NCBI GenBank assembly: GCA_944324845.1
Contig: CALUXX010000002.1
Location: 168,496-232,495 of the forward strand
From: Candidatus Gastranaerophilales bacterium
GTDB taxonomy: Bacteria > Cyanobacteriota > Vampirovibrionia > Gastranaerophilales > Gastranaerophilaceae
Length of the DNA: 64,000 nt
Direction: 5' to 3'
The translations under genes were made by a program, and so were the position numbers. Positions 1-64,000 of the stretch are shown piece by piece. The notes beneath the pieces were generated by a model. The model had not been told where the DNA came from. It did no database searches and saw only the letters and a list, made by a program, of their open reading frames with translations. The stretch's first letter is position 1, and the number at the start of each line of letters is the position of its first letter.

Positions 1-2
1 TC

Positions 3-608
3 CCGAGAGATTCGCAAGAAATAGGAGAGCGTTTGTTAGAACCATCCGTTGCAACTGATGATCATATATATCCGCAGGTCATGTTTAAAAAAGAGCAAGA
101 AGCAATTCAAAAAGGAGAAGCTTCTGAAGCTGATTTAAGCACATTAAGAGTTACAACATTAACAAGTAGTAAGACAAATATGGCAAAAACTGATGTTCCA
201 TTAGATGAATTTATAGAACAAAGTGAATATGATATTCCAAGGCGGATTCAACATCAGATAGATCGTTATATTGATATATGTGAAAAGTGGTTAAAACAGG
301 GCAAAATAGAAGATGCTAACCTTTTATCAGACTATATAGTAGTTTTAAAGGATGAATATAGCAGACGTTCAAAATTAGTTAATGTTGATATTTCTCGTCT
401 GGAAGCAAAATTGCCACAAATTAAAGAAGCCGTTCAAAAACATAATGAAAAGCTTGAACAAAAGTTAAAACGAAAGCAAAATAAGAATAAACGAGATGAC
501 AAGATAGCCAAAAACAAAATGGCAGGGAAAGAATATTTAAGAGAAGCACTCGGTTTAGGCTTGGAAGATAGAAAAATGCAAAAGCATTCGCCTCGTTATA
601 GCGGGTAA
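3..608 (+). CDS. Unknown basic coiled-coil protein, 5' end outside window
   Basis: The reading frame is open to the left edge (it reads PRDSQEIGER before the first possible TTG at 33), so this is most likely the 3' part of a longer gene. The visible part is about 200 residues, rich in Glu and Lys. A long Lys/Arg/Asn-rich helix at the end carries KLKRKQNKNKRDDK and the protein finishes PRYSG. No signal peptide, membrane segment or catalytic motif is visible. I do not recognise the family. A charged coiled-coil or nucleic-acid-associated protein would fit the composition, but this is only an impression. A promoter for the next gene begins 13 bases after its stop, so it closes its transcription unit. 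Confidence 0.7.
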   Translation, partial: PRDSQEIGERLLEPSVATDDHIYPQVMFKKEQEAIQKGEASEADLSTLRVTTLTSSKTNMAKTDVPLDEFIEQSEYDIPRRIQHQIDRYIDICEKWLKQGKIEDANLLSDYIVVLKDEYSRRSKLVNVDISRLEAKLPQIKEAVQKHNEKLEQKLKRKQNKNKRDDKIAKNKMAGKEYLREALGLGLEDRKMQKHSPRYSG

Positions 609-621
609 TTTATAAAATCAC

Positions 622-649
622 TTGCAAAAAACGAAAAATAGTGTACAAT
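622..649 (+). promoter_or_regulatory. Sigma-70 type promoter for the zinc-ribbon gene
   Basis: TTGCAA at 622-627 and TACAAT at 644-649 are separated by 16 bases. Transcription would start near 656, giving a leader of about 52 bases with an AGGAG ribosome binding site just before the start at 708. This is one of the conventionally leadered genes in the window. Confidence 0.6.
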
Positions 650-707
650 AAGGGAATGATAATTATAGGTGACCAAAACCTAACAGTACACAATCAGGAG
701 AAAAACA

Positions 708-989
708 ATGTACGAAGATGAAAAATTAGTATGTGAAGATTGCGGCAAAGAATTTGTCTTCACAGCAGGCGAACAGGAATTCTATGCAGAGAAGGGTTTA
801 GTGAACAAGCCAAAAAGATGTCCTGAATGCAGACGAGCACGCAGAAAAAACAACAGAAAGAAAAGAAGAAAATATGATGCTGTATGCTCAAAATGCGGAG
901 CACAGACACAAGTTCCATTTAAACCTATTCCGGGTAAAGAAGTATATTGCAAAGACTGTTTCCAAAAGTCAACAACAGAAGAAGCATAA
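708..989 (+). CDS. Double zinc-ribbon protein (CxxC-x17-CxxC type)
   Basis: This 93-residue protein has two zinc-binding modules. The first has CEDC near residue 9 and CPEC near residue 38, with the spacing of the probable zinc-ribbon family (zf-trcl). The second is CSKC, 17 residues, then CKDC, the signature of the CxxC-x17-CxxC family. A very basic linker (RRARRKNNRKKRRK) lies between them, which suggests nucleic-acid or ribosome contact. The family is common in anaerobes but has no established function. A clear AGGAG lies about 8 bases before the ATG, a promoter lies at 622-649 and a strong terminator follows, so it appears monocistronic. Metal binding is well supported; the role is unknown. 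Confidence 0.88.
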   Translation: MYEDEKLVCEDCGKEFVFTAGEQEFYAEKGLVNKPKRCPECRRARRKNNRKKRRKYDAVCSKCGAQTQVPFKPIPGKEVYCKDCFQKSTTEEA

Positions 990-1020
990 TTCGAAAAATT
1001 TAATATACCAAAATAAAAAA

Positions 1021-1047
1021 GGGCTTCGCAAGAATTTTGCGAAGCCC
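1021..1047. terminator. Bidirectional intrinsic terminator
   Basis: A perfect 10-bp stem (1021-1030 with 1038-1047, arms GGGCTTCGCA and TGCGAAGCCC) encloses a 7-base loop. AAAAAA precedes it and TTTT follows. It lies between the convergent genes ending at 989 and 1065 and can serve both strands. Confidence 0.85.
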
Positions 1048-1064
1048 TTTTGGTCTATATGCTA

Positions 1065-1373
1065 TCATATAGTATAGCAATTATTCAGATATTCAATAGT
1101 GCTAACTTTTTCGTCATACAAATATTTAATAAAATTCAAATAAGCACTATCTTTAGCAGAAATTACAAGATTTATTTCAAATCCGGTAGTGCAGAAAGGT
1201 TCATAATCATATACAACATAACTGTTATATTTACTTTTCCACTCTTTACGTTCTAATTTTCCATTGTTTTCGTCAATGATATCTTCCAACCAAGGTAAAA
1301 GTTCTTGATCTATATTTTTCATTTCCAATCTTGCATATTTATTGCAATCATTACAACCGTTACTAATAAACAT
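1065..1373 (-). CDS. Unknown 102-residue protein
   Basis: A small soluble protein with an N-terminal CNDC pair and alternating acidic and aromatic residues. I see no membrane segment and do not recognise the family. Support for it being real: a GGGAG ribosome binding site lies upstream of the ATG at 1373, and a strong terminator lies just beyond its stop. The fold looks mixed alpha/beta (a strand-like NSYVVYDYEP and a helical end AYLNFIKYLYDEK), but I cannot assign a function. It is probably a single-gene unit, with a TATAAA-like -10 upstream of the binding site. Confidence 0.68.
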   Translation of the reverse strand: MFISNGCNDCNKYARLEMKNIDQELLPWLEDIIDENNGKLERKEWKSKYNSYVVYDYEPFCTTGFEINLVISAKDSAYLNFIKYLYDEKVSTIEYLNNCYTI

Positions 1374-1467
1374 ATCAATTACTCCCTAAATCTTTATATA
1401 AGAATTGTACCAACTTGCTCGGATTAAATAATCGCCAAAATGTATAAAAAAATATTAGCAAAATTAC

Positions 1468-1492
1468 TTATATTAAATTAGGCTTAATATAA
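1468..1492. promoter_or_regulatory. Perfect inverted repeat upstream of the Cys-rich gene
   Basis: TTATATTAA (1468-1476) and TTAATATAA (1484-1492) are exact inverted copies around a 7-base spacer, about 80 bases before the start at 1572. No U-run follows, so it looks more like an operator than a terminator. A+T-rich sequence makes chance palindromes common, so confidence is modest. The rest of the 199-base gap (1374-1571) shows nothing else. Confidence 0.35.
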
Positions 1493-1571
1493 ATTAACAA
1501 AGCTTAGAAAATAAGCAATATAAGAATTTATTTAAACTTTATATATATAAGAATAAAAACGAGGTACAACT

Positions 1572-1988
1572 ATGATCTGGGGACCAGTATATTGTATGCC
1601 AATGTTTGGAGGGCCTTGCGGTCCGGCACATCACTGTGGCGCAAATTCCAGTTACGCCAAGACGATGTTTACATGGAGTAATATAAATTGTGGTCTGGCT
1701 TCAATAGTTTCATTAATAGATCAGCGAAATAACGGTGTTCCTGCAGGTCAGGCTGCATTAAATTTTGCGGGTAATATAACCAATGGTATTGGAAGAAACG
1801 CAGTTGCTGCACATATGCAAATGCACGGAAATCCAATGGGTAACCTTATCAATTCTTTTGCCGGTTACGGAAATTCATATTCTAATTTTATAGGAACAAC
1901 AGCTCTTATGGGCTGTTCTCCTTCAATGTTTTTCGGTTGTATGCCTTATATGTATACTTGTTATTCGCCTTGGGGTTGTATGTGGTAA
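1572..1988 (+). CDS. Cys/Met/Gly-rich protein of unknown function
   Basis: This 138-residue protein has a striking composition. Eight cysteines are split between the two ends (C8, C16, C22, C40 and C115, C123, C130, C136) and set among Met, Pro, Trp, Tyr and Gly. The centre, from about residue 41 to 112, is Gly/Ala/Asn-rich and almost free of charge (NFAGNITNGIGRNAVAAHMQ), like a glycine-zipper helix. There is no classical N-terminal signal peptide. GAGG lies 7 bases before the ATG, so translation is well supported. Possibilities include a disulfide-bonded surface protein, a metal-binding protein or an exported peptide-like product. None can be chosen from sequence alone. It ends 5 bases from the convergent purine phosphorylase gene. 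Confidence 0.75.
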   Translation: MIWGPVYCMPMFGGPCGPAHHCGANSSYAKTMFTWSNINCGLASIVSLIDQRNNGVPAGQAALNFAGNITNGIGRNAVAAHMQMHGNPMGNLINSFAGYGNSYSNFIGTTALMGCSPSMFFGCMPYMYTCYSPWGCMW

Positions 1989-1993
1989 ATAAT

Positions 1994-2794
1994 TTAAAGT
2001 GATTTAATTATAAGTAGAAGAAGTTCTTTAAATTGAGGTTTTACTTTATCTGTTATTTCTATAACTTCTTCGTGGGATAGTTTATTAGAAGATATTCCGC
2101 TAGCAAAATTTGAAATACAACTAATACCAAGAACATTTATTCCGCAGTAATGAGCAACTGTTGCTTCAGGAACAGTTGACATTCCAACAGCATCTGCCCC
2201 CATTGATCTAAACATTTTAACTTCTGCAGGTGTTTCGTATGTTGGTCCTGAAACAGCTATATATACTCCGTGTTTTAGATTTATTCCAAGAATACGAGAT
2301 GCTGCATCTGCACGTTTAATAAGATTTTTGTTATAAATTTCAGACATATCAGGAAATCTTTCGCCAAGTGAATTATCATTATCCCCAATTAGAGGATTTG
2401 TTCCCATAAAGTTAATATGGTCTGTAATTATCATAAAGTCGCCTGGTCTGTAGCTTTTGTTTACGGCTCCTGCTGCATTGGTTATTATAAGGTGTTTTAC
2501 TCCAAGTTTTTTCATAACCTTAATAGGATAAGTTATATCTTGCATAGAGTGACCTTCGTAAAAATGGTTTCTTCCTTGCATCATAACAACTTTTTTATTA
2601 TGAATTTCTGCAAATACAAGATTGCCTTTATGTCCCGGAACGGTTGACTTTGTGAATCCCGGAATTTGTGCATACGGAATAGACTGTATAGAATATTCAT
2701 CTGCAAGTTCACCTAAGCCTGAACCTAAAACAATACCTATTTCAGGCGCAAAACTATCTGTAAATACGTCTATATAATCTAAAGTATCTTTCAT
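1994..2794 (-). CDS. punA: Purine-nucleoside phosphorylase, trimeric type
   Basis: Cleaves purine (deoxy)nucleosides with phosphate to the free base and (deoxy)ribose-1-phosphate in cytosolic purine salvage. The phosphate-binding GSGLGELADE is at residues 24-33, followed by PGHKGNL (53-59), GRNHFYEGH (74-82), TNAAGA (105-110), VGMSTVPEA near 203 and a late SNFASG loop. At 266 residues it has the usual length of the trimeric guanosine/inosine class, as opposed to the hexameric DeoD class. AGGTGGGG lies just before the ATG, with a TATAAT further upstream. Its product feeds the hypoxanthine phosphoribosyltransferase at 58.4 kb and the purA branch at 17.8 kb. It is separated from the upstream omega gene by a terminator. 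Confidence 0.95.
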   Translation of the reverse strand: MKDTLDYIDVFTDSFAPEIGIVLGSGLGELADEYSIQSIPYAQIPGFTKSTVPGHKGNLVFAEIHNKKVVMMQGRNHFYEGHSMQDITYPIKVMKKLGVKHLIITNAAGAVNKSYRPGDFMIITDHINFMGTNPLIGDNDNSLGERFPDMSEIYNKNLIKRADAASRILGINLKHGVYIAVSGPTYETPAEVKMFRSMGADAVGMSTVPEATVAHYCGINVLGISCISNFASGISSNKLSHEEVIEITDKVKPQFKELLLLIIKSL

Positions 2795-2832
2795 AACCCC
2801 ACCTAACCAATTATTTTAACCATTATACGTAC

Positions 2833-2868
2833 AAAAATACAGTAGTAATACGTATGATTACTACTGTA
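2833..2868 (-). terminator. Intrinsic terminator of the omega-subunit gene
   Basis: A perfect 12-bp stem (2838-2849 with 2857-2868) has a 7-base loop. On the minus strand it is followed by a run of five T residues (2833-2837). It sits just beyond the stop of the gene ending at 2879. Confidence 0.8.
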
Positions 2869-2878
2869 TAAAAACTTA

Positions 2879-3118
2879 TTAACCTACTAATCTGTTATCA
2901 TCAGCTTCAGATGCTTTAACCATCAAAGCGTGTTCAATAGGATTTTCTCTTGAATAAGATGTTTCGTGAACATCTTCAAACCCAAAATCTTCACGAGCCT
3001 TTCTTGCTTGATTTTCATCAACAATTTTTTTTGCAAGTTCGGCGATTTCATAAACCAATTTATATCTGTTATCAGAATTTTCGTTTAAATCCCACGCAAC
3101 TTTAATTATTTGATCCAT
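2879..3118 (-). CDS. rpoZ: Probable RNA polymerase omega subunit, cyanobacterial type
   Basis: A 79-residue acidic protein. Residues 11-30 (NENSDNRYKLVYEIAELAKK) match the omega core pattern NSxNRYxxxxxIAxxAK of the short cyanobacterial omega subunits. The later NPIEHALMVKASE corresponds to the KPVxxAI helix near the end of that family. Omega binds the C-terminal end of beta-prime and helps RNA polymerase assembly. I start at the ATG at 3118 because the alternative TTG at 3127 lies one base after the GAGG ribosome binding site. The gene has its own terminator. The assignment rests on pattern similarity in a short protein, so an unrelated small helical protein remains possible. Confidence 0.62.
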   Translation of the reverse strand: MDQIIKVAWDLNENSDNRYKLVYEIAELAKKIVDENQARKAREDFGFEDVHETSYSRENPIEHALMVKASEADDNRLVG

Positions 3119-3296
3119 ATTTAACAAACCTCACTTTTCATCGTATTTTAATCATATAATACAAATAAATTTTTCGCAAGTATCAATATTTTTCTAAGAT
3201 TTGTAACAGATAAATTTTTTGAATAGCAAATTAATTAAAATAGGTGTTTTAATACTAAGTGTAGGGTTATTAAAATGAAAGGATAACAAATAGCTT

Positions 3297-3740
3297 ATGT
3301 TGAGTGTATCAGGTATTTCTGGAATTAGCAATGCGAGTAGAGTGAATTTTTGCTCAGAAGTAGAGAAAACTGAAGAAGTTGCGAATGCAAAGCCTATTGA
3401 CGAAGAAGTTGGTGATAGTTTAGAACTTAAGCATAAAAAAGGTTCTCACGAGTTAACAAAAGCTGACAAACAGCAAATTTTGTCAAAAGCAAGGGCAAAT
3501 GCTGCAGGTTGGTCAATATTGGGAGAATGTGTAAGTACAATATATTACGGATTGCGTTCTGATAAGACTGTCGCAAAGAAATATGATTTAGATCCTGAAA
3601 AAGACAAAGCATTTATCAAGAAAATTAAACGCGACCAAATGATTGCAACATTACCTGGAGCAATAGTTCCTAGTGTAGGTGGTATTTTTGCTTATCTATA
3701 TTGTAAAAACCAAGATACATCAAAAATTGATGTTGAGTAA
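3297..3740 (+). CDS. Lineage-type protein with N-terminal NF motif and hydrophobic C-terminus
   Basis: This 147-residue protein starts with a Ser/Gly/Asn-rich stretch leading to RVNFCSEVEK. A charged linker follows, then a helix bundle (about 55-120) and a short hydrophobic segment (LPGAIVPSVGGIFAYLYC, about 120-138). The N-terminal pattern of a Ser/Asn-rich stretch with an NF or SF motif within the first 50 residues recurs in the proteins at 19218 and 51647. I recognise no enzyme family. AAAGGA lies 13 bases before the ATG, a longer spacing than usual. A 13-bp terminator follows, so the gene is monocistronic. The hydrophobic end could insert in or lie along a membrane. Confidence 0.7.
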   Translation: MLSVSGISGISNASRVNFCSEVEKTEEVANAKPIDEEVGDSLELKHKKGSHELTKADKQQILSKARANAAGWSILGECVSTIYYGLRSDKTVAKKYDLDPEKDKAFIKKIKRDQMIATLPGAIVPSVGGIFAYLYCKNQDTSKIDVE

Positions 3741-3761
3741 TTTGAAAAGGTTTCAATTAAA

Positions 3762-3795
3762 GAAGGGGCTGGCAGAATGCCAGCCCCTTCTTTTT
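3762..3795 (+). terminator. Intrinsic terminator
   Basis: A perfect 13-bp stem (3762-3774 with 3778-3790) has a GAA loop and is followed by TTTTT. It ends the gene at 3740. The glgA gene converges on it from the other side and may use it too. Confidence 0.88.
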
Positions 3796-3808
3796 ATTTA
3801 GTAATGTA

Positions 3809-5257
3809 TTATTTTTTTTGAGTAATTTCTTTATACATATTCAAATATTGAATAGCACTTTTCTTCCAAGAAAAATCAGATTCTATTGCGGATTTTCTCA
3901 TTGCATTGAATACATATTTATCAGTATAAACATATAATGCGCATTTAATTGCATTTAGCATATCCCATCCGTTATAATTCCAGAATTTGAATCCATTTGA
4001 GTTATCAAGCGGATAGCCGGTAACGGTATCTTCAAGTCCGCCGGTTGCTCTGACAATAGGCAATGAAGCATATCTCATCGCAATAAGTTGACTTAGGCCG
4101 CAAGGTTCAAATTTGGACGGCATCAAGAAGAAATCACTTCCTGCATATAAAAGGTTTGCTAATTTTGCATCATATCCTACGTAAGTTCTGATATTTGCAG
4201 TGTTATTTGAAAGCCAGATAAATAGATTTTCATAATCTTTGTTACCGCTTCCCATAAATACAAAATCAGCATCCAATTTTTGTAATTCATCTTGCATATC
4301 ACGAATTAAATCAACACCTTTTTGTTCAACAAGACGAGAAACAAAAGCGACAAGTGGTCTTTGAGGGTTATATTTTAGCCCGAAATATTCGCAAATAGCT
4401 TTTTTGTTTATTTCTTTTTTATCCAGTGAATTAACGTCATAATTTGCTTTTAAAGATTTATCTTTTTTAGGATTAAATACCTGATAATCTATACCGTTTA
4501 GTATTCCTCTTAATTTATATTGAACACCTCTTAAGGTATAATCCATATTTTCGCCATATTCAGAACCTAGAATTTCTCTTGAGTAAGTTGGAGAAACGGT
4601 AACAACTCTATCGGAATATTGAATAGCTCCTTTCATCCAATTAACCATTCCATAATGTTCACAGCCCCATTCATTATAAACGATATCTTTTCTCATATTG
4701 GCAAAATCCAGTACATCTTGGAACCAAATACCTTGATAAGCGAGGTTATGAATTTCAAACACACATTTTGTATGAGCCCAAAATTCATCAAACTTGTAAT
4801 TTGAATGAAGATATAATGGAATCATTGCCGTATGCCAATCATTTGCGTGAATAACATCGGCTCTAAAGTTAAGAGCTTTTGCATATTCCATAGTTGCAAG
4901 TGAAAAAGAAATATATCTTTCGTGTTCATAACGTGGGTCTAAGTATTTTGGATAAACTTCTTTAAAACAAGAAAAATACCAGTCATTTTTAACAAAAAAT
5001 ACATTAATATTAGTTCCGGGTAATTTAGTCATATAAAGGTTGAATTTATGTGGTTGAGAGCCAAATGTAATCCACATTTCAGAATTCTCAAGTTCTTTTA
5101 TTCCGTATTTTTCTTTATCAATACATCCGTGAAGAGGTGTAAAAATTGCAATTTCAGCGTGTTTTTCCAAATCTTTTGGCAGACTGCCGACAACATCAGC
5201 TAATCCTCCTGCTTTTGAAAAAGGTGCAACCTCAGCAGATGCAAATAATATTTTCAT
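3809..5257 (-). CDS. glgA: Glycogen synthase (ADP-glucose transferase, GT5)
   Basis: Elongates alpha-1,4-glucan from ADP-glucose in the cytoplasm. The start MKILFASAEVAPFSKAGGLA contains the KxGGL sugar-nucleotide loop. IHANDWHT, EIHNLAYQG, the conserved FVSRLVEQKG and the C-terminal FEPCGLSQ (E-x7-E region) with ATGGLEDTV are all present. Length (482 residues) is normal. I chose the ATG at 5257 because GAGAGGG lies 3 bases upstream and the family begins MKI. A longer frame starts at 5278. It lies directly behind the large zinc-ribbon/TPR gene (stop at 5292), so the two are likely co-transcribed. No other glycogen gene is in the window. Confidence 0.95.
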   Translation of the reverse strand: MKILFASAEVAPFSKAGGLADVVGSLPKDLEKHAEIAIFTPLHGCIDKEKYGIKELENSEMWITFGSQPHKFNLYMTKLPGTNINVFFVKNDWYFSCFKEVYPKYLDPRYEHERYISFSLATMEYAKALNFRADVIHANDWHTAMIPLYLHSNYKFDEFWAHTKCVFEIHNLAYQGIWFQDVLDFANMRKDIVYNEWGCEHYGMVNWMKGAIQYSDRVVTVSPTYSREILGSEYGENMDYTLRGVQYKLRGILNGIDYQVFNPKKDKSLKANYDVNSLDKKEINKKAICEYFGLKYNPQRPLVAFVSRLVEQKGVDLIRDMQDELQKLDADFVFMGSGNKDYENLFIWLSNNTANIRTYVGYDAKLANLLYAGSDFFLMPSKFEPCGLSQLIAMRYASLPIVRATGGLEDTVTGYPLDNSNGFKFWNYNGWDMLNAIKCALYVYTDKYVFNAMRKSAIESDFSWKKSAIQYLNMYKEITQKK

Positions 5258-5291
5258 TTTCCCTCTCTTTCTGAACATCCCTTAAGTGTAT

Positions 5292-8200
5292 TTATGAGAA
5301 GAATTGTGACGGATCCACAACTTCTCCGTCTGTTTCAAACTTAGGTTTTGGAACCTTGTTGTTTGGCGTTGAATTGTTTGATTCTGATACACTTGATGTT
5401 GGATTTTCTATAGTTGTATTTTCTGTTTCTCTTCTACTTGAATTTTCCAACATAATTTTTTTAATGTCAATATTCAAATTAAACTTCAGACCATATTTTT
5501 GGACTATAGCGGATGCTTGATTCATACAAATTTGCGCCTGTTCTTTTGAATTCATACAGGTCATAACTTTGTACATATTAACTTTATCCAGCATTGTTAA
5601 GTATTCGCTTATCACACCTGTTTTTTCCATTTGAATAATTGAATTGTTTAATACTCCATAAGCAAGTTCATATTTACCTTCTTTGATATAATGAACGCTT
5701 AATATATACCAAGCGAGGTGTAATATTGAGGTTAGACCTTTTTCTTTTGCTGTTTTAACTATTTTTATTAAAATTGAATATGCTTTTTCAAACGCATTTA
5801 ATTCTACATAAGCATAGCCTATCATTAAGTCTGTGAAAAGTTCTACAGAATATAACATTGCTGATCTTGCAATAAGTTTTGCTTTATACATAATTTTAGC
5901 GAATTGTTCAGGATTGTCTTTGCAAGATACAAATGCGTGAATAATATGATAAGTTAGTGATGAGAATAAATCATCATCTCCCATCATTTCAGGATTAATA
6001 TTAGGTTTGTCACCTTTTATCAGTTTTTGTAATTGTGTAAATATTGCATATTTTTTAGGAATGAATTTCAGAAGTTTATTTGTAATATTCAAAAATTCTT
6101 CTACATCTTCGTTTAGAGTAATAACATCAACTAAAGCAATATATCCAACGCATTCTGATATTAAAAACTCTAATTCCTCTTTTGTTATAAATGTGTATTT
6201 TATGCTGTTAAGTTTTTCAGTATCTAATACATTTAAGACATTGTATCCGATATCAAGACAATCTCCGTATGCGCCTATATGGAATAATATTTTAACATAT
6301 AGGATAGACATAACAAGGAAATGCAAGTTGAAATCAGGAGAAGCCGGATCTATTGACGAATTTTCAAGAGATGATAGAACACTATGGGTTAAATCCATAG
6401 CATAAAGATAATCTCCTTCCAGCATTGCGCCTTGTATCATTTTAGAACATAGTGATACGTATTTTTCGATATAGCCGTTATGTTTCATGTAGTCTAATGC
6501 TTTTGCTACAATATCAACCATATCGGAAGGTTTATATTCAAACATGTTATCGGCAACATTTTCGTATAATGAAATCTTGTATTTTTCTAAGTCTTCTTGC
6601 GTCCAAGTATCTGTATATTTTTCCAAACATTTCATAATCTCATTGGAGCAATTTAGATAAGACGAAAAATCTCCCATCGCTAAATTTATATTTGTTAGAT
6701 TTTCCCATTCAAAAATTACTTTTTCGTGATCTCCAATAATATCATAGAAGAAAGGTTTTACAGGAGCAGGCATTGTTTCATCAAACACTTTTGTAAATAA
6801 TTCTTGAGCAATTTCTATTAGTTCTTCTCGTTTTACAACTTCTAATAATGCTTTTCTCAAGATATTGTAGTTAGGGAAATATATGCAATTATTGTATGAA
6901 TATAAATATCCCATTTGAGCAAGTTCTTCCCCAATTTCTTTCCAGTTTCTAAAACCTAAAGAATCTATAGTTTTTTCATCAATACGTGTTCCTAAAAGAA
7001 CAAGCATTGTTAAAAATTTCATACTTTCTTCGTTATCTTTTAGCAGGTTTAATCTTCGTTTGATAAGTTTATCCAAGCCGGATGGAATAATTATTGTTTT
7101 TGGATTAACCATTTCGATAGAATTTTCGGTGTATTCATAAACTCCTGATTCCAAAAGATATTGTATTGCAAAGTCCAAAAACAGTGTACTTCCGCAAGCA
7201 TATTTTGCAATTCTTTGGAAGTAAAAGTCTGTCAAAAGATTTTTATAAAAATCATAATCTGCATTTATTATTGTTTGGAATGGTGTTGGAGTTAATGTAA
7301 TTTCTGTATAATATCCTCGAGATAATAAGAAATGGAATTTTTTGTGCAGAGAGTATGTTTTATCGTACGAAATTAAATAACTGATATTTAATTCATCAAG
7401 ATAATCAAATAATTTTTCTAAAACAAACAGTGAACTTTCATCAATTTTTTCGAAATTTTCAATATAGAGCAAAGTATTAGGAATGGCTTGAAGTAAAGAT
7501 ACAAAAACATTACAGTATTTTTCTCTTGTATCTTCCATATTTTGCATAGGTCTTTGATTTAGTCTTACAAGGTCTTCGACTAAGCCGAATTGATCAACAT
7601 TTGCGAACATTGAAAAATCATTAGAATCAAATAATTTTTGCGAAATTGTATATTCAAAAATTGAAGAAATCAAATCTCTGAAAAATGAAAAAGGCGTATA
7701 TTTCATATCGTCATGACAAGTTATTGGGATAATGTTTTCGTATGCACCTAATTCATCGACAGCAGAAAGAAGTTTTAAAGTATAAGGTTGGTACAAAGGG
7801 GAAGCTTTTACAGCTAAAACTCCCTTAGGAACTTCTTGTAAAGTTCTTATTATTGCATCAAAGACATTCATCCCTTCGACTTTCATAAATGCACAATTAA
7901 TTTCTTCAAAATCGATTGCATCTAAATCATAAATGTCGTCATTTGTGATTGCATTTTCTTCTGCCAGAACATCCATTGTTATTTTTTCTTGATCAACTAA
8001 TGCAGATTGAACAAACATTGGAATTTCGGGTTCTTCCATATCTTGTTCTTTTTGAGCTTCATTTTTTAGCAGTTCGCCAACATTTACAAATTCGCGGATA
8101 TCAATTTCGAAAAATCTTTTCATTTGTCCACTTAAAAATGCGGTATTAAGTGTTTCCATTTTGTAATGCCCGCCGTAAATATCCCAAAAAGATTCATCTG

Positions 8201-8879
8201 TTATAACTTGGAAGGCTTCCATTGCTTTCATATCAAGTTGTTCACTATTAGATACCATGTTTGCGTGAAACCCGATATCAAGATCATAAGGATTTTGGTC
8301 ATTTGTTCTTTTTAATATTGAAAAATTACATTTTAGAGCCACACCTTTTTTCTTTAGAAGCTTCAGGTTTACTCTGGTCAGCATATTAACAAGTTCAATA
8401 GTTGCTTGGATTGCCGTATTAGCAGAAGAACTAAAAGTATAGTCTTTGCAAAATCTTATAACGTATGCATCTCCTTTTATAATTTGTCTTCTGACATTTA
8501 GAGTTTTAACATAAGTATTTATCATGGCATCAATATTTGCCATAAATTTTTTATATAATTGATTAGAGCCAAGTTTTGCTTTAACGACATTACTATTCGG
8601 AAAATCAATACGCACAACTGCAAAAGTATCGGTATTGGATTCTCCCATTACCGCACTAATTTCGTTAGAAAATCCGCATTTTACGCAGTGCGAATTTTTT
8701 AGAAGATTAATTTTTCCGCATTTTGCGCATTTTGTTACCAGAATTTCACCGCATTTTTTACAAGTGTTTTGGGTGTTAATAGTTTTGCAAACAGGGCAAA
8801 TTATCTTTAGCACCTTTTTGCAATTCGGGCAAACTAATGCATTTTTATCAATTTCTGCTCCGCATTTTGGACATTCCAT
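5292..8879 (-). CDS. Zinc-ribbon, cyclase-like, P-loop-less ATPase-like and TPR multidomain protein
   Basis: A 1195-residue cytosolic signalling-type protein. Residues 1-70 hold six CxxC pairs (C3/6, 17/20, 28/31, 40/43, 51/54, 65/68), enough for three zinc ribbons. Residues about 85-265 resemble a class III nucleotide cyclase. D92 (VRIDF) and D137 (KGDAYVIRF) sit at the two metal positions, and YDLDIGFHANMVS matches the later nucleotide-binding stretch. Next comes an ATPase-like region with a recognisable Walker B segment (TLLYIENFEKIDESS), but no GxxxxGK[ST] P-loop where one is expected. The C-terminal half looks like TPR-type helical pairs. The tail is Ser/Asn/Thr-rich. The start has no good ribosome binding site, and a -10 (TACAAT) ends 6 bases upstream. 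It sits in front of glgA. Confidence 0.85.
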   Translation of the reverse strand: MECPKCGAEIDKNALVCPNCKKVLKIICPVCKTINTQNTCKKCGEILVTKCAKCGKINLLKNSHCVKCGFSNEISAVMGESNTDTFAVVRIDFPNSNVVKAKLGSNQLYKKFMANIDAMINTYVKTLNVRRQIIKGDAYVIRFCKDYTFSSSANTAIQATIELVNMLTRVNLKLLKKKGVALKCNFSILKRTNDQNPYDLDIGFHANMVSNSEQLDMKAMEAFQVITDESFWDIYGGHYKMETLNTAFLSGQMKRFFEIDIREFVNVGELLKNEAQKEQDMEEPEIPMFVQSALVDQEKITMDVLAEENAITNDDIYDLDAIDFEEINCAFMKVEGMNVFDAIIRTLQEVPKGVLAVKASPLYQPYTLKLLSAVDELGAYENIIPITCHDDMKYTPFSFFRDLISSIFEYTISQKLFDSNDFSMFANVDQFGLVEDLVRLNQRPMQNMEDTREKYCNVFVSLLQAIPNTLLYIENFEKIDESSLFVLEKLFDYLDELNISYLISYDKTYSLHKKFHFLLSRGYYTEITLTPTPFQTIINADYDFYKNLLTDFYFQRIAKYACGSTLFLDFAIQYLLESGVYEYTENSIEMVNPKTIIIPSGLDKLIKRRLNLLKDNEESMKFLTMLVLLGTRIDEKTIDSLGFRNWKEIGEELAQMGYLYSYNNCIYFPNYNILRKALLEVVKREELIEIAQELFTKVFDETMPAPVKPFFYDIIGDHEKVIFEWENLTNINLAMGDFSSYLNCSNEIMKCLEKYTDTWTQEDLEKYKISLYENVADNMFEYKPSDMVDIVAKALDYMKHNGYIEKYVSLCSKMIQGAMLEGDYLYAMDLTHSVLSSLENSSIDPASPDFNLHFLVMSILYVKILFHIGAYGDCLDIGYNVLNVLDTEKLNSIKYTFITKEELEFLISECVGYIALVDVITLNEDVEEFLNITNKLLKFIPKKYAIFTQLQKLIKGDKPNINPEMMGDDDLFSSLTYHIIHAFVSCKDNPEQFAKIMYKAKLIARSAMLYSVELFTDLMIGYAYVELNAFEKAYSILIKIVKTAKEKGLTSILHLAWYILSVHYIKEGKYELAYGVLNNSIIQMEKTGVISEYLTMLDKVNMYKVMTCMNSKEQAQICMNQASAIVQKYGLKFNLNIDIKKIMLENSSRRETENTTIENPTSSVSESNNSTPNNKVPKPKFETDGEVVDPSQFFS

Positions 8880-8885
8880 AGCCTT

Positions 8886-8891
8886 ATTGTA
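8886..8891 (-). promoter_or_regulatory. -10 element giving a leaderless start for the gene at 8879
   Basis: On the minus strand TACAAT is followed by six bases and then the ATG at 8879. This places the expected transcription start on the A of the start codon. No convincing -35 is visible. An AAGG only two bases before the ATG is too close to act as a normal ribosome binding site. Confidence 0.5.
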
Positions 8892-8934
8892 TCATATTTT
8901 CTAAGATTAATTCTAATTCAAAAAGAGGATATTC

Positions 8935-9522
8935 TTATTTTTGTTCTTTTATATCAACAATAGCGTACGCATTGATATCCATAGAGCCATATATAAGTTT
9001 TATTTTATTGTTACCTTCAGGAAGCCATTTACCAAAAGTGATTGTTTCAGAACCGAAATCATCATTCGTTTCTGTTGCAGGAAATTTAGCCATTACAAAA
9101 TGTGCTTGATAAAGTTCTATTGAAACGTTACCGTTTTCATCCTTTACTCCTTTAATTTGGTAATGCCCAACAGGCAAAATCCCATCTGCCACTGGAATTT
9201 CTGCAGGAATACAAATTACCGGTAAACTATCATTTGCTTCTTTGTTTATAATTTCGGTTTCATTACTTTGGTGGAACTCTTCGCCTTTAGGAACTTGTTT
9301 TTTTCTTATTTTTTTATTCTTCTTTTCTTCTAATTTTTTTACTGTCTCATCAAATTCTTCATCTGAAACGCTTTTATCTTGTCCATAAAAACTTTGGCCC
9401 GCATTCCAGTTATCCCAAAGGTCATCTCCGCTGTCAGAAACATCAACATCTGTAGCAAACGAAACGTTTCCTGTCACAAGTAAGATAATTAGTATTCCAA
9501 ATAGTAATATAACCTTCTTCAT
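8935..9522 (-). CDS. Secreted or periplasmic protein of unknown function
   Basis: A 195-residue protein with a textbook signal peptide: MKK, a hydrophobic stretch VILLFGILIILLVTGN, and cleavage probably after SFA (about residue 23). The mature part begins with an acidic region and a Lys-rich coiled-coil stretch (about 55-85). A beta-rich C-terminal domain (about 95-195) follows, with repeated strands such as GHYQIKGVKDENGNVSIELY. No lipobox Cys, catalytic motif or known family is visible. It is preceded by a -10 that ends 6 bases before the ATG and has no ribosome binding site, so it is probably its own leaderless unit. Confidence 0.8.
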   Translation of the reverse strand: MKKVILLFGILIILLVTGNVSFATDVDVSDSGDDLWDNWNAGQSFYGQDKSVSDEEFDETVKKLEEKKNKKIRKKQVPKGEEFHQSNETEIINKEANDSLPVICIPAEIPVADGILPVGHYQIKGVKDENGNVSIELYQAHFVMAKFPATETNDDFGSETITFGKWLPEGNNKIKLIYGSMDINAYAIVDIKEQK

Positions 9523-9528
9523 ACTTTT

Positions 9529-9556
9529 ATCATAATGTTTTTATGTGAAAAGTAAA
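9529..9556 (-). promoter_or_regulatory. Leaderless promoter for the secreted protein gene
   Basis: On the minus strand, TTTACT (9551-9556), a 16-base spacer and TATGAT (9529-9534) are followed by exactly six bases and the ATG at 9522. There is no Shine-Dalgarno sequence in the gap. Confidence 0.5.
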
Positions 9557-9576
9557 CCCGATATTTAGATGAAATC

Positions 9577-10923
9577 TTAATTGTTTTCGTCTGTTTCTTC
9601 TTTTTCAGGAACTTCATGAACAACTAATAATTTTGTAATTCTAGCTCCATCAATTTCTTTAACAGTAAATGTAAATTCATCATATTTAACAAAATCATCA
9701 ATAACTGCAAGACGACCTAATTCTTTAACAACTAAACCGGCAATAGTATCGACACCTTCAACTTCTAATTTCTCAGCCGGGATATCAAAATATTCAGCAA
9801 GTTCATTAAGTCTTAGCATTCCATTTGCAAGGTAATGATTTGGTTTTATTTCAGTAATTGTTATTTCAGCTTCTTCATCGAATTCATCTTGTACATCACC
9901 AAAGATTTCTTCAAATACGTCTTCTAATGTTATAATTCCTGAAGTTCCGCCAAATTCATCTACAACAACAGCCAGTTGACTTTTGTTCTTTTTAAATTCT
10001 CTAACTAAATTGTCCAGAGTAATTGTTTCCGGAACAAGCATAATTTTTCTTTGAATAGATTTTATTGAAGTTTCTTTTTCTTGAATAGCAAGTAAATACA
10101 AATCTTTTACGTGGATTAAACCTGTAATGTGGTCGATATCACCATCATATACAGGATATCTTGTATATTGATTTTCTGCAGCAAGTTTGTTTAATTCTTC
10201 AAAATCCATATCAATAGGTACACAAACCATATCTGTTCTTGGAATCATTACCTCTCTTGCTGTTAAATCAGAAAAATTAAACATATTATGAAGCATATCT
10301 TTTTCTGTTTCGTTCAAAACCCCTTCGTCATAACTTGAATCAACAAGCAAATCTAAATCTTCTATTGTAGGAACTCCATTCGCACTGTTTATAGGAACTC
10401 TAAGCACTTTTAGAATCCCGTTGCAAGCGATATTTAGAACCCAAACAAAAGGTTTTGAAATCATCATAAATAAGTTCATAGGTTTTGCAACGTATAAGGA
10501 TATTTTTTCAGGATATTGTATTGCAATACATTTTGGAACTTGTTCTCCAATTACAACGTGTAAAAAAGTAATAGATAAGAATGCAACAACAGCAGTGATT
10601 GGTGCAACATAAACATGTGCGGCAGGAAAATTGTTTAAAATCGGAGATAACATCATTTCAATAGTAGGTGACCCAAACCAACCAATACCGATACTGGCGA
10701 TTGTTACACCAACTTGAACGGCAGCTATAAAAAAGTTCATATCTTCTAATGCTTTAAGAGCCAATTTAGCATCAACATTTCCGTCTTTAGTTAATTGCTC
10801 GATTTTGACTTTTCTTGACCTAACGATAGCGAATTCAGCTGCTACAAAAAATGCGTTTACTAACAATAATATAAAAACAATAATCCAATTGGAAATAATA
10901 GTTCCCAGACTCGAGTCATTCAT
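9577..10923 (-). CDS. CNNM/CorC-type membrane protein (DUF21, CBS pair, CorC_HlyC)
   Basis: A 448-residue inner-membrane protein of the hemolysin/CorC/CNNM family, linked in other bacteria to magnesium or cobalt efflux. Residues about 1-200 form the DUF21 transmembrane domain (four hydrophobic segments, with VAAEFAIVRSRK after the first). Residues about 205-335 hold the CBS pair (MIPRTDMVCVP, TRYPVYDGDIDHITGLIHVKDL, and later DEFGGTSGIITLEDVFEEIFG). Residues about 350-437 are the CorC_HlyC domain. The usual length for the family is 420-450. A GAGGA and a closer AAGG lie before the ATG. The old haemolysin name is not evidence for toxin activity; ion transport or transport regulation is more likely. 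Confidence 0.93.
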   Translation of the reverse strand: MNDSSLGTIISNWIIVFILLLVNAFFVAAEFAIVRSRKVKIEQLTKDGNVDAKLALKALEDMNFFIAAVQVGVTIASIGIGWFGSPTIEMMLSPILNNFPAAHVYVAPITAVVAFLSITFLHVVIGEQVPKCIAIQYPEKISLYVAKPMNLFMMISKPFVWVLNIACNGILKVLRVPINSANGVPTIEDLDLLVDSSYDEGVLNETEKDMLHNMFNFSDLTAREVMIPRTDMVCVPIDMDFEELNKLAAENQYTRYPVYDGDIDHITGLIHVKDLYLLAIQEKETSIKSIQRKIMLVPETITLDNLVREFKKNKSQLAVVVDEFGGTSGIITLEDVFEEIFGDVQDEFDEEAEITITEIKPNHYLANGMLRLNELAEYFDIPAEKLEVEGVDTIAGLVVKELGRLAVIDDFVKYDEFTFTVKEIDGARITKLLVVHEVPEKEETDENN

Positions 10924-11002
10924 CCTTAAATTTATCCTCTTCTACACGGTCAATTATAATATCATTATATTAAAATTGCAAGTTGCTTGAATATTTATAG
11001 GT

Positions 11003-11037
11003 AAAAAGATGCGGCGAGGATTTATCCTCGCCGCATC
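11003..11037 (-). terminator. Intrinsic terminator of pgi
   Basis: A perfect 13-bp G+C-rich stem (11008-11020 with 11025-11037) has a TTTA loop and is followed on the minus strand by TTTTT. It lies 18 bases past the pgi stop. It also separates pgi from the CNNM gene downstream. Confidence 0.9.
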
Positions 11038-11054
11038 CCATTTAAAAGTTTATT

Positions 11055-12353
11055 CTATTTAGAAATTCTACCCGGAACAACAACACCGCCTTTTAAGTTC
11101 TTTTTATAGAATTCAACGTGTGGTTGAAGAACGCTATCAAGAACATCAGGAAGTTCTTTGCCGGAAACTACACATTCAACAATTTCTTGGTAAACAGTAG
11201 CAAATGCTCTTAATTGAGTCATAGCACCTGCAGCTTCCGGGGTTAATCCCATAGAAGAAGTTGCAACTTCTTCTTTAAAGAATGCACCTGTTGTTGTGTA
11301 AGATTTTGTTAATGCTTCAATATAACTTTTTGCATTTTCAGAGCAAACACCTTTATCAGAAGGAACAGTCAATGCAAATACAAGTTTGTTTGCAGGATTG
11401 AAGTGTGCTTCTGCTGAGTGGTGCATAGCATCAGGAACTTTAGCAACTTGTTTTAATGTATCTTTAATAGATTCATTTTGCATTTGAGCGTGCCAATATA
11501 CAGTGTTTTCAAACATAGAACCCATATATTGGTGAACAGATGCGATAATACCGTTCATTTTTGCATCTGCCCAGAAGATACCTTCTTTTAGTGCATCGTT
11601 AATTTCTAAATCTTCAGATAATGATAAAGAAGAAACTTCTTGAGCTGCATTCAATAATGCAATCATATCAGACTTAGGAAGTCCTGCCCAAATTAAAGTG
11701 AATAATGCGTGATCATCAAAAGCTGAGAATCTTCCGCCTACATCATCGTGAATAAATAAATCGCCTAACCAACCTTGTTCGATTGAAGTTCTGCGAAGTT
11801 CACTTTTTTCATTATTAGCATCAGTAACTGCAATAAAGTGTTTTGCAGTTGATTTTTTAGCTTCTTCTTCTGATTGACCTTTAGCCATATAAGCATCAAT
11901 CAACATTTGTTGAATTCTTAAAAATCCGTCTTTAGTTTCAAAAGTTGAACCTGATTTAGAAGCAACCATATAATTTGAAGAAGTAACATCTCCAAGTCTG
12001 TGTAAAAATCTTGCTAAGCTGATTGAATCAACATCAGAATAGAAATCTACAACATCATGACAAACATTTAAACCATTGATACCAAGCATATGTTCAACAG
12101 TGTGTTTAGAACCACCGATACCAAGAACACTAAGTTTTTTAACACCTGTTTGAGCTTTAAAACTTTCAACCATAGAATAAAGTTCATCAACTCTTTTTAA
12201 TTGTTCAGATGGAAGGTTTACCCAGTTTAGGAAATAACCTTTTTTGTTTGCACGAGCTGCAAATTCTTTTACGAATTCAGATACTCTTGATGAGTATTTT
12301 GAAAAATCAACACCTGAAAATGTTGTTTTTACTGATGAGTTTTTTGTTAACAT
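11055..12353 (-). CDS. pgi: Glucose-6-phosphate isomerase
   Basis: Interconverts glucose-6-phosphate and fructose-6-phosphate, linking glycogen metabolism to glycolysis. Motifs: VLGIGGSKHTVEHML (phosphate loop), ASKSGSTFETKDGF (the SKSG(T/S)T substrate loop), GGRFSAFDDHALF, and the late NPANKL and FFKEE regions. At 432 residues it matches the short bacterial form. AAGGAGAGG precedes the ATG, so this gene is conventionally leadered. It is transcribed divergently from gmk across a 116-base gap. It shares its strand with glgA further on but has its own terminator. Confidence 0.94.
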   Translation of the reverse strand: MLTKNSSVKTTFSGVDFSKYSSRVSEFVKEFAARANKKGYFLNWVNLPSEQLKRVDELYSMVESFKAQTGVKKLSVLGIGGSKHTVEHMLGINGLNVCHDVVDFYSDVDSISLARFLHRLGDVTSSNYMVASKSGSTFETKDGFLRIQQMLIDAYMAKGQSEEEAKKSTAKHFIAVTDANNEKSELRRTSIEQGWLGDLFIHDDVGGRFSAFDDHALFTLIWAGLPKSDMIALLNAAQEVSSLSLSEDLEINDALKEGIFWADAKMNGIIASVHQYMGSMFENTVYWHAQMQNESIKDTLKQVAKVPDAMHHSAEAHFNPANKLVFALTVPSDKGVCSENAKSYIEALTKSYTTTGAFFKEEVATSSMGLTPEAAGAMTQLRAFATVYQEIVECVVSGKELPDVLDSVLQPHVEFYKKNLKGGVVVPGRISK

Positions 12354-12457
12354 ATATACCTCTCCTTTTAGTACAAACTTTCTTTTATTTTAATATAAAC
12401 ATGAAATTAATTAACAAAAGAGTCAAGAAAAGATATTTATTTTTAAAATCTTCATAG

Positions 12458-12463
12458 TATAAT
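12458..12463 (+). promoter_or_regulatory. Perfect -10 element giving a leaderless gmk start
   Basis: TATAAT is followed by six bases (CGATCT) and then the ATG at 12470. There is no ribosome binding site. The -35 region at the proper distance is only A/T-rich, so the -10 carries the signal. Confidence 0.6.
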
Positions 12464-12469
12464 CGATCT

Positions 12470-13033
12470 ATGAACAAAAAATTATTTGTAATATCAGGAT
12501 GTTCCGGAGTAGGAAAAGGAACTGTATTAAAGAATTTTATGTCAAGAAATTCTGACAACTTTATGGTGTCAATATCATGCACAACAAGAAATCCAAGACC
12601 TGGCGAAGTTGATGGCGTAAACTACTTTTTTGTATCCAAGGATGAATTTACTCGTTGTATTGAAGAAAATAAATTCCTAGAACACGCTCAGTTTGCAGGA
12701 AATTATTACGGAACAAAGAAAAAATTTATTGCCCAAAAACTTGAAGAAGGTATGAACGTAATTCTTGAAATTGAAACTCAAGGTGCATTGCAGGTAAAAG
12801 AGCAAATGCCGGAAGCTGTATTGATATTTATAGCACCTCCTAGTGTTGAAGAATTGGAACATCGCTTAAGAGGTCGTCATACAGAGGATGAAGAGGCAAT
12901 TCAAAAAAGATTGCACGAAGTAAAAATTGAGTTAGAACGTTCGAAGCAATATGATTATGTTGTATTGAATGATGATGTAGAGCGTGCTACTGTTGAACTT
13001 GAAACTATTACAAGAAAAGAATTAGGTTTATAG
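12470..13033 (+). CDS. gmk: Guanylate kinase
   Basis: Phosphorylates GMP with ATP to GDP. The P-loop GCSGVGKGT is at residues 10-18, followed by the GMP-binding SCTTRNPRPGEVDGVNYFFV (about 36-55), the YYGTKK loop and the IETQGALQVKE segment. At 187 residues it is within the family range. It has no Shine-Dalgarno sequence, and a perfect TATAAT ends 6 bases before the ATG, so a leaderless transcript is likely. In many bacteria gmk sits with rpoZ and coaBC. Here coaBC follows 54 bases later with its own GAGG, while the rpoZ candidate lies 9 kb away. Confidence 0.95.
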   Translation: MNKKLFVISGCSGVGKGTVLKNFMSRNSDNFMVSISCTTRNPRPGEVDGVNYFFVSKDEFTRCIEENKFLEHAQFAGNYYGTKKKFIAQKLEEGMNVILEIETQGALQVKEQMPEAVLIFIAPPSVEELEHRLRGRHTEDEEAIQKRLHEVKIELERSKQYDYVVLNDDVERATVELETITRKELGL

Positions 13034-13087
13034 TTTTATTTTTGTATTATCATTTGAACAGATAAACTATAATAAAATGAGGTAAAA

Positions 13088-14275
13088 ATGTCGCTTCAGG
13101 ATAAAACTGTTCTAATTGGAATAACCGGTGGAATTGCCGCATATAAGATTTGTGAATTAATAAGAAAATTCCAAAAAGCTGGTGTTAATACAAAAATTGT
13201 ATGCACTCCAAATGCTCTTAATTTTGTAACAAAGCTTACATTGCAGAACTTGAGTAAAAATCAGGTTTATGTAGAAGAATTTGATGTAAAAGATTGGAAG
13301 CCTGAGCATATATCTTTAGCAGATGAGGCTGATGTTATGTTAATTGCACCGGCTACTGCAAATACTATTTCCAAAATTGCAAATGGAATTGCTGATAATT
13401 TATTGACATCTATAGCTTGTGCTTTTTCTAAAAAAATGATAATTGCCCCTGCTATGAATTGTAATATGTGGAATAATCAATCTGTAGCAGAAAATATTTC
13501 GAAGTTAAAATCAAGAGGTGTTGAATTTTTAGAACCTGATACGGGCTTTTTGGCTTGTGGTTATACAGGCAAGGGAAGGCTTTGTTCTATTGATAAAATA
13601 TATAATACAGTATTAGAGTTTTTAGAGTATTCACAAAAATTAGCGGGTAAAAAAGTTGTTGTAACTTCAGGTGGAACGATTGAAGAAATTGATCCCGTAA
13701 GATATATATCGAATTATTCGTCAGGAAAAATGGGATTTGCTATAGCAAAAACAGCTTATAATATGGGAGCAGAAGTTGTATTGATTACTACAAAAAATTT
13801 CGGTGCTCCGTTTAAGATAGTTAATGTCAAATCTGCTATTCAAATGCAAAATGCTTTAGATGATGAATTTGAAACTTCTGATATTATTATAATGGCAGCA
13901 GCCGTTGCGGATTATAGGGTAAAGAATTATTCAGCGCAAAAACTTAAAAAAACATCTGATGAAGAATTAGTATTAGAACTTGTGAAAAATCCTGATATTT
14001 TACAGGAATTGTGTAATAAAAATCAAAATAAAGAAAAAATAATTGTAGGTTTCTGTGCCGAAAGTGAAAATTTACTTGAAAATGCAAAAGAAAAGATTAT
14101 TAAAAAGGGTTGTGATTATCTTATAGCAAATGATATATCAAGAAAGGATATCGGGTTTTCTTCAGAAGATAATGAAGTTACGATATTAGATAAAAATGGT
14201 GGAATGAAGCATTTGGATAAAAATTCAAAATCAATTATATCTAGGCAAATATTGGAGTATATTATTCATGAATAA
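13088..14275 (+). CDS. coaBC: Bifunctional phosphopantothenoylcysteine decarboxylase/synthetase
   Basis: Carries out two steps of coenzyme A synthesis: CTP-dependent joining of cysteine to phosphopantothenate, then FMN-dependent decarboxylation. The N-terminal CoaC flavoprotein (about 1-175) has GITGGIAAYK and the PAMNCNMW substrate motif near residue 120. It also has the LACGYTGKGRL lid. The CoaB part (about 185-395) has VTSGGTIEEIDPVRYISNYSSGKMG and the AAAVADYR region. At 395 residues it is full length. GAGG lies 7 bases before the ATG. The 3' end overlaps the next gene by 8 bases, implying translational coupling. Confidence 0.95.
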   Translation: MSLQDKTVLIGITGGIAAYKICELIRKFQKAGVNTKIVCTPNALNFVTKLTLQNLSKNQVYVEEFDVKDWKPEHISLADEADVMLIAPATANTISKIANGIADNLLTSIACAFSKKMIIAPAMNCNMWNNQSVAENISKLKSRGVEFLEPDTGFLACGYTGKGRLCSIDKIYNTVLEFLEYSQKLAGKKVVVTSGGTIEEIDPVRYISNYSSGKMGFAIAKTAYNMGAEVVLITTKNFGAPFKIVNVKSAIQMQNALDDEFETSDIIIMAAAVADYRVKNYSAQKLKKTSDEELVLELVKNPDILQELCNKNQNKEKIIVGFCAESENLLENAKEKIIKKGCDYLIANDISRKDIGFSSEDNEVTILDKNGGMKHLDKNSKSIISRQILEYIIHE

Positions 14276-14987
14276 GTACGAAATAATAAATAAGATAGAA
14301 AAATTTGCACCTATAGAAAATGCAGAACTTTGGGATTGTTGTGGTTTTATTGCAGAAACCGAAAAACAAGAAATTTCAAAAATAATGCTTTGCTTAACTC
14401 CAACCGAAGATATTATAACCCAAGCGATTTCTAATAATTGCGATATGATAATTTCTCATCACCCTATGTTTTGTGTTAATTTGAACTCAAAACTTTTTGC
14501 AAACGGCTATAAACCAGTTCTTGATATATATAGTGCTCATACAAATATGGATAAAGCTCAAGGCGGAACAACCGATACTCTTATTAGTTTTTTGGATTTG
14601 GATGAATATAAAAGAAATATAGAACACGATTTTCTCAGAATGATTGAAGTTAAGTCGCCAATGCTTGTGGAAGATTTTGCAAACTTATTGAAAAAAGTTT
14701 CTCCTAGATTACGTTATGTAAATAATAAAAAAGTAAAAGAAATTTCACGAATAATGTTTTGTGCAGGATCCGGAGCTGATTTTATTGATGATACAAAAAT
14801 GTTAGGTGGGGATTGTCTTGTTACAGGTGATTTGAAACTTCACAGCGCACTGGATTCTGATATCGTGGTATTTGATATCGGGCATTTTGAATCTGAAATT
14901 CTTATACTTCCTGTATTTAAAAATATTATAGGAAACGATGTAGAAATAATATTTGCACAAGAAAAAAGTCCGTTTATTCAGGTGTAA
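14268..14987 (+). CDS. NIF3-family dinuclear metal protein
   Basis: Belongs to the NIF3/YqfO/YbgI family of hexameric ring proteins with a two-metal centre. Visible ligands are the SHHPMF motif (HH near residue 65), the aspartate/histidine pair in YSAHTNMDKA, and the late GHFESE motif near the C-terminus. At 239 residues it is the short form without the inserted PII-like domain. Family members are often annotated as GTP cyclohydrolase I type 2, but the cellular role is unsettled. It overlaps coaBC by 8 bases and ends in a terminator, so the unit reads (gmk)-coaBC-NIF3. Confidence 0.9.
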   Translation: MNKYEIINKIEKFAPIENAELWDCCGFIAETEKQEISKIMLCLTPTEDIITQAISNNCDMIISHHPMFCVNLNSKLFANGYKPVLDIYSAHTNMDKAQGGTTDTLISFLDLDEYKRNIEHDFLRMIEVKSPMLVEDFANLLKKVSPRLRYVNNKKVKEISRIMFCAGSGADFIDDTKMLGGDCLVTGDLKLHSALDSDIVVFDIGHFESEILILPVFKNIIGNDVEIIFAQEKSPFIQV

Positions 14988-15000
14988 AATGAAGAATATC

Positions 15001-15036
15001 AGAAAGAAGTGGCGCCGTTATATATAACGGCGCCAC
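15001..15036. terminator. Intrinsic terminator between convergent genes
   Basis: A 12-bp stem (15009-15020 with 15025-15036, arms GTGGCGCCGTTA and TAACGGCGCCAC) has a TATA loop. The minus-strand side is followed by TTCTTTCT and the plus-strand side by a weak T-rich tail. It lies between the NIF3 and radical SAM genes. Confidence 0.78.
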
Positions 15037-15058
15037 ATTAAGTATTATTTAAAATGAT

Positions 15059-16219
15059 CTAATATTTGCATTGACATTCAAGGATATTAGAACAGAATGT
15101 GTCATTCCAAAATTCTTGTGGTAATTTACTTATTGGGTCATAAAGAGCAGCAATTTCTTCTTTAGAAAATTCAATTCTAGCTTGCTCATCTGATGTGAAA
15201 CCTGATTCTTCAATTTTATATAAGCAATAAGGATTACATCTTTCACAGCTGTTGCTTGTTGCAGAGCGAATACATCCACCTTTGCAAGCTGCAGCATATA
15301 TACAATCTTTACAATACCCTGTTAACATTGAACAATCAAAGTGTCTGTTATATGAAAAAGCATTTTTATCATTCCATATATCTTTTAACGAGCGTTGAGT
15401 TGTATAACCTTCAATATATTCATCTCTTTGTAGTGATAAACACCCTCTAACGGCTCCATCGCTACCTAACCCCAGAACATTTAATCCGGCATGGCAGCCT
15501 AGCCATGGTCCTTGAAGTGATTGTGCATAATCACTCATATACCCCATTACATCTGCACCTAATGCAATATCAAAATATTTTCTGTAATTAACTTTTGTAT
15601 CGAGAATAAATTTTGATAATTCAAAGAACTGCCCTTCTGTAATCATTGCTTCTTTAGGCATTCTTCCGATAAAATCTGCATACTGAATTTGCCATAATCT
15701 TATGCCGTTTTCAATTAAAAAATCTCGGATTTTAGGCAGCTGTGAGAAATTTAATTTATGTATTGTAGTAACTACAGAAGGTTCAATACCGTTTTCGTGT
15801 AGAAGTTTTATACCCTTTATTAAATTATCAAAAGTTCCTTTATGACCTCTGATATAATCGTGCATATAAGCATCCGCAGCATCAATACTTAATCCAAAAG
15901 CTCTTGGTTTTACTGCTTTGATTAGTTTGATGGAGTGTTCATTAAGTGCTAACCCATTTGAAATAAATGCAAAATCGATTTTAGCACGATTAAGAGCGGC
16001 AGCAAGAGCTCCGATATCTTTTCTTAATAACGGTTCTCCCCCCGAAAGTATAACAAGTTTTGCTCCGAGTTCTTTCAGGTCTTGAATTATATCAAGACAT
16101 TCCGCAGTGGTTAGTTGATATGGTTTTTCTTGTGCAATACAGTCTGAACCGCAATGAATACATTTTGCATTGCATTTGTATGTTACTTCCCATACTACAA
16201 CATCTGGTGTATATGTCAT
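15059..16219 (-). CDS. Radical SAM enzyme with SPASM domain
   Basis: A 386-residue iron-sulfur enzyme that would cleave S-adenosylmethionine to start radical chemistry. The SAM cluster motif is CNAKCIHC near residue 15 (CxxxCxxC), followed by LSGGEPLLRKD (the GGE motif). A SPASM region from about 245 to 335 (CHAGLNVLGLGSDGAVRGC, then CKDC, CKGGC, CERC, CLY) has enough cysteines for auxiliary clusters. The C-terminal tail adds CSNILECQC. Relatives mature ribosomal peptides or modify sugars and cofactors, so the substrate cannot be named. I found no obvious short Cys-rich precursor reading frame next to it. AGGAGAG precedes the ATG. Terminators on both sides make it a single-gene unit. Confidence 0.9.
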   Translation of the reverse strand: MTYTPDVVVWEVTYKCNAKCIHCGSDCIAQEKPYQLTTAECLDIIQDLKELGAKLVILSGGEPLLRKDIGALAAALNRAKIDFAFISNGLALNEHSIKLIKAVKPRAFGLSIDAADAYMHDYIRGHKGTFDNLIKGIKLLHENGIEPSVVTTIHKLNFSQLPKIRDFLIENGIRLWQIQYADFIGRMPKEAMITEGQFFELSKFILDTKVNYRKYFDIALGADVMGYMSDYAQSLQGPWLGCHAGLNVLGLGSDGAVRGCLSLQRDEYIEGYTTQRSLKDIWNDKNAFSYNRHFDCSMLTGYCKDCIYAAACKGGCIRSATSNSCERCNPYCLYKIEESGFTSDEQARIEFSKEEIAALYDPISKLPQEFWNDTFCSNILECQCKY

Positions 16220-16271
16220 ATTTACTCTCTCCTATTTCCTTTTTATATAATACTACAATATTGCATTTTAT

Positions 16272-16310
16272 AAAAATAAGTAACGGGAATTTTTCCCGTT
16301 ACTTATTTTT
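16272..16310 (-). terminator. Intrinsic terminator of the LysM gene
   Basis: A perfect 17-bp inverted repeat (16272-16288 with 16294-16310) has a 5-base loop. It includes its own A and T runs, so it could work on either strand. It lies 6 bases past the stop of the LysM gene and insulates the radical SAM gene. Confidence 0.88.
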
Positions 16311-16315
16311 CTTTG

Positions 16316-17509
16316 TTATTCTTTTATATTATGTTGATAAATTTTATCAAGTAATTGTGCATCTTCTTCTGATATTTCAGGTTTCTTCAGAATATTCTTA
16401 ATTCTTTCAGCATCTTTCGCATTTCCTGTTTCTGCTAAATTTGTTGCTAATCGAAGTGCTACTTTTTTCATAATATCTTGTTTTTCATCAAAGCTCCACT
16501 CATGGAGAACTTGCGAGAAGAAAGATTCAGCTCTTACTGTTTCGTCACCTCTATGAGCTTCATAGCTTTTTAAGAATTCTGTTACATTATCATTATCAAC
16601 CTTATTGATGTTATCAATTATTGCTTGTTGTTCAGTGTCTGTAGTGTATCCAGCAAGATATCTTGCGGTGTATTTACCTAGAGTTTCAGCCTGAGATTTT
16701 TGTTCAGGTGTCAATTCTTTAGTTTTTGGAGCTGTTTCCTGTTCAGGTGTCGGCTCTGTAGTTGGTTCTGGTAATTTGATACTTGGCGGAGTAATTGTTG
16801 GTAGTGTCGGTAAAATTCTATCTTTAGGAATTTCATTATCAGAAGGTCTTGTAATAACAGCATACATAGCAACAATAGAAGGATCTGGCATTTTTATGCT
16901 GGACGGTTCCCCTGTTGGAAATTGCGTAGGAGTTTTTATATCAGATGGATCAATTGTTGGTAGGTTAGGTAAGTTCGGTAAAACTTTATCAGCCGGAGTT
17001 GTTCCCTGAGATGGTCTTACTGGGGCCGCATACATAGCAACAATAGAAGGGTCTGGCATTTTTATGCTGGATGGTTCCCCTGTTGGAAATTGCGTAGGAG
17101 TTTTTATATCAGATGGATCAATTGTTGGTAGGTTAGGTAAGTTCGGTAAAACTTTATCAGCCGGAGTTGTTCCATCTGATGGTCTTACTGGAGCCGCATA
17201 CATAGCAACAATAGAAGGATCTGGAGTTTTCATTCCTGGTTTCGGATAAAAAGATGGCGCCAATGACGGAGTATTGTCAGGGGTTTTAGGAGTTTTTGGA
17301 GTATTTCCGTCTTTGTTCCCTGGTTCTATTTTTAAACCTGGAATGTCGAAAGCCTTGTCATCATCTATCGGAATTTTTAAATCTTTTCCTGCAAAAATTA
17401 GGTTAGGGTTTTTAATACCGTTTGCTTCTTGTAATTGTTTTACTGTTAGCCCATACTGTTTAGCGATTTTGGAAAGGGTATCGCCAGGTTGAATTCTGTA
17501 ATCTGTCAT
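16316..17509 (-). CDS. LysM protein with tandem Pro-rich repeats
   Basis: The protein opens with one LysM peptidoglycan-binding domain (MTDYRIQPGDTLSKIAKQYG through about residue 50). A Pro/Thr/Asp-rich region follows (about 75-255), built from 56-residue repeats whose landmarks are DPSIVAMYAAPVRPS, ADKVLPNLPNLP and TQFPTGEPSS. A helical, charged domain (about 270-397) ends it. There is no signal peptide, so how it would reach the wall is unclear. I start at 17509 because AAGGAG lies 5 bases before that ATG and the upstream GTG at 17524 would place the binding site inside the gene. The unknown C-terminal domain may be the effector part. Confidence 0.85.
   Translation of the reverse strand: MTDYRIQPGDTLSKIAKQYGLTVKQLQEANGIKNPNLIFAGKDLKIPIDDDKAFDIPGLKIEPGNKDGNTPKTPKTPDNTPSLAPSFYPKPGMKTPDPSIVAMYAAPVRPSDGTTPADKVLPNLPNLPTIDPSDIKTPTQFPTGEPSSIKMPDPSIVAMYAAPVRPSQGTTPADKVLPNLPNLPTIDPSDIKTPTQFPTGEPSSIKMPDPSIVAMYAVITRPSDNEIPKDRILPTLPTITPPSIKLPEPTTEPTPEQETAPKTKELTPEQKSQAETLGKYTARYLAGYTTDTEQQAIIDNINKVDNDNVTEFLKSYEAHRGDETVRAESFFSQVLHEWSFDEKQDIMKKVALRLATNLAETGNAKDAERIKNILKKPEISEEDAQLLDKIYQHNIKE
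16873..17208 (-). repeat. Two near-identical 168-bp in-frame tandem repeats
   Basis: The segments 16873-17040 and 17041-17208 are almost base-for-base copies, each coding 56 residues of the LysM protein. A third partial copy begins at 17209 and a diverged one lies below 16873. Differences are few and include synonymous changes, which points to a recent duplication and possible length variation between strains. Confidence 0.9.
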
Positions 17510-17762
17510 TTTAACTCCTTGCACGTTTCACTTTGTAATACAATAAATATACCCTTTTTCTCGGAAAAAATTCCTAAAACTTTAATATCATTAAGAAATA
17601 TTAAATTGTTTGATGTATTTGTATGTCTAAAGTTTAAATAAATTGCAGTTTTGACTTATTTAAAGTTTTTAGGGGCTTAGTTTTTTGTCGTAAGAGTTTT
17701 TAGTATTTGATTGTTTGTTGTAGAATTGTAATGCTGATAGAAAAAATAAAGAGGAATATTTT

Positions 17763-19046
17763 ATGAAAAACTGTGTAGTAGTTGGTGCGCAATGGGGTGA
17801 TGAAGGTAAAGCAAAAATTACCGATTTACTTGCTCAGAACGCTGATTTAATTATCAGATACCAAGGTGGTTGTAATGCTGGTCATACTGTTGTTGCACAC
17901 GGTAAAACTTTTAAATTCCATCTTATTCCATCAGGAATATTATATGGAAATAAAATTTGTTTTATTGGTAATGGTACTGTTATTTTACCGGAATATTTCC
18001 AACAAGAAATTGATGGTTTGAAACAAGAAAATATTGATTTGTCAGGATTGAAAGTTAGCCCTTTGGCGTCAATTACTATGCCATGGCATACCGAAATTGA
18101 TGGCCAATCTGAACGTACTGCAGGAAAAGGTAAAATAGGTACCACTAAAAAAGGTATCGGACCAACTTATACAGATAAAATGCAAAGAATAGGTTTAAAA
18201 GTTGGTGATTTATATTCAGAAACAGCTTTGTCAGAAAAATTGGATATAATTTTACCTGTAAAAAATAAACAATTAAAAGAACTTTATGATTTAAAAACAT
18301 ATACAAAAGAAGAAGTTTTAGAATTGTGTAAAAAATATGCAGAAATTTTTAGACCTTATGTATGCTTTGAATGGCAAGAACTTTTGAGAAATGCAAAAAA
18401 AGAAAATAAGAAAGTTCTATTTGAAGGCGCTCAAGGTGTAATGCTTGATGTAGATTTTGGAACTTATCCGTTTGTAACAAGTTCAAATCCTGTAGGTGGC
18501 GGAGCTGCTGTCGGTTCAGGATATGGACCAAAAGAAATTGATGAAGTTATAGGTGTTGCTAAAGCTTATGTTACAAGAGTTGGGGAAGGTCCTTTTGTTA
18601 CCGAATTAGAAGATGAAATCGGTACATTAATTCAAGAAATCGGTCATGAATTTGGTGTTACAACAGGTCGTCCGAGAAGATGCGGATGGTTTGATGCTGT
18701 TACTATGCGATATGCTTGTTTAGTTGGTGGTTTAACTTCAATAGCACTAACTAAAATAGATGTTTTTGATAATTTTGATGAAATCAAAATTTGTAAAGCA
18801 TATAAAGATATTAGAGATGGTCAAATATATTATGATTATCCTACAGACGTATTCATTCATAAATATTTAGAACCGGTATATGAAATAATGGAAGGCTGGT
18901 GTGAAGACATAACAAAAGTTCGTAAGTATGAGGATTTGCCAAGAAATTGCAGAAGATATTTAGAACGCTTGGAACAACTTTTGGAAACTCCAATTTCAAT
19001 AGTATCAGTCGGGCCGGATAGAGAACAAACTATTTTTAAAAACTAA
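17763..19046 (+). CDS. purA: Adenylosuccinate synthetase
   Basis: Joins IMP and aspartate using GTP, the first step from IMP to AMP. The start GAQWGDEGKAKITDLL corresponds to the P-loop, but the usual GDEGKGK reads GDEGKAK here (Gly to Ala). The rest is standard: QGGCNAGHTVV, the IMP-binding IGTTKKGIGPTYTDK, GVTTGRPRRCGWFD, and the GTP-site SVGPDREQTI at the end. Length (427) is normal. GAGGA lies 8 bases before the ATG. The 253-base gap upstream (17510-17762) holds an imperfect inverted pair of AGTTTAAATAA-like sequences around 17630-17670, which could be regulatory but is weak. A terminator follows. Confidence 0.95.
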   Translation: MKNCVVVGAQWGDEGKAKITDLLAQNADLIIRYQGGCNAGHTVVAHGKTFKFHLIPSGILYGNKICFIGNGTVILPEYFQQEIDGLKQENIDLSGLKVSPLASITMPWHTEIDGQSERTAGKGKIGTTKKGIGPTYTDKMQRIGLKVGDLYSETALSEKLDIILPVKNKQLKELYDLKTYTKEEVLELCKKYAEIFRPYVCFEWQELLRNAKKENKKVLFEGAQGVMLDVDFGTYPFVTSSNPVGGGAAVGSGYGPKEIDEVIGVAKAYVTRVGEGPFVTELEDEIGTLIQEIGHEFGVTTGRPRRCGWFDAVTMRYACLVGGLTSIALTKIDVFDNFDEIKICKAYKDIRDGQIYYDYPTDVFIHKYLEPVYEIMEGWCEDITKVRKYEDLPRNCRRYLERLEQLLETPISIVSVGPDREQTIFKN

Positions 19047-19071
19047 GTAAATAATTAGTAAAAAGTAAATG

Positions 19072-19106
19072 AAAACAGACTTGCTTTTTGTAAGTCTGTT
19101 TTTTTA
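19072..19106 (+). terminator. Intrinsic terminator of purA
   Basis: An 11-bp stem (19072-19082 with 19092-19102, core ACAGACTT/AAGTCTGT) is extended by a few loop-side pairs and followed by a run of T residues. Confidence 0.88.
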
Positions 19107-19217
19107 TTGTAAAGAATTATTGCACAAAAGCTGAAGAGCTAGCAAAATATTTGTTTATAAGGTTTTAAATGTTCAACGATATTAGTGTAGTGTTAAAAAA
19201 TGAAAGGTGATTTATTT

Positions 19218-19781
19218 ATGCAAATTAACAACAATGTTCAATCTCCAAATTTTGGTATGGCTTTGAAAATTAGCAAAGGTGCAAAAAAAGCATTAGAAAA
19301 TTGTTCTAATGAAACCATAGAAGAACTTCAAAAAGCTGGTGAAGCCTTAAAAGATACAAAATTTTTCCATGTAAAAATTGATGATAATTTGGGTGCAAAA
19401 ATTGACAGTGATGAAAATGCATATTTTGGATTTTTTAAAACTGATGAATATTTTGCAAATCGTCATGGTGTACACAAATTCGGCGGAAAAGAAGTTCCTG
19501 ATGAGAGAATTATAATGATTGAAAATGATAGAGGAACTATTGCCGGTGTCGGCAGATATGTGCCTTATAATGAAACCAAACCGTTTTATAATACTTGGGG
19601 TGTCCTTGGTGCATACAAGAATGTAAATGATATAAAATATCTTGCAAAAATTGCAAAAATATTAGATAGTGCTGCAGTTAGCAAATATACTCAAGGAGTA
19701 GAACAAGCAGCATTAGAAAATGCGGAAAAAGCTAAAGTTTCCCAAGCGGTATCTAAACTTTTGGATACATACGGTGAATAA
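19218..19781 (+). CDS. Lineage-type protein with N-terminal SPNFGM motif
   Basis: A 187-residue soluble protein whose first residues (MQINNNVQSPNFGMALKISK) show the short Asn-rich leader plus NFxM pattern that recurs in this window. The rest is a mixed alpha/beta domain (about 25-145) and a helical end. I do not recognise it. Start choice: the ATG at 19218 has AAAGGTGA about 9 bases upstream, while the ATG at 19200 would include that site, so I prefer 19218. A terminator follows at once. The leader is too polar for a Sec signal peptide. Confidence 0.75.
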   Translation: MQINNNVQSPNFGMALKISKGAKKALENCSNETIEELQKAGEALKDTKFFHVKIDDNLGAKIDSDENAYFGFFKTDEYFANRHGVHKFGGKEVPDERIIMIENDRGTIAGVGRYVPYNETKPFYNTWGVLGAYKNVNDIKYLAKIAKILDSAAVSKYTQGVEQAALENAEKAKVSQAVSKLLDTYGE

Positions 19782-19800
19782 GTTCAAGAAATGTGCAAAA

Positions 19801-19828
19801 AGAAGCCCCTTTCGGGGCTTCTTTTTTT
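19801..19828 (+). terminator. Intrinsic terminator
   Basis: A 9-bp G+C-rich stem (19801-19809 with 19814-19822) has a TTTC loop followed by seven T residues. It ends the gene at 19781. Confidence 0.9.
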
Positions 19829-19987
19829 GTTATAAATCTAAGTAGTATTTGAGTATATTGACTGAAATTTAATAATCTTTCATAAATTGCACTATTCATT
19901 TGAAATATAATATGTTTATGAAATAATTAAAATGAGGCTAAATATAAAATAGCGATGTACATATAAGATAAAAAAGGAAAAAGAAAA

Positions 19988-22078
19988 ATGGCTAGAAAAA
20001 CTCCATTGGAAAAAATTAGAAACATTGGTATTGCAGCCCACATCGACGCAGGTAAAACAACAACAACAGAACGTATATTGTTTTACACAGGAAAGACTCA
20101 CAAAATTGGTGAAGTTCACGATGGTGCAGCAGTAACAGACTTTATGGAACAGGAAAGAGAACGTGGTATTACAATTCAGTCAGCAGCAGTAACTGCAACT
20201 TGGAAAGGTCACCAAATCAATATCATTGATACTCCGGGACACGTTGACTTTACAATTGAAGTAGAACGTTCATTGCGTGTATTAGACGGTGTAGTTGCAG
20301 TATTCTGTGCAGTAGGTGGTGTTCAATCACAATCAGAAACTGTATGGCGTCAAGCAAACCGTTACGAAGTTCCTCGTATGGTATTCGTTAACAAAATGGA
20401 TAGAACAGGTGCTGATTTTTATAGAGTAGTAGACCAAATCAAAACAAGATTAGGCGCAAATGCAGTTCCAATTCAATTACCGATTGGTGCAGAAGATAAA
20501 TTCACCGGTTTGGTAGATCTTATGACAATGAAGGCTGAGATTTATACAAACGATTTAGGTACAGATATAAAAGAAGAAGAAGTACCAGCAGAATTAGCTC
20601 AAAAGGCAAAAGAATACAGAGATGCAATGGTAGAAGCGATTGCATCAGAAGATGACGCATTAATGGAAAAATTCTTTGAAGATCCTGATTCAATAACAGT
20701 TGAAGAATTGAAAGCTGGTTTGAGAAAAGCAGTATGCAACAACAAGATAGTTCCTGTATGTTGTGGTACAGCATTTAAAAACAAAGGTGTTCAATTATTG
20801 TTGAATAATGTTGTGGATTATATGCCATCACCTGTTGATGTAAAAGCAATTGAAGGTGAATTAGAAGATGGTACAAAAACTGAAAGACATTCATCAGATT
20901 CAGAACCATTCTCAGCATTATCATTCAAGGTTATGACAGATCCATTTGTAGGTCGTTTAACATTCTTAAGAGTGTATTCTGGAGTTATCACTTCAGGTTC
21001 ATATGTATTGAATTCAACAAACGGCAAGAAAGAACGTATTTCAAGACTTGTACGTATGTATGCAGACCAAAGACTTGAAGAATCTGAAGTATATGCAGGA
21101 GATATTTGTGCAGCTGTTGGTTTAAAAGACACAACAACAGGTGACACATTATGTGATGAAAAAGCACCTATTATCTTGGAAAGAATGACATTCCCGGAAC
21201 CTGTTATTTCAGTAGCGATTGAACCAAAAACAAAAGCAGACCAAGACAAAATGGGTATTGCACTTCAAAAATTAGCAGAAGAAGATCCGTCATTCAGAGT
21301 TAAATCAGATGAAGAAACAGGTCAAACAATTATTTCAGGTATGGGTGAACTTCACTTAGACATTATTGTTGACCGTATGATGAGAGAATTCAAAGTAGAA
21401 GCAAATATTGGTAAACCTCAAGTTGCATATAGAGAAACAATTAGAGGAACAGCAGACCAAGATTCTAAATTTGCTCGTCAATCAGGTGGTAAAGGTCAAT
21501 ATGGTCACGTTAAGATCAGAATTTCTCCAGCTGAAGAAAATGCAGGATTTGTATTTGAAAACAAAATTGTTGGTGGTGCTATACCTAAAGAATATATTGA
21601 ACCTGCAAGAAAAGGTATGGAAGAAGCTTTAGAAGGCGGAATCTTAGCTGGTTATCCAATGATAGACGTAAAAGTAGAACTTTATGATGGATCATATCAC
21701 GAAGTTGACTCTTCTGAAATGGCATTCAAAATTGCCGGTTCAATGGCAATTAAAGAAGGTACAAAGAAAGCGCAACCTTGTATCTTAGAACCAATGATGA
21801 AGGTAGAAATTGAAATTCCGGATGAATTTACCGGAACTATTATCGGTGATATTTCAAGAAGACGTGGTCGTGTAGAAGGTCAAGAACCTGTAGGTAACAC
21901 AGGTAACGTAATTGTAAGAGCATTAGTACCTCTAGCAAATATGTTTGGTTACGCAACAGATTTGAGATCAAACACTCAAGGTCGTGGTACATTCTCTATG
22001 GAATTCAAATGCTATGAACAAGTACCTAAGAATATTGAAGAAGAAATTATTTCAAAATCCGGAGCTGCTAAAGCGTAG
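19988..22078 (+). CDS. fusA: Elongation factor G
   Basis: The GTPase that moves tRNAs and mRNA on the ribosome and helps ribosome recycling. G motifs: [15 protein letters not shown] (residues 17-31), RGITIQSAA (G2), DTPGHVDF (G3), [10 protein letters not shown] (G4). Domains II to V follow, including the [12 protein letters not shown] segment of domain IV. At 696 residues it is full length. AAGGA lies 9 bases before the ATG. Codon use (favoured ACA, GTA, CAA endings) is more uniform than in its neighbours, as expected of a highly expressed gene. Unusually it stands alone, without rpsL, rpsG or tuf on either side. The 206-base gap upstream has a TATAAT at 19906-19911. Confidence 0.97.
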
Positions 22079-22108
22079 TTAGATTTAGAAAGTTTTTCAA
22101 TATAAAAA

Positions 22109-22138
22109 TAACCCGATTACTATCGGGTTATTTTTTTT
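22109..22138 (+). terminator. Intrinsic terminator of fusA
   Basis: A 9-bp stem (22109-22117 with 22122-22130) has a 4-base loop followed by eight T residues. Confidence 0.9.
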
Positions 22139-22160
22139 GCTATTCGGTTTTTAAAGTTCT

Positions 22161-22559
22161 CTATTTACCGCTGTTAGCTCCTCCATATGTAAACTCAATT
22201 TTAATATTATTTGATAATAGTTTTTGCCAAGAATTTTCATAAGTAGAAATTTCATTTAATTGGTTTTCTAAACTTTCTTTTTCTAATTCAAGTTGAGATT
22301 CCCAAGAATTTATACTTGCCATTTCAAATTCGTGTTCTTGCTGCATTAATTCCAGTTGTTGTGAATATTCATCTGTACCATAGCCATATTCTTCATCATA
22401 GTACAATGCAGATAGTTGAGCGTTATAGTTTTGTTGTTTTGTTTGAATTTGTTTAGTCGCAGATAATTGTTTCATTTGAATATCAGATAATTCCATAGAA
22501 ATTCTGCTTTTTTGTTTCGTAAAGAATAATAATTTCTCTTGTAAATTTGCAATAGCCAT
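22161..22559 (-). CDS. Small coiled-coil protein, unknown family
   Basis: 132 residues, mostly helical heptads rich in Gln, Leu, Glu and Lys (about 5-50 and 68-120). An acidic Tyr-rich break (YYDEEYGYGTDEY) separates them, and a short tail (IEFTYGGANSGK) ends the protein. No signal peptide or membrane segment. The pattern at both ends resembles the protein at 55753-56280: QKSxI then L-rich heptads near the start, and KxxLExQ plus a final aromatic FxY/YxF stretch. The two may be distant paralogues. GAGGA precedes the ATG. Function unknown; a filament, spacer or chaperone-like role would suit the shape. Confidence 0.75.
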   Translation of the reverse strand: MAIANLQEKLLFFTKQKSRISMELSDIQMKQLSATKQIQTKQQNYNAQLSALYYDEEYGYGTDEYSQQLELMQQEHEFEMASINSWESQLELEKESLENQLNEISTYENSWQKLLSNNIKIEFTYGGANSGK

Positions 22560-22743
22560 ATTCTCGTCCTCTTCTTATTTTAATCTCTTAGTTATATAAA
22601 GTATATTTCTAGTTTCTAATTTCAGAGAGATGCATTTTTGTAACATAAGTTTACAATAGGGTTTAACCAATGCAATTTTTTATTCAAAATTCCGTTTATA
22701 TAAATATAAGGGGATGTATTATTATCTACGGGGAGAAACAAAT

Positions 22744-23184
22744 ATGTTGAATGCGATTGAACATACAAAGGACAATATAAGTTTAGTTAATACTAATTTA
22801 AAAAGTACTAATTATGAACTTATGCCTGCGAGTTGGATTGCGCGAGATATATACTCTGCTTTATTAAACACACATTATAATAATGATTTTTTAGCAAAAT
22901 TTGATAATATTCCGCAAACCAAATTAAATGAAACATTAAAAAGTTATTTAAAATTTAGTGATGCAGGTTTGTTAACCGATATGTATATAAACCTTGGCAT
23001 AGGAATAAGAGATTTAAAGTCAAGAATTTTGCATATAATAAATTTGGTATCCTTTAAGGATAAAGAGAAACGAGCAATTTGGAAATTATATGGGGAACTT
23101 AATGATTTCGATGATTTTATCGAAGATCATAATGCTGTAATTATTAAAAAAATTGATAGTTTATTGGTTCAAATTTCAAAATAA
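22744..23184 (+). CDS. Unknown helical protein
   Basis: A 146-residue, mainly helical protein with no cysteine, signal peptide or membrane segment, and no motif I recognise. It has an N-terminal polar part (MLNAIEHTKDNISLVNTNLK) and then amphipathic helices up to SLLVQISK. I start at 22744 because GGGGAG lies about 9 bases upstream; an earlier ATG at 22714 lacks such a site. The 185-base gap before it contains no other feature I can support. The next gene has its own promoter. Confidence 0.7.
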   Translation: MLNAIEHTKDNISLVNTNLKSTNYELMPASWIARDIYSALLNTHYNNDFLAKFDNIPQTKLNETLKSYLKFSDAGLLTDMYINLGIGIRDLKSRILHIINLVSFKDKEKRAIWKLYGELNDFDDFIEDHNAVIIKKIDSLLVQISK

Positions 23185-23189
23185 ATAGG

Positions 23190-23217
23190 TTGACATAACA
23201 AAAAAAATAATTATAAA
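23190..23217 (+). promoter_or_regulatory. Consensus promoter giving a leaderless start
   Basis: A perfect -35 TTGACA (23190-23195), a 16-base spacer and TATAAA (23212-23217) are followed by seven bases and the ATG at 23225. No ribosome binding site lies between. Confidence 0.72.
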
Positions 23218-23224
23218 AAATTGT

Positions 23225-23605
23225 ATGAAATGGAGTGAATTATTTAGTCTTAATAGAAAATGTCAACATACAAAAGTTCCGCTTGATACAGATATTGGAT
23301 ACTGCCCTGATTGTGGAGAGTTAATAGAAAATCATTGGTACATAACCAGATGTAAATGTTGTGGAATGAAAGAACGAGCGACAATAAGGGATGGTGAAGT
23401 TGTACCAGAGGAAGGATTTTGTCATAATTGCGGAAGTAAAGCCTATATTGTGGAAGAAATAGAACAAATAGACTGCATAAACATAAATTATGCAATAATA
23501 GTTCGAAAAGTTGTTGAAAATGAGATAAATGAATATACTCAAAGTTGGCTTGATGCTATGCAAACATCAGGCTACACACCAAAACAGCTGCAACAATTCC
23601 GATAA
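23225..23605 (+). CDS. Zinc-ribbon-like protein of unknown function
   Basis: A 126-residue protein with C13 and H15 near the start, then CPDC (27-30), CKCC near 43 and CHNC near 66. These could form one or two zinc sites. The C-terminal third (about 80-126) is helical and Cys-free except for one residue. The start follows a consensus promoter at leaderless distance, without a Shine-Dalgarno sequence. The last 50 bases overlap the end of the convergent spmB gene. Both frames look genuine, since spmB is a known family and this one keeps regular CxxC spacing. Function unknown. Confidence 0.72.
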   Translation: MKWSELFSLNRKCQHTKVPLDTDIGYCPDCGELIENHWYITRCKCCGMKERATIRDGEVVPEEGFCHNCGSKAYIVEEIEQIDCININYAIIVRKVVENEINEYTQSWLDAMQTSGYTPKQLQQFR

Positions 23606-24089
23606 AATCCGCTAATAGTCCAATAATAAGCGCATATCTGATTTTAGAAATTCCGACAGCCCCAAAATATACGGCAAGTACATAAAACGTTGTTTCACTA
23701 CTACCAAGCATAACGGCAGCAAGTTTGGTAGAATATGCATCAGGTCCTGCGTTATTTGCTATATCAGAAAAAATTCCCAAAGCTCCAGAGCCTGATAATG
23801 AACGAACAATCATTAATGGTAAAATATCTGATGATATATGAAATTTAGAAAGCAATGGTGCCATAATTTTTGCAATAATATCAATAGCTCCGCTTGCTCT
23901 AAACATTGAAATTCCAACAATTATAGCAACTAAGTATGGAATAATTTTAATAGAAATTTTAAATCCGTCTTTAGCACCTTCAGTAAATTGTTCATATACC
24001 GGAATTTTCTTGGCTAATGCAACAGTTAATACAATAAGTAAGATTATAGGCAAAATCCATAAAGAAACTAAATTTAAAAATTTAATCAT
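23556..24089 (-). CDS. spmB: SpmB-type membrane protein (nucleoside recognition domain)
   Basis: A 177-residue integral membrane protein with about five hydrophobic segments. It has the family features GAKDGFKISIKIIPYLVA, FRASGAIDII, RSLSGSGALGIFSD and MLGSSETTFYVLAVYFGAVG. In Bacillus the SpmA/SpmB pair affects spore core dehydration, but the pair is widespread in non-spore-formers, including Gram-negative anaerobes, where its transport role is unclear. Its start overlaps the end of spmA by 8 bases, so the two are translationally coupled. Its 3' end overlaps the convergent zinc-ribbon gene by 50 bases. Confidence 0.93.
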   Translation of the reverse strand: MIKFLNLVSLWILPIILLIVLTVALAKKIPVYEQFTEGAKDGFKISIKIIPYLVAIIVGISMFRASGAIDIIAKIMAPLLSKFHISSDILPLMIVRSLSGSGALGIFSDIANNAGPDAYSTKLAAVMLGSSETTFYVLAVYFGAVGISKIRYALIIGLLADFIGIVAAVLVCSLMFA

Positions 24090-24678
24090 TACAACCGCCT
24101 TTCTTATTTACAATGAATTGTGCAACTTTTGCCATAAGAATTGCACAAATAAAAGCGATTGATGTAACAATAAGAGTTGGTGCAATAATATCTGTAGGGT
24201 TTTTGTATCCGATACCGACAAGAATTGCAATCACTGTAGTTGGGACAAGTTGAAATCCGGCGGTATTCATTCCCAAAAACAAACACATAGAATTTGAAGC
24301 CTGAGATTTATCTTTGTTTTCTTTTTGAAGTTCTTCCATTGCTCTAATTCCAAAAGGAGTTGCGGCGTTGGCAAGCCCAAATGCATTAGCGGTAAAGTTC
24401 ATTGCAATATCTCCTATGGCAGGGGAGTCTTGCGGAATTTCGTTAAATAAAACTTTAGTAATAGGACGCAAGAGTTTTGATATGAACTTTATAATTCCTG
24501 CTTTTTGTGCAATTTTCATCATTCCAAGCCAAAAAGCCATAATTCCGATTAGTGAGAAAGCTATTTTTACAGAAAGTTCAGCTCCTGACATAATAGCGTT
24601 TACTACATCTTGAAGTTTTCCGTTTAACGCACCTATTATTATTGAAGAAACTATCAAAAAGTAAAAAATATAATTCAT
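24082..24678 (-). CDS. spmA: SpmA-type membrane protein (nucleoside recognition domain)
   Basis: A 198-residue partner of SpmB. It has several membrane segments, GAELSVKIAFSLIGIMAFWLG, the strongly conserved MNFTANAFGLANAATPFG and AMEELQ, then MCLFLGMNTAGFQLVPTTVIA. SpmA and SpmB together make up the fused two-domain protein of other Gram-negatives. No sporulation genes occur in this window and the outer-membrane proteins argue against a Bacillus-like host, so a general membrane transport or envelope role is inferred. It is transcribed divergently from the TrmB-type regulator across 96 bases, which suggests that regulator as a candidate controller. Confidence 0.93.
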   Translation of the reverse strand: MNYIFYFLIVSSIIIGALNGKLQDVVNAIMSGAELSVKIAFSLIGIMAFWLGMMKIAQKAGIIKFISKLLRPITKVLFNEIPQDSPAIGDIAMNFTANAFGLANAATPFGIRAMEELQKENKDKSQASNSMCLFLGMNTAGFQLVPTTVIAILVGIGYKNPTDIIAPTLIVTSIAFICAILMAKVAQFIVNKKGGCND

Positions 24679-24738
24679 AAATCAATTAAAACATTAAAAA
24701 TAAGGGGTGTCAAAATAATTAATTTAGCAGATTTTGTC

Positions 24739-24767
24739 TTGCAAGCGGTTGTAAAATTTGATACAAT
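24739..24767 (+). promoter_or_regulatory. Leaderless promoter of the TrmB-type regulator
   Basis: TTGCAA (24739-24744), a 17-base spacer and TACAAT (24762-24767) are followed by seven bases and the ATG at 24775. No ribosome binding site is present. The hexamers are the same as at 622-649, but here the start codon sits at the expected +1. Confidence 0.7.
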
Positions 24768-24774
24768 TCCAACT

Positions 24775-25575
24775 ATGGAGAAGATTATTGATAAATTAAA
24801 GGAACTTGGATTTAATTCTTATGAAGCGAAGGTTTACCTTGCATTATTGAAGAAATACCCTACAACAGGATACGAAGTTGCTCAAATTGCAGATGTTCCT
24901 CAATCACGAGCTTATGATGCATTAAAATCACTTGTTTCAGAAGGTTTTGTTATTTCTGATCAAGCAAAACCTCAAAAATATACTCCAATTTCTCCAAAAG
25001 AACTTACTAAAAGATTTAAAAGAAAAATAAATTCAACAATAGATTATCTTGAGAAAAAGCTTCCGTCTGTTAGAGAAGATTATAACGAGCCTATTCATAC
25101 AATTTCAGGTTTTGATAATATTTTGGAAAAATTAAAAGAAGTAATAAATAATTCCAAAGATTCTTTATTTTGCGAATTGTGGGCATCTGATTATAAACAA
25201 TTAGAACCTGAAATAATGAATGCTTATGATAGAGGTGTCGATATAAAAATTGTTGGATATGATAACCTTCAAACTGTATTTGGGCAAGTTTATAGCCATG
25301 AAGGAGCAAAGGATTTGGAATATTATTTAGGAAGTCGAATGGTTTTTGTTCTTTCCGATAATGAAGAATCTGTTTGGGGAAGAATAGAAAAACAAGTTGT
25401 ATGGACAAAACATAATGATATTGCATTTTTAATGAAGCAATTTATTGTACATGATATGTATCTTTTAGATGTTTATAAAAGATTCCCTGAACAGTTGAGA
25501 TACTTCTATGGTAAAGGATTTAAGAAGTTAAAAGAAAAAGTTCTTGATAAAAAATCGACTTATAATATTCATTAA
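24775..25575 (+). CDS. TrmB-family transcriptional regulator
   Basis: A 266-residue DNA-binding regulator. The N-terminal winged helix (about 5-75) reads KLKELGFNSYEAKVYLALLK, then YEVAQIADVPQSRAYDALKSLVSEGFV, typical of TrmB. A helical linker (about 80-105) leads to an effector domain with a phospholipase-D-like layout (about 110-245: SKDSLFCELWAS, YDRGVDIKIVGYDN). In archaea such proteins sense sugars; bacterial members are less studied. I place the start at the ATG at 24775, not the TTG at 24739, because that TTG is part of the -35 element. It is divergent from spmAB. Ligand unknown. Confidence 0.88.
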   Translation: MEKIIDKLKELGFNSYEAKVYLALLKKYPTTGYEVAQIADVPQSRAYDALKSLVSEGFVISDQAKPQKYTPISPKELTKRFKRKINSTIDYLEKKLPSVREDYNEPIHTISGFDNILEKLKEVINNSKDSLFCELWASDYKQLEPEIMNAYDRGVDIKIVGYDNLQTVFGQVYSHEGAKDLEYYLGSRMVFVLSDNEESVWGRIEKQVVWTKHNDIAFLMKQFIVHDMYLLDVYKRFPEQLRYFYGKGFKKLKEKVLDKKSTYNIH

Positions 25576-25588
25576 TTTAAAAATATTG

Positions 25589-25618
25589 CAAAAACAAAAG
25601 GCGGTTTTTACACCGCCT
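25589..25618. terminator. Intrinsic terminator between convergent genes
   Basis: A 7-bp stem (25599-25605 with 25612-25618, AGGCGGT/ACCGCCT) has a 6-base loop. On the minus strand it is followed by TTTTGTTTTT, so it suits the GGDEF gene as well as the TrmB gene. A second small inverted repeat (TATCCTG/CAGGATA, 25666-25683) lies just past the GGDEF stop. Confidence 0.68.
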
Positions 25619-25687
25619 ATTAACCAGATTTACACTATATAAGTGTTCAGAAAGGATCATTGTTTTATCCTGAATACAGGATATTTA

Positions 25688-26563
25688 TTAGCCTTCTCCC
25701 AAGTTTAGTTGGGAGAATTGAACTATTTTATTTTTACCGCGTTTTTTAGCGTTATATAAAGCGTGTTCTGCATATCTAATAATGGTATTAGCATCTTCTT
25801 CAGCATCTTTAAAACAAGGATAAGTTGAAATACCACCTGATATTGTAATCGGATGTCTTTCTTCTTCACCTGCAGGAATAAATTCCATTTTTTCGATATC
25901 TTTGCGGAATCTTTCTGCAAATAAAAATGCGTTATCTTCAGAAGTGTTTGGTAATGCTACAACAAACTCTTCATCACCATATCTTGTAATAATATCTTCT
26001 TTTCTGATTAATTGTTTTAATTTATCAGCTATAGAACGAAGCAAAACATCTCCCCATTCATAACCGTAAATATCATTAACAACTTTGAAAAAGTCTAAGT
26101 CAAATAATAATACGGATAATGGTGTTCCATAACGTCTTGCTCTGGAAATTTCTTGATCCATACGTTCAAGAAGATATTTTCTGTTGTGAAGACCTGTTAA
26201 TTCATCAGTAGTAGATAAAGTTTTTAACTTATCTCTAAGGTCTTTAATTTTTAACATATTTTTAACACGAACAACCAATTCTTGATTATCAACTGGAGTT
26301 TTAATATAATCAAAAGCCACAGCTCTAACAGTGCAGCCTTTAAAAACTTCACCAATAAATAATATAGGGTATTTGAATTTAGTTACCATCAAAACATCTT
26401 TAATATTTGGAACGCTTTCAATAATAACTACTCCGGGGTTAAGATTTTCGTAATCTTTTAATTTATCAGCATTTTCAAGTCTGATATTAACATCTTCAAT
26501 AGTAGCAATAGTATCTGCGATTGCTGAACTATTCTTATCTGTATATATTATTACATTTTTCAT
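25688..26563 (-). CDS. Pseudo-receiver/GGDEF protein (variant diguanylate cyclase)
   Basis: A 291-residue two-domain protein. Residues 1-110 resemble a response-regulator receiver, but the phospho-acceptor Asp position reads Glu (PGVVIIES), so it probably cannot be phosphorylated in the usual way. Residues about 125-285 are a GGDEF domain: TTDELTGLHNRKYL, FDLDFFKVVNDIYGYEWGD, then the signature as YGDEEF instead of GG(D/E)EF, so the second Gly is Asp. The inhibitory-site motif RKED sits the proper five residues before it. The protein might be a weak cyclase or a c-di-GMP sensor. GAGGA precedes the ATG. Confidence 0.9.
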   Translation of the reverse strand: MKNVIIYTDKNSSAIADTIATIEDVNIRLENADKLKDYENLNPGVVIIESVPNIKDVLMVTKFKYPILFIGEVFKGCTVRAVAFDYIKTPVDNQELVVRVKNMLKIKDLRDKLKTLSTTDELTGLHNRKYLLERMDQEISRARRYGTPLSVLLFDLDFFKVVNDIYGYEWGDVLLRSIADKLKQLIRKEDIITRYGDEEFVVALPNTSEDNAFLFAERFRKDIEKMEFIPAGEEERHPITISGGISTYPCFKDAEEDANTIIRYAEHALYNAKKRGKNKIVQFSQLNLGEG

Positions 26564-26671
26564 ACATTTATCCTCTCTATCTTAGTTTATGACATATTAT
26601 TTAATATAGCAAAAATGTTACATTTTTTAACTTTTATGATATCATACCATATATAAACAAAAGAGGGTTGT

Positions 26672-28543
26672 ATGGATTTCAAGGCACAGAATGATATTGA
26701 TAGAGCGTTTTATCAAAAGGATTTTACTCCTGTTAAAGGTCTGATGACTGCAATAAGAGAGTCTTTAGTAAGTGGAAAAAAGGTTAATGTTGATGATTTT
26801 GATTTATCAGAAATCATATCTTTTGATAAGAAGTTGACTTTTGTATATATAACCTTGTTTCAAGAGGGTTTAAGCCCGATAAGATGGGGTTCTTGCAGGG
26901 CTACATTAGATGAAACTATCAATCGTGACATTGAAAAATTAAAGCAATATAAGACATATAAAAATTTTGAAGTTGCGAATTCTGATAAATGCAGGATTTT
27001 ACTTGAATACATATATGAAACGACTCCTGCAGATATTAACAAAATTACAAGTGCAGAATTTATTCCTGAAAGATTTGAGCCGGGAATAACAGGTATAAAG
27101 ATTATTTTGCAAGGAAAATCTGTAATTTATATGCCAACGGATGCTTGGGTCAATAGTCAAATGGACAGACGTTCTGCGCTAAATTCTATCTTGAGAAAGA
27201 CTTACATAAAAGATATGACAAATAGTATCTCTGAGCGAATCAGGATATTAAAAAGCACTCCGCACGAAGCATATATTATAAAAAGTCGAGCATTTGTGAC
27301 ATATAAAGATGACATTTTGCCTTTGTATAGAGGAAATATTTTGTATAAATATTCTCCTGAAGAAATCATACAACAAGCGATGGCTGGTGCTGATTGGATA
27401 TTAGAGCATCAAATGGAAGATGGCAGGTATTTATATTATTATGATGCAAAAGAAGATAATTATGTTGATCACGAGCATCCGAAAAGACCGTTAGATGACT
27501 TATATTATAATGATTTGAGGCATTGTGGCGGAATTGTATGTTTAATAAGAGCATATCAATTAACAAAAGATAAAAAGTATTTAGAAGGTGCGAAACGAGG
27601 AATAGAATTTAGTATAAAATTAACCAAAGAACACGAGTATGAAGGTGAAACTGCGGGTTATATTCACTATAATTCAAAGGGTAAACTTGGCGGAACAGGT
27701 ATGGTTTTGGTTGCTATAATGAAGTATAGGGTTGAAACCGGCGATAAATCTTATGATGAATACATAAAAAAATACGCTCGCCATATTCTATCGAGAGTTT
27801 ATAAGACCGGAGAACTTATGGGGTATTATATTCATCCTGGGGTTCAAAAAGGTCAGCCTCTTATAAATATGTCAGATGAAGAGCGAAGAAAAACTTTCTC
27901 ATTCTACTATCCAGGAGAAGCTCTTTTGGGACTTGCGTTGTTTGCAAATTATTTTGAAGATGACGAAAATCTGCGACAAAAAGTTATTGAAAAAGGTAAG
28001 ATTGCCTTAGATTGGATAGTTGATGAACGTCCAAAAATATATTCAGATTTGTTTACCGCACTACCTTCTGATGCTTGGTTAATGCAAGCGATAGAAGAAT
28101 GGGCAAGTAATCCAGAGTTTAGAAAAGAAAATTATATAAATTTTGTACTTGGTGATGCGGCGACAATGATGAGCAAAACTTATAAAAAAGATGATTCTCC
28201 ATATATTGATTATGAAGGTAGTTATTATTATCAATATGGTGATCATTTTTATCCTGACGGTTCGCGTTCAGAAGGTTTAATTGGAGCTTATTATCTTGCA
28301 AAAAAACTCGGAATGAAGGAAAAGGCAGAAGAAATATTAGAAGTTTGCAGGAAAACAGCACTTTCTCAAATGTTGTTGTTTAATAACGATAAAAATAATT
28401 ACGCTCATAAAAACCCTGAAAAATCAAAAGGAACAATTCGCTTCAAGGCAACTCGTCAATGGATAAGAGTTGATTCAATTCAACACGTTGCGTGTTTCTA
28501 TTTCAGACTCTATTTTGCGGAAAAAAATATCGAAGCTAAATAA
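26672..28543 (+). CDS. AMMECR1-like domain fused to an alpha/alpha-toroid domain
   Basis: A 623-residue protein. The N-terminal 50-210 resembles an AMMECR1 domain: FVYITLFQEGLSPIRWGSCR, FEPGITGIKIILQGKSVIYMP and then the MDRRSALNSILRKTYI helix, in the family's order. From about 230 to 610, paired helices and Gly-rich turns form an alpha/alpha-barrel of the six-hairpin glycosidase or epimerase kind. Examples are GADWILEHQMEDGRYLYYYD, HCGGIVCLIRAYQLTKDKKY, GGTGMVLVAIMKY, YYPGEALLGLALF and YPDGSRSEGLIGAYYLA. Acidic residues that could be catalytic are present, but I cannot assign them. No signal peptide. GAGGG lies 6 bases before the ATG. Function unknown; carbohydrate or protein modification would suit the fold. 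Confidence 0.8.
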   Translation: MDFKAQNDIDRAFYQKDFTPVKGLMTAIRESLVSGKKVNVDDFDLSEIISFDKKLTFVYITLFQEGLSPIRWGSCRATLDETINRDIEKLKQYKTYKNFEVANSDKCRILLEYIYETTPADINKITSAEFIPERFEPGITGIKIILQGKSVIYMPTDAWVNSQMDRRSALNSILRKTYIKDMTNSISERIRILKSTPHEAYIIKSRAFVTYKDDILPLYRGNILYKYSPEEIIQQAMAGADWILEHQMEDGRYLYYYDAKEDNYVDHEHPKRPLDDLYYNDLRHCGGIVCLIRAYQLTKDKKYLEGAKRGIEFSIKLTKEHEYEGETAGYIHYNSKGKLGGTGMVLVAIMKYRVETGDKSYDEYIKKYARHILSRVYKTGELMGYYIHPGVQKGQPLINMSDEERRKTFSFYYPGEALLGLALFANYFEDDENLRQKVIEKGKIALDWIVDERPKIYSDLFTALPSDAWLMQAIEEWASNPEFRKENYINFVLGDAATMMSKTYKKDDSPYIDYEGSYYYQYGDHFYPDGSRSEGLIGAYYLAKKLGMKEKAEEILEVCRKTALSQMLLFNNDKNNYAHKNPEKSKGTIRFKATRQWIRVDSIQHVACFYFRLYFAEKNIEAK

Positions 28544-28546
28544 AAT

Positions 28547-29893
28547 CTATATGCTTTCTGTATAATCAATACCACCGAGAGCTTGATATAGATTTATTCC
28601 TGCGATAATTTTGTTGATTTGTGCAGAAGTTGCTTGTTTTTGAGATTCGATAAGAATTTCTTCTCTGAGTAATAAGTCTAATTTATCTGCAGTTCCGGCT
28701 TCTTCTTTTAGTTTTGTTAATTCAAGTTCTTTTATATCTGCATCTTTTCTGTTTTGAGAAATTGAATAAACATTATCTGTGGTTTTTAAGCTGTATAAAG
28801 CATCATTTGTTTCTTGAATTGATTTTAGAATTGTTTTTTCATAATGTTGAACAGCAATTTCGTAGCGGTCTTTTTGCAATTTTAAATATTGAATTTTCAT
28901 ACCGCCCATAAATAAATCCCAAGTCGGTACCAACCCGATATCTGCTAAAAATTTATGAGCACTTGATAAATTGTATAAATTGAAGCCAAGGTTGCCGGTG
29001 ATTATAAAACTAGGAAGAAGATTTCTTTTGGCAACCTTAACATCAATTCCGATTCTTTCTAAATCGAGTTCTGATTTTATTCTATCGGGTCTTTTTTCTA
29101 ACATAGTAACATCAATGTTTTCCGGGGTTAAAAGATTTACGTTTATGTTATCAAAGTTTTCTCTATCAATATCAGAAAATTCTCTATCAGCAAGAAGTGT
29201 ACTCATTTGATTTTTTAGAATATCTTGCTTTTCTAATAAACTTTGATATTCTTCTTCTAAATAAGTCATTGCTTTTTCTGCTGCAATAACGTCATTGATT
29301 GTTGCGGTTCCTGCTTCATAACGTTTTTTTATTGCTTCTGTAATTTGAGAATGAATAGAAATTAATTCTTTTTGATATTCAATTAATTTATCTAATCTTA
29401 TTAAATTATAATAATCGCAGGCAAAAACAGATGTTATATATATATGAGCAGATCTTTCATCTTGTTTCATCATCTCGAATTGCTTCTTTTTAGATTTTGT
29501 TTTAAGATGATTTTTGCCCCAAATGTCGATTTCATAATTCATTGTTAATGGTAGTAAATATTGAGATTGGGTATAATCAGGAATTATTAAATCTCCAAAT
29601 CTTGTATCGGAAGAGTTAAATATTTGTCCTATGTATCCGTCAAAGCCTATATGAGGAAGTTCATTTGCAAAAGACATTTTTACTAGTCTTTGAGCTTCGT
29701 TAACTTTCAAAACGGCAGCTTTTAAGTCGTTGTTGTTTTCGATAACTTTGGTAATGTTATCTACAAGTTTTTCATCGTTAAATTTTTCCCAGTATTTAAT
29801 ATTAATGTAATCATATTGATTGTTAGCTTCAATTCCAAAAGCTGGGGGTAAAATGAGGTTAATTGCAAAAAATAATATAACAAACTTTTTCAT
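28547..29893 (-). CDS. Outer-membrane efflux protein (TolC/NodT-like)
   Basis: A 448-residue outer-membrane channel of a tripartite pump. It has a signal peptide (MKKFVILFFAINLILPPAFG) but no lipobox Cys, unlike many NodT-type members. Two outer-membrane efflux repeats are visible. The first starts with YWEKFNDEKLVDNITKVIENNNDLKAA and the second near the middle with MLEKRPDRIKSELDLERIGI. Beta-rich stretches (MNYEIDIWGK, GLVPTWDLFMGG) and long periplasmic helices rich in Gln/Glu/Lys follow each other as expected. It is divergent from marR-emrA-emrB and shares a regulatory region with it. The promoter's -10 lies inside a palindrome that matches the one at the emr promoter. It ends 3 bases from the convergent gene before it. 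Confidence 0.93.
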   Translation of the reverse strand: MKKFVILFFAINLILPPAFGIEANNQYDYINIKYWEKFNDEKLVDNITKVIENNNDLKAAVLKVNEAQRLVKMSFANELPHIGFDGYIGQIFNSSDTRFGDLIIPDYTQSQYLLPLTMNYEIDIWGKNHLKTKSKKKQFEMMKQDERSAHIYITSVFACDYYNLIRLDKLIEYQKELISIHSQITEAIKKRYEAGTATINDVIAAEKAMTYLEEEYQSLLEKQDILKNQMSTLLADREFSDIDRENFDNINVNLLTPENIDVTMLEKRPDRIKSELDLERIGIDVKVAKRNLLPSFIITGNLGFNLYNLSSAHKFLADIGLVPTWDLFMGGMKIQYLKLQKDRYEIAVQHYEKTILKSIQETNDALYSLKTTDNVYSISQNRKDADIKELELTKLKEEAGTADKLDLLLREEILIESQKQATSAQINKIIAGINLYQALGGIDYTESI

Positions 29894-29908
29894 GTTTTTC
29901 TCCTGTCA

Positions 29909-29942
29909 GTTATTATCATAACACATATAAATTTAATTGCAA
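29909..29942 (-). promoter_or_regulatory. Efflux-channel promoter with MarR-type operator over -10
   Basis: On the minus strand, TTGCAA (29937-29942), a 16-base spacer and TATGAT (29915-29920) precede an AGGAG leader. The palindrome GTTAT-TATC-ATAAC (29909-29922) covers the -10. A matching palindrome lies at 30003-30016. Confidence 0.72.
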
Positions 29943-29982
29943 AAATTTTTTAAAATATGTAACTATATTCGGGTAATATTTT

Positions 29983-30016
29983 TTGACAAATGATATTGAT
30001 GTGTTATTATGATAAC
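29983..30016 (+). promoter_or_regulatory. marR-emrAB promoter with MarR-type operator over -10
   Basis: TTGACA (29983-29988), a 16-base spacer and TATTAT (30005-30010) lead to the MarR gene at 30034. The palindrome GTTAT-TATG-ATAAC (30003-30016) covers the -10 exactly as at the divergent promoter. A repressor bound to both sites would shut off the whole locus. Confidence 0.75.
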
Positions 30017-30033
30017 CAAAGAAGGTATAAAAC

Positions 30034-30480
30034 ATGCTAAAAGAAGTTCTTACAAGGCTTGTTGGTATTACAATAGTTGCGACAGGACGTGCGATTAAGA
30101 CTCACAATTTAAAGGTTTTTGATGACAAAGGTTTTGAAATTACCCCCGAACAATATGTAGTATTGAATACCTTAAATGAAGACGGTCCGCTTTATCAAAA
30201 AGAATTAGGGGAAAAACTCTATAAGGACAAGGCAAATATAACAAGACTTGTTTCAATTCTTGAAGAAAAGGGATTAGTTGAAAAAAATTCGCAAGTAGAA
30301 AATGAAAAGCAGGTAAACAAAGTAAAAATCACTGATACCGGAGTGAGTGTCAGAGATAAAATAGCACCGGTAATAGATTCAGCCCGAAGAAAATATGTTC
30401 AAGATATTTCAGAAGATGAATTATATACTTGCGTAAAAGTTTTAGAAAAAATCAGGGAAAATTTATCAAGGAAGTTGTAA
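30034..30480 (+). CDS. MarR-family repressor
   Basis: A 148-residue winged-helix regulator. The DNA-binding region (about 50-100) reads PLYQKELGEKLYKDKANITRLVSILEEKGLVEK, followed by the beta wing (VENEKQVNKVKITDTG). Helices at both ends form the dimer. It is first in an operon with emrA and emrB (4-base gap, then a 1-base overlap) and divergent from the outer-membrane channel. The two palindromes in the intergenic region are its likely operators, so it should repress both units until a toxic ligand is bound. AAGG lies before the ATG. The ligand is unknown. Confidence 0.93.
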   Translation: MLKEVLTRLVGITIVATGRAIKTHNLKVFDDKGFEITPEQYVVLNTLNEDGPLYQKELGEKLYKDKANITRLVSILEEKGLVEKNSQVENEKQVNKVKITDTGVSVRDKIAPVIDSARRKYVQDISEDELYTCVKVLEKIRENLSRKL

Positions 30481-30483
30481 ATT

Positions 30484-31479
30484 ATGAAAGAAGTAAAAGG
30501 TAAAAAAAGATTTTTAAAAAAGAGAATAATAATTCCTTCTATTATAATATTGATTTTACTTGTGTTAATGATAATTTCATCAATACATTCATTGACATTC
30601 CAAAGCACAGATGATGCTTTTGTTGAGGGACGTTTAGTTTCAATCGCACCGAGAGTATCAGGACAAGTAATTTCATTATACGTAGATGATAATGATTTTG
30701 TTAAAAAGGATGATTTGTTATTAGAAATTGATCCGAATGATTATCAAAATAAAGTAAAGGAATTAGAAGGAGCATTAAACGAGGCAAAGGCGAATAAGAA
30801 TGTATCATCAAGTGATACAGAAAAATCACAAGCAGCATTAGCCGAAGTTAATGAGAGTTTGGATTTTGCGAAGAAGGATTATGATAGATATTCAAAACTA
30901 AGAAAAGATGGTTTATGTACAAAGCAACAATATGATAATGCCTTAAGTACATATAATCAAGCATTAGAAAGACAAAATGCAATGAATTCAGCATTAAAGT
31001 CAGCACAATCAAAAAGTGAAGCATCTGATGCAAATATTCAAAAAATTGAAGCTCAGTTAGCACAGGCGAAATTAAATCTTTCATATACAAAGATTTACGC
31101 TCCTCAAGATGGAAATGTTTCATCAAGGAGTGTAGAAAAAGGAAATTATGTAAATGTTGCTCAGCCTTTAATGGATATAGTATCCCCTGATGTATGGATA
31201 GTTGCCAATTTCAAAGAAACTCAAGTGACAAATATGAAAAAAGGTCAAGAAGTTCAGATAAGAATTGACACTTATCCTGGTAAAGTCTTTAAGGGAAAAG
31301 TAGATAGTATTCAAAGGGCATCAGGTGCGAAGGCAAGTTTATTCCCGCCTGAAAATGCAGTAGGCAGTTATATCAAAGTTGTTCAAAGAATACCTGTAAA
31401 AATCAGATTTAGTGAAGACATTTCAGGATATGAAATTGCTCCTGGTATGTCAGTTGTACCAAAGGTTAAAATAAGATAA
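30484..31479 (+). CDS. emrA: EmrA/HlyD-type membrane fusion protein
   Basis: A 331-residue periplasmic adaptor anchored by one N-terminal membrane helix (about 17-36, IIIPSIIILILLVLMIISSI). Next come STDDAFVEGRLVSIAPRVSGQV (first half of the lipoyl domain) and a long coiled-coil hairpin of Ala/Lys/Gln/Glu-rich helices (about 90-200). The second lipoyl half follows (YTKIYAPQDGNVSSRSVEKGNYV), then beta-barrel and proximal domains up to VPKVKIR. It links the EmrB transporter to the outer-membrane channel encoded divergently. AGGAAG lies 8 bases before the ATG. The 3' end overlaps emrB by one base. Confidence 0.93.
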   Translation: MKEVKGKKRFLKKRIIIPSIIILILLVLMIISSIHSLTFQSTDDAFVEGRLVSIAPRVSGQVISLYVDDNDFVKKDDLLLEIDPNDYQNKVKELEGALNEAKANKNVSSSDTEKSQAALAEVNESLDFAKKDYDRYSKLRKDGLCTKQQYDNALSTYNQALERQNAMNSALKSAQSKSEASDANIQKIEAQLAQAKLNLSYTKIYAPQDGNVSSRSVEKGNYVNVAQPLMDIVSPDVWIVANFKETQVTNMKKGQEVQIRIDTYPGKVFKGKVDSIQRASGAKASLFPPENAVGSYIKVVQRIPVKIRFSEDISGYEIAPGMSVVPKVKIR

Positions 31480-33017
31480 TGGAAAATACAGTTGCAAATC
31501 CACGAAAATCTCCGCTATGGTTATTAGCGTTAGTAGTTTGTGTACCTACATTTTTCGCTTTTTTAGCGACAAGTGCGACAAACGTTGCCTTGTTACATAT
31601 TGCGGGAGCATTTGGTTCTACAAGCGATGAGGCAAAATGGGTTGTAACAAGTTATATGATTGCAAATGGTGTATTTTTGCCATTAACAGGTTGGTTGGAA
31701 AAGCATTTAGGGCGATTAACATTTTTAAAGATATTTATATTTTTATTTACCATTGGTTCTATAATATGTTCATTTGCACCAAATTTATCTACTTTAATCT
31801 TAGGAAGAATAGTACAAGGTGTAGGTGGTGGTGTACTTATGCCAATGAGCCAATCAATATTATTGCAAGAATTTCCGTCTGATAGAAAAGGTGATGCAAT
31901 GTCTATCTTTATTTTATCAACGATGGTATCTTCTATTTGCGGACCTACTGTTGGCGGTTTTTTGGTAGATAATTTAAGTTGGCAGTGGATATTTATTATA
32001 AATATTCCTGTAGGAATTTTATCTTTAATTTTTATCCCAATGATAGTGAATGATACACCAAAATCAGTTGAAAAAAGCAGTGTTGATTTTGCGGGTATAA
32101 TATTTCTGGTTTTGTGGTTATTTTCTATGCAAATTGTATTAGATAAAGGACAACAATATGGTTGGTTTGATTGTACATGGATTAGATGGACCAGTTTGTT
32201 TTCATTTACTTGTATGCTTTTGTTTGTTGTGTGGGAATTAGAATATAAAAAACCGATAGTTGATTTAAGGGTATTTAAGAACAAGAACTTTTTAATTGGA
32301 ACGATATTAGGATCTTACGTAAACGTTATTGTTTTTTCAACTGTAATATTACTTCCACAATTTTATCAAGGATTGATGGGATATACAGCTTCAGCAACAG
32401 GTTTAGAAATGGGAAGCCGTGTATTTGCGTGTTTGGCTCTTATTTTTATCGGTAAACTTTGCGAAGTTTATAATCCAAAATTTCTTATTGCGATAGGGTA
32501 TTTGTTCTTGGGAATATCAATGGCAATGTTCATTAATTTCAATTTGGAGGTATCTCCATTAACTATTATTTTGCCAAACATTATTTTTGGTTTTGGGGTA
32601 GTATTTGCTATTGTTCCAATTTCAGCTATTGCGCTTTGTTCTTTACCGAAGGAATTGACCCCTAGTGCAGCAGGTGTGCACAGTTTAAGTAAATGCGTAA
32701 TGGGTTCTATTGGTACTTCTCTTGCGTCAAGTTGTATTATTGGTTTTGCGCAAATTCACCAAAATTATCTTGTAAAAAATATGACAGTGCACAGTATGAA
32801 TTTTGTAAAACATTTTAGTCATTTGCAAAAGTTCTTTTTGGTGCACGGCGATATAATTTCAGCATCTAAAAAGGCAAATGTTATGTTGTATAAGCAGTTG
32901 TTGGCACAATCAAAACTTTGTGCAATATCTGATATCTTTTTAATAATTTCAACATTAGCATTTATTGCAATTTTTATTGTATTTTTACTACAAGACAAAA
33001 AGAAAACTTCAGCTTAA
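31479..33017 (+). CDS. emrB: EmrB/QacA-type drug:H+ antiporter (MFS, DHA2)
   Basis: A 512-residue inner-membrane transporter with about 14 hydrophobic segments. Family signatures are TNVALLHIAGAFGSTSDEAKWVVTSY in the first loop region, the GRIVQGVGGGVLMPMSQSILL motif of segment 5 (motif C region), and WQWIFIINIPVGILS. It exports hydrophobic toxic compounds using proton motive force, with EmrA and the channel at 28547-29893 as partners. The start ATG overlaps the emrA stop (TAATG). Its end overlaps the convergent exonuclease gene by 4 bases. The actual substrate is unknown. Confidence 0.94.
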   Translation: MENTVANPRKSPLWLLALVVCVPTFFAFLATSATNVALLHIAGAFGSTSDEAKWVVTSYMIANGVFLPLTGWLEKHLGRLTFLKIFIFLFTIGSIICSFAPNLSTLILGRIVQGVGGGVLMPMSQSILLQEFPSDRKGDAMSIFILSTMVSSICGPTVGGFLVDNLSWQWIFIINIPVGILSLIFIPMIVNDTPKSVEKSSVDFAGIIFLVLWLFSMQIVLDKGQQYGWFDCTWIRWTSLFSFTCMLLFVVWELEYKKPIVDLRVFKNKNFLIGTILGSYVNVIVFSTVILLPQFYQGLMGYTASATGLEMGSRVFACLALIFIGKLCEVYNPKFLIAIGYLFLGISMAMFINFNLEVSPLTIILPNIIFGFGVVFAIVPISAIALCSLPKELTPSAAGVHSLSKCVMGSIGTSLASSCIIGFAQIHQNYLVKNMTVHSMNFVKHFSHLQKFFLVHGDIISASKKANVMLYKQLLAQSKLCAISDIFLIISTLAFIAIFIVFLLQDKKKTSA

Positions 33018-33583
33018 ATTATCGAAAGTTGTTCAGAAGTTGCAGTTTGTTTAATTTTTTTATAAATTTCATAAGTCATAATGCAATCGTTTAATGCTCT
33101 GTGATGACCTTGAGTTGAGATCCCGAATTTTTCTGCTAAGTAACTTAATTTGTTAGATGGAAATTTATAATATTTTCTGGCTAATTTCATTGTATCTGTG
33201 TAATTGTTTAGTAAATCTTTATTAAAGTGTTTTTTTAATTTATTACTAATGAATTTGATATCGAAACTTACATTGTGACCAAGAATGCAATCATCTTCAA
33301 TGAATTTAGTAAAATCCATTAAAACATCTGTGATTTGAGGTGAATTTTGTACCATTTCATTTGTTATACCGGTAAGTTCGCTGATAAATGGATTTATTGA
33401 GGCTTCAGGTTTTATAAGGCAGGAAAAATTTTTGACGATTTTGTCGTTTCGAACTTTTAATGCCGAAAGTTCAATAATTTCATTTTTTGTTGCTGAAAGT
33501 CCTGTTGTTTCAATATCTATAACGGTATAATCAGATGGAAAATCTGTAATATATTGCTGTACGTTTTTTATTTCATTAGTCAT
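33014..33583 (-). CDS. DEDDh 3'-5' exonuclease (DnaQ/PolC-exo type)
   Basis: A 189-residue nuclease of the DnaQ superfamily. The metal-binding set is complete: DIETTG (D and E, about residues 22-24), GHNVSFDIKF (second Asp), and HHRALNDCIMT (His and final Asp, the DEDDh form). It could be a stand-alone proofreading subunit or a DNA/RNA trimming enzyme. The C-terminal QTATSEQLSII is short, with no clear polymerase clamp motif. A TTGAAA-17-TATAAT promoter ends 6 bases before the ATG, so the mRNA is probably leaderless. Confidence 0.92.
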   Translation of the reverse strand: MTNEIKNVQQYITDFPSDYTVIDIETTGLSATKNEIIELSALKVRNDKIVKNFSCLIKPEASINPFISELTGITNEMVQNSPQITDVLMDFTKFIEDDCILGHNVSFDIKFISNKLKKHFNKDLLNNYTDTMKLARKYYKFPSNKLSYLAEKFGISTQGHHRALNDCIMTYEIYKKIKQTATSEQLSII

Positions 33584-33589
33584 AAATCT

Positions 33590-33618
33590 ATTATATGTTA
33601 ATAAAACAAATGTTTCAA
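33590..33618 (-). promoter_or_regulatory. Leaderless promoter of the exonuclease gene
   Basis: On the minus strand, TTGAAA (33613-33618), a 17-base spacer and a perfect TATAAT (33590-33595) are followed by exactly six bases and the ATG at 33583. There is no ribosome binding site. Confidence 0.75.
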
Positions 33619-33624
33619 ACTTTA

Positions 33625-35892
33625 TTATCTGCCAGCAATTTTAGTTAAATCTGTTATTGTAGGATCAAGAAGTCTTCGTCCAACATTTTCAAATGAAATT
33701 GAGCAAAGTGTTTTATTACCATAAGTTATAATTTTTTCTACAACTCCTCTGCCGTATCTGTGGTGAGATACTTTGTCACCTTGTTTGAATCCAAATTCTT
33801 CTTCTTTTTTTGCTTCTTCTGCAGGATAAACTGGAACAACAGGTGGTTGTTCTATATTCTCTTCTTCTTCGAACATTGTATCTACAGCATTATCAATATC
33901 AAATGTTTCTTCGTTTTGAGGCTGTGCCAGACCATTATCTTCAAGAAAATCTAAATCATCTTCAGTTAAAGATTGTTCTTCAAATGAATAGTTTTCATGG
34001 TCATTGCTTATTTGAGTTTCCGGTTCTTGATAATTGTCATTATTATTAGTTATAGGTTCTTCTTCAATAAGGTTAGCATCAAATGATGGTTCTTCAAAAA
34101 GAGGTTCTTCTATATTTCCATTGTTGTCACCGAAAACATCTTCTACAGTTTCAAAACTTAGAGAATCTTCAGCTTTTACCATTCCGTTGTCATAGATTTC
34201 ACCAGCATTTCCGCCTTCTTGATAAATTTCGCCATCTCCAAGCATTTCTGTTGCATCAAAAACTTGAAGTTCGTCAGGATTTTCTTCTGTAATATCTAAA
34301 ACATCACCAGATGGTGTTTCGTCTATAACTACCGGATTATCTTCTAAAAATACATCTTCATCAAGTGTTAAATCAGATGAAAGTTCTTCCATTGGTGCTT
34401 CTTCGCTTATTGGAAGATTTTCTTCTACTGGAATTTCTTCTTCAACTTGATTAGTTGCAGCTTGAGGTTGTTCATCTACAACTTCGATAGGAGGTTGCTC
34501 GATTACAGGAATAGAAGCAACTACTTCTTTATCTGCGTCTTCTACTTTTTCTTCAACAGGTTCTGTTTGCGTTTTTTCTTCTAAAGAAACAGGTATCTTG
34601 TTACCAAGTTCGTCTATTTTTACTAATTGTAAATCTTCAACTGCAGGAATAAATTGATAATGTTCTCCTAATACATCTTCTTTTGTCAAATCTAAATCTA
34701 AATCTGACATAGAAACAATAAATGGTATTCCTTGAGTTAATTTACCGCAAACAATACATTCATCAGGATTTAACTTGTTTAGGAATGTATTATATGCCGT
34801 AAAATTGTGATTGATGTCATTTGGTGCAAATATAATTAAATTCTGAGCATGTTCTTTTAATTCTTCTGCATATTTGTATGAAGAACTTACTAAGATTGTT
34901 GTGAACACGTGATTGTGGTTTAAAAATTGTTTTAAGAGTTTTTTATCAGAATTTTCGTCTGTTAATGGAACAAAGAAATAAATGTATTTATCAAAAGAAT
35001 CTAATACATTATGCACAAAACTCAAAACTTCATTTTGAAGTATTTCCGGAATGTTTTTTAAATCGATTATTGAACAATTTTTGCTTTCTAATTTTTCTTT
35101 TAGTGCAAAAACTTCTTCTTTTGAATTTGCAAAAACGTTTGAATCTCTATATTTTAGCAGTTTATTTTTTAATAATGCTAATTCAGGCATTTGTGTTTCT
35201 TTGTATTGGTTTGTTACAACATCAACAAAGTTATCAATAGGTAAAAATTCAAAATCTAAAGTTCTTATATATTCTTGTACTGCATAGAAAATATCTTGAA
35301 TTACCGCTTTTGTTGTTGCATCAACTTCAGATAATTCGTTTTCAAACAGATAATCTATCATCTGTGAATTAAGCGGTAGTTTGAAGTCTTTACCAAATTC
35401 TATTTTTTCATAATCTTCAAAAAGGTTGCAATTATCAATAATTACAGACTTTTCTTTCATTTGGAAAAGCTGTCTTATTGAATTCGAAATGAAAACTGTT
35501 TTGTTAGAATCTTTTTCTGAAAATACAGTTAAATTTCTTTCAAATATTGAAGTATCAACGGTTAACATATCGTCTTGTTGGGCAAGATTACCTATTTTGA
35601 GAGGGTTTTCTATAGGTAAAAGTCCAAGCAATTCACTGGCAGGGAGCAATGAAAGTTCGGAGTTCATAGAAGGTATAGAGCCGTCATAATTGTCAACAAC
35701 TCCGTCACTACTGAATGTAAACATTAGTTTTGCTATTGCAAAATTGCTAATAGTATCTGATTTAAGATTTACAAATTGAGCAACATAGGATTTTAATTCA
35801 GATGATAATACTATAAATCTTCCTAATACAGGTGTTTCATTTTCTGTATAGGATAACTTCACTAAATTATTCTTAATCTCCAGTAGTTTCAT
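33625..35892 (-). CDS. Large acidic protein with UvrD/PcrA-type C-terminal domain
   Basis: 755 residues. The first 420 form a globular region I do not recognise (helical, with hydrophobic cores such as YIYFFVPLTDENSDKK). Residues about 430-690 are a very acidic, Pro-containing linker (EEEIPVEENLPISEEAPMEE and similar). The last 55 residues (FGFKQGDKVSHHRYGRGVVE, then LCSISFENVGRRLLDP) match the Tudor-like domain found at the C-terminus of UvrD/PcrA helicases, which contacts RNA polymerase. No helicase motifs exist here, so a transcription-linked scaffold is one possibility (inference). GAGAGGG lies 6 bases before the ATG. The gene follows yqeK on the same strand after 62 bases. Confidence 0.82.
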   Translation of the reverse strand: MKLLEIKNNLVKLSYTENETPVLGRFIVLSSELKSYVAQFVNLKSDTISNFAIAKLMFTFSSDGVVDNYDGSIPSMNSELSLLPASELLGLLPIENPLKIGNLAQQDDMLTVDTSIFERNLTVFSEKDSNKTVFISNSIRQLFQMKEKSVIIDNCNLFEDYEKIEFGKDFKLPLNSQMIDYLFENELSEVDATTKAVIQDIFYAVQEYIRTLDFEFLPIDNFVDVVTNQYKETQMPELALLKNKLLKYRDSNVFANSKEEVFALKEKLESKNCSIIDLKNIPEILQNEVLSFVHNVLDSFDKYIYFFVPLTDENSDKKLLKQFLNHNHVFTTILVSSSYKYAEELKEHAQNLIIFAPNDINHNFTAYNTFLNKLNPDECIVCGKLTQGIPFIVSMSDLDLDLTKEDVLGEHYQFIPAVEDLQLVKIDELGNKIPVSLEEKTQTEPVEEKVEDADKEVVASIPVIEQPPIEVVDEQPQAATNQVEEEIPVEENLPISEEAPMEELSSDLTLDEDVFLEDNPVVIDETPSGDVLDITEENPDELQVFDATEMLGDGEIYQEGGNAGEIYDNGMVKAEDSLSFETVEDVFGDNNGNIEEPLFEEPSFDANLIEEEPITNNNDNYQEPETQISNDHENYSFEEQSLTEDDLDFLEDNGLAQPQNEETFDIDNAVDTMFEEEENIEQPPVVPVYPAEEAKKEEEFGFKQGDKVSHHRYGRGVVEKIITYGNKTLCSISFENVGRRLLDPTITDLTKIAGR

Positions 35893-35954
35893 CGCAGCCC
35901 TCTCTATTTAGCAAAATTGTACCATAAAATTAAGAAATGTGTATGTTTATTAAG

Positions 35955-36548
35955 TTATTTAATAAAAACTTCATCTTCTAACTCATTATATATGTCAATA
36001 GTCAAAGTACAAATTTTTAAATTTCTATCAACAAGACTTTTTATTGTTTGTTTGTAACACTGTAATAGTGCTTTTGTTAACCCATTTTCTTCCTCTAATA
36101 ATTCTCTTATTGGATTAGCAATTTCAGGTTCTCTTGTTCTTTCTTCAATTTTGTCTGCAACAAATATAATTTTTTCGAAAGTTGTCATTTTCAATTTTCC
36201 GATGGTGTGCCATCTTATTGCTGATAAAATTTCTTTGTCTGTAACACCAAAGTCATGCTCTGCAACGTATGCACTTACCGGAGCATGCAAAGTTTTCATA
36301 TTTTGTTTTTCGGATTCTTCTACTTTTACCTCTTCGCAAACCATTCTGAGTAGCTTCCCGGTTGAAAAACATTTTGCGCAGTCATGTAATAACCCTGCAA
36401 TATAGGCTTTTTTTTCGTTTAAATTATATTTTTTTGCCAATTTTACGGCGCATTCTGCAACGCCTATTGAATGTTCATAGCGTTCATCATCAAGATTATC
36501 TTTTAGCCATTCTAATAATTCATTTTCTTCAATTGATGTATAATCCAT
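35955..36548 (-). CDS. yqeK: HD-domain Ap4A hydrolase-like protein (YqeK)
   Basis: A 197-residue HD-superfamily hydrolase. Metal and phosphate ligands: H in ERYEHSIGVAECAVKLA, the HD pair in AGLLHDCAK, H in LHAPVSAYVAEHDFG, and RWHTIG with a later Asp in IIFVADKIEERTRE. YqeK proteins cleave diadenosine tetraphosphate symmetrically. The gene overlaps the end of nadD by 20 bases, the arrangement usual in Firmicutes and Cyanobacteria-related genomes. It therefore belongs to the block mlaE-mlaF-aminotransferase-nadD-yqeK. Confidence 0.9.
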   Translation of the reverse strand: MDYTSIEENELLEWLKDNLDDERYEHSIGVAECAVKLAKKYNLNEKKAYIAGLLHDCAKCFSTGKLLRMVCEEVKVEESEKQNMKTLHAPVSAYVAEHDFGVTDKEILSAIRWHTIGKLKMTTFEKIIFVADKIEERTREPEIANPIRELLEEENGLTKALLQCYKQTIKSLVDRNLKICTLTIDIYNELEDEVFIK

Positions 36549-37146
36549 TTTTATCTATGTACTCCATTACTTTTTGTGGAATTTCTGATGCTACATTTTT
36601 ATTATGATTTTTAAGTTTCTCTCTTATTTCTGTTGATGAAATATCTTTGAAAGGTAATTTTTGTATTTCAAAATTATAACCTTTATTTTTTAAATAATCT
36701 AAGTCCAAAAGATTGAAATTTTCTTCTCTTTCAAACACAATAAATTTTACAAGTTTTTTCAATTCTTCTGTTTTATACCAGGATTCTATTTTTCTGAAAG
36801 CATCTGTTCCTATTACAAAATAAACAGTATTTATATCGGGGTAAATTTTATATAGTTCTAAGATCGTTTTGTAGGTATAAGATTTACCTGAACGTTTGTA
36901 TTCGATATCGGAAACTTCAAACTGCGGATAATCTGATATTGCAAGTTTTACCATTTCTAATCGATGAATAGTCAAGTTGCTGTCACAATCTTTGTGTGGT
37001 GGAATACAAGCCGGAATAAATAAAAATTTATCCGGCTTAATTTCCTCATAAATATATTTAGCAACTCTCAAGTGAGCATTATGTATAGGATTAAATGTTC
37101 CTTGAAATACGCATAATTTTGTATGTTTATTAGTATTTGAATCCAT
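36529..37146 (-). CDS. nadD: Nicotinate-nucleotide adenylyltransferase
   Basis: Transfers AMP from ATP to nicotinate mononucleotide in NAD synthesis. GTFNPIHNAH (residues 16-25) is the HxxH-type nucleotide-binding motif, with Ala where Gly is more common. FIPACIPPHKD follows, then VIGTDAFRKIESWYK and the C-terminal ISSTEIREKLK (ISxTxxR). Length 205 is normal. It overlaps the aminotransferase by 17 bases upstream and yqeK by 20 bases downstream, so all three are translationally coupled. Confidence 0.95.
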   Translation of the reverse strand: MDSNTNKHTKLCVFQGTFNPIHNAHLRVAKYIYEEIKPDKFLFIPACIPPHKDCDSNLTIHRLEMVKLAISDYPQFEVSDIEYKRSGKSYTYKTILELYKIYPDINTVYFVIGTDAFRKIESWYKTEELKKLVKFIVFEREENFNLLDLDYLKNKGYNFEIQKLPFKDISSTEIREKLKNHNKNVASEIPQKVMEYIDKNGLYIN

Positions 37147-38377
37147 CAGCTTTCATTCTATCAATTACTTCTTGTAATTTTTCGTCACTGCAAACGAAAG
37201 ATACTCTGAAAAATCCTTTACCATAATTTCCAAAGGCATCACCGGGAACTACTACGATACCTGATTTTTCAAGAAGATCTTCGCAGAATTTGAACGAAGA
37301 ATCATATTTTCTTGGAATAGGAAGCCATAGGTAGAAGGTTGAACGAGGTAAATCTTCATCTTTTATTTCCCATCCTAATTCTCTCATACCTTTTACAAAT
37401 ATGGATTGTTTCTTTTTATAACCAAGATTTGCTTGTCTTATATAATCATCGCCTTCCGGAGATGTCATAATATATGCACATGCTTTTTGAAGTGCTCTAA
37501 ATATACCATTATCAATAGTTGATTTTGCTTTTCCAAATCTTGATAAAACATCTTTATTACCGCAAATCCAACCTAAACGCCATCCTGTAATAGCGTATGG
37601 TTTTGATAGTGTATATAATTCTACAGTAACATCTTTTGCCCCAGGAAATTCCAATAAACTGAAAGGTTTATCTTCTTCTTTGAAATATATATCACAATAA
37701 GCTGCATCAGAAATTAATAAAATATCTTTTTTACGGCAGAATTCAACTATTTGTTGAGCGTATTCACGAGTAGCTGAAACACCAAGCGGATTGTTCGGAT
37801 AATTAATTATAATCGCTTTTACTTTCTTTTCATCATATCCGTCTTCTTTTAATTTAGCAAAAACATCTTCCATTTTAGGTTGATAATTATTTTCTTTTGT
37901 TAGTGGAATTGGATAAGCTAAACCGCCTGAACATTGTACCATTTGAGAATATGAAGCATAACCGGGATCAGGAATTAGTATAATATCTTTTTCTAATTTA
38001 TCGTGACGCGGATTTATAAGAAATCGAATTAAATTAGCCAATCCGTCTTTAGAACCTAATAGTGAGAAAATTTCGCTATTTGGATCAAGTTTAACACCAA
38101 ATCTTTCTTCCATTCTTTGAGCAACTGCTTGACGGTAGTATGGTTCACCTCTTGTAACTGAATATTGGTGAATATTATCTTCTGTTAAATATTCTTTCAG
38201 TTTTTCAATTAGCATTTCAGGTGGATTAGCAGTAGGCGCACCCATAGATAGTGAAATCGGACTACGATTTTTCTTTGCAAGTGTTTCTGATAGCTGAGCT
38301 GTTTTTTCCTTTAGTTTCACCATAATATAAGTGTCTAAAGCCATAACTTCTTCATTAAATAAATTTTCCATAATCAT
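37130..38377 (-). CDS. Class I/II aminotransferase, LL-diaminopimelate aminotransferase-like
   Basis: A 415-residue PLP enzyme of fold type I. Landmarks: the N-terminal SMGAPTANPPEML, LLGSKDGLANL, IPDPGYASY, INYPNNPLGVSA (Asn ligand to PLP), SDAAYCDIYF, and TLSKPYAITGWRLGWICG with the PLP lysine. FRVSFVCS holds the substrate carboxylate-binding Arg. The order and the SKDG and DPGYxxY segments resemble the DapL2 class of LL-diaminopimelate aminotransferase, which makes the lysine and peptidoglycan precursor. Other amino acid substrates cannot be excluded. GAGG lies before the ATG at 38377. It follows mlaF after 34 bases and overlaps nadD. Confidence 0.86.
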   Translation of the reverse strand: MIMENLFNEEVMALDTYIMVKLKEKTAQLSETLAKKNRSPISLSMGAPTANPPEMLIEKLKEYLTEDNIHQYSVTRGEPYYRQAVAQRMEERFGVKLDPNSEIFSLLGSKDGLANLIRFLINPRHDKLEKDIILIPDPGYASYSQMVQCSGGLAYPIPLTKENNYQPKMEDVFAKLKEDGYDEKKVKAIIINYPNNPLGVSATREYAQQIVEFCRKKDILLISDAAYCDIYFKEEDKPFSLLEFPGAKDVTVELYTLSKPYAITGWRLGWICGNKDVLSRFGKAKSTIDNGIFRALQKACAYIMTSPEGDDYIRQANLGYKKKQSIFVKGMRELGWEIKDEDLPRSTFYLWLPIPRKYDSSFKFCEDLLEKSGIVVVPGDAFGNYGKGFFRVSFVCSDEKLQEVIDRMKADGFKY

Positions 38378-38411
38378 ATTAATCTACCTCTATTCAGTTT
38401 CTGTCAAAATT

Positions 38412-39131
38412 TTATGCTTGCATTTGCATTGGACCTTCCAGTGAAGCTGTTACAAATTGTTTTGTGTATGGTGTATTTTGTTGTAACAATTCATACGGTG
38501 TGCCTTCAAAAACAATTTTTCCGTCATAAAGCATTATAACACGATCTGCCGTTCTTGTAATTGTTGACATTTGGTGTGTTACAACAATAGATGCGGCATT
38601 GATTTCACGTTTCAAAGTAACAATATAATCTTCAATCAATGTTGAAGACATCGGATCAAGCCCTGCTGTCGGTTCATCATACAAAATGATATTTGGGTTT
38701 GTAACTATCGCACGAGCAAAACTTACCCTTTTTTGCATACCTCCTGATAATTCGGATGGAAATTTGTTTTCAATCCCTTTTAACCCAACTAATTCTAATT
38801 TTTGCGATACTATATTTTTTATTTCTGATTCTTTATATTTTTTTCTTAAGTCTTTTCTTTCGTGAAGTGCAAACGCAATATTATCAGCAACATTAAGAGA
38901 ATCAAATAATGCTGAATATTGAAAAACCATTGCAATATCGCCTTGAGAAGTTAATACTTCTCCGCTGTCATAAGGTATTAAACCGCAGATTAATTTTAAA
39001 ACAGTACTTTTACCAGAGCCTGAAAATCCGACTATCGCAAGAATTTCGCCATCATTAACTTTGAATGAAATATCATTTATAACTGTTTTATCTTCAAATT
39101 TTTTAACCAGATTTTTAACTTCAATACTCAT
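38412..39131 (-). CDS. mlaF: MlaF-type ABC transporter ATPase
   Basis: A 239-residue ATPase. Walker A GFSGSGKST, Q-loop MVFQYSALFDSLNV, signature LSGGMQKRVSFARAI, Walker B ILYDEPTAGLDP, and the switch VTHQMS are all present. The LSGGMQKRV and AGLDP pattern is that of the Mla/Ttg2 lipid transporters. I start at the ATG at 39131, which has GAAGG upstream. The TTG at 39152 would overlap the mlaE stop. With MlaE it should power phospholipid transport across the envelope, but no MCE-domain (MlaD) gene is nearby. Confidence 0.92.
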   Translation of the reverse strand: MSIEVKNLVKKFEDKTVINDISFKVNDGEILAIVGFSGSGKSTVLKLICGLIPYDSGEVLTSQGDIAMVFQYSALFDSLNVADNIAFALHERKDLRKKYKESEIKNIVSQKLELVGLKGIENKFPSELSGGMQKRVSFARAIVTNPNIILYDEPTAGLDPMSSTLIEDYIVTLKREINAASIVVTHQMSTITRTADRVIMLYDGKIVFEGTPYELLQQNTPYTKQFVTASLEGPMQMQA

Positions 39132-39148
39132 TTTTATACCTTCACAAA

Positions 39149-39958
39149 TCAATAGAAAAACAAAACTGCAAATACCATATCAAGCACAACAATAGCAATG
39201 AAAGACCAAACAACAGCTTTTGTAGTTGCAAGTCCAACTCCCTTAGCGCCGCCGCTTGCAAAATATCCGCAAGTGCAACTGATTAAAGCAATAGCAGCTC
39301 CAAAAAAGATTGCCTTAAATATGCAAACGCTTAAATCTTTCATATATAAGCCCAAATATGCTGAGTCAAAATAAGCTCTATAAGGTAAGCTTGCAAATAA
39401 ATCAGAAGTTACAGCCCCTACCAAAACCCCTACAAATGAAGCCACAATAACTACAAAAGGCATCATTATTGCACCTGATAAAACTCTTGGAACAAATAAA
39501 TATCTTACGGAATCAACTCCCAATACATCTATTGCATCAACCTGTTCGGTTACTCTCATAGTTGCAAGTTCAGAGGCTAATGATGAGCCAATCATTGATG
39601 TAATTGCAAAACCTGACATAATTGCTCCAACTTCACGAACAATCAAAATAGTCATAAGCATTCCGACAAAATTTCCGCCACCTTGTTTTACCATTTCATG
39701 TGCTACTTGGGATGCTACAATAATAGACGTCATTCCAACTATTGACAAGGTTATAGGTAATGAACTTACTCCAAATCTATCACATTGCGTAAGTAATTCT
39801 TTCCAAGAAATTTCAAACTTGCAAATACATTTTAAAACATGCAATCCTAACTGAACAATTTTCCCTGTGGTATCAAGAAAATCAGTTGCGGCATACATTA
39901 ACCCGTTTAAAACTTTATAAGTAACTGACTGTTTCAGATATTTGCGCAAAGTTATCAT
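39149..39958 (-). CDS. mlaE: MlaE-type ABC transporter permease
   Basis: A 269-residue permease with five to six membrane segments. It has the family's FGVSSLPITLSIVGMTSIIVASQ and IVREVGAIMSGFAITSMIGSSLASELATMRVTEQVDAIDVLG core (EQVDA motif) and the TKAVVWSFIAIVVLDMVFAVLF end. It works with MlaF in lipid transport between membranes. The start has no Shine-Dalgarno sequence: a consensus promoter (TTGACA-18-TATAAT) ends 6 bases upstream. It heads the minus-strand operon mlaE-mlaF-aminotransferase-nadD-yqeK, possibly extending to the gene at 33625. Confidence 0.93.
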   Translation of the reverse strand: MITLRKYLKQSVTYKVLNGLMYAATDFLDTTGKIVQLGLHVLKCICKFEISWKELLTQCDRFGVSSLPITLSIVGMTSIIVASQVAHEMVKQGGGNFVGMLMTILIVREVGAIMSGFAITSMIGSSLASELATMRVTEQVDAIDVLGVDSVRYLFVPRVLSGAIMMPFVVIVASFVGVLVGAVTSDLFASLPYRAYFDSAYLGLYMKDLSVCIFKAIFFGAAIALISCTCGYFASGGAKGVGLATTKAVVWSFIAIVVLDMVFAVLFFY

Positions 39959-39964
39959 ATATTG

Positions 39965-39994
39965 ATTATACTCAAAAAATTACTTTATTGTCAA
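39965..39994 (-). promoter_or_regulatory. Consensus leaderless promoter of the mlaE operon
   Basis: On the minus strand, a perfect TTGACA (39989-39994), an 18-base spacer and a perfect TATAAT (39965-39970) are followed by six bases and the ATG at 39958. It is the clearest leaderless promoter in the window, since both hexamers are consensus. Confidence 0.82.
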
Positions 39995-40010
39995 AAAAGC
40001 CTGTAAATTT

Positions 40011-40058
40011 TGCTAAAAATAATCCCCGTATTATAGTGAAAAACTTTATACGGAGATT
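40011..40058 (-). terminator. Intrinsic terminator of metG
   Basis: An 11-bp stem (40021-40031 with 40048-40058) is continuous on the minus strand with one G-U pair and is followed there by ATTTTTAGC. It lies 33 bases past the metG stop. Confidence 0.72.
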
Positions 40059-40090
40059 ATTTTAAAGAATATTGTTGTCTGAAATTTTAA

Positions 40091-41668
40091 TTAAACTTTC
40101 ACTTTAGCTTTGTCAGAAAGTTCACTGTCTATTCTCAAAAATACAGGATGAATATCTTCTTTTTCAATTAATTTTCCTGCTTTTATATTAGTAGTTGTGA
40201 TATCGTCTAATTTTGTTTTTATATCATAAGATAATTGTTTTGCCATATCTTGTGCAATATTAGGACAATATGGATAAATCAATGAAGATACTATGCACAT
40301 AACTTCTAATACTGTTGCAAGTACGCTTCCGCACTCTGCCATTTTTTCTTCTTTTGCTAATGTCCAAGGTGCATTATCTGTTACAAATTTGTTTGCCATA
40401 TCAACAATAGAAATAATTTCCTGTGCTGCTTCTTGGATTTCAAAGTGGTTGAAATGATTTTCAACTATCTTAATAGTTCCTAATGCTGTTCTTAATAAAC
40501 TTTCAGCTTCTTTAGAACGATTTTCGATAAATTCAGGCTTAATTTCGCCATCAAAATACTTAACAAGCATTGATAATGTTCTGTTTAACAAGTTACCCAT
40601 ACTGTTTGCCAAATGCGCGTTAACTTTTTCCTTAAAGTCTTGATCGGAATAGTTTCCGTCACGTCCGCAAGGCGCTGATGTTGCCATATAATATCTGAAA
40701 GCATCAGGTTGTTTTAATTCAAAACTTTCTAATACTGATGTCGGTGAAACTACATTACCTAAAGATTTTGACATCTTTGTTTCATCTATCGTAATCCAAC
40801 CGTGTGCAAAAATATGTTTAGGTAATGGAAGTTCTAATGCCATTAAAATTCCTATCCAGTATATGCTGTGGAATTTCAAAATGTCTTTTCCGATAACATG
40901 TACATCAACAGGCCAAAGTTTTTTGAATTGTTCTGATGGGTTTTCTGTATCATATCCTATTGCTGTTATATAGTTTGATAAAGCGTCTATCCAAACATAG
41001 ATTGATTGCTCTTCATCATCAAGAACATCAATTCCCCATCCTACATTTGCCTTGTTTCTTGATACGGAAATGTCTTGGATATCTTCTAATTGATTAAGAA
41101 CTTCGTTAGCTCTGAATGATGGAACTATAAAATCAGGGTTTTCTTTTATGTGTTTAATTATTGCATCTTTGTATGCAGATAATTTGAAAAAGTAATTTTC
41201 TTCTTTTACAACTTCAGGTTTTTTAAGGTGATCAGGGCATAAACCATCTTCTGTTAAATCTTTAGGGTTTAAGAAACATTCGCATCCAGAACAATATAAA
41301 CCTTCATATTCGTGTTTGTAAATGTCACCTTTTTTAGTAAGTTTTTGGAAGATTTTTTGAACAATTTTTTCGTGGTCTTCATCTGTTGTTCTGATAAACC
41401 TGTTGTAATTAACATCTAAGGCTTTCCACGCATCTTTAAATTTTTGAGCGTTTTCATCACAAAGTTCTTTCGGAGTTTTTCCTAATGCGGCAGATGTTTT
41501 TTGAATTTTTATCCCGTGTTCATCAGTTCCTGTAAGGAAAAATAAATTGTCAGTTCTTTGTGAATAATGTCTTGCAATTATGTCAGTTAATATTTTTTCG
41601 TAAGCGTGTCCGATATGAGGCGCACCGTTTACGTAATCAATAGCCGTTGTTAAATAATATTTGTCCAT
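40091..41668 (-). CDS. metG: Methionyl-tRNA synthetase
   Basis: Charges tRNA-Met. GAPHIGHAYE near residue 16 (HIGH motif), the zinc knuckle CSGCECF followed by GLCPDH near residue 130 (Cys, Cys, Cys, His), and TKMSKSLGN near 297 (KMSKS) are present. The anticodon-binding helical domain with WxLAKEE (PWTLAKEEK) follows. At 525 residues it lacks the C-terminal EMAP-like tRNA-binding extension, so it should work without that dimer domain. AGAGGA lies about 9 bases before the ATG, so this gene has a normal leader. A terminator follows. Confidence 0.95.
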   Translation of the reverse strand: MDKYYLTTAIDYVNGAPHIGHAYEKILTDIIARHYSQRTDNLFFLTGTDEHGIKIQKTSAALGKTPKELCDENAQKFKDAWKALDVNYNRFIRTTDEDHEKIVQKIFQKLTKKGDIYKHEYEGLYCSGCECFLNPKDLTEDGLCPDHLKKPEVVKEENYFFKLSAYKDAIIKHIKENPDFIVPSFRANEVLNQLEDIQDISVSRNKANVGWGIDVLDDEEQSIYVWIDALSNYITAIGYDTENPSEQFKKLWPVDVHVIGKDILKFHSIYWIGILMALELPLPKHIFAHGWITIDETKMSKSLGNVVSPTSVLESFELKQPDAFRYYMATSAPCGRDGNYSDQDFKEKVNAHLANSMGNLLNRTLSMLVKYFDGEIKPEFIENRSKEAESLLRTALGTIKIVENHFNHFEIQEAAQEIISIVDMANKFVTDNAPWTLAKEEKMAECGSVLATVLEVMCIVSSLIYPYCPNIAQDMAKQLSYDIKTKLDDITTTNIKAGKLIEKEDIHPVFLRIDSELSDKAKVKV

Positions 41669-41815
41669 AAAACTTTGTCCTCTTAAATCTTCTGTTTATA
41701 CCTCAAAATCCTAGCACAAAAACAAAATGAAATAAATCGTAATTTCATTAACTTTACTATGTTTTTAAAAAATATATATTTGAGAGGTAAATAGGTATTT
41801 TAGAATTTTTAAATT

Positions 41816-41977
41816 TTAATCGTTATTTTTCTCGTCACGCTTTAATCCTTCAAGAATATAAAGCAAAGACTGTTGACTTACAGACCTCAAAGATTTCTTT
41901 GCCTGAGCTGCTAATCTTTCATAATCCTCTTTTGATATTGTAACTAAATACCTTTTTTTATTATCACTAATTGTCAT
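41816..41977 (-). CDS. Small ribbon-helix-helix-like protein (53 residues)
   Basis: A short open frame reading MTISDNKKRYLVTISKEDYE and then a helical RLAAQAKKSLRSVSQQSL with the end YILEGLKRDEKNND. A beta strand (KRYLVTIS) followed by two helices is the layout of CopG/Arc ribbon-helix-helix DNA-binding proteins. The second helix starts with a typical Ser-Val-Ser-Gln turn. A promoter TTGAAT-17-TATCAT ends six bases before the ATG, with no ribosome binding site, so it looks leaderless. It lies between metG and tRNA-Val. Whether it is an antitoxin is unknown; no toxin-like partner is adjacent. Confidence 0.7.
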   Translation of the reverse strand: MTISDNKKRYLVTISKEDYERLAAQAKKSLRSVSQQSLLYILEGLKRDEKNND

Positions 41978-41983
41978 ACCGTT

Positions 41984-42012
41984 ATGATACTAAATTTATT
42001 GTTTATATTCAA
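41984..42012 (-). promoter_or_regulatory. Leaderless promoter of the small ribbon-helix-helix gene
   Basis: On the minus strand, TTGAAT (42007-42012), a 17-base spacer and TATCAT (41984-41989) are followed by six bases and the ATG at 41977. Confidence 0.6.
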
Positions 42013-42101
42013 TAATTTTAAATTTTATTAAATCTTTATAACCTCTGTTTGCTCCTCGCTTGAACAAAAATAATTCTAGCGAATTGTATGTTTTATTACG
42101 T

Positions 42102-42125
42102 AAAAAAAGAGAGGGAAACCCTCTC
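42102..42125 (-). terminator. Terminator after tRNA-Val
   Basis: A 7-bp stem (GAGAGGG 42109-42115, CCCTCTC 42119-42125) has an AAA loop and is followed on the minus strand by seven T residues. It sits 7 bases beyond the tRNA 3' end. Confidence 0.85.
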
Positions 42126-42132
42126 CTTATTT

Positions 42133-42204
42133 GGGCGATACGTGACTCGAACACGTGACCCCCACAATGTCGATGTGATGCGCTACCAACTGCGCTAATC
42201 GCCC
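42133..42204 (-). tRNA. tRNA-Val, anticodon GAC
   Basis: The minus strand folds into a full cloverleaf of 72 bases. The acceptor is GGGCGAT/ATCGCCC, the D stem GCGC/GCGC, the anticodon stem TCACA/TGTGG (one G-U), and the T stem ACGTG/CACGT with loop TTCGAGT. The anticodon loop is TCGACAT, so the anticodon is GAC (Val, codons GUC and GUU). Position 33 reads C, where U is nearly universal. The 3' CCA is not encoded and must be added. A terminator follows at once. Confidence 0.95.
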
Positions 42205-42259
42205 TTGATGTATGTTTTATGTTATCACAAAAATTTTTCTTTGGGAAATTCATTTGGGG

Positions 42260-42493
42260 TTAAAAGTTAAACAGTTCTATCAAGGTTGTTTTTAGTGCTT
42301 TTGCAAGTTTTTTTGCTGTCGAGATTGTTGTATCTGTAATTCCTCGTTCTATGGCACTCAAATAGCTCGGTGAAATATTTGCCTTAAAGGCTAGTTCTTC
42401 TTGGGTTAAACCTAAATGTTTTCTAAGTAGAACTATTCTTTCCCCGAATTTTCGCACTAGTATTTTATCATATTTAAACGCTTTTCTTCCCAT
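42260..42493 (-). CDS. XRE-family helix-turn-helix regulator
   Basis: A 77-residue single-domain DNA-binding protein: GERIVLLRKHLGLTQEELAF, then SPSYLSAIERG and TTISTAKKLAKALKTTLIELF. This is the complete Cro/C1 type five-helix domain and no effector domain follows. Its own promoter has TAGAAT ending seven bases before the ATG and no ribosome binding site. The divergent Stealth gene's promoter starts only 23 bases from its start codon, so autoregulation together with control of that gene is plausible (inference). The tRNA gene follows 55 bases downstream on the same strand. Confidence 0.88.
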   Translation of the reverse strand: MGRKAFKYDKILVRKFGERIVLLRKHLGLTQEELAFKANISPSYLSAIERGITDTTISTAKKLAKALKTTLIELFNF

Positions 42494-42500
42494 TTAACAC

Positions 42501-42506
42501 ATTCTA
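42501..42506 (-). promoter_or_regulatory. -10 element of the XRE gene (leaderless)
   Basis: On the minus strand TAGAAT is followed by seven bases and the ATG at 42493. The -35 at the correct distance is poor. The region overlaps the divergent Stealth promoter. Confidence 0.45.
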
Positions 42507-42515
42507 ATTTACTTC

Positions 42516-42544
42516 TTGACAAAATAAAAACTATGGGATAGTAT
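42516..42544 (+). promoter_or_regulatory. Strong promoter of the Stealth-type gene
   Basis: A perfect TTGACA (42516-42521), a 17-base spacer and TAGTAT (42539-42544). Transcription should start near 42551, giving a leader of about 85 bases that ends with GAGGA before the ATG at 42636. Confidence 0.72.
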
Positions 42545-42635
42545 TTCTTCGTAGAAAACCTTATAAGCAATCGGTTTTAGCGTTTAAAATTTATTATTAT
42601 GGAATTGGAATAAGTTTAATACAGAGGAATATAAA

Positions 42636-43586
42636 ATGAAAATTGACTTAGTTTATCTTTGGGTTGACGACACCGATTTTGCTTGGAGAAAGAAGATTTG
42701 CAAGTATAAAAACAGTATGGAATTTTCTTTATATGAGAAATATGATTCTGATGCGATTGATATTTGCAGATTTTATAATAATGATGAATTAAGATATTCG
42801 CTTCGTTCAGTTGAGAGATTTGCACCTTGGATAAACAAGATATTTATAGTTACGGACAATCAAATTCCTAGTTGGTTAAATTTAGAAAACGACAGGATTC
42901 GAATAGTTAATCATAATGAAATAATTCCGGAAGACAAATTACCGTTGTTTAATTCTTGTGCTATAGAAAGCAGGATTCCTTATATAGATGGTTTATCCGA
43001 ATATTTTTTATATGCAAATGATGATACTTTCTTTTGGGACGAAGTTAGCGAGGATTTTTTCTTTAATGAAGGAAAGCCTATTTTTCGATTTTCTGATAGG
43101 CTTTCAAAAAATAAGATATACAAGCACTTATACGGAAAAACGCTTCAATATTCGTATAATGTTATAGCTAAAAGATACAAATTAAAATTTCCGTTATGTT
43201 TTCCTCATCACAATATTGATGCTTACAGAAAATCGTTTTTTATAGAGTGTTTAGAAGAATTTCAGAATGAATTTAGCGAAACTTTAGATCATAGATTTAG
43301 ACAAGCTAATGATATGCAAAGAATTGCTGTATCTTATTATATGTTAGCAAAAGGAATGGGTGTATTTAAGAATATCAAATCAAGTTGGTTTGAAAAATAT
43401 ATATTAAATTTTCCAGTAGATTCTCAGCATTGTGGTATAAATAGATTTTCTCATTACAAGTACAAAAATTGCAAATCAAAATTGATGTGTTTGAATGATT
43501 GTCGCGAAACTTCTGATAAAGACAGGCAAATTGTAAAGGATTATTTGGGATTGAAATTTTCTCAAAAATCCGAATTTGAAAAATAA
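42636..43586 (+). CDS. Stealth-family sugar-phosphate transferase
   Basis: A 316-residue cytosolic glycosyl-phosphotransferase of the Stealth family, whose members join hexose-1-phosphates in capsule-like or exopolysaccharide chains. Conserved regions: IDLVYLWVDDTDFAWRKK at the start (CR1), and ELRYSLRSVERFAPWINKIFIVTDNQIPSWL near 55-85 (CR2). FLYANDDTFFW near 125 (CR3 with the DD pair) and NDMQRIAVSYYMLAKG later (CR4 region) complete the set. The length is normal. It is a lone surface-polysaccharide gene here, with no neighbouring synthesis or export genes. It has its own strong promoter next to the XRE regulator, which suggests single-gene control. Confidence 0.9.
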   Translation: MKIDLVYLWVDDTDFAWRKKICKYKNSMEFSLYEKYDSDAIDICRFYNNDELRYSLRSVERFAPWINKIFIVTDNQIPSWLNLENDRIRIVNHNEIIPEDKLPLFNSCAIESRIPYIDGLSEYFLYANDDTFFWDEVSEDFFFNEGKPIFRFSDRLSKNKIYKHLYGKTLQYSYNVIAKRYKLKFPLCFPHHNIDAYRKSFFIECLEEFQNEFSETLDHRFRQANDMQRIAVSYYMLAKGMGVFKNIKSSWFEKYILNFPVDSQHCGINRFSHYKYKNCKSKLMCLNDCRETSDKDRQIVKDYLGLKFSQKSEFEK

Positions 43587-43751
43587 TAATTGAATGATGA
43601 AAATTTTTACTTAAAACCCTTTGTAATTCAATGGTGATAGTAGTTTAAAGGATTGTTGTTTTTGGCAATAAAAAAATGAAAAATTAATTTGTTTGTATTA
43701 TCATTGTTTTGTACAGTGAATAATGTTGGTTAAGTATAAGGAGGGTTATTT

Positions 43752-46700
43752 ATGCCTAAGAAAACAATCACAGTTGATGGCAACTATGCTGCAGCCCACA
43801 TTGCGTATGCGATGAGTGAAGTTTCAGCAATTTATCCTATTACTCCATCATCAACAATGGGGGAATGGATTGATGAGTGGTCATCACAACACAAACAAAA
43901 CATTTGGGGAAAAGAAGTTAGAGTTGCTGAAATGCAATCAGAAGCAGGAGCAGCAGGTGCTGTTCACGGTGCTTTAGCAGCTGGTTCATTGACTTCTACC
44001 TATACTGCATCTCAAGGTTTACTATTGATGATTCCTGTAATGCACAAAATTGCAGGTGAAATGTTACCTACAGTATTCCACGTTGCAGCAAGAGCATTAG
44101 CAGCGCAATCTTTGGCTATTTTTGGTGATCATACAGACGTTATGGGTTGCCGTAACACAGGATTTGCAATGCTTGCTGCTAACTCTGTTCAAGAAGAAAT
44201 GGATATGGCTTTAGTTGCTCATTTGTCAACTTACAAAGCAAAAGTTCCATTCTTACAATTCTTTGATGGTTTTAGAACATCACATGAAGTTCACAAAATT
44301 GAAGAAATTTCTTATGAAGATATTGCTAAATTAGTTGAACCTAAATATATTGAAGAATTTAGACAAAGAGCCTTAAGACCTGAGGCTCCGGTTTGTAAGG
44401 TTGGTGCTCAAAATACTGATGTATATTTCCAAGGTCGTGAAACAGTTAACAAATATTATGATGCTGTTCCTGACATTGTTCAAGAATATATGGATAAAGT
44501 TGCAGCAATAACAGGCAGACAATATCATCCGTTCGATTATGTTGGTGCTCCTGATGCTACAGACGTTATCGTTGCAATAGGTTCCGGTTGTGAAACTATT
44601 GAAGAAACTATTGAATACCTAAATGAAAAAAGAGGTACTAAGTACGGTTTAGTTAAAGTTAGATTATACAGACCGTTTGACGTAAAAAGATTTAATGCTG
44701 CATTGCCAAAATCTACTCAAAGAATTGTTGTTCTTGATAGAACAAAAGAACCTGGTTCAATCGGAGAACCTTTATACTTGGATGTAGTTGCTGCATTAGA
44801 AAATAAAGACATCAGAGTAATTGGCGGACGTTATGGTTTATCTTCAAAAGAATTTACACCATCAATGGTTCTTGCTATTTATAAACATTCAGAAAATAAA
44901 GGTTTCCACGGATTTACAGTTGGTATCGAAGATGATGTAACACATCTTTCATTGAAAGTTGACGAACATATTGTTACAGAACCTGAAGGTACAACAAATT
45001 GTATGTTCTGGGGCTTAGGTTCAGATGGTACTGTTGGTGCTAACAAAAACTCTATTAAGATTATTGGTCAATACACAGATAAAGATGCTCAAGCATACTT
45101 TGCTTATGACTCTAAAAAATCATTTGGTGTAACTGTTTCTCACTTGAGATTTGGAGATAAACCAATTAAATCTACATATTTAATTACAGCACCTGATTTT
45201 GTATCTTGCTCAGCACATGCTTATGTTGGAAGATATGATTTATTAAAAGGTATCAAAGAAGGTGGAACATTCCTATTAAATTCACCATATTCAGCTGATG
45301 AAGCATTTGCACACTTAACAAGAGATATGCAAAAAACAATTATAGATAAGAAAATTAAATTCTATAATGTTGATGCTGAAGCTCTAATTAAACAACAACC
45401 TGGTTTAAGAGGTAAGGGTGCAAATACGGTTATGATGGTTGCATACTTCAAAGTTTCAGGAATTATTCCGTTTGAACAAGCTTATGAAGGTATGAAAGCA
45501 ATGACTATCAAAACCTTTAAGAAAAAAGGTGATGACGTTGTTAATATGAACTTAGCACTAATTGATGCAGCAGTAGATGCATGTAAAGAAGTTAAAGTTC
45601 CAACTTCATTAGAAGGAGTAGGATGTATTGATGATGTTAAGTTAATACCTGATGATGCAGATGAATTTGCAAAGAAAATCATTGAACCTTCAATGAGACA
45701 AAAAGGCGATGATATTCCTGTATCAGCAATGAGTGTAGATGGTGTTATTCCGACAGGAACAGCATGTTTGGAAAAACGTGGTATAGCACCAAGAGTTCCA
45801 CATTGGAATTCAGAATATTGTATTCAATGCGGAATTTGTGCATCAGCTTGTCCTCATGCAGCAATCAGAACTAAATTGATTGAAGCTGACAACTTGAAAG
45901 ATGCTCCTGCATCATTCAATACAGTAGATGCAAAACCAAATGCAAACGGAGAAAAATTCAAAGTTCAAGTATATTGCAACGATTGTACAGGTTGCGGTGT
46001 ATGCTTAGATCAATGTCCAATGTCTAAGAATCCTGAAAAAGCACCTCTAACTTGGTCAACTCTTGAAAAAGAAATCGATGATTGCCAACTTGAAAATGAA
46101 AAATTCTTTGATGCATTACCTGATAATGTAATGGGTAGAAATACAACCAAAACAATCAAGGGTGCAATGTTAAGAAAACCATTATTTGAATTTTCAGGCG
46201 CTTGCGCAGGTTGTGGTGAAACACCTTATGTAAAACTTGTTTCTCAATTATTTGGTGAAAATGCAATCGTTGCAAACGCAACAGGTTGTTCATCAATATA
46301 TTCAGGAACATTCCCAACAATTCCATATACAAAAACTAAAGAAGGCAGAGGTCCGGCATGGGCTAACTCATTATTTGAAGATAATGCTGAATTTGGTTAT
46401 GGTATGAGATTGGCAGTTGATCAAAACAGAGATACTTTGAAAACTTATGTAGAAAAAGTTCTTGCAAATGAAAAAACACCTGCAGATCTAAAAGAAGCTC
46501 TAACAGCAGCTATGTCACACTGGGATAATTCAAAAACAGAAGAAGCAGTTGCTGCTCAAGAAAATGCTAAAAAAGTTATCGCAAAATATGCAGATTGCGG
46601 ATGTCCTGATTTAGCAAAAGTAAGAGAACTTCAAGATTACTTCACAGATAAATCAATATGGATTATCGGTGGTGACGGTTGGGCAAATGATATCGGATAT

Positions 46701-47285
46701 GGTGGTATTGACCATGTACTTGCTCAAAATAAGAATGTAAATATTCTTGTTCTTGATACAGAAGTATATTCAAATACAGGTGGTCAAGCATCTAAATCAA
46801 CACCAACCGGAGCAGTTGCAAAATTTGCTACAGGTGGTAAACGTACTTACAAGAAAAACATGGGCTTGATGAGCATGTCTTATGGATACGTTTATGTAGC
46901 ATCAGTTGCATTGGGTGCAGATAGAGCTCAAACTCTAAAAGCATTCCAAGAAGCTGAAAGCTATGATGGTCCATCAATCATCTTTGCTTATGCTCCTTGT
47001 ATTGCTCACGGTATCGATATGAGTAAGACTCAAACAGAACAAAAACGTGCAGTAGAAGCTGGTTACTATCCATTGTACAGATACAATCCGGCTAATGAAC
47101 AACCGTTCACTTGGGATGCTAAAGAACCTAGCGGTAATTACCAAGACTTCATCAGATCAGAAGGTCGTTATAAGTCATTACTTAAAACAAATCCTGAAGC
47201 TGCTGAAGCTCTATATACTCAAGCAGAAGAAGATGCTGCAAAACGTATGTCTGTTTACAAAGCAGTTGGTGAATTGATGAAGTAA
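43752..47285 (+). CDS. nifJ: Pyruvate:ferredoxin (flavodoxin) oxidoreductase
   Basis: A 1177-residue single-chain enzyme that oxidises pyruvate and CoA to acetyl-CoA and CO2, reducing ferredoxin. The N-terminal domain has ISAVYPITPSSTMGEW-like residues (SAIYPITPSSTMGEWIDEW). Two [4Fe-4S] ferredoxin motifs are CIQCGICASACP (near 690) and CNDCTGCGVCLDQCP (near 741). The thiamine diphosphate domain has CAGCGETPY (near 817), GDGWANDIGYGG and VYSNTGGQASKSTP. AGGAGGG gives a strong ribosome binding site. TTGTTT (43689-43694) and TACAGT (43712-43717), 17 bases apart, are the likely promoter. This marks an anaerobic metabolism that is sensitive to oxygen. Confidence 0.97.
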   Translation: MPKKTITVDGNYAAAHIAYAMSEVSAIYPITPSSTMGEWIDEWSSQHKQNIWGKEVRVAEMQSEAGAAGAVHGALAAGSLTSTYTASQGLLLMIPVMHKIAGEMLPTVFHVAARALAAQSLAIFGDHTDVMGCRNTGFAMLAANSVQEEMDMALVAHLSTYKAKVPFLQFFDGFRTSHEVHKIEEISYEDIAKLVEPKYIEEFRQRALRPEAPVCKVGAQNTDVYFQGRETVNKYYDAVPDIVQEYMDKVAAITGRQYHPFDYVGAPDATDVIVAIGSGCETIEETIEYLNEKRGTKYGLVKVRLYRPFDVKRFNAALPKSTQRIVVLDRTKEPGSIGEPLYLDVVAALENKDIRVIGGRYGLSSKEFTPSMVLAIYKHSENKGFHGFTVGIEDDVTHLSLKVDEHIVTEPEGTTNCMFWGLGSDGTVGANKNSIKIIGQYTDKDAQAYFAYDSKKSFGVTVSHLRFGDKPIKSTYLITAPDFVSCSAHAYVGRYDLLKGIKEGGTFLLNSPYSADEAFAHLTRDMQKTIIDKKIKFYNVDAEALIKQQPGLRGKGANTVMMVAYFKVSGIIPFEQAYEGMKAMTIKTFKKKGDDVVNMNLALIDAAVDACKEVKVPTSLEGVGCIDDVKLIPDDADEFAKKIIEPSMRQKGDDIPVSAMSVDGVIPTGTACLEKRGIAPRVPHWNSEYCIQCGICASACPHAAIRTKLIEADNLKDAPASFNTVDAKPNANGEKFKVQVYCNDCTGCGVCLDQCPMSKNPEKAPLTWSTLEKEIDDCQLENEKFFDALPDNVMGRNTTKTIKGAMLRKPLFEFSGACAGCGETPYVKLVSQLFGENAIVANATGCSSIYSGTFPTIPYTKTKEGRGPAWANSLFEDNAEFGYGMRLAVDQNRDTLKTYVEKVLANEKTPADLKEALTAAMSHWDNSKTEEAVAAQENAKKVIAKYADCGCPDLAKVRELQDYFTDKSIWIIGGDGWANDIGYGGIDHVLAQNKNVNILVLDTEVYSNTGGQASKSTPTGAVAKFATGGKRTYKKNMGLMSMSYGYVYVASVALGADRAQTLKAFQEAESYDGPSIIFAYAPCIAHGIDMSKTQTEQKRAVEAGYYPLYRYNPANEQPFTWDAKEPSGNYQDFIRSEGRYKSLLKTNPEAAEALYTQAEEDAAKRMSVYKAVGELMK

Positions 47286-47301
47286 TAACTTCAATAAAAT
47301 A

Positions 47302-47334
47302 AAAAGAGTCCGAAGAAATTCGGGCTCTTTTTTA
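47302..47334 (+). terminator. Intrinsic terminator of nifJ
   Basis: A 13-bp stem (47302-47314 with 47319-47331, one G-U) has a 4-base loop and is followed by T residues. Confidence 0.85.
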
Positions 47335-47352
47335 ATTGTTATATATTTATGT

Positions 47353-47358
47353 TATAAT
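47353..47358 (+). promoter_or_regulatory. -10 element for the TPR operon (leaderless)
   Basis: A perfect TATAAT is followed by six bases and the ATG at 47365, with no ribosome binding site. The -35 region is only T-rich. Confidence 0.55.
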
Positions 47359-47364
47359 TATTTT

Positions 47365-48282
47365 ATGAAAAAGTTTATTCTATCTTTATTTTTTATAATA
47401 CTGGGATTATGTATATCAATACCTGTTCAGGCAGATGAACTGGAAGAAGATTATCTTGATATTGCTGCGAATTATTGTGTTATAGGTGATTATAATTCAG
47501 CATTGGTATATTTGGATAAGATTTTGGAAAGAAATCCAAATAGTAAGCAGGCTTCTGATTTAAGAATGGGGCTTTTGCATGTTATAAGTCAGGATAAAAA
47601 ATCTTATGTAACTGCAATTAATCCTACAATAAAAGAGGCTATGGATTACAAACAAAGCGGAAATGATAAAATGGAATATGATGCTTTGTTAAGAGCAACA
47701 AAAGGTAATAATTCATATATAGCTTATTATTTTTTGGGAAATTATTTTAGAGATAGAAATGATTATATGAAAGCACTTGATGCTTATAATGGATCAGTTT
47801 CAGCAAAACCTGATTTTGCACAAGCTTATCTTGCGATAGCTTTAACTCTTTTTGATGTTGGCAGATATGAAGCTGTTATAAATCCTATTGATAAATATTT
47901 AACATTTGAATCTCGTGATGACTTAGCTTATGCAATAAAATCTCGAGCAGAGTTTGAACTTGGTCAAATTGAGGCTGCTCAGTCAGATAATGATATGGCA
48001 ATTAAGTTAAATAATTGTCCTGAATATCAGTTTGATAAAGCAAAAATTCTTTATAAAAACGGGAATTTTCAACAGGCAAAAACATTGTTTAAAGAGTTGT
48101 TACCATATATTCAAACCTCTAAAATATATGAATATATGGGGTATTGTGATTTAGAAATGAAAGATTATATGAGTGCTTTGATGAATATAGATAAAGCAAT
48201 CATATTATCTAAGGATGATATTTACTTAGAAAATAAATATAATGAAATAAAGAAATTACTGGAAAGTAATCCAAATGAGTAG
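47365..48282 (+). CDS. Exported TPR protein
   Basis: A 305-residue protein with a signal peptide (MKKFILSLFFIILGLCISIPVQA, cleavage probably after QA). It continues as tandem TPR-like helix pairs through most of its length (YCVIGDYNSALVYLDKILERNPN, YFRDRNDYMKALDAYNGSVSAKPD and similar). It should act as a periplasmic protein-binding scaffold. It is the first gene of a block with a metallophosphoesterase (8-base overlap), a metallo-beta-lactamase-fold hydrolase and, behind a possible separate promoter, another exported TPR protein at 50263. Its partner protein is unknown. The start is preceded by a perfect TATAAT at leaderless distance. Confidence 0.88.
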   Translation: MKKFILSLFFIILGLCISIPVQADELEEDYLDIAANYCVIGDYNSALVYLDKILERNPNSKQASDLRMGLLHVISQDKKSYVTAINPTIKEAMDYKQSGNDKMEYDALLRATKGNNSYIAYYFLGNYFRDRNDYMKALDAYNGSVSAKPDFAQAYLAIALTLFDVGRYEAVINPIDKYLTFESRDDLAYAIKSRAEFELGQIEAAQSDNDMAIKLNNCPEYQFDKAKILYKNGNFQQAKTLFKELLPYIQTSKIYEYMGYCDLEMKDYMSALMNIDKAIILSKDDIYLENKYNEIKKLLESNPNE

Positions 48283-49276
48283 ATGTAAAAGACGTAATAA
48301 TAAAAAACAAAAGAAAAAGGAAGGCTTTTTTGCTAGTTTAGTAAATGGCTTTATTACATTAGTTCTAACTGCTGGAATGTTGTGGGGGTTGCAGGCATAT
48401 TCCGTTGCAGGCTCTACAAGTTTGAAATTTGCACAGTTAAGTGATGTGCATTTCTTAGAAAATGGTGCAAATACAACGTATAAAATGACAGGGAAATCTC
48501 CTCAACTTCTTGATGATGCTGTAGAGCAGATTAATGAAGTAAAGGATTTAGATTTTGTCATGCTAACAGGTGATTTGATAGACAAATCATTTGAAAAAGA
48601 ATTAAGAGCAGTTTTGCCTCATATAGAAAAAATTGTTGCACCTTGGTATTTTGCTTTTGGTAATCATGACAGATGTGTTGGCGGGTATTTAACAACTTCT
48701 GTATATATGGAAATGTTAAGGAATTCTAATCCTGAATTCAAATATAAAAAACCTTATTACTCATTTAAACCAAAGAAAAATTATAAAGTTATAGTTTTGG
48801 ACGATATTATTACTGATGAAATAACATCAAACGGATATATTGACGAAGTTCAATTTAAGTGGTTGAAGAAGGAATTAGATTCTTCAAAAAATGATGTAGT
48901 ATTAATCTTTATGCATGTACCTGTGATAGAACCTTTTGCAAGTCCTAGTCATAAGCTTAGAAATGCTGCTGCAGTTAAGGCGTTGATAGAAAGTTATGAT
49001 AATCCGATAGGTGTTTTTCAGGGACATTATCATGCTGCAAAAATTACTCAGCACGATAATGTTTTATATGTAAGTTCTCCTGCGCTTGTGTCTTATCCAA
49101 ATGCGTTTAGAATAGTTAATGTTACAAATTATAAGGATAGGGTTGTTTTCGATTTTGACTGGAAAGAAACAAGAGAAGTTGAAATTCAAAGAATGGCTAA
49201 GATGCTTGTATTTGGTAGTATTATTTATACAGGTGAAAAACACGATCAAACCGGTACTTATGAAATAAAGAAATAA
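48275..49276 (+). CDS. Membrane-anchored metallophosphoesterase
   Basis: A 333-residue calcineurin-like phosphoesterase with one N-terminal membrane helix (about 19-42) after a very basic start (SRCKRRNNKKQKKKEG). The catalytic metal motifs follow: QLSDVHF (D and H), LTGDLID (GD), FGNHDR (GNHD), FMHVPV and GVFQGHYH (GHxH). The catalytic domain should lie outside the cytoplasm, by the positive-inside rule. The substrate could be a phosphate ester, a lipid such as UDP-diacylglucosamine, or a nucleotide. It overlaps the TPR gene by 8 bases, and the next gene follows after 14 bases. Confidence 0.88.
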   Translation: MSRCKRRNNKKQKKKEGFFASLVNGFITLVLTAGMLWGLQAYSVAGSTSLKFAQLSDVHFLENGANTTYKMTGKSPQLLDDAVEQINEVKDLDFVMLTGDLIDKSFEKELRAVLPHIEKIVAPWYFAFGNHDRCVGGYLTTSVYMEMLRNSNPEFKYKKPYYSFKPKKNYKVIVLDDIITDEITSNGYIDEVQFKWLKKELDSSKNDVVLIFMHVPVIEPFASPSHKLRNAAAVKALIESYDNPIGVFQGHYHAAKITQHDNVLYVSSPALVSYPNAFRIVNVTNYKDRVVFDFDWKETREVEIQRMAKMLVFGSIIYTGEKHDQTGTYEIKK

Positions 49277-49290
49277 TATTGAGGATTAAG

Positions 49291-50214
49291 ATGAGTGAGT
49301 TTAGTGTAAAATTTAGAGGTATAAGAGGAAGTTTTCCTGTAGCTAAAAAAGAATTTTATAATTATGGTGGCAATACTGCTTGTGTTGAAGTTAATGTTGG
49401 CGGGCATTTAATAATTTTGGATGCCGGAACGGGAATTGTTGATGTTGGTGATGATTTGATGGAAAAATCAATATCTTCTTCTGTAAATCCTGAAGATAGA
49501 AAACCAATTATGTCAACAGTATTGCTTTCACACATTCATCATGATCATATATTAGGGCTTACTTTTTTTAAGCCGCTTCATCTAAATTCTACAAAGATTA
49601 TGGTTTTTGGCCCAAATCAGGTGAATACGACATTGTCAGAAAGTCTTTCTGAACTTTTATTTGGGAAAACTTTTCCGGTAGATTTAGAGGAGATATCTTG
49701 CAAATTGGAAATTCAAGGTATTTCAGAAGGACAGGCTATTTTGATTAAGAAAAATGCAAAGCCTCAATTAATGAATTTGTGTGATGTTGTTCAAGAAGAT
49801 GATGATATTTTGATAACATTTTATAAATCTTATGTTCATCCTCAAGAAGGTGTGATGATTTATAAAATTTCATATAAGAATAAATCACTTGTATATGCCA
49901 CAGATAAGGAATGTTATTTTGGAGGAGATAGAAAGTTTATTAAATTTGCTAAAAATTGTGATTTGTTAATTCATGATACTCAGTACACGACAGAAGATTA
50001 TTTGAATCCTTGCTCACCAAAACAAGGTTATGGTCATTCAACATTTGATATGGCGATTGAGGTTATGAAACAAGCAAAAGCAAAGAAAATGGCATTTTTC
50101 CATTTTGATCCTTCATATGATGATACTAAATTGGCAAGGCTGAAAGAATATTATACTTCAATGAATAAGAATGTATATCTTCCGCATGAAGGTTTGGAAA
50201 TCTCAATTTTATAA
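49291..50214 (+). CDS. Metallo-beta-lactamase-fold hydrolase
   Basis: A 307-residue hydrolase of the RNase Z/PhnP-like branch. Features: the N-terminal FRGIRGSFPV and YGGNTACVEV, LDAGTGIVDVG, and the zinc motif SHIHHDHILG (HxHxDH). A late Asp in YATDKECYF and a His in SPKQGYGHSTFDMA (metal ligands) complete the set. This subgroup often acts on cyclic phosphodiesters. The start is the ATG at 49291, with GAGGA five bases upstream, not the TTG at 49279. It continues the operon after the phosphoesterase, so two phosphoester-type hydrolases are co-transcribed with exported TPR proteins. Confidence 0.88.
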   Translation: MSEFSVKFRGIRGSFPVAKKEFYNYGGNTACVEVNVGGHLIILDAGTGIVDVGDDLMEKSISSSVNPEDRKPIMSTVLLSHIHHDHILGLTFFKPLHLNSTKIMVFGPNQVNTTLSESLSELLFGKTFPVDLEEISCKLEIQGISEGQAILIKKNAKPQLMNLCDVVQEDDDILITFYKSYVHPQEGVMIYKISYKNKSLVYATDKECYFGGDRKFIKFAKNCDLLIHDTQYTTEDYLNPCSPKQGYGHSTFDMAIEVMKQAKAKKMAFFHFDPSYDDTKLARLKEYYTSMNKNVYLPHEGLEISIL

Positions 50215-50222
50215 ATATTTGC

Positions 50223-50250
50223 TTGAAGTATTTAATAAAATAATTATAAT
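50223..50250 (+). promoter_or_regulatory. Promoter for the second TPR gene
   Basis: TTGAAG (50223-50228), a 16-base spacer and TATAAT (50245-50250) would start transcription 5 to 6 bases before the ATG at 50263. A TATTAT at 50252-50257 is an alternative. The leader is too short for a ribosome binding site. Confidence 0.5.
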
Positions 50251-50262
50251 ATATTATGTGTT

Positions 50263-50835
50263 ATGAAGAAGATTGCTCTAATAATTCTTGTATTGTTTAT
50301 GGAAATTCAGGCAGCATTTTGTGCCGGAACTGTTGCAACTTATGTGATTGATCCTGAAAAAAATGCATACCATCATAATAATTTGGGGGTTATGTATATA
50401 GAGGAGAAAAATTATTATGGTGCGATTCAAGAATTTAAGATTGCCATAAGTTTAAATCCAAAAACTCAAGCAACTTCTACGTATTTTAATAATTTAGGCA
50501 GAGTCTATATGATAATAGGCTATCCTCAGTTAGCTTTGGATTGTTTCCAGAATGCATTGAAGCAGTATCCATTGAATTTCGAATATTATAAAAATTTAGT
50601 CGATTGTTATGATAAATTAGGAAAAACATCTTCAAAACTTGGAGAATATAAATCAAAAAAGAAATCCAGTCTTGATAGAATAACATTGGCTTTGTTGTAT
50701 GAAAAAAGTGGGGATATAAAAAAAGCAATATTTATATTGGATGAATTTGCAAATTCAGAACCTGATTTGATAATAACGCAAGCTGTAAAAGTTTATATTC
50801 AAGAATTGGTAAATATATTAGAAACATCTTTATAA
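50263..50835 (+). CDS. Exported TPR protein
   Basis: A 190-residue protein with a signal peptide (MKKIALIILVLFMEIQAAFCA) and three to four TPR-like repeats (NAYHHNNLGVMYIEEKNYYG, TYFNNLGRVYMIIGYPQLAL, EYYKNLVDCYDKLG). It lies behind the phosphoesterase/hydrolase genes on the same strand and has its own near-leaderless promoter. It could bind the other TPR protein or the phosphoesterase outside the cytoplasm. It ends in a terminator. No conserved Cys lipobox is visible (AAFC does not match well). Confidence 0.85.
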   Translation: MKKIALIILVLFMEIQAAFCAGTVATYVIDPEKNAYHHNNLGVMYIEEKNYYGAIQEFKIAISLNPKTQATSTYFNNLGRVYMIIGYPQLALDCFQNALKQYPLNFEYYKNLVDCYDKLGKTSSKLGEYKSKKKSSLDRITLALLYEKSGDIKKAIFILDEFANSEPDLIITQAVKVYIQELVNILETSL

Positions 50836-50859
50836 AAAAGAGTTAAGGATTTATTAGAA

Positions 50860-50897
50860 AAGGCGCAAGTTATATTTATAACTTGCGCCTTCTTTTA
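50860..50897. terminator. Intrinsic terminator between convergent genes
   Basis: A long stem (50860-50874 with 50877-50891, G+C core GGCGCAAG/CTTGCGCC) is followed by TCTTTT on the plus strand. The convergent gene ending at 50910 can share it. Confidence 0.8.
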
Positions 50898-50909
50898 TGT
50901 AGATGTGTT

Positions 50910-51647
50910 TTATTTTCCATATTTATCAAGGAAGTTTGTTCCCGGAGTTTTCCAAGCCGGTGTTTGATAAGCTGTTGATTCTGATACAACATTTAATTTT
51001 CCTTGCATAGACACGTTTTGTGTTTCATCTTTTTGATTATTATTTGATTTTGCGGCTTTCTTTTCATTTCGTTTTAGCATTTGTTTTTCAACTGTGCCGG
51101 CTAGTGGTGTTGCAATAAATGGAACTAACATTCTCTTTCCGACAATCGTTGCTGCTGCTAGTGATACTAAGCCGCCAAAGGCATCACGAACTTTATTCCT
51201 AATTGATGTAAATTCTTTTGTATATTTGATATCTGTAATATCACTGTATTCAGGTTTGATTTTGGTATGTGCTCTATAGAATTTCTTAAGAGGTCTATCA
51301 AAGATTTTACCAAAGATTTTATCAAACATTTTTGTTTGTGTAACTTTATTGGATACTGTTTTAAACATTAAGATTTGAAGTGCAATCATTAGTAATCCGT
51401 TAGTAAGGTCTAGTGACGCTACAAATTTTCTTTTATCATCAGGGATATCTTTATTGTTTAAACTTTGAGTTACATATAAGTAACATCCAAGTCCGTCTTT
51501 TGCTACGATAGATGCAACACCAAGACCATCAATGAATTTTCTGTCGTTGTTTAATACTTTGTCCCCTGCGTGTTGAGGAATTCTGGTTTTTGCAAACCAT
51601 TTAATTATGCTATGCACAGGTTTTGTTATTGGGTTGATTGTAGTCAT
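50910..51647 (-). CDS. Lineage-type membrane-associated protein
   Basis: A 245-residue protein with hydrophobic stretches near 41-65 (GLGVASIVAKDGLGCYLYV), 83-105 (LTNGLLMIALQILMF) and 158-185 (AFGGLVSLAAATIVGKRMLVPFIATPLAG). These suit membrane insertion or association. The C-terminus is polar and ends TPGTNFLDKYGK. It starts on the last base of the gene before it (51647, one-base overlap), so the two are translationally coupled and likely form a complex. I recognise no family. The pattern of short hydrophobic helices with charged linkers also appears in the partner gene. Confidence 0.75.
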   Translation of the reverse strand: MTTINPITKPVHSIIKWFAKTRIPQHAGDKVLNNDRKFIDGLGVASIVAKDGLGCYLYVTQSLNNKDIPDDKRKFVASLDLTNGLLMIALQILMFKTVSNKVTQTKMFDKIFGKIFDRPLKKFYRAHTKIKPEYSDITDIKYTKEFTSIRNKVRDAFGGLVSLAAATIVGKRMLVPFIATPLAGTVEKQMLKRNEKKAAKSNNNQKDETQNVSMQGKLNVVSESTAYQTPAWKTPGTNFLDKYGK

Positions 51648-53275
51648 TATGCCACCTCAACTTTCTTTTCAGTATTATTTCCTTGCGGTTTTTGTTTTGA
51701 TAATCCAGGGAAAATTCTATCCATTGCCCAAGGATATATTCTATTTAATAACCAGCATGTTACCGGTAAGATTGCAAGTGATACTCCTAAGCCTGTCCAA
51801 CGTTTCAATCCATCGATATAAGAAACTGCGTGTTTTTCAGCGCGTTTGGCAATACATTTTGCGATACATTTTGCTTTTTCTGATAGTCTTGCTCCACTAC
51901 TATCAATCCATTCTATTGTTGTTCTAATATCAGTTTTTGGTGAGTTTTTAGTTTTCAGTATTTGTTGAACTCGTTTTTGTGAATTCGCAATTTCTGTATT
52001 TATTAATTCTTGTGCATCTTTTACTGTTATTCCATCGCCTTCAAGACGATCTTTTATTTGTTTTAATACTCTGATTGTACCGTCAATGGCATCTGTTCTT
52101 CTATCTATTGCTATTTGTACATAATCTATAATGGCTTTTGTAGATTCCATTTTTTGCATCTTCTTAACAAGATCTATTTGTTTTAGGACTTTGTCCTGTA
52201 AAACTCTTAATGATGTTTCATCTTTACCGTTATTCCATTTTTTTAATTCTTCAACAACATTTATAAATTGTGAGTTTATTTTTTCTTTTTCTGGATGTTT
52301 TGTTGATGCTTTCTTTAATTCTTTTATGATTGTGTCACATTCTTTGTCAAAATTCTTATGAGCATTTTCTATTGCTCGTGTATCCTCAAAATCAAGTTCT
52401 CCAAAGTCTAGGTGTGTATTTAGTCTTCTCATTATATTTAGAGCTTGTTCGGAATTTGTATTAAATAATATTCCACGCTCAATTTTTTTAGGAAATTTCT
52501 TATTGATTGCATTTAGTTTTTCTGATTCTTCTTCTTTTATAATCTCATCAATAGTTTCTCTGAATAATTCATTGAATTTTTCTTTTGGCATTTCTAATGT
52601 AGATTTGTTTTTGCCATCTGTTGTGTTGAATATGATTTGATCATTTTCAATCATTTCTATTAACGGTTTCTCGTAATGTTCTTTTTTATATGCTGCGATA
52701 GCTTCTTTTAATTCATCAACATCTTTTGTTTTCTTGAATTTTTTGTCCGGATTTTCTGCCTTGACAAGTTTTTCAATGAAATCATCTGAAGGGAATAATG
52801 TTCTGTTGTATTGCATTGGAAGATAACCGATATCAGCGTCTTTTTTAATCATTGCGTTGAAAGGAACAACAATAGCTGCTTGTGTTCCAACTGCTAAGAT
52901 TGCTGAAATTGGTTGCCTCATAGCTGTATATGTTTTAGTGTCTTGATCTTTGTCTGATAGTGGGTTGTACATAATGAAAAGAGGAGCTACTAAACCTGTA
53001 CCAAAAGCGTTTATTAATTGGTTCTGAACCTCTCCCATTCCCTCGTGCATTCTGACCATTGCTCTAGCAATCCAAGGCATTTTTTCAAGTAAGTATTTTT
53101 CAAGTGGTTTTGCAACGGCAGTAGCAGCTGTGGCAACTGTTTCTGCTCCTACACCGGTGAAACTAACTCTGTCTTTGTCCAATCTTAAATACGCTCGATT
53201 ACCATTAGTATATCCCTTCCTAATCTTTGGAAAAGACTCGCTGTCTATTTTGGCTTTAATCTTTTCAATACTCAT
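51647..53275 (-). CDS. Large lineage-type protein with N-terminal SFTG motif
   Basis: A 542-residue protein. The N-terminus carries KDRVSFTGVGAETVATAATA, the Phe-Gly type motif seen in other unknown proteins of the window. It continues into a small hydrophobic region (about 80-140) with LINAFGTGLVAPLFIMYNPL and PISAILAVGTQAAIVVPFNAM. A long charged helical middle (about 150-460) follows, then a C-terminal hydrophobic stretch near 505-525 (GLGVSLAILPVTCWLLNRIY). I choose the ATG at 53275 (GGTGG 3 bases upstream) instead of the earlier frame start at 53305. It overlaps its partner by one base. Function unknown; a membrane-tethered structural role fits. Confidence 0.78.
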   Translation of the reverse strand: MSIEKIKAKIDSESFPKIRKGYTNGNRAYLRLDKDRVSFTGVGAETVATAATAVAKPLEKYLLEKMPWIARAMVRMHEGMGEVQNQLINAFGTGLVAPLFIMYNPLSDKDQDTKTYTAMRQPISAILAVGTQAAIVVPFNAMIKKDADIGYLPMQYNRTLFPSDDFIEKLVKAENPDKKFKKTKDVDELKEAIAAYKKEHYEKPLIEMIENDQIIFNTTDGKNKSTLEMPKEKFNELFRETIDEIIKEEESEKLNAINKKFPKKIERGILFNTNSEQALNIMRRLNTHLDFGELDFEDTRAIENAHKNFDKECDTIIKELKKASTKHPEKEKINSQFINVVEELKKWNNGKDETSLRVLQDKVLKQIDLVKKMQKMESTKAIIDYVQIAIDRRTDAIDGTIRVLKQIKDRLEGDGITVKDAQELINTEIANSQKRVQQILKTKNSPKTDIRTTIEWIDSSGARLSEKAKCIAKCIAKRAEKHAVSYIDGLKRWTGLGVSLAILPVTCWLLNRIYPWAMDRIFPGLSKQKPQGNNTEKKVEVA

Positions 53276-53400
53276 TTTCCACCTACTATGACCTTCTATA
53301 TACATGAATGCAAAAATTATAAAAAATTGCTATTTTTATACTGTTTATTAAGAAATGTTAATGTCTGTCAAATCCTTTTTTGTTACCTGTCTTTTATGCT

Positions 53401-53433
53401 TAAAAAGCAGTAATCAGAATGATTACTGCTTTT
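53401..53433. terminator. Intrinsic terminator
   Basis: A perfect 15-bp stem (53401-53415 with 53419-53433) has a GAA loop and ends in A and T runs, so it works on either strand. It lies just past the thioredoxin-like gene's stop. Confidence 0.85.
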
Positions 53434-53439
53434 TATAAT

Positions 53440-53946
53440 CTATTTGTTATCTAAAAGTTTTCTTATTCTAATAAACCTGTCTAGTTCAACACTAAGATCA
53501 TCAATTGTGCCTAGACTTGAGTTTGGAACAATCGCTTTGTTATCATATTTTTTATCAATTATAATAACAGTCGGAAATCCGCTAATTCTGGAATCTTGAA
53601 CAAGTTTTTCATATTTTCTGTCTTCCACATTAACCTTAGCAAATTCCATATCGTTTCCATATTTTTCAACTGCTTGCTCATATATTGGCATAAATCTTAT
53701 ACAATATCTGCACCAGTCTGCATAGAATAATACAAGTACTGGTTTAGAAGTTTTTATAGCCTCGTTATAATCCTTACCTACAGTGTATTCTGATGGCTTT
53801 TTACCTGCAGGCATTGCTTGCTGTTGTTGTGCAAGTCTTTGTGCTTTAACTTCTTTAACATGCTTATATTCAAAAATTCCGGCAACGCTAAGACCGATAA
53901 TAAGCACAATTAAAGTTACTATTGAAATAATTTTCTTTTTACTCAT
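53440..53946 (-). CDS. Membrane-anchored thioredoxin-like protein
   Basis: A 168-residue protein with an N-terminal membrane anchor (about 5-25, IISIVTLIVLIIGLSVAGIF) and a thioredoxin fold (about 55-160). The active site is YADWCRYC (CxxC with Arg-Tyr between), and the cis-Pro is in GFPTVIII. It should reduce or transfer disulfides on the periplasmic side. It could serve the Cys-rich protein at 1572, but that link is speculative. AAGGAG lies 12 bases before the ATG, a rather long spacing. It is divergent from the sigma factor gene across 219 bases. Confidence 0.9.
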   Translation of the reverse strand: MSKKKIISIVTLIVLIIGLSVAGIFEYKHVKEVKAQRLAQQQQAMPAGKKPSEYTVGKDYNEAIKTSKPVLVLFYADWCRYCIRFMPIYEQAVEKYGNDMEFAKVNVEDRKYEKLVQDSRISGFPTVIIIDKKYDNKAIVPNSSLGTIDDLSVELDRFIRIRKLLDNK

Positions 53947-54079
53947 TTCTCTGGAGTCTCCTTTTATTCCCCTCGTCTCTCCATTATTATTATAGTACGA
54001 ACATACTTGCCTGTTAGTTCTTTACAAAACTTTATCTTAATATTTCTTAACTATATGTAACAAGTAGTATATAAATGGG

Positions 54080-54096
54080 TATATACAAAGTATATA
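54080..54096. promoter_or_regulatory. Palindrome upstream of the sigma-factor gene
   Basis: TATATAC (54080-54086) and GTATATA (54090-54096) are exact inverted copies around AAA, 70 bases before the start of the sigma gene. It could be an operator. The A+T content makes this weak. A smaller hairpin (GCAG/CTGC, 54118-54131) follows it. Confidence 0.3.
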
Positions 54097-54165
54097 TTAT
54101 GAGTTGTTTATCCCCTAGCAGTATTTGCTGCAAAAATTTCTGTTGCAAAATAAGGAGTTTAATTT

Positions 54166-55071
54166 ATGAAAAGAGAGTCACTAATCGAAATGAAAGTTGA
54201 GTCAAAGAATTATTCAAATCAAACTAATGAAGAGGAAAATACTTCTGATAGTACATTAAAGGCTTATTTAAGAGAAATTTCAAATTATCCTCAATTATCA
54301 CAAGATGAGGAAACTGAACTTGCAAAACGTATTGAATCAGGTGATTTAGAGGCAAAACAAGAGCTTATTCGTGCAAATTTAAAGTTGGTTGTAGCTATAG
54401 CAAGAAAATCTATACATATGTCATCACTTCCTATGATTGATTTAATCCAAGAAGGAAATGTCGGTTTGATGGTTGCTGCTGAAAAATACAATTACAAATT
54501 TGGATATAGATTTTCTACTTATGCGACTTGGTGGGTTAAGCAGGCAATGTTCAAGGCAATTTCTGAACAATCACATTGTATGAAGATTCCTGTATATATT
54601 CAAGAAACTTTGTCAAAGTTTTCAAAGGTAAAAACTATGATGGAGCAAGAAGTTAATGATGTTGTTAAAAATGAAGATGTTGCCAAAAAGATAAATATTG
54701 CACCTGATAAAATTGAAATGTTTTTATCAGCATATACTAAAACTATATCTATAGAGAACGGTTTTGAGCGAGGTGACGGCAAAGAATTAAATGTAGCAGA
54801 CATTCTTGCAGATAACAGTTCTTTAATTTCTGTAAATTTGGAATATCAGTCATTAAAAGATGATATTAGAAATGTTATTTCTACATTAAAAGAAAGAGAA
54901 CAAGAAGTTGTAAAAATGCGTTATGGTCTTGACGATAATGAAAAACGTACATTGGAAGAAATTGGTAATATTTATGGTGTTACAAAAGAATGTATCAGAC
55001 AAACAGAGTTAAGAGCCTTAAAAAAGATGAAAATGTCCGGAGAGGCTTTACTATCATGTTATATTTGCTAA
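54166..55071 (+). CDS. Alternative sigma-70 family factor (group 2-like)
   Basis: A 301-residue RNA polymerase sigma factor. Region 1.2 reads STLKAYLREISNYPQLSQDEE. Region 2 has LIRANLKLVVAIARK, LPMIDLIQEGNVGLM and FSTYATWWVKQAMFKAI. Region 3 covers the middle and region 4 has TLEEIGNIYGVTKECIRQTELRALKK. It has no region 1.1 and so is not the main factor. In region 2.4 the usual QAITRAI reads QAMFKAI. The base-contacting Gln is kept but the Thr position is Phe, which suggests a different -12 preference. Region 4.2 keeps Glu, Arg and Gln for -35 contact. AAGGAG lies about 9 bases before the ATG. Confidence 0.93.
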   Translation: MKRESLIEMKVESKNYSNQTNEEENTSDSTLKAYLREISNYPQLSQDEETELAKRIESGDLEAKQELIRANLKLVVAIARKSIHMSSLPMIDLIQEGNVGLMVAAEKYNYKFGYRFSTYATWWVKQAMFKAISEQSHCMKIPVYIQETLSKFSKVKTMMEQEVNDVVKNEDVAKKINIAPDKIEMFLSAYTKTISIENGFERGDGKELNVADILADNSSLISVNLEYQSLKDDIRNVISTLKEREQEVVKMRYGLDDNEKRTLEEIGNIYGVTKECIRQTELRALKKMKMSGEALLSCYIC

Positions 55072-55109
55072 AGATCTCAATTTAATTTCTCGTGTTTATT
55101 TATTATTTT

Positions 55110-55141
55110 GCCGTAGTTATTTTAATTACGGCTTTATTGTT
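55110..55141 (+). terminator. Intrinsic terminator of the sigma gene
   Basis: A 9-bp stem (55110-55118 with 55124-55132, one G-U) has a 5-base loop and is followed by TTTATTGTTTT. Confidence 0.68.
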
Positions 55142-55170
55142 TTGTTATTTAATGAGTTTTGGTATATATT
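55142..55170 (+). promoter_or_regulatory. Leaderless promoter of the cyclo-ligase gene
   Basis: TTGTTA (55142-55147), a 17-base spacer and TATATT (55165-55170) are followed by six bases and the ATG at 55177, with no ribosome binding site. Confidence 0.6.
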
Positions 55171-55176
55171 TTTATT

Positions 55177-55686
55177 ATGAAAAAGGAATTGCGTAAAAAA
55201 GCTAAAGAACTTAGAAAAACTCTCGACATAGAGAATTTTTCCCAAAAACTTACTAAATTAATTCAAGAAAACGAATATTATAAAAACTCAAAAAATGTTT
55301 TGTTGTATTACCCGCTAAGATTTGAAATGAATTTTCTCGGATTACTTAATGATGAGAAGAGTTTTTATTTTCCTCGAGTTGCTGGAGAAAGTATGTTAGT
55401 TTGTCCTTATTCAAAGGGGGATAAACTCGAAAAATCAACATTCGGAATTTATGAACCTTGTTCAAATCCTTGTGATGGTGAAATTATTGATTTAGCGATT
55501 GTTCCTGCCTTGTTAGTTGATTGTAAAGGTAATAGATTAGGTTATGGCGGTGGTTTTTATGATAGATTTTTGGGTAAATATAAAAATATAAAAACTATTT
55601 GTGCTTTACCTGCGAATTTGGTTGTAGATGAAATACCAACGGAAGATTTTGATATTCCTGTTGATGTTGTTATAAAAGCTTTTTAA
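55177..55686 (+). CDS. 5-formyltetrahydrofolate cyclo-ligase
   Basis: Converts 5-formyl-THF and ATP to 5,10-methenyl-THF, returning a storage folate to the active pool. The N-terminal KKELRKKAKELRKTL is the family start. VLLYYPLRFEMNF follows, then FGIYEP, LAIVPALLVDCKGNRLGYGGGFYDRFL (the GxGGGxYDR ATP/folate site) and the end DIPVDVVIKAF. At 169 residues it is slightly short but complete. I start at the ATG at 55177. The TTG at 55159 overlaps the promoter. It is a single gene with its own terminator. Confidence 0.93.
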   Translation: MKKELRKKAKELRKTLDIENFSQKLTKLIQENEYYKNSKNVLLYYPLRFEMNFLGLLNDEKSFYFPRVAGESMLVCPYSKGDKLEKSTFGIYEPCSNPCDGEIIDLAIVPALLVDCKGNRLGYGGGFYDRFLGKYKNIKTICALPANLVVDEIPTEDFDIPVDVVIKAF

Positions 55687-55692
55687 ACGGTT

Positions 55693-55719
55693 AAAAGTCC
55701 TGCTGATGCAGGACTTTTT
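55693..55719. terminator. Intrinsic terminator between convergent genes
   Basis: An 11-bp stem (AAAAGTCCTGC 55693-55703, GCAGGACTTTT 55708-55718) has a TGAT loop and a T run. It can serve the gene ending at 55753 on the other strand too. Confidence 0.85.
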
Positions 55720-55752
55720 AGAGGGTTAGTTAAATTATAAGGGGTTAAAGAA

Positions 55753-56280
55753 TTAAGCATTAAATGTGTATCTTGGTGCCATATCTTTGATGGCTTGATC
55801 TCTGCCTTCTCTTGCTGATTTCAATTCAGCTTCTACAGATTTACCTTGAGCTTCCAGTCTTTCTTTTTCTTGAGCAATTTTATCTTCTTCAACTTTTAAG
55901 TTACGAGTTTCGATTTGCATTGCTCTGTCACGACCTTGTTGGTATAACTGTAGCATTATCCATCGTTGCATTTGTTGATTATTTGCTGCGTTTTGAGAAT
56001 TACCCATTTGGCTTTGATACCAAGATATTGCTTGAGGTGCGTTTTGTTGCATATACAATAATGAATTGTTGTGTGCCCAAGCTAAGTAATTCATCATTCT
56101 ACCCATATTAACCCCAGGAGAACTTAATAAATCACCGATTGAAACTCCTCCGTTTGCGATTAATGCTGAGTATTGTTGTAAACTTTGTAATTTCTTCGTC
56201 AGTTGCGTTAGACGATACTCAATGTTGCTCTTTTGGTACATCAATGCGTGTACTCGAGCGGTAAATGTGAAAATACCCAT
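55753..56280 (-). CDS. Coiled-coil protein, possible paralogue of the 22161 gene
   Basis: A 175-residue soluble protein. Helical QKSNIEYRLTQLTKKLQSLQQ near 17-37 is followed by a Gly/Met/Asn-rich middle (NMGRMMNYLAWAHNN, SQMGNSQNAANNQQMQRW) and a long charged coiled coil (about 115-160, RNLKVEEDKIAQEKERLEAQ). The end is an aromatic PRYTFNA. The ends resemble the protein at 22161-22559 (QKSxI at the start, LExQ helix and an aromatic end), so the two may form a small family. No signal peptide. An A/G-rich ribosome binding site (AAGGTAGGG) lies before the ATG. Function unknown. Confidence 0.75.
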   Translation of the reverse strand: MGIFTFTARVHALMYQKSNIEYRLTQLTKKLQSLQQYSALIANGGVSIGDLLSSPGVNMGRMMNYLAWAHNNSLLYMQQNAPQAISWYQSQMGNSQNAANNQQMQRWIMLQLYQQGRDRAMQIETRNLKVEEDKIAQEKERLEAQGKSVEAELKSAREGRDQAIKDMAPRYTFNA

Positions 56281-56430
56281 TTTAACCCTACCTTTTAACC
56301 TTTTAACTAACCTTTAATTTTAACCTTCATATATATAAAAACATGTTGGGGCGCTGAATTGCATGATTATATTTGCTTTGTTAATATTTCTTAATATTTG
56401 TAACGTTAATATTTAATACTGCCACAAAGA

Positions 56431-56465
56431 AGAAGCGCCCTGAGATTTATTCTCAGGGCGCTTCT
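56431..56465 (-). terminator. Intrinsic terminator downstream of clpP
   Basis: A perfect 15-bp G+C-rich stem (56431-56445 with 56451-56465) has a 5-base loop. On the minus strand it is followed by the modest T tract TCTTTGT. It lies 17 bases past the clpP stop. The remaining gap to 56281 shows nothing else. Confidence 0.8.
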
Positions 56466-56481
56466 TTATATAATATATTTT

Positions 56482-57093
56482 CTAATGTTGTCTTTCTACA
56501 ACTTTATCAATCAGACCATATTCTTTTGCTTCGAATGCTGATAGATAGTGATCTCTTTCACAATCTTCTTTTACTTTTTCGAAACTTTGACCGGAATTTT
56601 CTGCCATAATTCCGATTAACATATCTTTCATTCTTAAGATTTCTTTTGCTTCAAGTTCAATATCTGTTGCTTGACCTTTAGCTCCGCCTAATGGTTGGTG
56701 AATCATTATTCTTGCGCTTGGAAGTGCCATTCTTTTTCCTTTTGTGCCTGCTGATAGCAAAAATGCTCCCATTGATGCTGCTTCACCTAAACAAATTGTT
56801 GAAACATCTGATTTTATTAGGTTCATTGTATCATATATTGCCATACCTGCTGTTATTACACCGCCAGGGCTGTTTATATATAGCATAATATCTTTTTCTG
56901 AGTTTTCACTGTCTAATAATAGTAATTGTGCAACTACAGAATTTGCTACATCATCATCAATTTCTGTTCCTAAAAAGATAATTCTTTCTCTTAATAGTCT
57001 TGAAAAGATATCAAATGAACGTTCTCCACGTGATGATGCTTCAATAACGGTTGGTACATAACCCATTATTTTCATATATGTTTCTTGATCCAT
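56482..57093 (-). CDS. clpP: ATP-dependent Clp protease proteolytic subunit
   Basis: A 203-residue serine protease that forms a 14-subunit barrel and degrades unfolded proteins fed by a Clp ATPase. The catalytic triad is S108 in [12 protein letters not shown]132 in IMIHQPLGG and D181 in [18 protein letters not shown]. The N-terminal [21 protein letters not shown] is typical. AGGAGAG lies 7 bases before the ATG. It is a lone gene without clpX next door. A protein made of Clp N-domains is encoded 3.2 kb away on the same strand. Confidence 0.96.
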
Positions 57094-57139
57094 TTTGGCT
57101 CTCCTTTTTGCTTTATTCTATACTAAAAAAGTTATTTTA

Positions 57140-58363
57140 TCAATCGTTCATAATAGGTAGTTTTATTGTAAAAGTTGTGCCGTTTTGAATTTCACTACTA
57201 ACTTCGATTTTACCTTTATGCAGTTTTACAAATTCTTTTGCTATAGTTAAACCCAGACCTGTCGAAAGTTCCGATTTTGAAAGTGTATTTTCTACCTGAT
57301 AGAACTTTTTGAATATTTTTTTCTGATTTGTTTTAGAAATACCTATACCGTAATCTTTTATACTTATTGCAATATTTTTATTTGATTGGGTAATCTTTAT
57401 TTCTATTGTTGAATTTTCAGGGGAAAATTTTATTGCATTTCCGATAATATTAAAAAGAACTTGTTGAAGTTTTATATAATCTCCAATCATTGTTATATCT
57501 TTTGGAAATTCGCATGCAATTTTGATATTTTTTTTGTTATAAAGCGGTTTAAGAATGTTGATTACTTCATTTGATAAGATTGTTAGGTTTATATTTGTTT
57601 TGTTTAGTGAGATAGTTTTAGATTCAAGTTTTGTAATATCAAGAACTTCATTTATCATGCCAAGCAATCGTATGCCTGAAATTCTTATATCTTCGATGTA
57701 TTCAAGCTGTTTGTCGTTAAGGTCGCCAAACATTTTGTTTGATAGAATTTCAGAAAGGCAAATTATTGAATTAAGTGGAGTTCTCAAATCGTGTGAGATG
57801 TTTGCAAGAAATTGATTTTGAAGTTTTTCATTCTCTTTGATTTTTTTATTCTGCTGTTTTATTGTTTCGTATGCCTTGTGAGTTTCTTTAAGCCCTTTTT
57901 CAAGTGTTTTGGTTTGATGTGATAGTATTTGAGCAAGTTCAATATCTTTTATTATGTTAGCAATTATATTTGAGTATGTTTCTATAATGATTTGTTCATC
58001 TTGTGTATAAGGTTTGTTTTTTCTTGCGAGGCAAAGAACTCCAAGAACAGTACCTTTTATGGTTAATCTTGTTGTTATGAGGTGGTTTTTCAAGAGGAAC
58101 AAATTTTTTAGGTTGCTTGAGATATCTTTAATTGTTGGTGTGTATAAAATTTCTGTTAATTTGTCATCTATTTTATACGTTTTTTCAAAGATATTGTTGG
58201 TTTGAAATTTTAATTGTAATTCATTTGGTACAAGATAAAATATTGCACCAAAATCAAATTCCACAACTTCGTTAATCAATTCAAACATTTTTTGAGTTTG
58301 TTCAGGTGTTTTGAAATCTTGTTGATAGAATTTATTTATATTTTGCAAAACCTTTTCCAGCAT
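57140..58363 (-). CDS. GAF-domain sensor histidine kinase
   Basis: A 407-residue cytosolic kinase without membrane segments. The first 155 residues form a GAF-like sensor domain (FDFGAIFYLVPNE, LTIKGTVLGVLCLARK). A coiled coil (about 155-185) leads to the dimerisation domain with the phospho-His in NISHDLRTPLNSI, then the N, G1 and G2 boxes: FNIIGNAIKFS, KDYGIGISK and GLGLTIAKEFVKLHKG. The response regulator is not adjacent. The GAF ligand is unknown. I start at the ATG at 58363, with AAAGGT upstream; the TTG at 58366 is less likely. It lies 17 bases after hpt on the same strand. Confidence 0.93.
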   Translation of the reverse strand: MLEKVLQNINKFYQQDFKTPEQTQKMFELINEVVEFDFGAIFYLVPNELQLKFQTNNIFEKTYKIDDKLTEILYTPTIKDISSNLKNLFLLKNHLITTRLTIKGTVLGVLCLARKNKPYTQDEQIIIETYSNIIANIIKDIELAQILSHQTKTLEKGLKETHKAYETIKQQNKKIKENEKLQNQFLANISHDLRTPLNSIICLSEILSNKMFGDLNDKQLEYIEDIRISGIRLLGMINEVLDITKLESKTISLNKTNINLTILSNEVINILKPLYNKKNIKIACEFPKDITMIGDYIKLQQVLFNIIGNAIKFSPENSTIEIKITQSNKNIAISIKDYGIGISKTNQKKIFKKFYQVENTLSKSELSTGLGLTIAKEFVKLHKGKIEVSSEIQNGTTFTIKLPIMND

Positions 58364-58380
58364 CAAATACCTTTGAATAA

Positions 58381-58914
58381 TTAAATTTCTTTATATCCAA
58401 TATAATTAAGGTTTCTATTATATCCTTCATCATCAAGCCCGTAACCGACAACGAATTTATTGCCGATTTCAAACCCGTAATAATCAGGTTCAACGGAACT
58501 TTTTCTGGTTTCTTTTTTGTTAAGAAGTGAACAAAATTTAAGTGTTTTTGGATTATAAGTTTCTTTAATATAATTTATTAAAAATTCTGCGGTTAATCCT
58601 GTATCAATGATATCTTCAACGATTAAGACATTTTTGCCGTTAATTTCTTCAAGGTGAGCACCAAAAGATTGAACTTTGCCTGATGATGTCATTCCGTTAC
58701 CGTAGCTGGATAATTTTATAAATTCCATTTTTAACGGCATATTCAAGTGCTTCGAAAGATCGACTGCAAACATAACAGCACCTTTTAGAACACAGATAAG
58801 TACAATTTCTTCACCTTTATAATCGTTGTTTATTTCATCAGCAAGAGATTTTATTCTTGTTTGAATTTGCTCATCTGTAAGCAATATTTTTAAATCGTTT
58901 ACTGCTGTTATCAT
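58381..58914 (-). CDS. hpt: Hypoxanthine phosphoribosyltransferase
   Basis: Makes IMP or GMP from hypoxanthine or guanine and PRPP. VLICVLKGAVMFAVDL (EIVLICVLKGA), the PRPP-binding VLIVEDIIDTGLTAEFL, and the later FVVGYGLDDEGYNRN end are family hallmarks. Length 177 is normal. AAGGAG lies before the ATG, one base from the tilS stop. The tilS-hpt pair is conserved in many bacteria. It uses the bases released by the purine nucleoside phosphorylase at 2 kb. Confidence 0.95.
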   Translation of the reverse strand: MITAVNDLKILLTDEQIQTRIKSLADEINNDYKGEEIVLICVLKGAVMFAVDLSKHLNMPLKMEFIKLSSYGNGMTSSGKVQSFGAHLEEINGKNVLIVEDIIDTGLTAEFLINYIKETYNPKTLKFCSLLNKKETRKSSVEPDYYGFEIGNKFVVGYGLDDEGYNRNLNYIGYKEI

Positions 58915-58915
58915 T

Positions 58916-60256
58916 TTATTGCTCCTTCTTATAAAACTTTAGCACATGAGTTGGTTTTTGTCTTGTTTTTATTTTATCACTAATACCTAAATTAATCGCC
59001 CAAAAAACTTCATTTCCCTGGGTTAAAAACAGTAGGGTATCTTTTTTGTGGTTTGGAATTTTTTTTGAATTAAGGTATTTTTTTAATTTTTGTGTGCCGT
59101 CTAAACCGAAAGGTTGTATTATATCACCATCTTTTCGAGTTCGTATTTCAAATTCAAACGGGATGTTTTTCAAATCTACGTAGGCTGTATTTTCATATTC
59201 TTTAGGAAATTTTCTAACAACTTTGTCGAATTTTTCTATTTCAAAGATATAATTTTTGTTTTCATATTTTCCCTCTTTTAGAATGTGAAAATACGGAAGC
59301 TCTTGCTTTTCATTGTTAATAATTTCGATGAATTCACTGTTTATAAAAATCCATAAGTTTTCAGTGAGAGAACAGGTTTTACCTGATTTTGAGTTTGCAT
59401 TTTCTTTCAAAAAGTCTTGAATATATAAAATTCTATTTTTGTCATATTCAAGATTATTATATAAAAACAATTTATAGATTATTCTTTTTTGTATGGAGTT
59501 TGATTGTTTAAAGAATTTTTTTGTTTGAATTTTCCCGTCTTCTGTAATTTTTTCAAGAATTTTTGTTAAATATTCTTCTACAATTTCATTTTCTTCTTTT
59601 GCAATTTCGGAAAGTGAATTTATTTTATCTATCGCATTAGGGTTAATCTTTTTTAATTCAGGAAGAATTTTGGCTCTGATATAATTCCTTTTATATTCAA
59701 TGTTTGAATTTGAGCTGTCGATATTGGGGGTAAGTTTATTGTCTTTGCAATATTTTTCAATTTCATCTCTTGAAATATTCAGCAATGGACGATAGTAAAT
59801 CTCTCGATTTTCGCAAATTCCTCTAAGTCCGCAAATTCCTGTCCCTGTGCAAATTCTATATAATAAAGTTTCCGCATTATCGTTTTTGTTGTGGGCAGTA
59901 AAGATAATATGAGTGTTAAATTTTTCACTGCATTTTTGGAAAAAGTTATATCTTGCCTCTCTTGCAGCGGTTTCTGTATGGGGAACTGAATTTGATAATT
60001 TTTCGCAATAAATTTCAATTCCTTTGTTATTACAAAATTCTACACAATTTTTCTCTTCTCTGTCGCTTTCTTCTCCTCGCCAACCGTGGTTTAGGTGGAG
60101 TGCAATAATTCTATTTTTAGGAGCAGCTTTTTTTAGTGCGTTTGCAAGACACATTGAATCATAACCTCCTGAAAAACCTATCAAGTATATAAGTTCTTCG
60201 TGGTTTAGGTCATATTTTTCTAAAAAAGATTTAATTTCCTCACTAATTTTATTCAT
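58916..60256 (-). CDS. tilS: tRNA(Ile)-lysidine synthase
   Basis: Changes the wobble C of the CAU-anticodon tRNA-Ile to lysidine so that it reads AUA, using ATP and lysine. The PP-loop SGGYDS is at residues 29-34 (Tyr where Val or Ile is usual). LHLNHGWRGEESDREE, FTAHNKNDNAETLLYRI and GICGLRGI follow. The C-terminal domain ends LKFYKKEQ, with the TilS C-terminal RxxGDxIxPFG motif (RKDGDIIQPFG) near 365. The length of 446 is normal. It begins 5 bases after the Clp_N protein's stop without a clear ribosome binding site. Confidence 0.94.
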   Translation of the reverse strand: MNKISEEIKSFLEKYDLNHEELIYLIGFSGGYDSMCLANALKKAAPKNRIIALHLNHGWRGEESDREEKNCVEFCNNKGIEIYCEKLSNSVPHTETAAREARYNFFQKCSEKFNTHIIFTAHNKNDNAETLLYRICTGTGICGLRGICENREIYYRPLLNISRDEIEKYCKDNKLTPNIDSSNSNIEYKRNYIRAKILPELKKINPNAIDKINSLSEIAKEENEIVEEYLTKILEKITEDGKIQTKKFFKQSNSIQKRIIYKLFLYNNLEYDKNRILYIQDFLKENANSKSGKTCSLTENLWIFINSEFIEIINNEKQELPYFHILKEGKYENKNYIFEIEKFDKVVRKFPKEYENTAYVDLKNIPFEFEIRTRKDGDIIQPFGLDGTQKLKKYLNSKKIPNHKKDTLLFLTQGNEVFWAINLGISDKIKTRQKPTHVLKFYKKEQ

Positions 60257-60261
60257 AATGA

Positions 60262-61623
60262 CTAAGCTTTTTTAAGGTGTTTTTTTATACCTTCTCTGAT
60301 TTCAACAACATCTGTTCCTAATAATTCAAGTGCTTGCATTGCAAGTGATTCAGGTTCTGTTGTTATTGCCCATAACAAATCTGAGGATTCAATTTTAGTT
60401 TTATTTTGTTTTTTTGCGTATTCCCAAGCTGTTTCAAGAACTCGTTTTGCTCGTTTTGTGAATACTATTTCGCTATCAAAGTATTCATTTCCGTAGCCGA
60501 TAATTTTTTCGACCATAATTCGTGCATCTTTAATATTGATTTCAAGTTCTTTTAAAACTTCAGCACCAATACCTGTTCCTTCGCTTATAATTCCAAGCAA
60601 GAACATTTCGGTCCCTACAACGCCTCTGCCGATTCTTCGAGCTTCTTGTTTTGCAAGTCGTAAAATCGTAAGTGTTTCCGGCATTTGTTTTTCTATTGGT
60701 TTGATAATACCATGAGCCAAATCATCATCGTTTATGTGCAAATCTTTGAATATATTATATGCAAGTCCTTTTTTTGTTTTTAATAATCCTAAAATCATGT
60801 GTTCAGGTAAAACTTCAGATGAACCAAGTTCTTTTGCCGTTTGAAGTGCTAAACTCATCGCCATAAATGCACTTGGTGTAAATACTATTTGGCGACCTTC
60901 ATATTCAGGGTTTCTTGTTCCGATATGGGATAGTCTTTCATCAAAAATTTCGCTTGTTATTCCAAATTGTGCAAGAATTTTTGATAAATCAGAATCTTTA
61001 TCTTCTAATATAGATGATACGATTTGCTCCGTTCCTAATATTTCATAGTTTGACGCCGATAATTTTGCGACTGCTCTTTGAAAAACTTGTGAAGATTTTT
61101 CGTTGTCAAAAAGTGTATCTGTTTCTTTTGTTAAGTTTACTTCCTGTTCTTTATTTTCATCAAGTTCAGGGTGAAGATCTTTTTTGACTTTTCTTTGCAC
61201 AAGTTTTTCAATTAGCGGTTTAGATTTTTCGATATCAAATCCAAGATTTTCCAAATATTCAGGTATTCTTGATTTTTTATCACTAATTGCTGCTAAAACA
61301 AGATGCTCATAGTGCACTGTGGAATTTCCGGATTTGTCTATTAAATCCATTGTTTCGGTTAATATCCTTTTGAAATCGTCACTGAATGGAATTGAAGAAT
61401 TCATATCGGCTTCTTCAATATTCAGGCTCATATAGATCTCTTTTGCCAATCTTTCATATGTTATATCATATGTTTTAAATATTTTGGCACAAAAACCTTT
61501 TGTTTCTTTTATTAGAGCCAACAACAAATGTTCTGATAAAACTTTATCAGAATGATCATAAATTGCAATATTTTGCGCTTCTACTATTACATTAATTGCT
61601 TTTTCAGTGAACTTTTCAAACAA
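60262..61623 (-). CDS. Protein made of three ClpC-type N domains, no ATPase
   Basis: A 453-residue cytosolic protein composed only of Clp_N-type double repeats. Unit 1 is about 1-145 (FTEKAINVIVEAQNIAIYDH, VLSEHLLLALI, VHYEHLVLAAI). Unit 2 is about 183-315 (FQRAVAKLSASNYEILGTEQ, FTPSAFMAMSLALQTAKELG, VLPEHMILGLLK). Unit 3 is about 320-450 (LAKQEARRIGRGVVGTEMFL, FTKRAKRVLETAWEYAKKQN). No Walker A, Walker B or P-loop domain follows, so it is not a ClpC unfoldase. By analogy with plastid ClpT, ClpS-type adaptors and MecA-bound ClpC, it may bind substrates, adaptors or ClpP itself. The start is TTG with AAGGA 8 bases upstream. It precedes tilS. Confidence 0.85.
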   Translation of the reverse strand: MFEKFTEKAINVIVEAQNIAIYDHSDKVLSEHLLLALIKETKGFCAKIFKTYDITYERLAKEIYMSLNIEEADMNSSIPFSDDFKRILTETMDLIDKSGNSTVHYEHLVLAAISDKKSRIPEYLENLGFDIEKSKPLIEKLVQRKVKKDLHPELDENKEQEVNLTKETDTLFDNEKSSQVFQRAVAKLSASNYEILGTEQIVSSILEDKDSDLSKILAQFGITSEIFDERLSHIGTRNPEYEGRQIVFTPSAFMAMSLALQTAKELGSSEVLPEHMILGLLKTKKGLAYNIFKDLHINDDDLAHGIIKPIEKQMPETLTILRLAKQEARRIGRGVVGTEMFLLGIISEGTGIGAEVLKELEINIKDARIMVEKIIGYGNEYFDSEIVFTKRAKRVLETAWEYAKKQNKTKIESSDLLWAITTEPESLAMQALELLGTDVVEIREGIKKHLKKA

Positions 61624-61634
61624 AACATTAATCC

Positions 61635-61928
61635 TTATTCTTCGTCTTCTATATCTTCTTCAGGTAAGCTTTCAATATAAGCTTGAACTCTTTCAAATTC
61701 ATCATCATCTTCGATAGTTTCAAAGAATACTTCGTCGCTGTCTCCGTTTTCAATCAATCTCATAAGAACTAATTCCGGTTCTTCTTCTGAGTTTTCTGAA
61801 TCAACTTCGATTAATAGCGCATATTGTTTTTCTTCAAATTCAATAATATCATACAATTCACATTTGATGATGCTGCCATCTTCATCTGTTACTTCAATAA
61901 TATTGTTGTTTTCTTCTTCGATTGCCAT
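61635..61928 (-). CDS. DUF1292 acidic protein
   Basis: A 97-residue, very acidic protein of the DUF1292 (YrzB) family. IIEVTDEDGSIIKCELYDII, FEEKQYALLIEV and ELVLMRLIENG are the conserved beta strands, and the C-terminus is almost all Asp/Glu. It often sits next to ruvX, as here (12 bases apart). I start at the ATG at 61928 with AGGAG 8 bases upstream. A longer frame starting at 61979 would overlap ruvX and lacks such a site. Function in the family is unknown. Confidence 0.86.
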   Translation of the reverse strand: MAIEEENNNIIEVTDEDGSIIKCELYDIIEFEEKQYALLIEVDSENSEEEPELVLMRLIENGDSDEVFFETIEDDDEFERVQAYIESLPEEDIEDEE

Positions 61929-61939
61929 GTCTTTTTCTC

Positions 61940-62344
61940 CTATTTTTTTCGTGCAAGGTATTGTTCCAGTATAATACAAGCACTTTCAATATCAACTAAA
62001 CCTTTATCTTTTTTAAAATCTATTTTTTTATTTCGAAGATTTTCTTCTGCTGTATCAGAAGTAAGTCTTTCATCTTCAAATATTATTTCGTAATCTTTTA
62101 TTTTTGATGCAAACTCTTCGCAGTTTTCTGCCTGAAATCCTTTTGTTCCATCCATATTAAGGGGTAAACCGATTACAATTTTTTTTACGTTATTTTCTTT
62201 TGCTATTTTATAAATAGTTTCAAGAGCTTTATCTTCAGGTTCTCTTGAGATATATGAATGACCGTTAGAAAGCATAAGAAGATAATCACTTAGTGCTATG
62301 CCTATTCTTTTTGTTCCAACATCAAGTGCCATAACTTTATACAT
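61940..62344 (-). CDS. ruvX: RuvX/YqgF Holliday-junction resolvase-like nuclease
   Basis: A 134-residue RNase H-fold nuclease. ALDVGTKRIGIALSD (catalytic Asp 8), VIGLPLNMDGTKG, FEDERLTSDTAEENL (Glu/Arg) and the late DIESACIILEQYL (final Asp pair) define the family. It acts in RNA maturation (16S 5' processing in E. coli) and possibly in recombination. It overlaps the upstream gene by 8 bases and is followed closely by the DUF1292 gene, so the three are one unit, a common arrangement. Confidence 0.94.
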   Translation of the reverse strand: MYKVMALDVGTKRIGIALSDYLLMLSNGHSYISREPEDKALETIYKIAKENNVKKIVIGLPLNMDGTKGFQAENCEEFASKIKDYEIIFEDERLTSDTAEENLRNKKIDFKKDKGLVDIESACIILEQYLARKK

Positions 62345-63941
62345 TATCTACCCACTTTTCTTCAATATACTTGATTTTATCGTTTATTTCTTCGTGCGTC
62401 AAGTCGTATGAATTGATGTTTTTATCATATTTTATGACCATTAAATATTCATAGATGCTTCGTTTTAAGATGTCTTTAAATAATTCGTCTTGTTCTTCTT
62501 CTGAAAATATAATTCCATATACAATTTCCGCTTCTTCAGATTTCCCAATGGCGTATTTTATATATGCAGAATTTAATAATTTCTTTTTCCATTCCTCTTT
62601 TTCGTTGTTATCAAACACTTTGTTTAAGTTTTCTTCAATCAATTTATCAAGATTATCCGTATTTTTTAATTGTTTTAGTAAATCAATAAATTCATCACTA
62701 TAATTAGCGTCTAAGAACCAACGTGAAGAAATTCTAAGTTCTGAAAGTTTAGAACTGATATTTCCTTTGATGTCTTTAGGAGAAACATTTTCTTTAAGTA
62801 TTTCTTCAATAGATTTTGCTTCGTAATCAATATCAATAAGAAGGTTTCTCCAGCAAATGTATTCGTATGGGAATTTCCAGTTCAAACCGGATTTCTGAAT
62901 TGTTGCAAGTTCAGCATTATATAAAAGAGTTCTAAACGCATTTGGAGAAATTTCTACAGTTTTTTCATCCCTTAAAAACCTTTCAAGAATTTTGCTATAT
63001 TCAAATTCAGAAATTTCAAAAAATCCGAAACAATCTTTTATGCCTGTTTTGATGTTAGCAACGATAGAAACAAATCGGATTTTTTTGTTTTCGGTAAGTC
63101 TTGTAAATATCATCGCAATATCGCCGTATCCATCTGGATATGTTACATAGAATTTGTGTGGCGTGCTGTTTGATAGTATTTTCGTATAAAACTCTTTGGT
63201 ATTATCAACTCTCATTCCTGAAAGTTTCAGGGTTGAAAGACTTCTTTTTATTTCTTGAAGAATTTCCCCAATGGCATAATTTTTCATCTCTTCAAGAGCG
63301 TGAAGTGCAAGTTGAGATTTTGTTTGTCCCAAAAGTTTAAGCGCTTCAATCCCCGCAGGAGAATCCGGTTCTGACATAAATACAGGGATTAAGATATTTG
63401 CCATCGCATCAGATGAAAAATCGTCACCCAAAGAATTTATAAGTGTTATTTTATCATTGGTTCTAATGGTTGCCATAAAGTCCAAAAAGTCAATTTGAAC
63501 TTCCGGGTTTATAACGGCCGTGTTTAAAAGATGTTTTGTATTTTCATCAAGCAAACTTTTTGCATCATCTTCAAGATATTCTTCGCAGGTTTCATAAGAC
63601 CAATCGGAATCTAAATCCCTTAATAGGTTAAGGATTGTTATTTTTACTTCAGTTTGCAGATTTTGAATTTTTAAAGCAGACCATAGTTTGTTGATTAATT
63701 CTTCTTTCGGAAGATAATGTTCTAACATAAAACAAATTACAGGAATTTTCTCAGGTTGAGCGTTGGTTAATTCCTTAAATAAAATCTTTGATAATATACT
63801 TTTGTCTTTTTGAGCCTCAAGCATTTCAAACTCTGCAAGGCAGTTTTGAATATCATTAACAGAATTGATTTTTTTTAACAATTCAGTAATTGCAAATTTC
63901 ATCTCAAAAGGGCTTAATTGTTTAAAGTTAGAATTTGTCAT
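62337..63941 (-). CDS. Unknown 534-residue helical protein
   Basis: A large soluble protein. The first 225 residues look like HEAT-type helical pairs (KLWSALKIQNLQTEVKITIL, AGIEALKLLGQTKSQLALHA). A mixed beta region near 245-330 has FYVTYPDGYGDIAMIFTRL, and a second helical half follows. No catalytic motif or membrane segment is visible and I do not recognise the family. It overlaps ruvX by 8 bases and starts 8 bases after the gene before it. It belongs to a unit with ruvX, the DUF1292 gene and probably the Clp_N gene and tilS. A scaffolding role is suggested only by the fold impression. Confidence 0.8.
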   Translation of the reverse strand: MTNSNFKQLSPFEMKFAITELLKKINSVNDIQNCLAEFEMLEAQKDKSILSKILFKELTNAQPEKIPVICFMLEHYLPKEELINKLWSALKIQNLQTEVKITILNLLRDLDSDWSYETCEEYLEDDAKSLLDENTKHLLNTAVINPEVQIDFLDFMATIRTNDKITLINSLGDDFSSDAMANILIPVFMSEPDSPAGIEALKLLGQTKSQLALHALEEMKNYAIGEILQEIKRSLSTLKLSGMRVDNTKEFYTKILSNSTPHKFYVTYPDGYGDIAMIFTRLTENKKIRFVSIVANIKTGIKDCFGFFEISEFEYSKILERFLRDEKTVEISPNAFRTLLYNAELATIQKSGLNWKFPYEYICWRNLLIDIDYEAKSIEEILKENVSPKDIKGNISSKLSELRISSRWFLDANYSDEFIDLLKQLKNTDNLDKLIEENLNKVFDNNEKEEWKKKLLNSAYIKYAIGKSEEAEIVYGIIFSEEEQDELFKDILKRSIYEYLMVIKYDKNINSYDLTHEEINDKIKYIEEKWVDNV

Positions 63942-63949
63942 TATAATAT

Positions 63950-64000
63950 TTATCTAACCTTTCCCCAAAAAGCATCTAATATATGTTGAGCTTCTGCTGA
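63950..64000 (-). CDS. 3' end of an upstream gene, partial
   Basis: On the minus strand the last 17 codons of a gene are visible, reading SAEAQHILDAFWGKVR and then TAA at 63950-63952. Too little is present to identify it. The 8-base gap to the next start (63941) shows it belongs to the same operon as the unknown 534-residue gene. Confidence 0.55.
   Translation of the reverse strand, partial: SAEAQHILDAFWGKVR

Follow-up and report, generated by a model that had tools for sequence, protein, structure and literature searches.

A near-universal three-domain Clp_N protein without an ATPase motor in Gastranaerophilales, a candidate regulator of the ClpC system

The window analyzed herein (the whole stretch of 64,000 nucleotides) contains a gene for a 453-aa protein that is predicted to be composed of three complete Clp_N domains without an AAA+ motor, and that is conserved almost throughout the order Gastranaerophilales, gut bacteria with a kinship to cyanobacteria. 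We tentatively regard this protein as an order-specific regulator or adaptor in the ClpC(P) system, soluble and related to the ClpC N-domain. ClpC is targeted by antibiotics, and adaptors, substrates, and toxic peptides act on its N-domain as the control surface. A motor-less, three-headed N-domain present near-universally in a whole order would represent a control layer not described in the literature found, and would offer a natural multivalent N-domain for testing N-domain control of ClpC. The gene and its parts are as follows.

60262..61623, minus strand: gene with a TTG start for the 453-aa protein of three Clp_N domains only, with homologues in nearly all genomes of the order
61195..61623, minus strand: domain 1 (residues 1-143), predicted Clp_N fold retaining the ClpC-type N-terminal segment MxExxTEK
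61108..61194, minus strand: linker (residues 144-172), variable and of low model confidence
61165..61173, minus strand: His-Pro-Glu motif (residues 151-153), invariant in 50 of 50 distinct homologues
60685..61107, minus strand: domain 2 (residues 173-313), predicted Clp_N domain, the most diverged of the three
60274..60684, minus strand: domain 3 (residues 314-450), the nearest to the ClpC N-domain

The open reading frame coincides exactly with that of the original prediction, and lies on the minus strand, which that prediction had left unstated. Its TTG start (61621-61623) is shared by 36 of the 50 distinct homologues (ATG in 13, GTG in one), and this codon may hold expression down.

A Pfam search of the 453-aa protein detected Clp_N (PF02861) in six half-repeat stretches with a score of 154 bits (cut-off 20.7; E 1.1e-45), and no other family exceeded its curated cut-off over the whole protein. 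The AlphaFold2 model built from 31 aligned homologues (mean pLDDT 82.7; a single-sequence run gave pLDDT 37 instead) displayed three eight-helix sets at about residues 7-142, 175-312, and 316-452, and the protein is accordingly placed in the Clp_N family by both the profile and the predicted eight-helix double-repeat fold. Neither a Walker A motif nor any AAA+ family in Pfam was found in the protein, which sets it apart from the ClpC/Hsp100 ATPases with their Walker A-containing AAA+ modules. The three tandem Clp_N domains without a P-loop or ATPase that had been proposed from the sequence were thereby confirmed, and the structure prediction of the protein alone, suggested at that time as a check, gave three Clp_N folds. 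This architecture is in agreement with a regulator acting around ClpC.

Among solved structures, the N-domain of Arabidopsis ClpC1 (5gui) was the best match to the model, with a Z score of 24.1 and an rmsd of 1.3 A over 145 residues, mostly of domain 3, and the ClpC N-domains of M. tuberculosis and B. subtilis matched near Z 23. The model of domain 1 matched the N-domains of ClpD, ClpC, Hsp104, and ClpB at Z 16-18. ClpT2 and ClpT1 ranked lower (Z 20.2 and 19.4). Their presence among the matches, together with a ClpP gene located after the gene in the closest relatives, is consistent with a ClpT-like accessory of the ClpP ring that would steer ClpP assembly or access; by this analogy of fold and local gene order such a role is possible. 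The ClpC N-domains are, however, better structural matches than ClpT, the adjacency of clpP is local as described below, and domain 1 offers no conserved ClpP-docking tripeptide, its Leu-Gly-Phe at residues 126-128 being variable. A ClpT-like role is therefore considered improbable.

The gene resides in a group of genes on the same strand, from which the following were assigned.

58916..60256, minus strand: tilS (Pfam), downstream in the conserved operon
61635..61979, minus strand: DUF1292 gene (PF06949), upstream in the conserved operon, with the likely start at an ATG near 61928
61940..62344, minus strand: ruvX (Pfam), upstream in the conserved operon
56482..57093, minus strand: clpP paralogue, 3.2 kb downstream, adjoining in close relatives only

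The DUF1292 gene directly precedes the three-domain Clp_N gene, and the gap to tilS is 5 bases. The gene at 62337-63941 is another member of the conserved operon and gave only a sub-threshold hint of HEAT repeats, with no family above cut-off. In most of the close and middling relatives examined, the HEAT-like gene, ruvX, the DUF1292 gene, the three-domain Clp_N gene, tilS, and hpt occur together, and this grouping persists down to about 48% identity of the three-domain protein, whereas a histidine kinase in the neighborhood is variable and clpP follows the gene in the closest relatives only. More distant carriers possess the gene without any of the operon genes of the window. In carriers of other families, its neighbors are a Mur ligase and NIF3; RNase Y, ymdB, and a PHP gene; a class II tRNA synthetase; or deoxyhypusine synthase and a TPR protein. 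The clpP gene that the original prediction placed 3.2 kb away is indeed present, but the ClpP cofactor suggested on that basis was not supported, since clpP adjoins in close relatives only and its proximity is thus local. Proximity to clpP was accordingly rejected as evidence of partnership, distant carriers having other neighbors. The window ClpP is one of two paralogues in the genome, and the other adjoins an open reading frame whose start resembles a ClpX zinc finger (putative clpX). After the clpP of the window, at 55753-56280, lies a 175-aa coiled-coil-like open reading frame, which recurs in close relatives and matched no family above cut-off.

No Clp gene was a conserved neighbor across the compared neighborhoods, which weighs against a regulator of ClpC and leaves room for a Clp-independent role. 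The protein might instead be a scaffold whose Clp_N folds were recruited for an unrelated partner, as in plant SMXL proteins or conflict-system fusions. This alternative is compatible with non-Clp neighbors that differ between families, with the strong divergence of the protein relative to the ClpC N-domain, and with the invariant His-Pro-Glu motif, which was absent from the 18 ClpC sequences of the order checked; Clp_N repeats are moreover known fused to other proteins and thus outside Clp machines (PMC7159879), as also in a Trichodesmium protein described below. Nevertheless, the retention of ClpC docking residues in domain 1 and the still ClpC-like domain 3 speak against it, and we consider a Clp-independent scaffold rather unlikely.

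The possibility of a pseudogene, or of a clpC damaged by frameshift or truncation, has nothing in its favor beyond the homology to the ClpC N-domain. The genome encodes two further Clp_N proteins, one ClpC-like (open frame of 838 aa) and one ClpB-like (871 aa), and two Walker A motifs were recognized in the part of the ClpC sequence read. In addition, tilS rather than an ATPase part lies directly after the gene, and full-length homologues are conserved order-wide under purifying selection. A broken clpC was thus rejected with near certainty, in line with the original prediction, which had seen no ATPase part downstream.

A search with an alignment of 23 homologues identified a homologue at E 1e-60 or better in 277 of 286 Gastranaerophilales genomes, corresponding to 256 of the 262 genomes of good quality and 47 of the 50 genera. 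The homologues were almost always single-copy and full-length, with few partial or stop-containing ones. In contrast, no full-length homologue was detected in 76 genomes from the other families of the class or in 153 from the remainder of the phylum; as counted from the result tables, no match in these genomes surpassed about 1e-50, and all of the matches listed fell within about positions 318-455, a pattern expected from the ClpC N-domain. The presence of the gene in nearly all genomes of the order, alongside a conserved ClpC, argues for a regulator of ClpC. Nine genomes of the order had no match within the limit. In one of them (G148) the sequence ends at a contig end, and another (G163) has a 143-aa open reading frame (L170) covering domain 1 only; in the remaining ones, any matches present were of the ClpC or ClpB type. 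The best case for true gene loss is G040 (8 contigs, 99% complete). In a DNA comparison with its sister G045, the flanks were too diverged, and almost all matches arose from a dispersed repeat. This repeat, of roughly 150 bp, has dozens of copies in both genomes, and one copy (L055:7566-7742) lies just upstream of the homologue in G045.

Within the genus, pN/pS was 0.13-0.17 by region of the gene, and dN/dS was 0.04 for the closest pair, ratios that are rough given that most dS values are near saturation. The three-domain Clp_N gene is under purifying selection.

The ClpS profile (PF02617) matched neither the 453-aa protein nor anything else in this genome, and ClpS was found in none of 30 genomes of the order. 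ClpS is a binder of Clp_N domains and not itself a Clp_N protein, and its listing among Clp_N-only proteins in the original prediction was therefore a slip. Replacement of a lost ClpS was also considered and rejected, since most of the sampled other families of the class likewise lack ClpS and yet do not have the three-domain protein.

In the 18 genomes having both proteins, the mean pairwise identity of the ClpC N-domain was 96%, versus 44, 51, and 62% for domains 1, 2, and 3, respectively, and 32% for the linker. Within the linker, the residues flanking the His-Pro-Glu motif are conserved at only 18-46%. Such a divergence suggests that the ligands of these domains may differ from those of ClpC, which counts against a regulator of ClpC, and it also argues against a plain decoy copying the ligand surface of the near-frozen ClpC N-domain.

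The B. subtilis numbering of the docking-residue alignment follows the ClpC N-domain sequence as we assume it to be. The resting state of S. aureus ClpC involves contacts of T7, R9, K85, and R122 with the M-domain or AAA1, that of R122 mattering little for function; the phosphoarginine sites that adaptors such as MecA use include E32 and E106 (PMC12583610). Domain 1 retains T7, R9 (as Lys), E32, K85, and E106 at 84-100%, compared with 32% over all columns, whereas R122 is lost; R9 was scored as the Lys found in the ClpC of this lineage. The column permutation gave p 0.0002 for this retention, a value obtained from related rows and uncorrected for the several residue sets tried, by a procedure that takes no account of the part T7, E32, and E106 play in the structure. 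Domains 2 and 3 exhibited no excess retention, because their N-terminal segment is lost. As T7, E32, and E106 are also common to the ClpB N-domain of this organism, part of the docking signal is a general Clp_N signature, which weakens the case for ClpC. The M-domain QEF motif, in our interpretation the partner site of E435-F436, occurs in 15 of the 18 ClpCs of the order examined, the other three being without the exact string, and it is in favor of a regulator of ClpC. Overall, the docking residues of domain 1 are suggestive, at the level of sequence, of a ClpC-facing role.

If the protein does act on ClpC, domain 1 would contact the M-domain or AAA1 surface of ClpC, replacing or standing beside the N-domain of ClpC itself, and a dedicated partner or class of substrates would be bound by domains 2 and 3 together with the His-Pro-Glu motif. 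The net outcome could be an altered choice of the proteins gripped by ClpC, or a ClpC moved out of its resting state. In the most specific version, the protein would be a trans mimic of the ClpC N-domain, in which domain 1 on the M-domain/AAA1 releases or holds the resting state and domains 2 and 3 with His-Pro-Glu sense the dedicated partner; this version is judged unlikely. The solubility of the protein, every binding event, and the direction of regulation are what we infer here. A role around ClpC as an adaptor, regulator, or competitor, the latter also raised originally with MecA/McsB-like partners, is plausible. A search for the McsB kinase domain (arginine-kinase family) gave no match, and likewise none in any control genome.

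The three domains could also serve as a decoy or guard of ClpC, sequestering toxic peptides or phage factors directed against its N-domain. Mycobacterial ClpC2, an autorepressor with one Clp_N domain behind a dimerizing N-terminal region, titrates cyclomarin from ClpC1 in this manner (PMC10030653), and three copies would provide a greater capacity. In domain 1, F80 is present in all rows, but the groove residues F2 and E89 are kept at only 63% and 11%, the segment holding F2 is missing from domains 2 and 3, and the DNA-binding part of ClpC2 has no counterpart here. Phages also encode single-domain Clp_N proteins, in favor of a guard, although its near-universality and an operon shared with ruvX and tilS give the gene the look of housekeeping rather than of niche defense. 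We consider a guard role quite unlikely. In the Mycobacterium phages concerned, Myrna (NC_011273) and Phabba (NC_054714), the matches to the three-domain protein span about 200 codons with an identity of roughly 30%, as expected from a single Clp_N-type protein, and possibly represent phage factors targeting host ClpC.

A phylogeny of 138 Clp_N domains gathered domains 1, 2, and 3 from the whole order into a single group each (support 100/99, 100/100, and 93/99), indicating that the triplication is older than the radiation of the order. Domain 3 is the nearest to ClpC by identity (41-52%); the root and exact source lie outside the resolution of this short alignment, in which some long branches meet.

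Several other Clp_N-rich proteins were encountered. In G056, from another family of the class, two neighboring genes (L060:6802-9291 and L060:4154-5458) encode 829- and 434-aa proteins consisting almost solely of Clp_N repeats by Pfam, with no AAA+ family found, the former being a larger poly-Clp_N protein than that of the window. The Trichodesmium frame L102:2410-3985, cut by a contig end, encodes two near-identical ClpC-type N-domains followed by apparent TPR repeats. These proteins resemble the one described here in having several Clp_N repeats per chain, and are distinct in their repeat numbers and fusions, with no full-length match to the alignment of the order. A 209-aa single Clp_N protein (G008, L058:4193-4822) is encoded immediately upstream of clpC and in the same orientation, and a 143-aa Clp_N frame (G470:C235:6578-6982) lies near clpC.

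Searches of the open-access literature found no report of a three-domain, motor-less Clp_N protein near-universal in a bacterial order, which is weak evidence of novelty; none of the items returned concerned Melainabacteria and ClpC, and those for Gastranaerophilales and "Clp" looked irrelevant by title and start of abstract. The fold is common to the ClpC N-domains of Arabidopsis ClpC1, B. subtilis, S. aureus, and M. tuberculosis, with identities to 5gui reaching about 47% in domain 3, whereas the present protein has three copies per chain, no AAA+ module, and domains 2 and 3 without the N-terminal docking segment. As in the case of actinobacterial ClpC2, an ATPase-less Clp_N protein stands alongside a full ClpC in the same genome, but its chain opens with Clp_N and holds three such domains, in place of one Clp_N after a dimerizing, DNA-binding N-terminal region. 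The plastid ClpT1 and ClpT2 likewise possess the Clp_N fold without an ATPase, and differ in having a single domain (PDB 4y0b, 4y0c); ClpT1 binds Hsp100 chaperones (PMC4243950), and ClpT, which according to its description occurs in algae and plants only, associates with the ClpP ring (PMC7966870). That such Clp_N-only relatives act in Clp systems favors a regulator of ClpC (PMC10030653, PMC4243950), and the best reading is that of a conserved but unstudied protein belonging to the known Clp_N-only kind exemplified by ClpC2 and ClpT.
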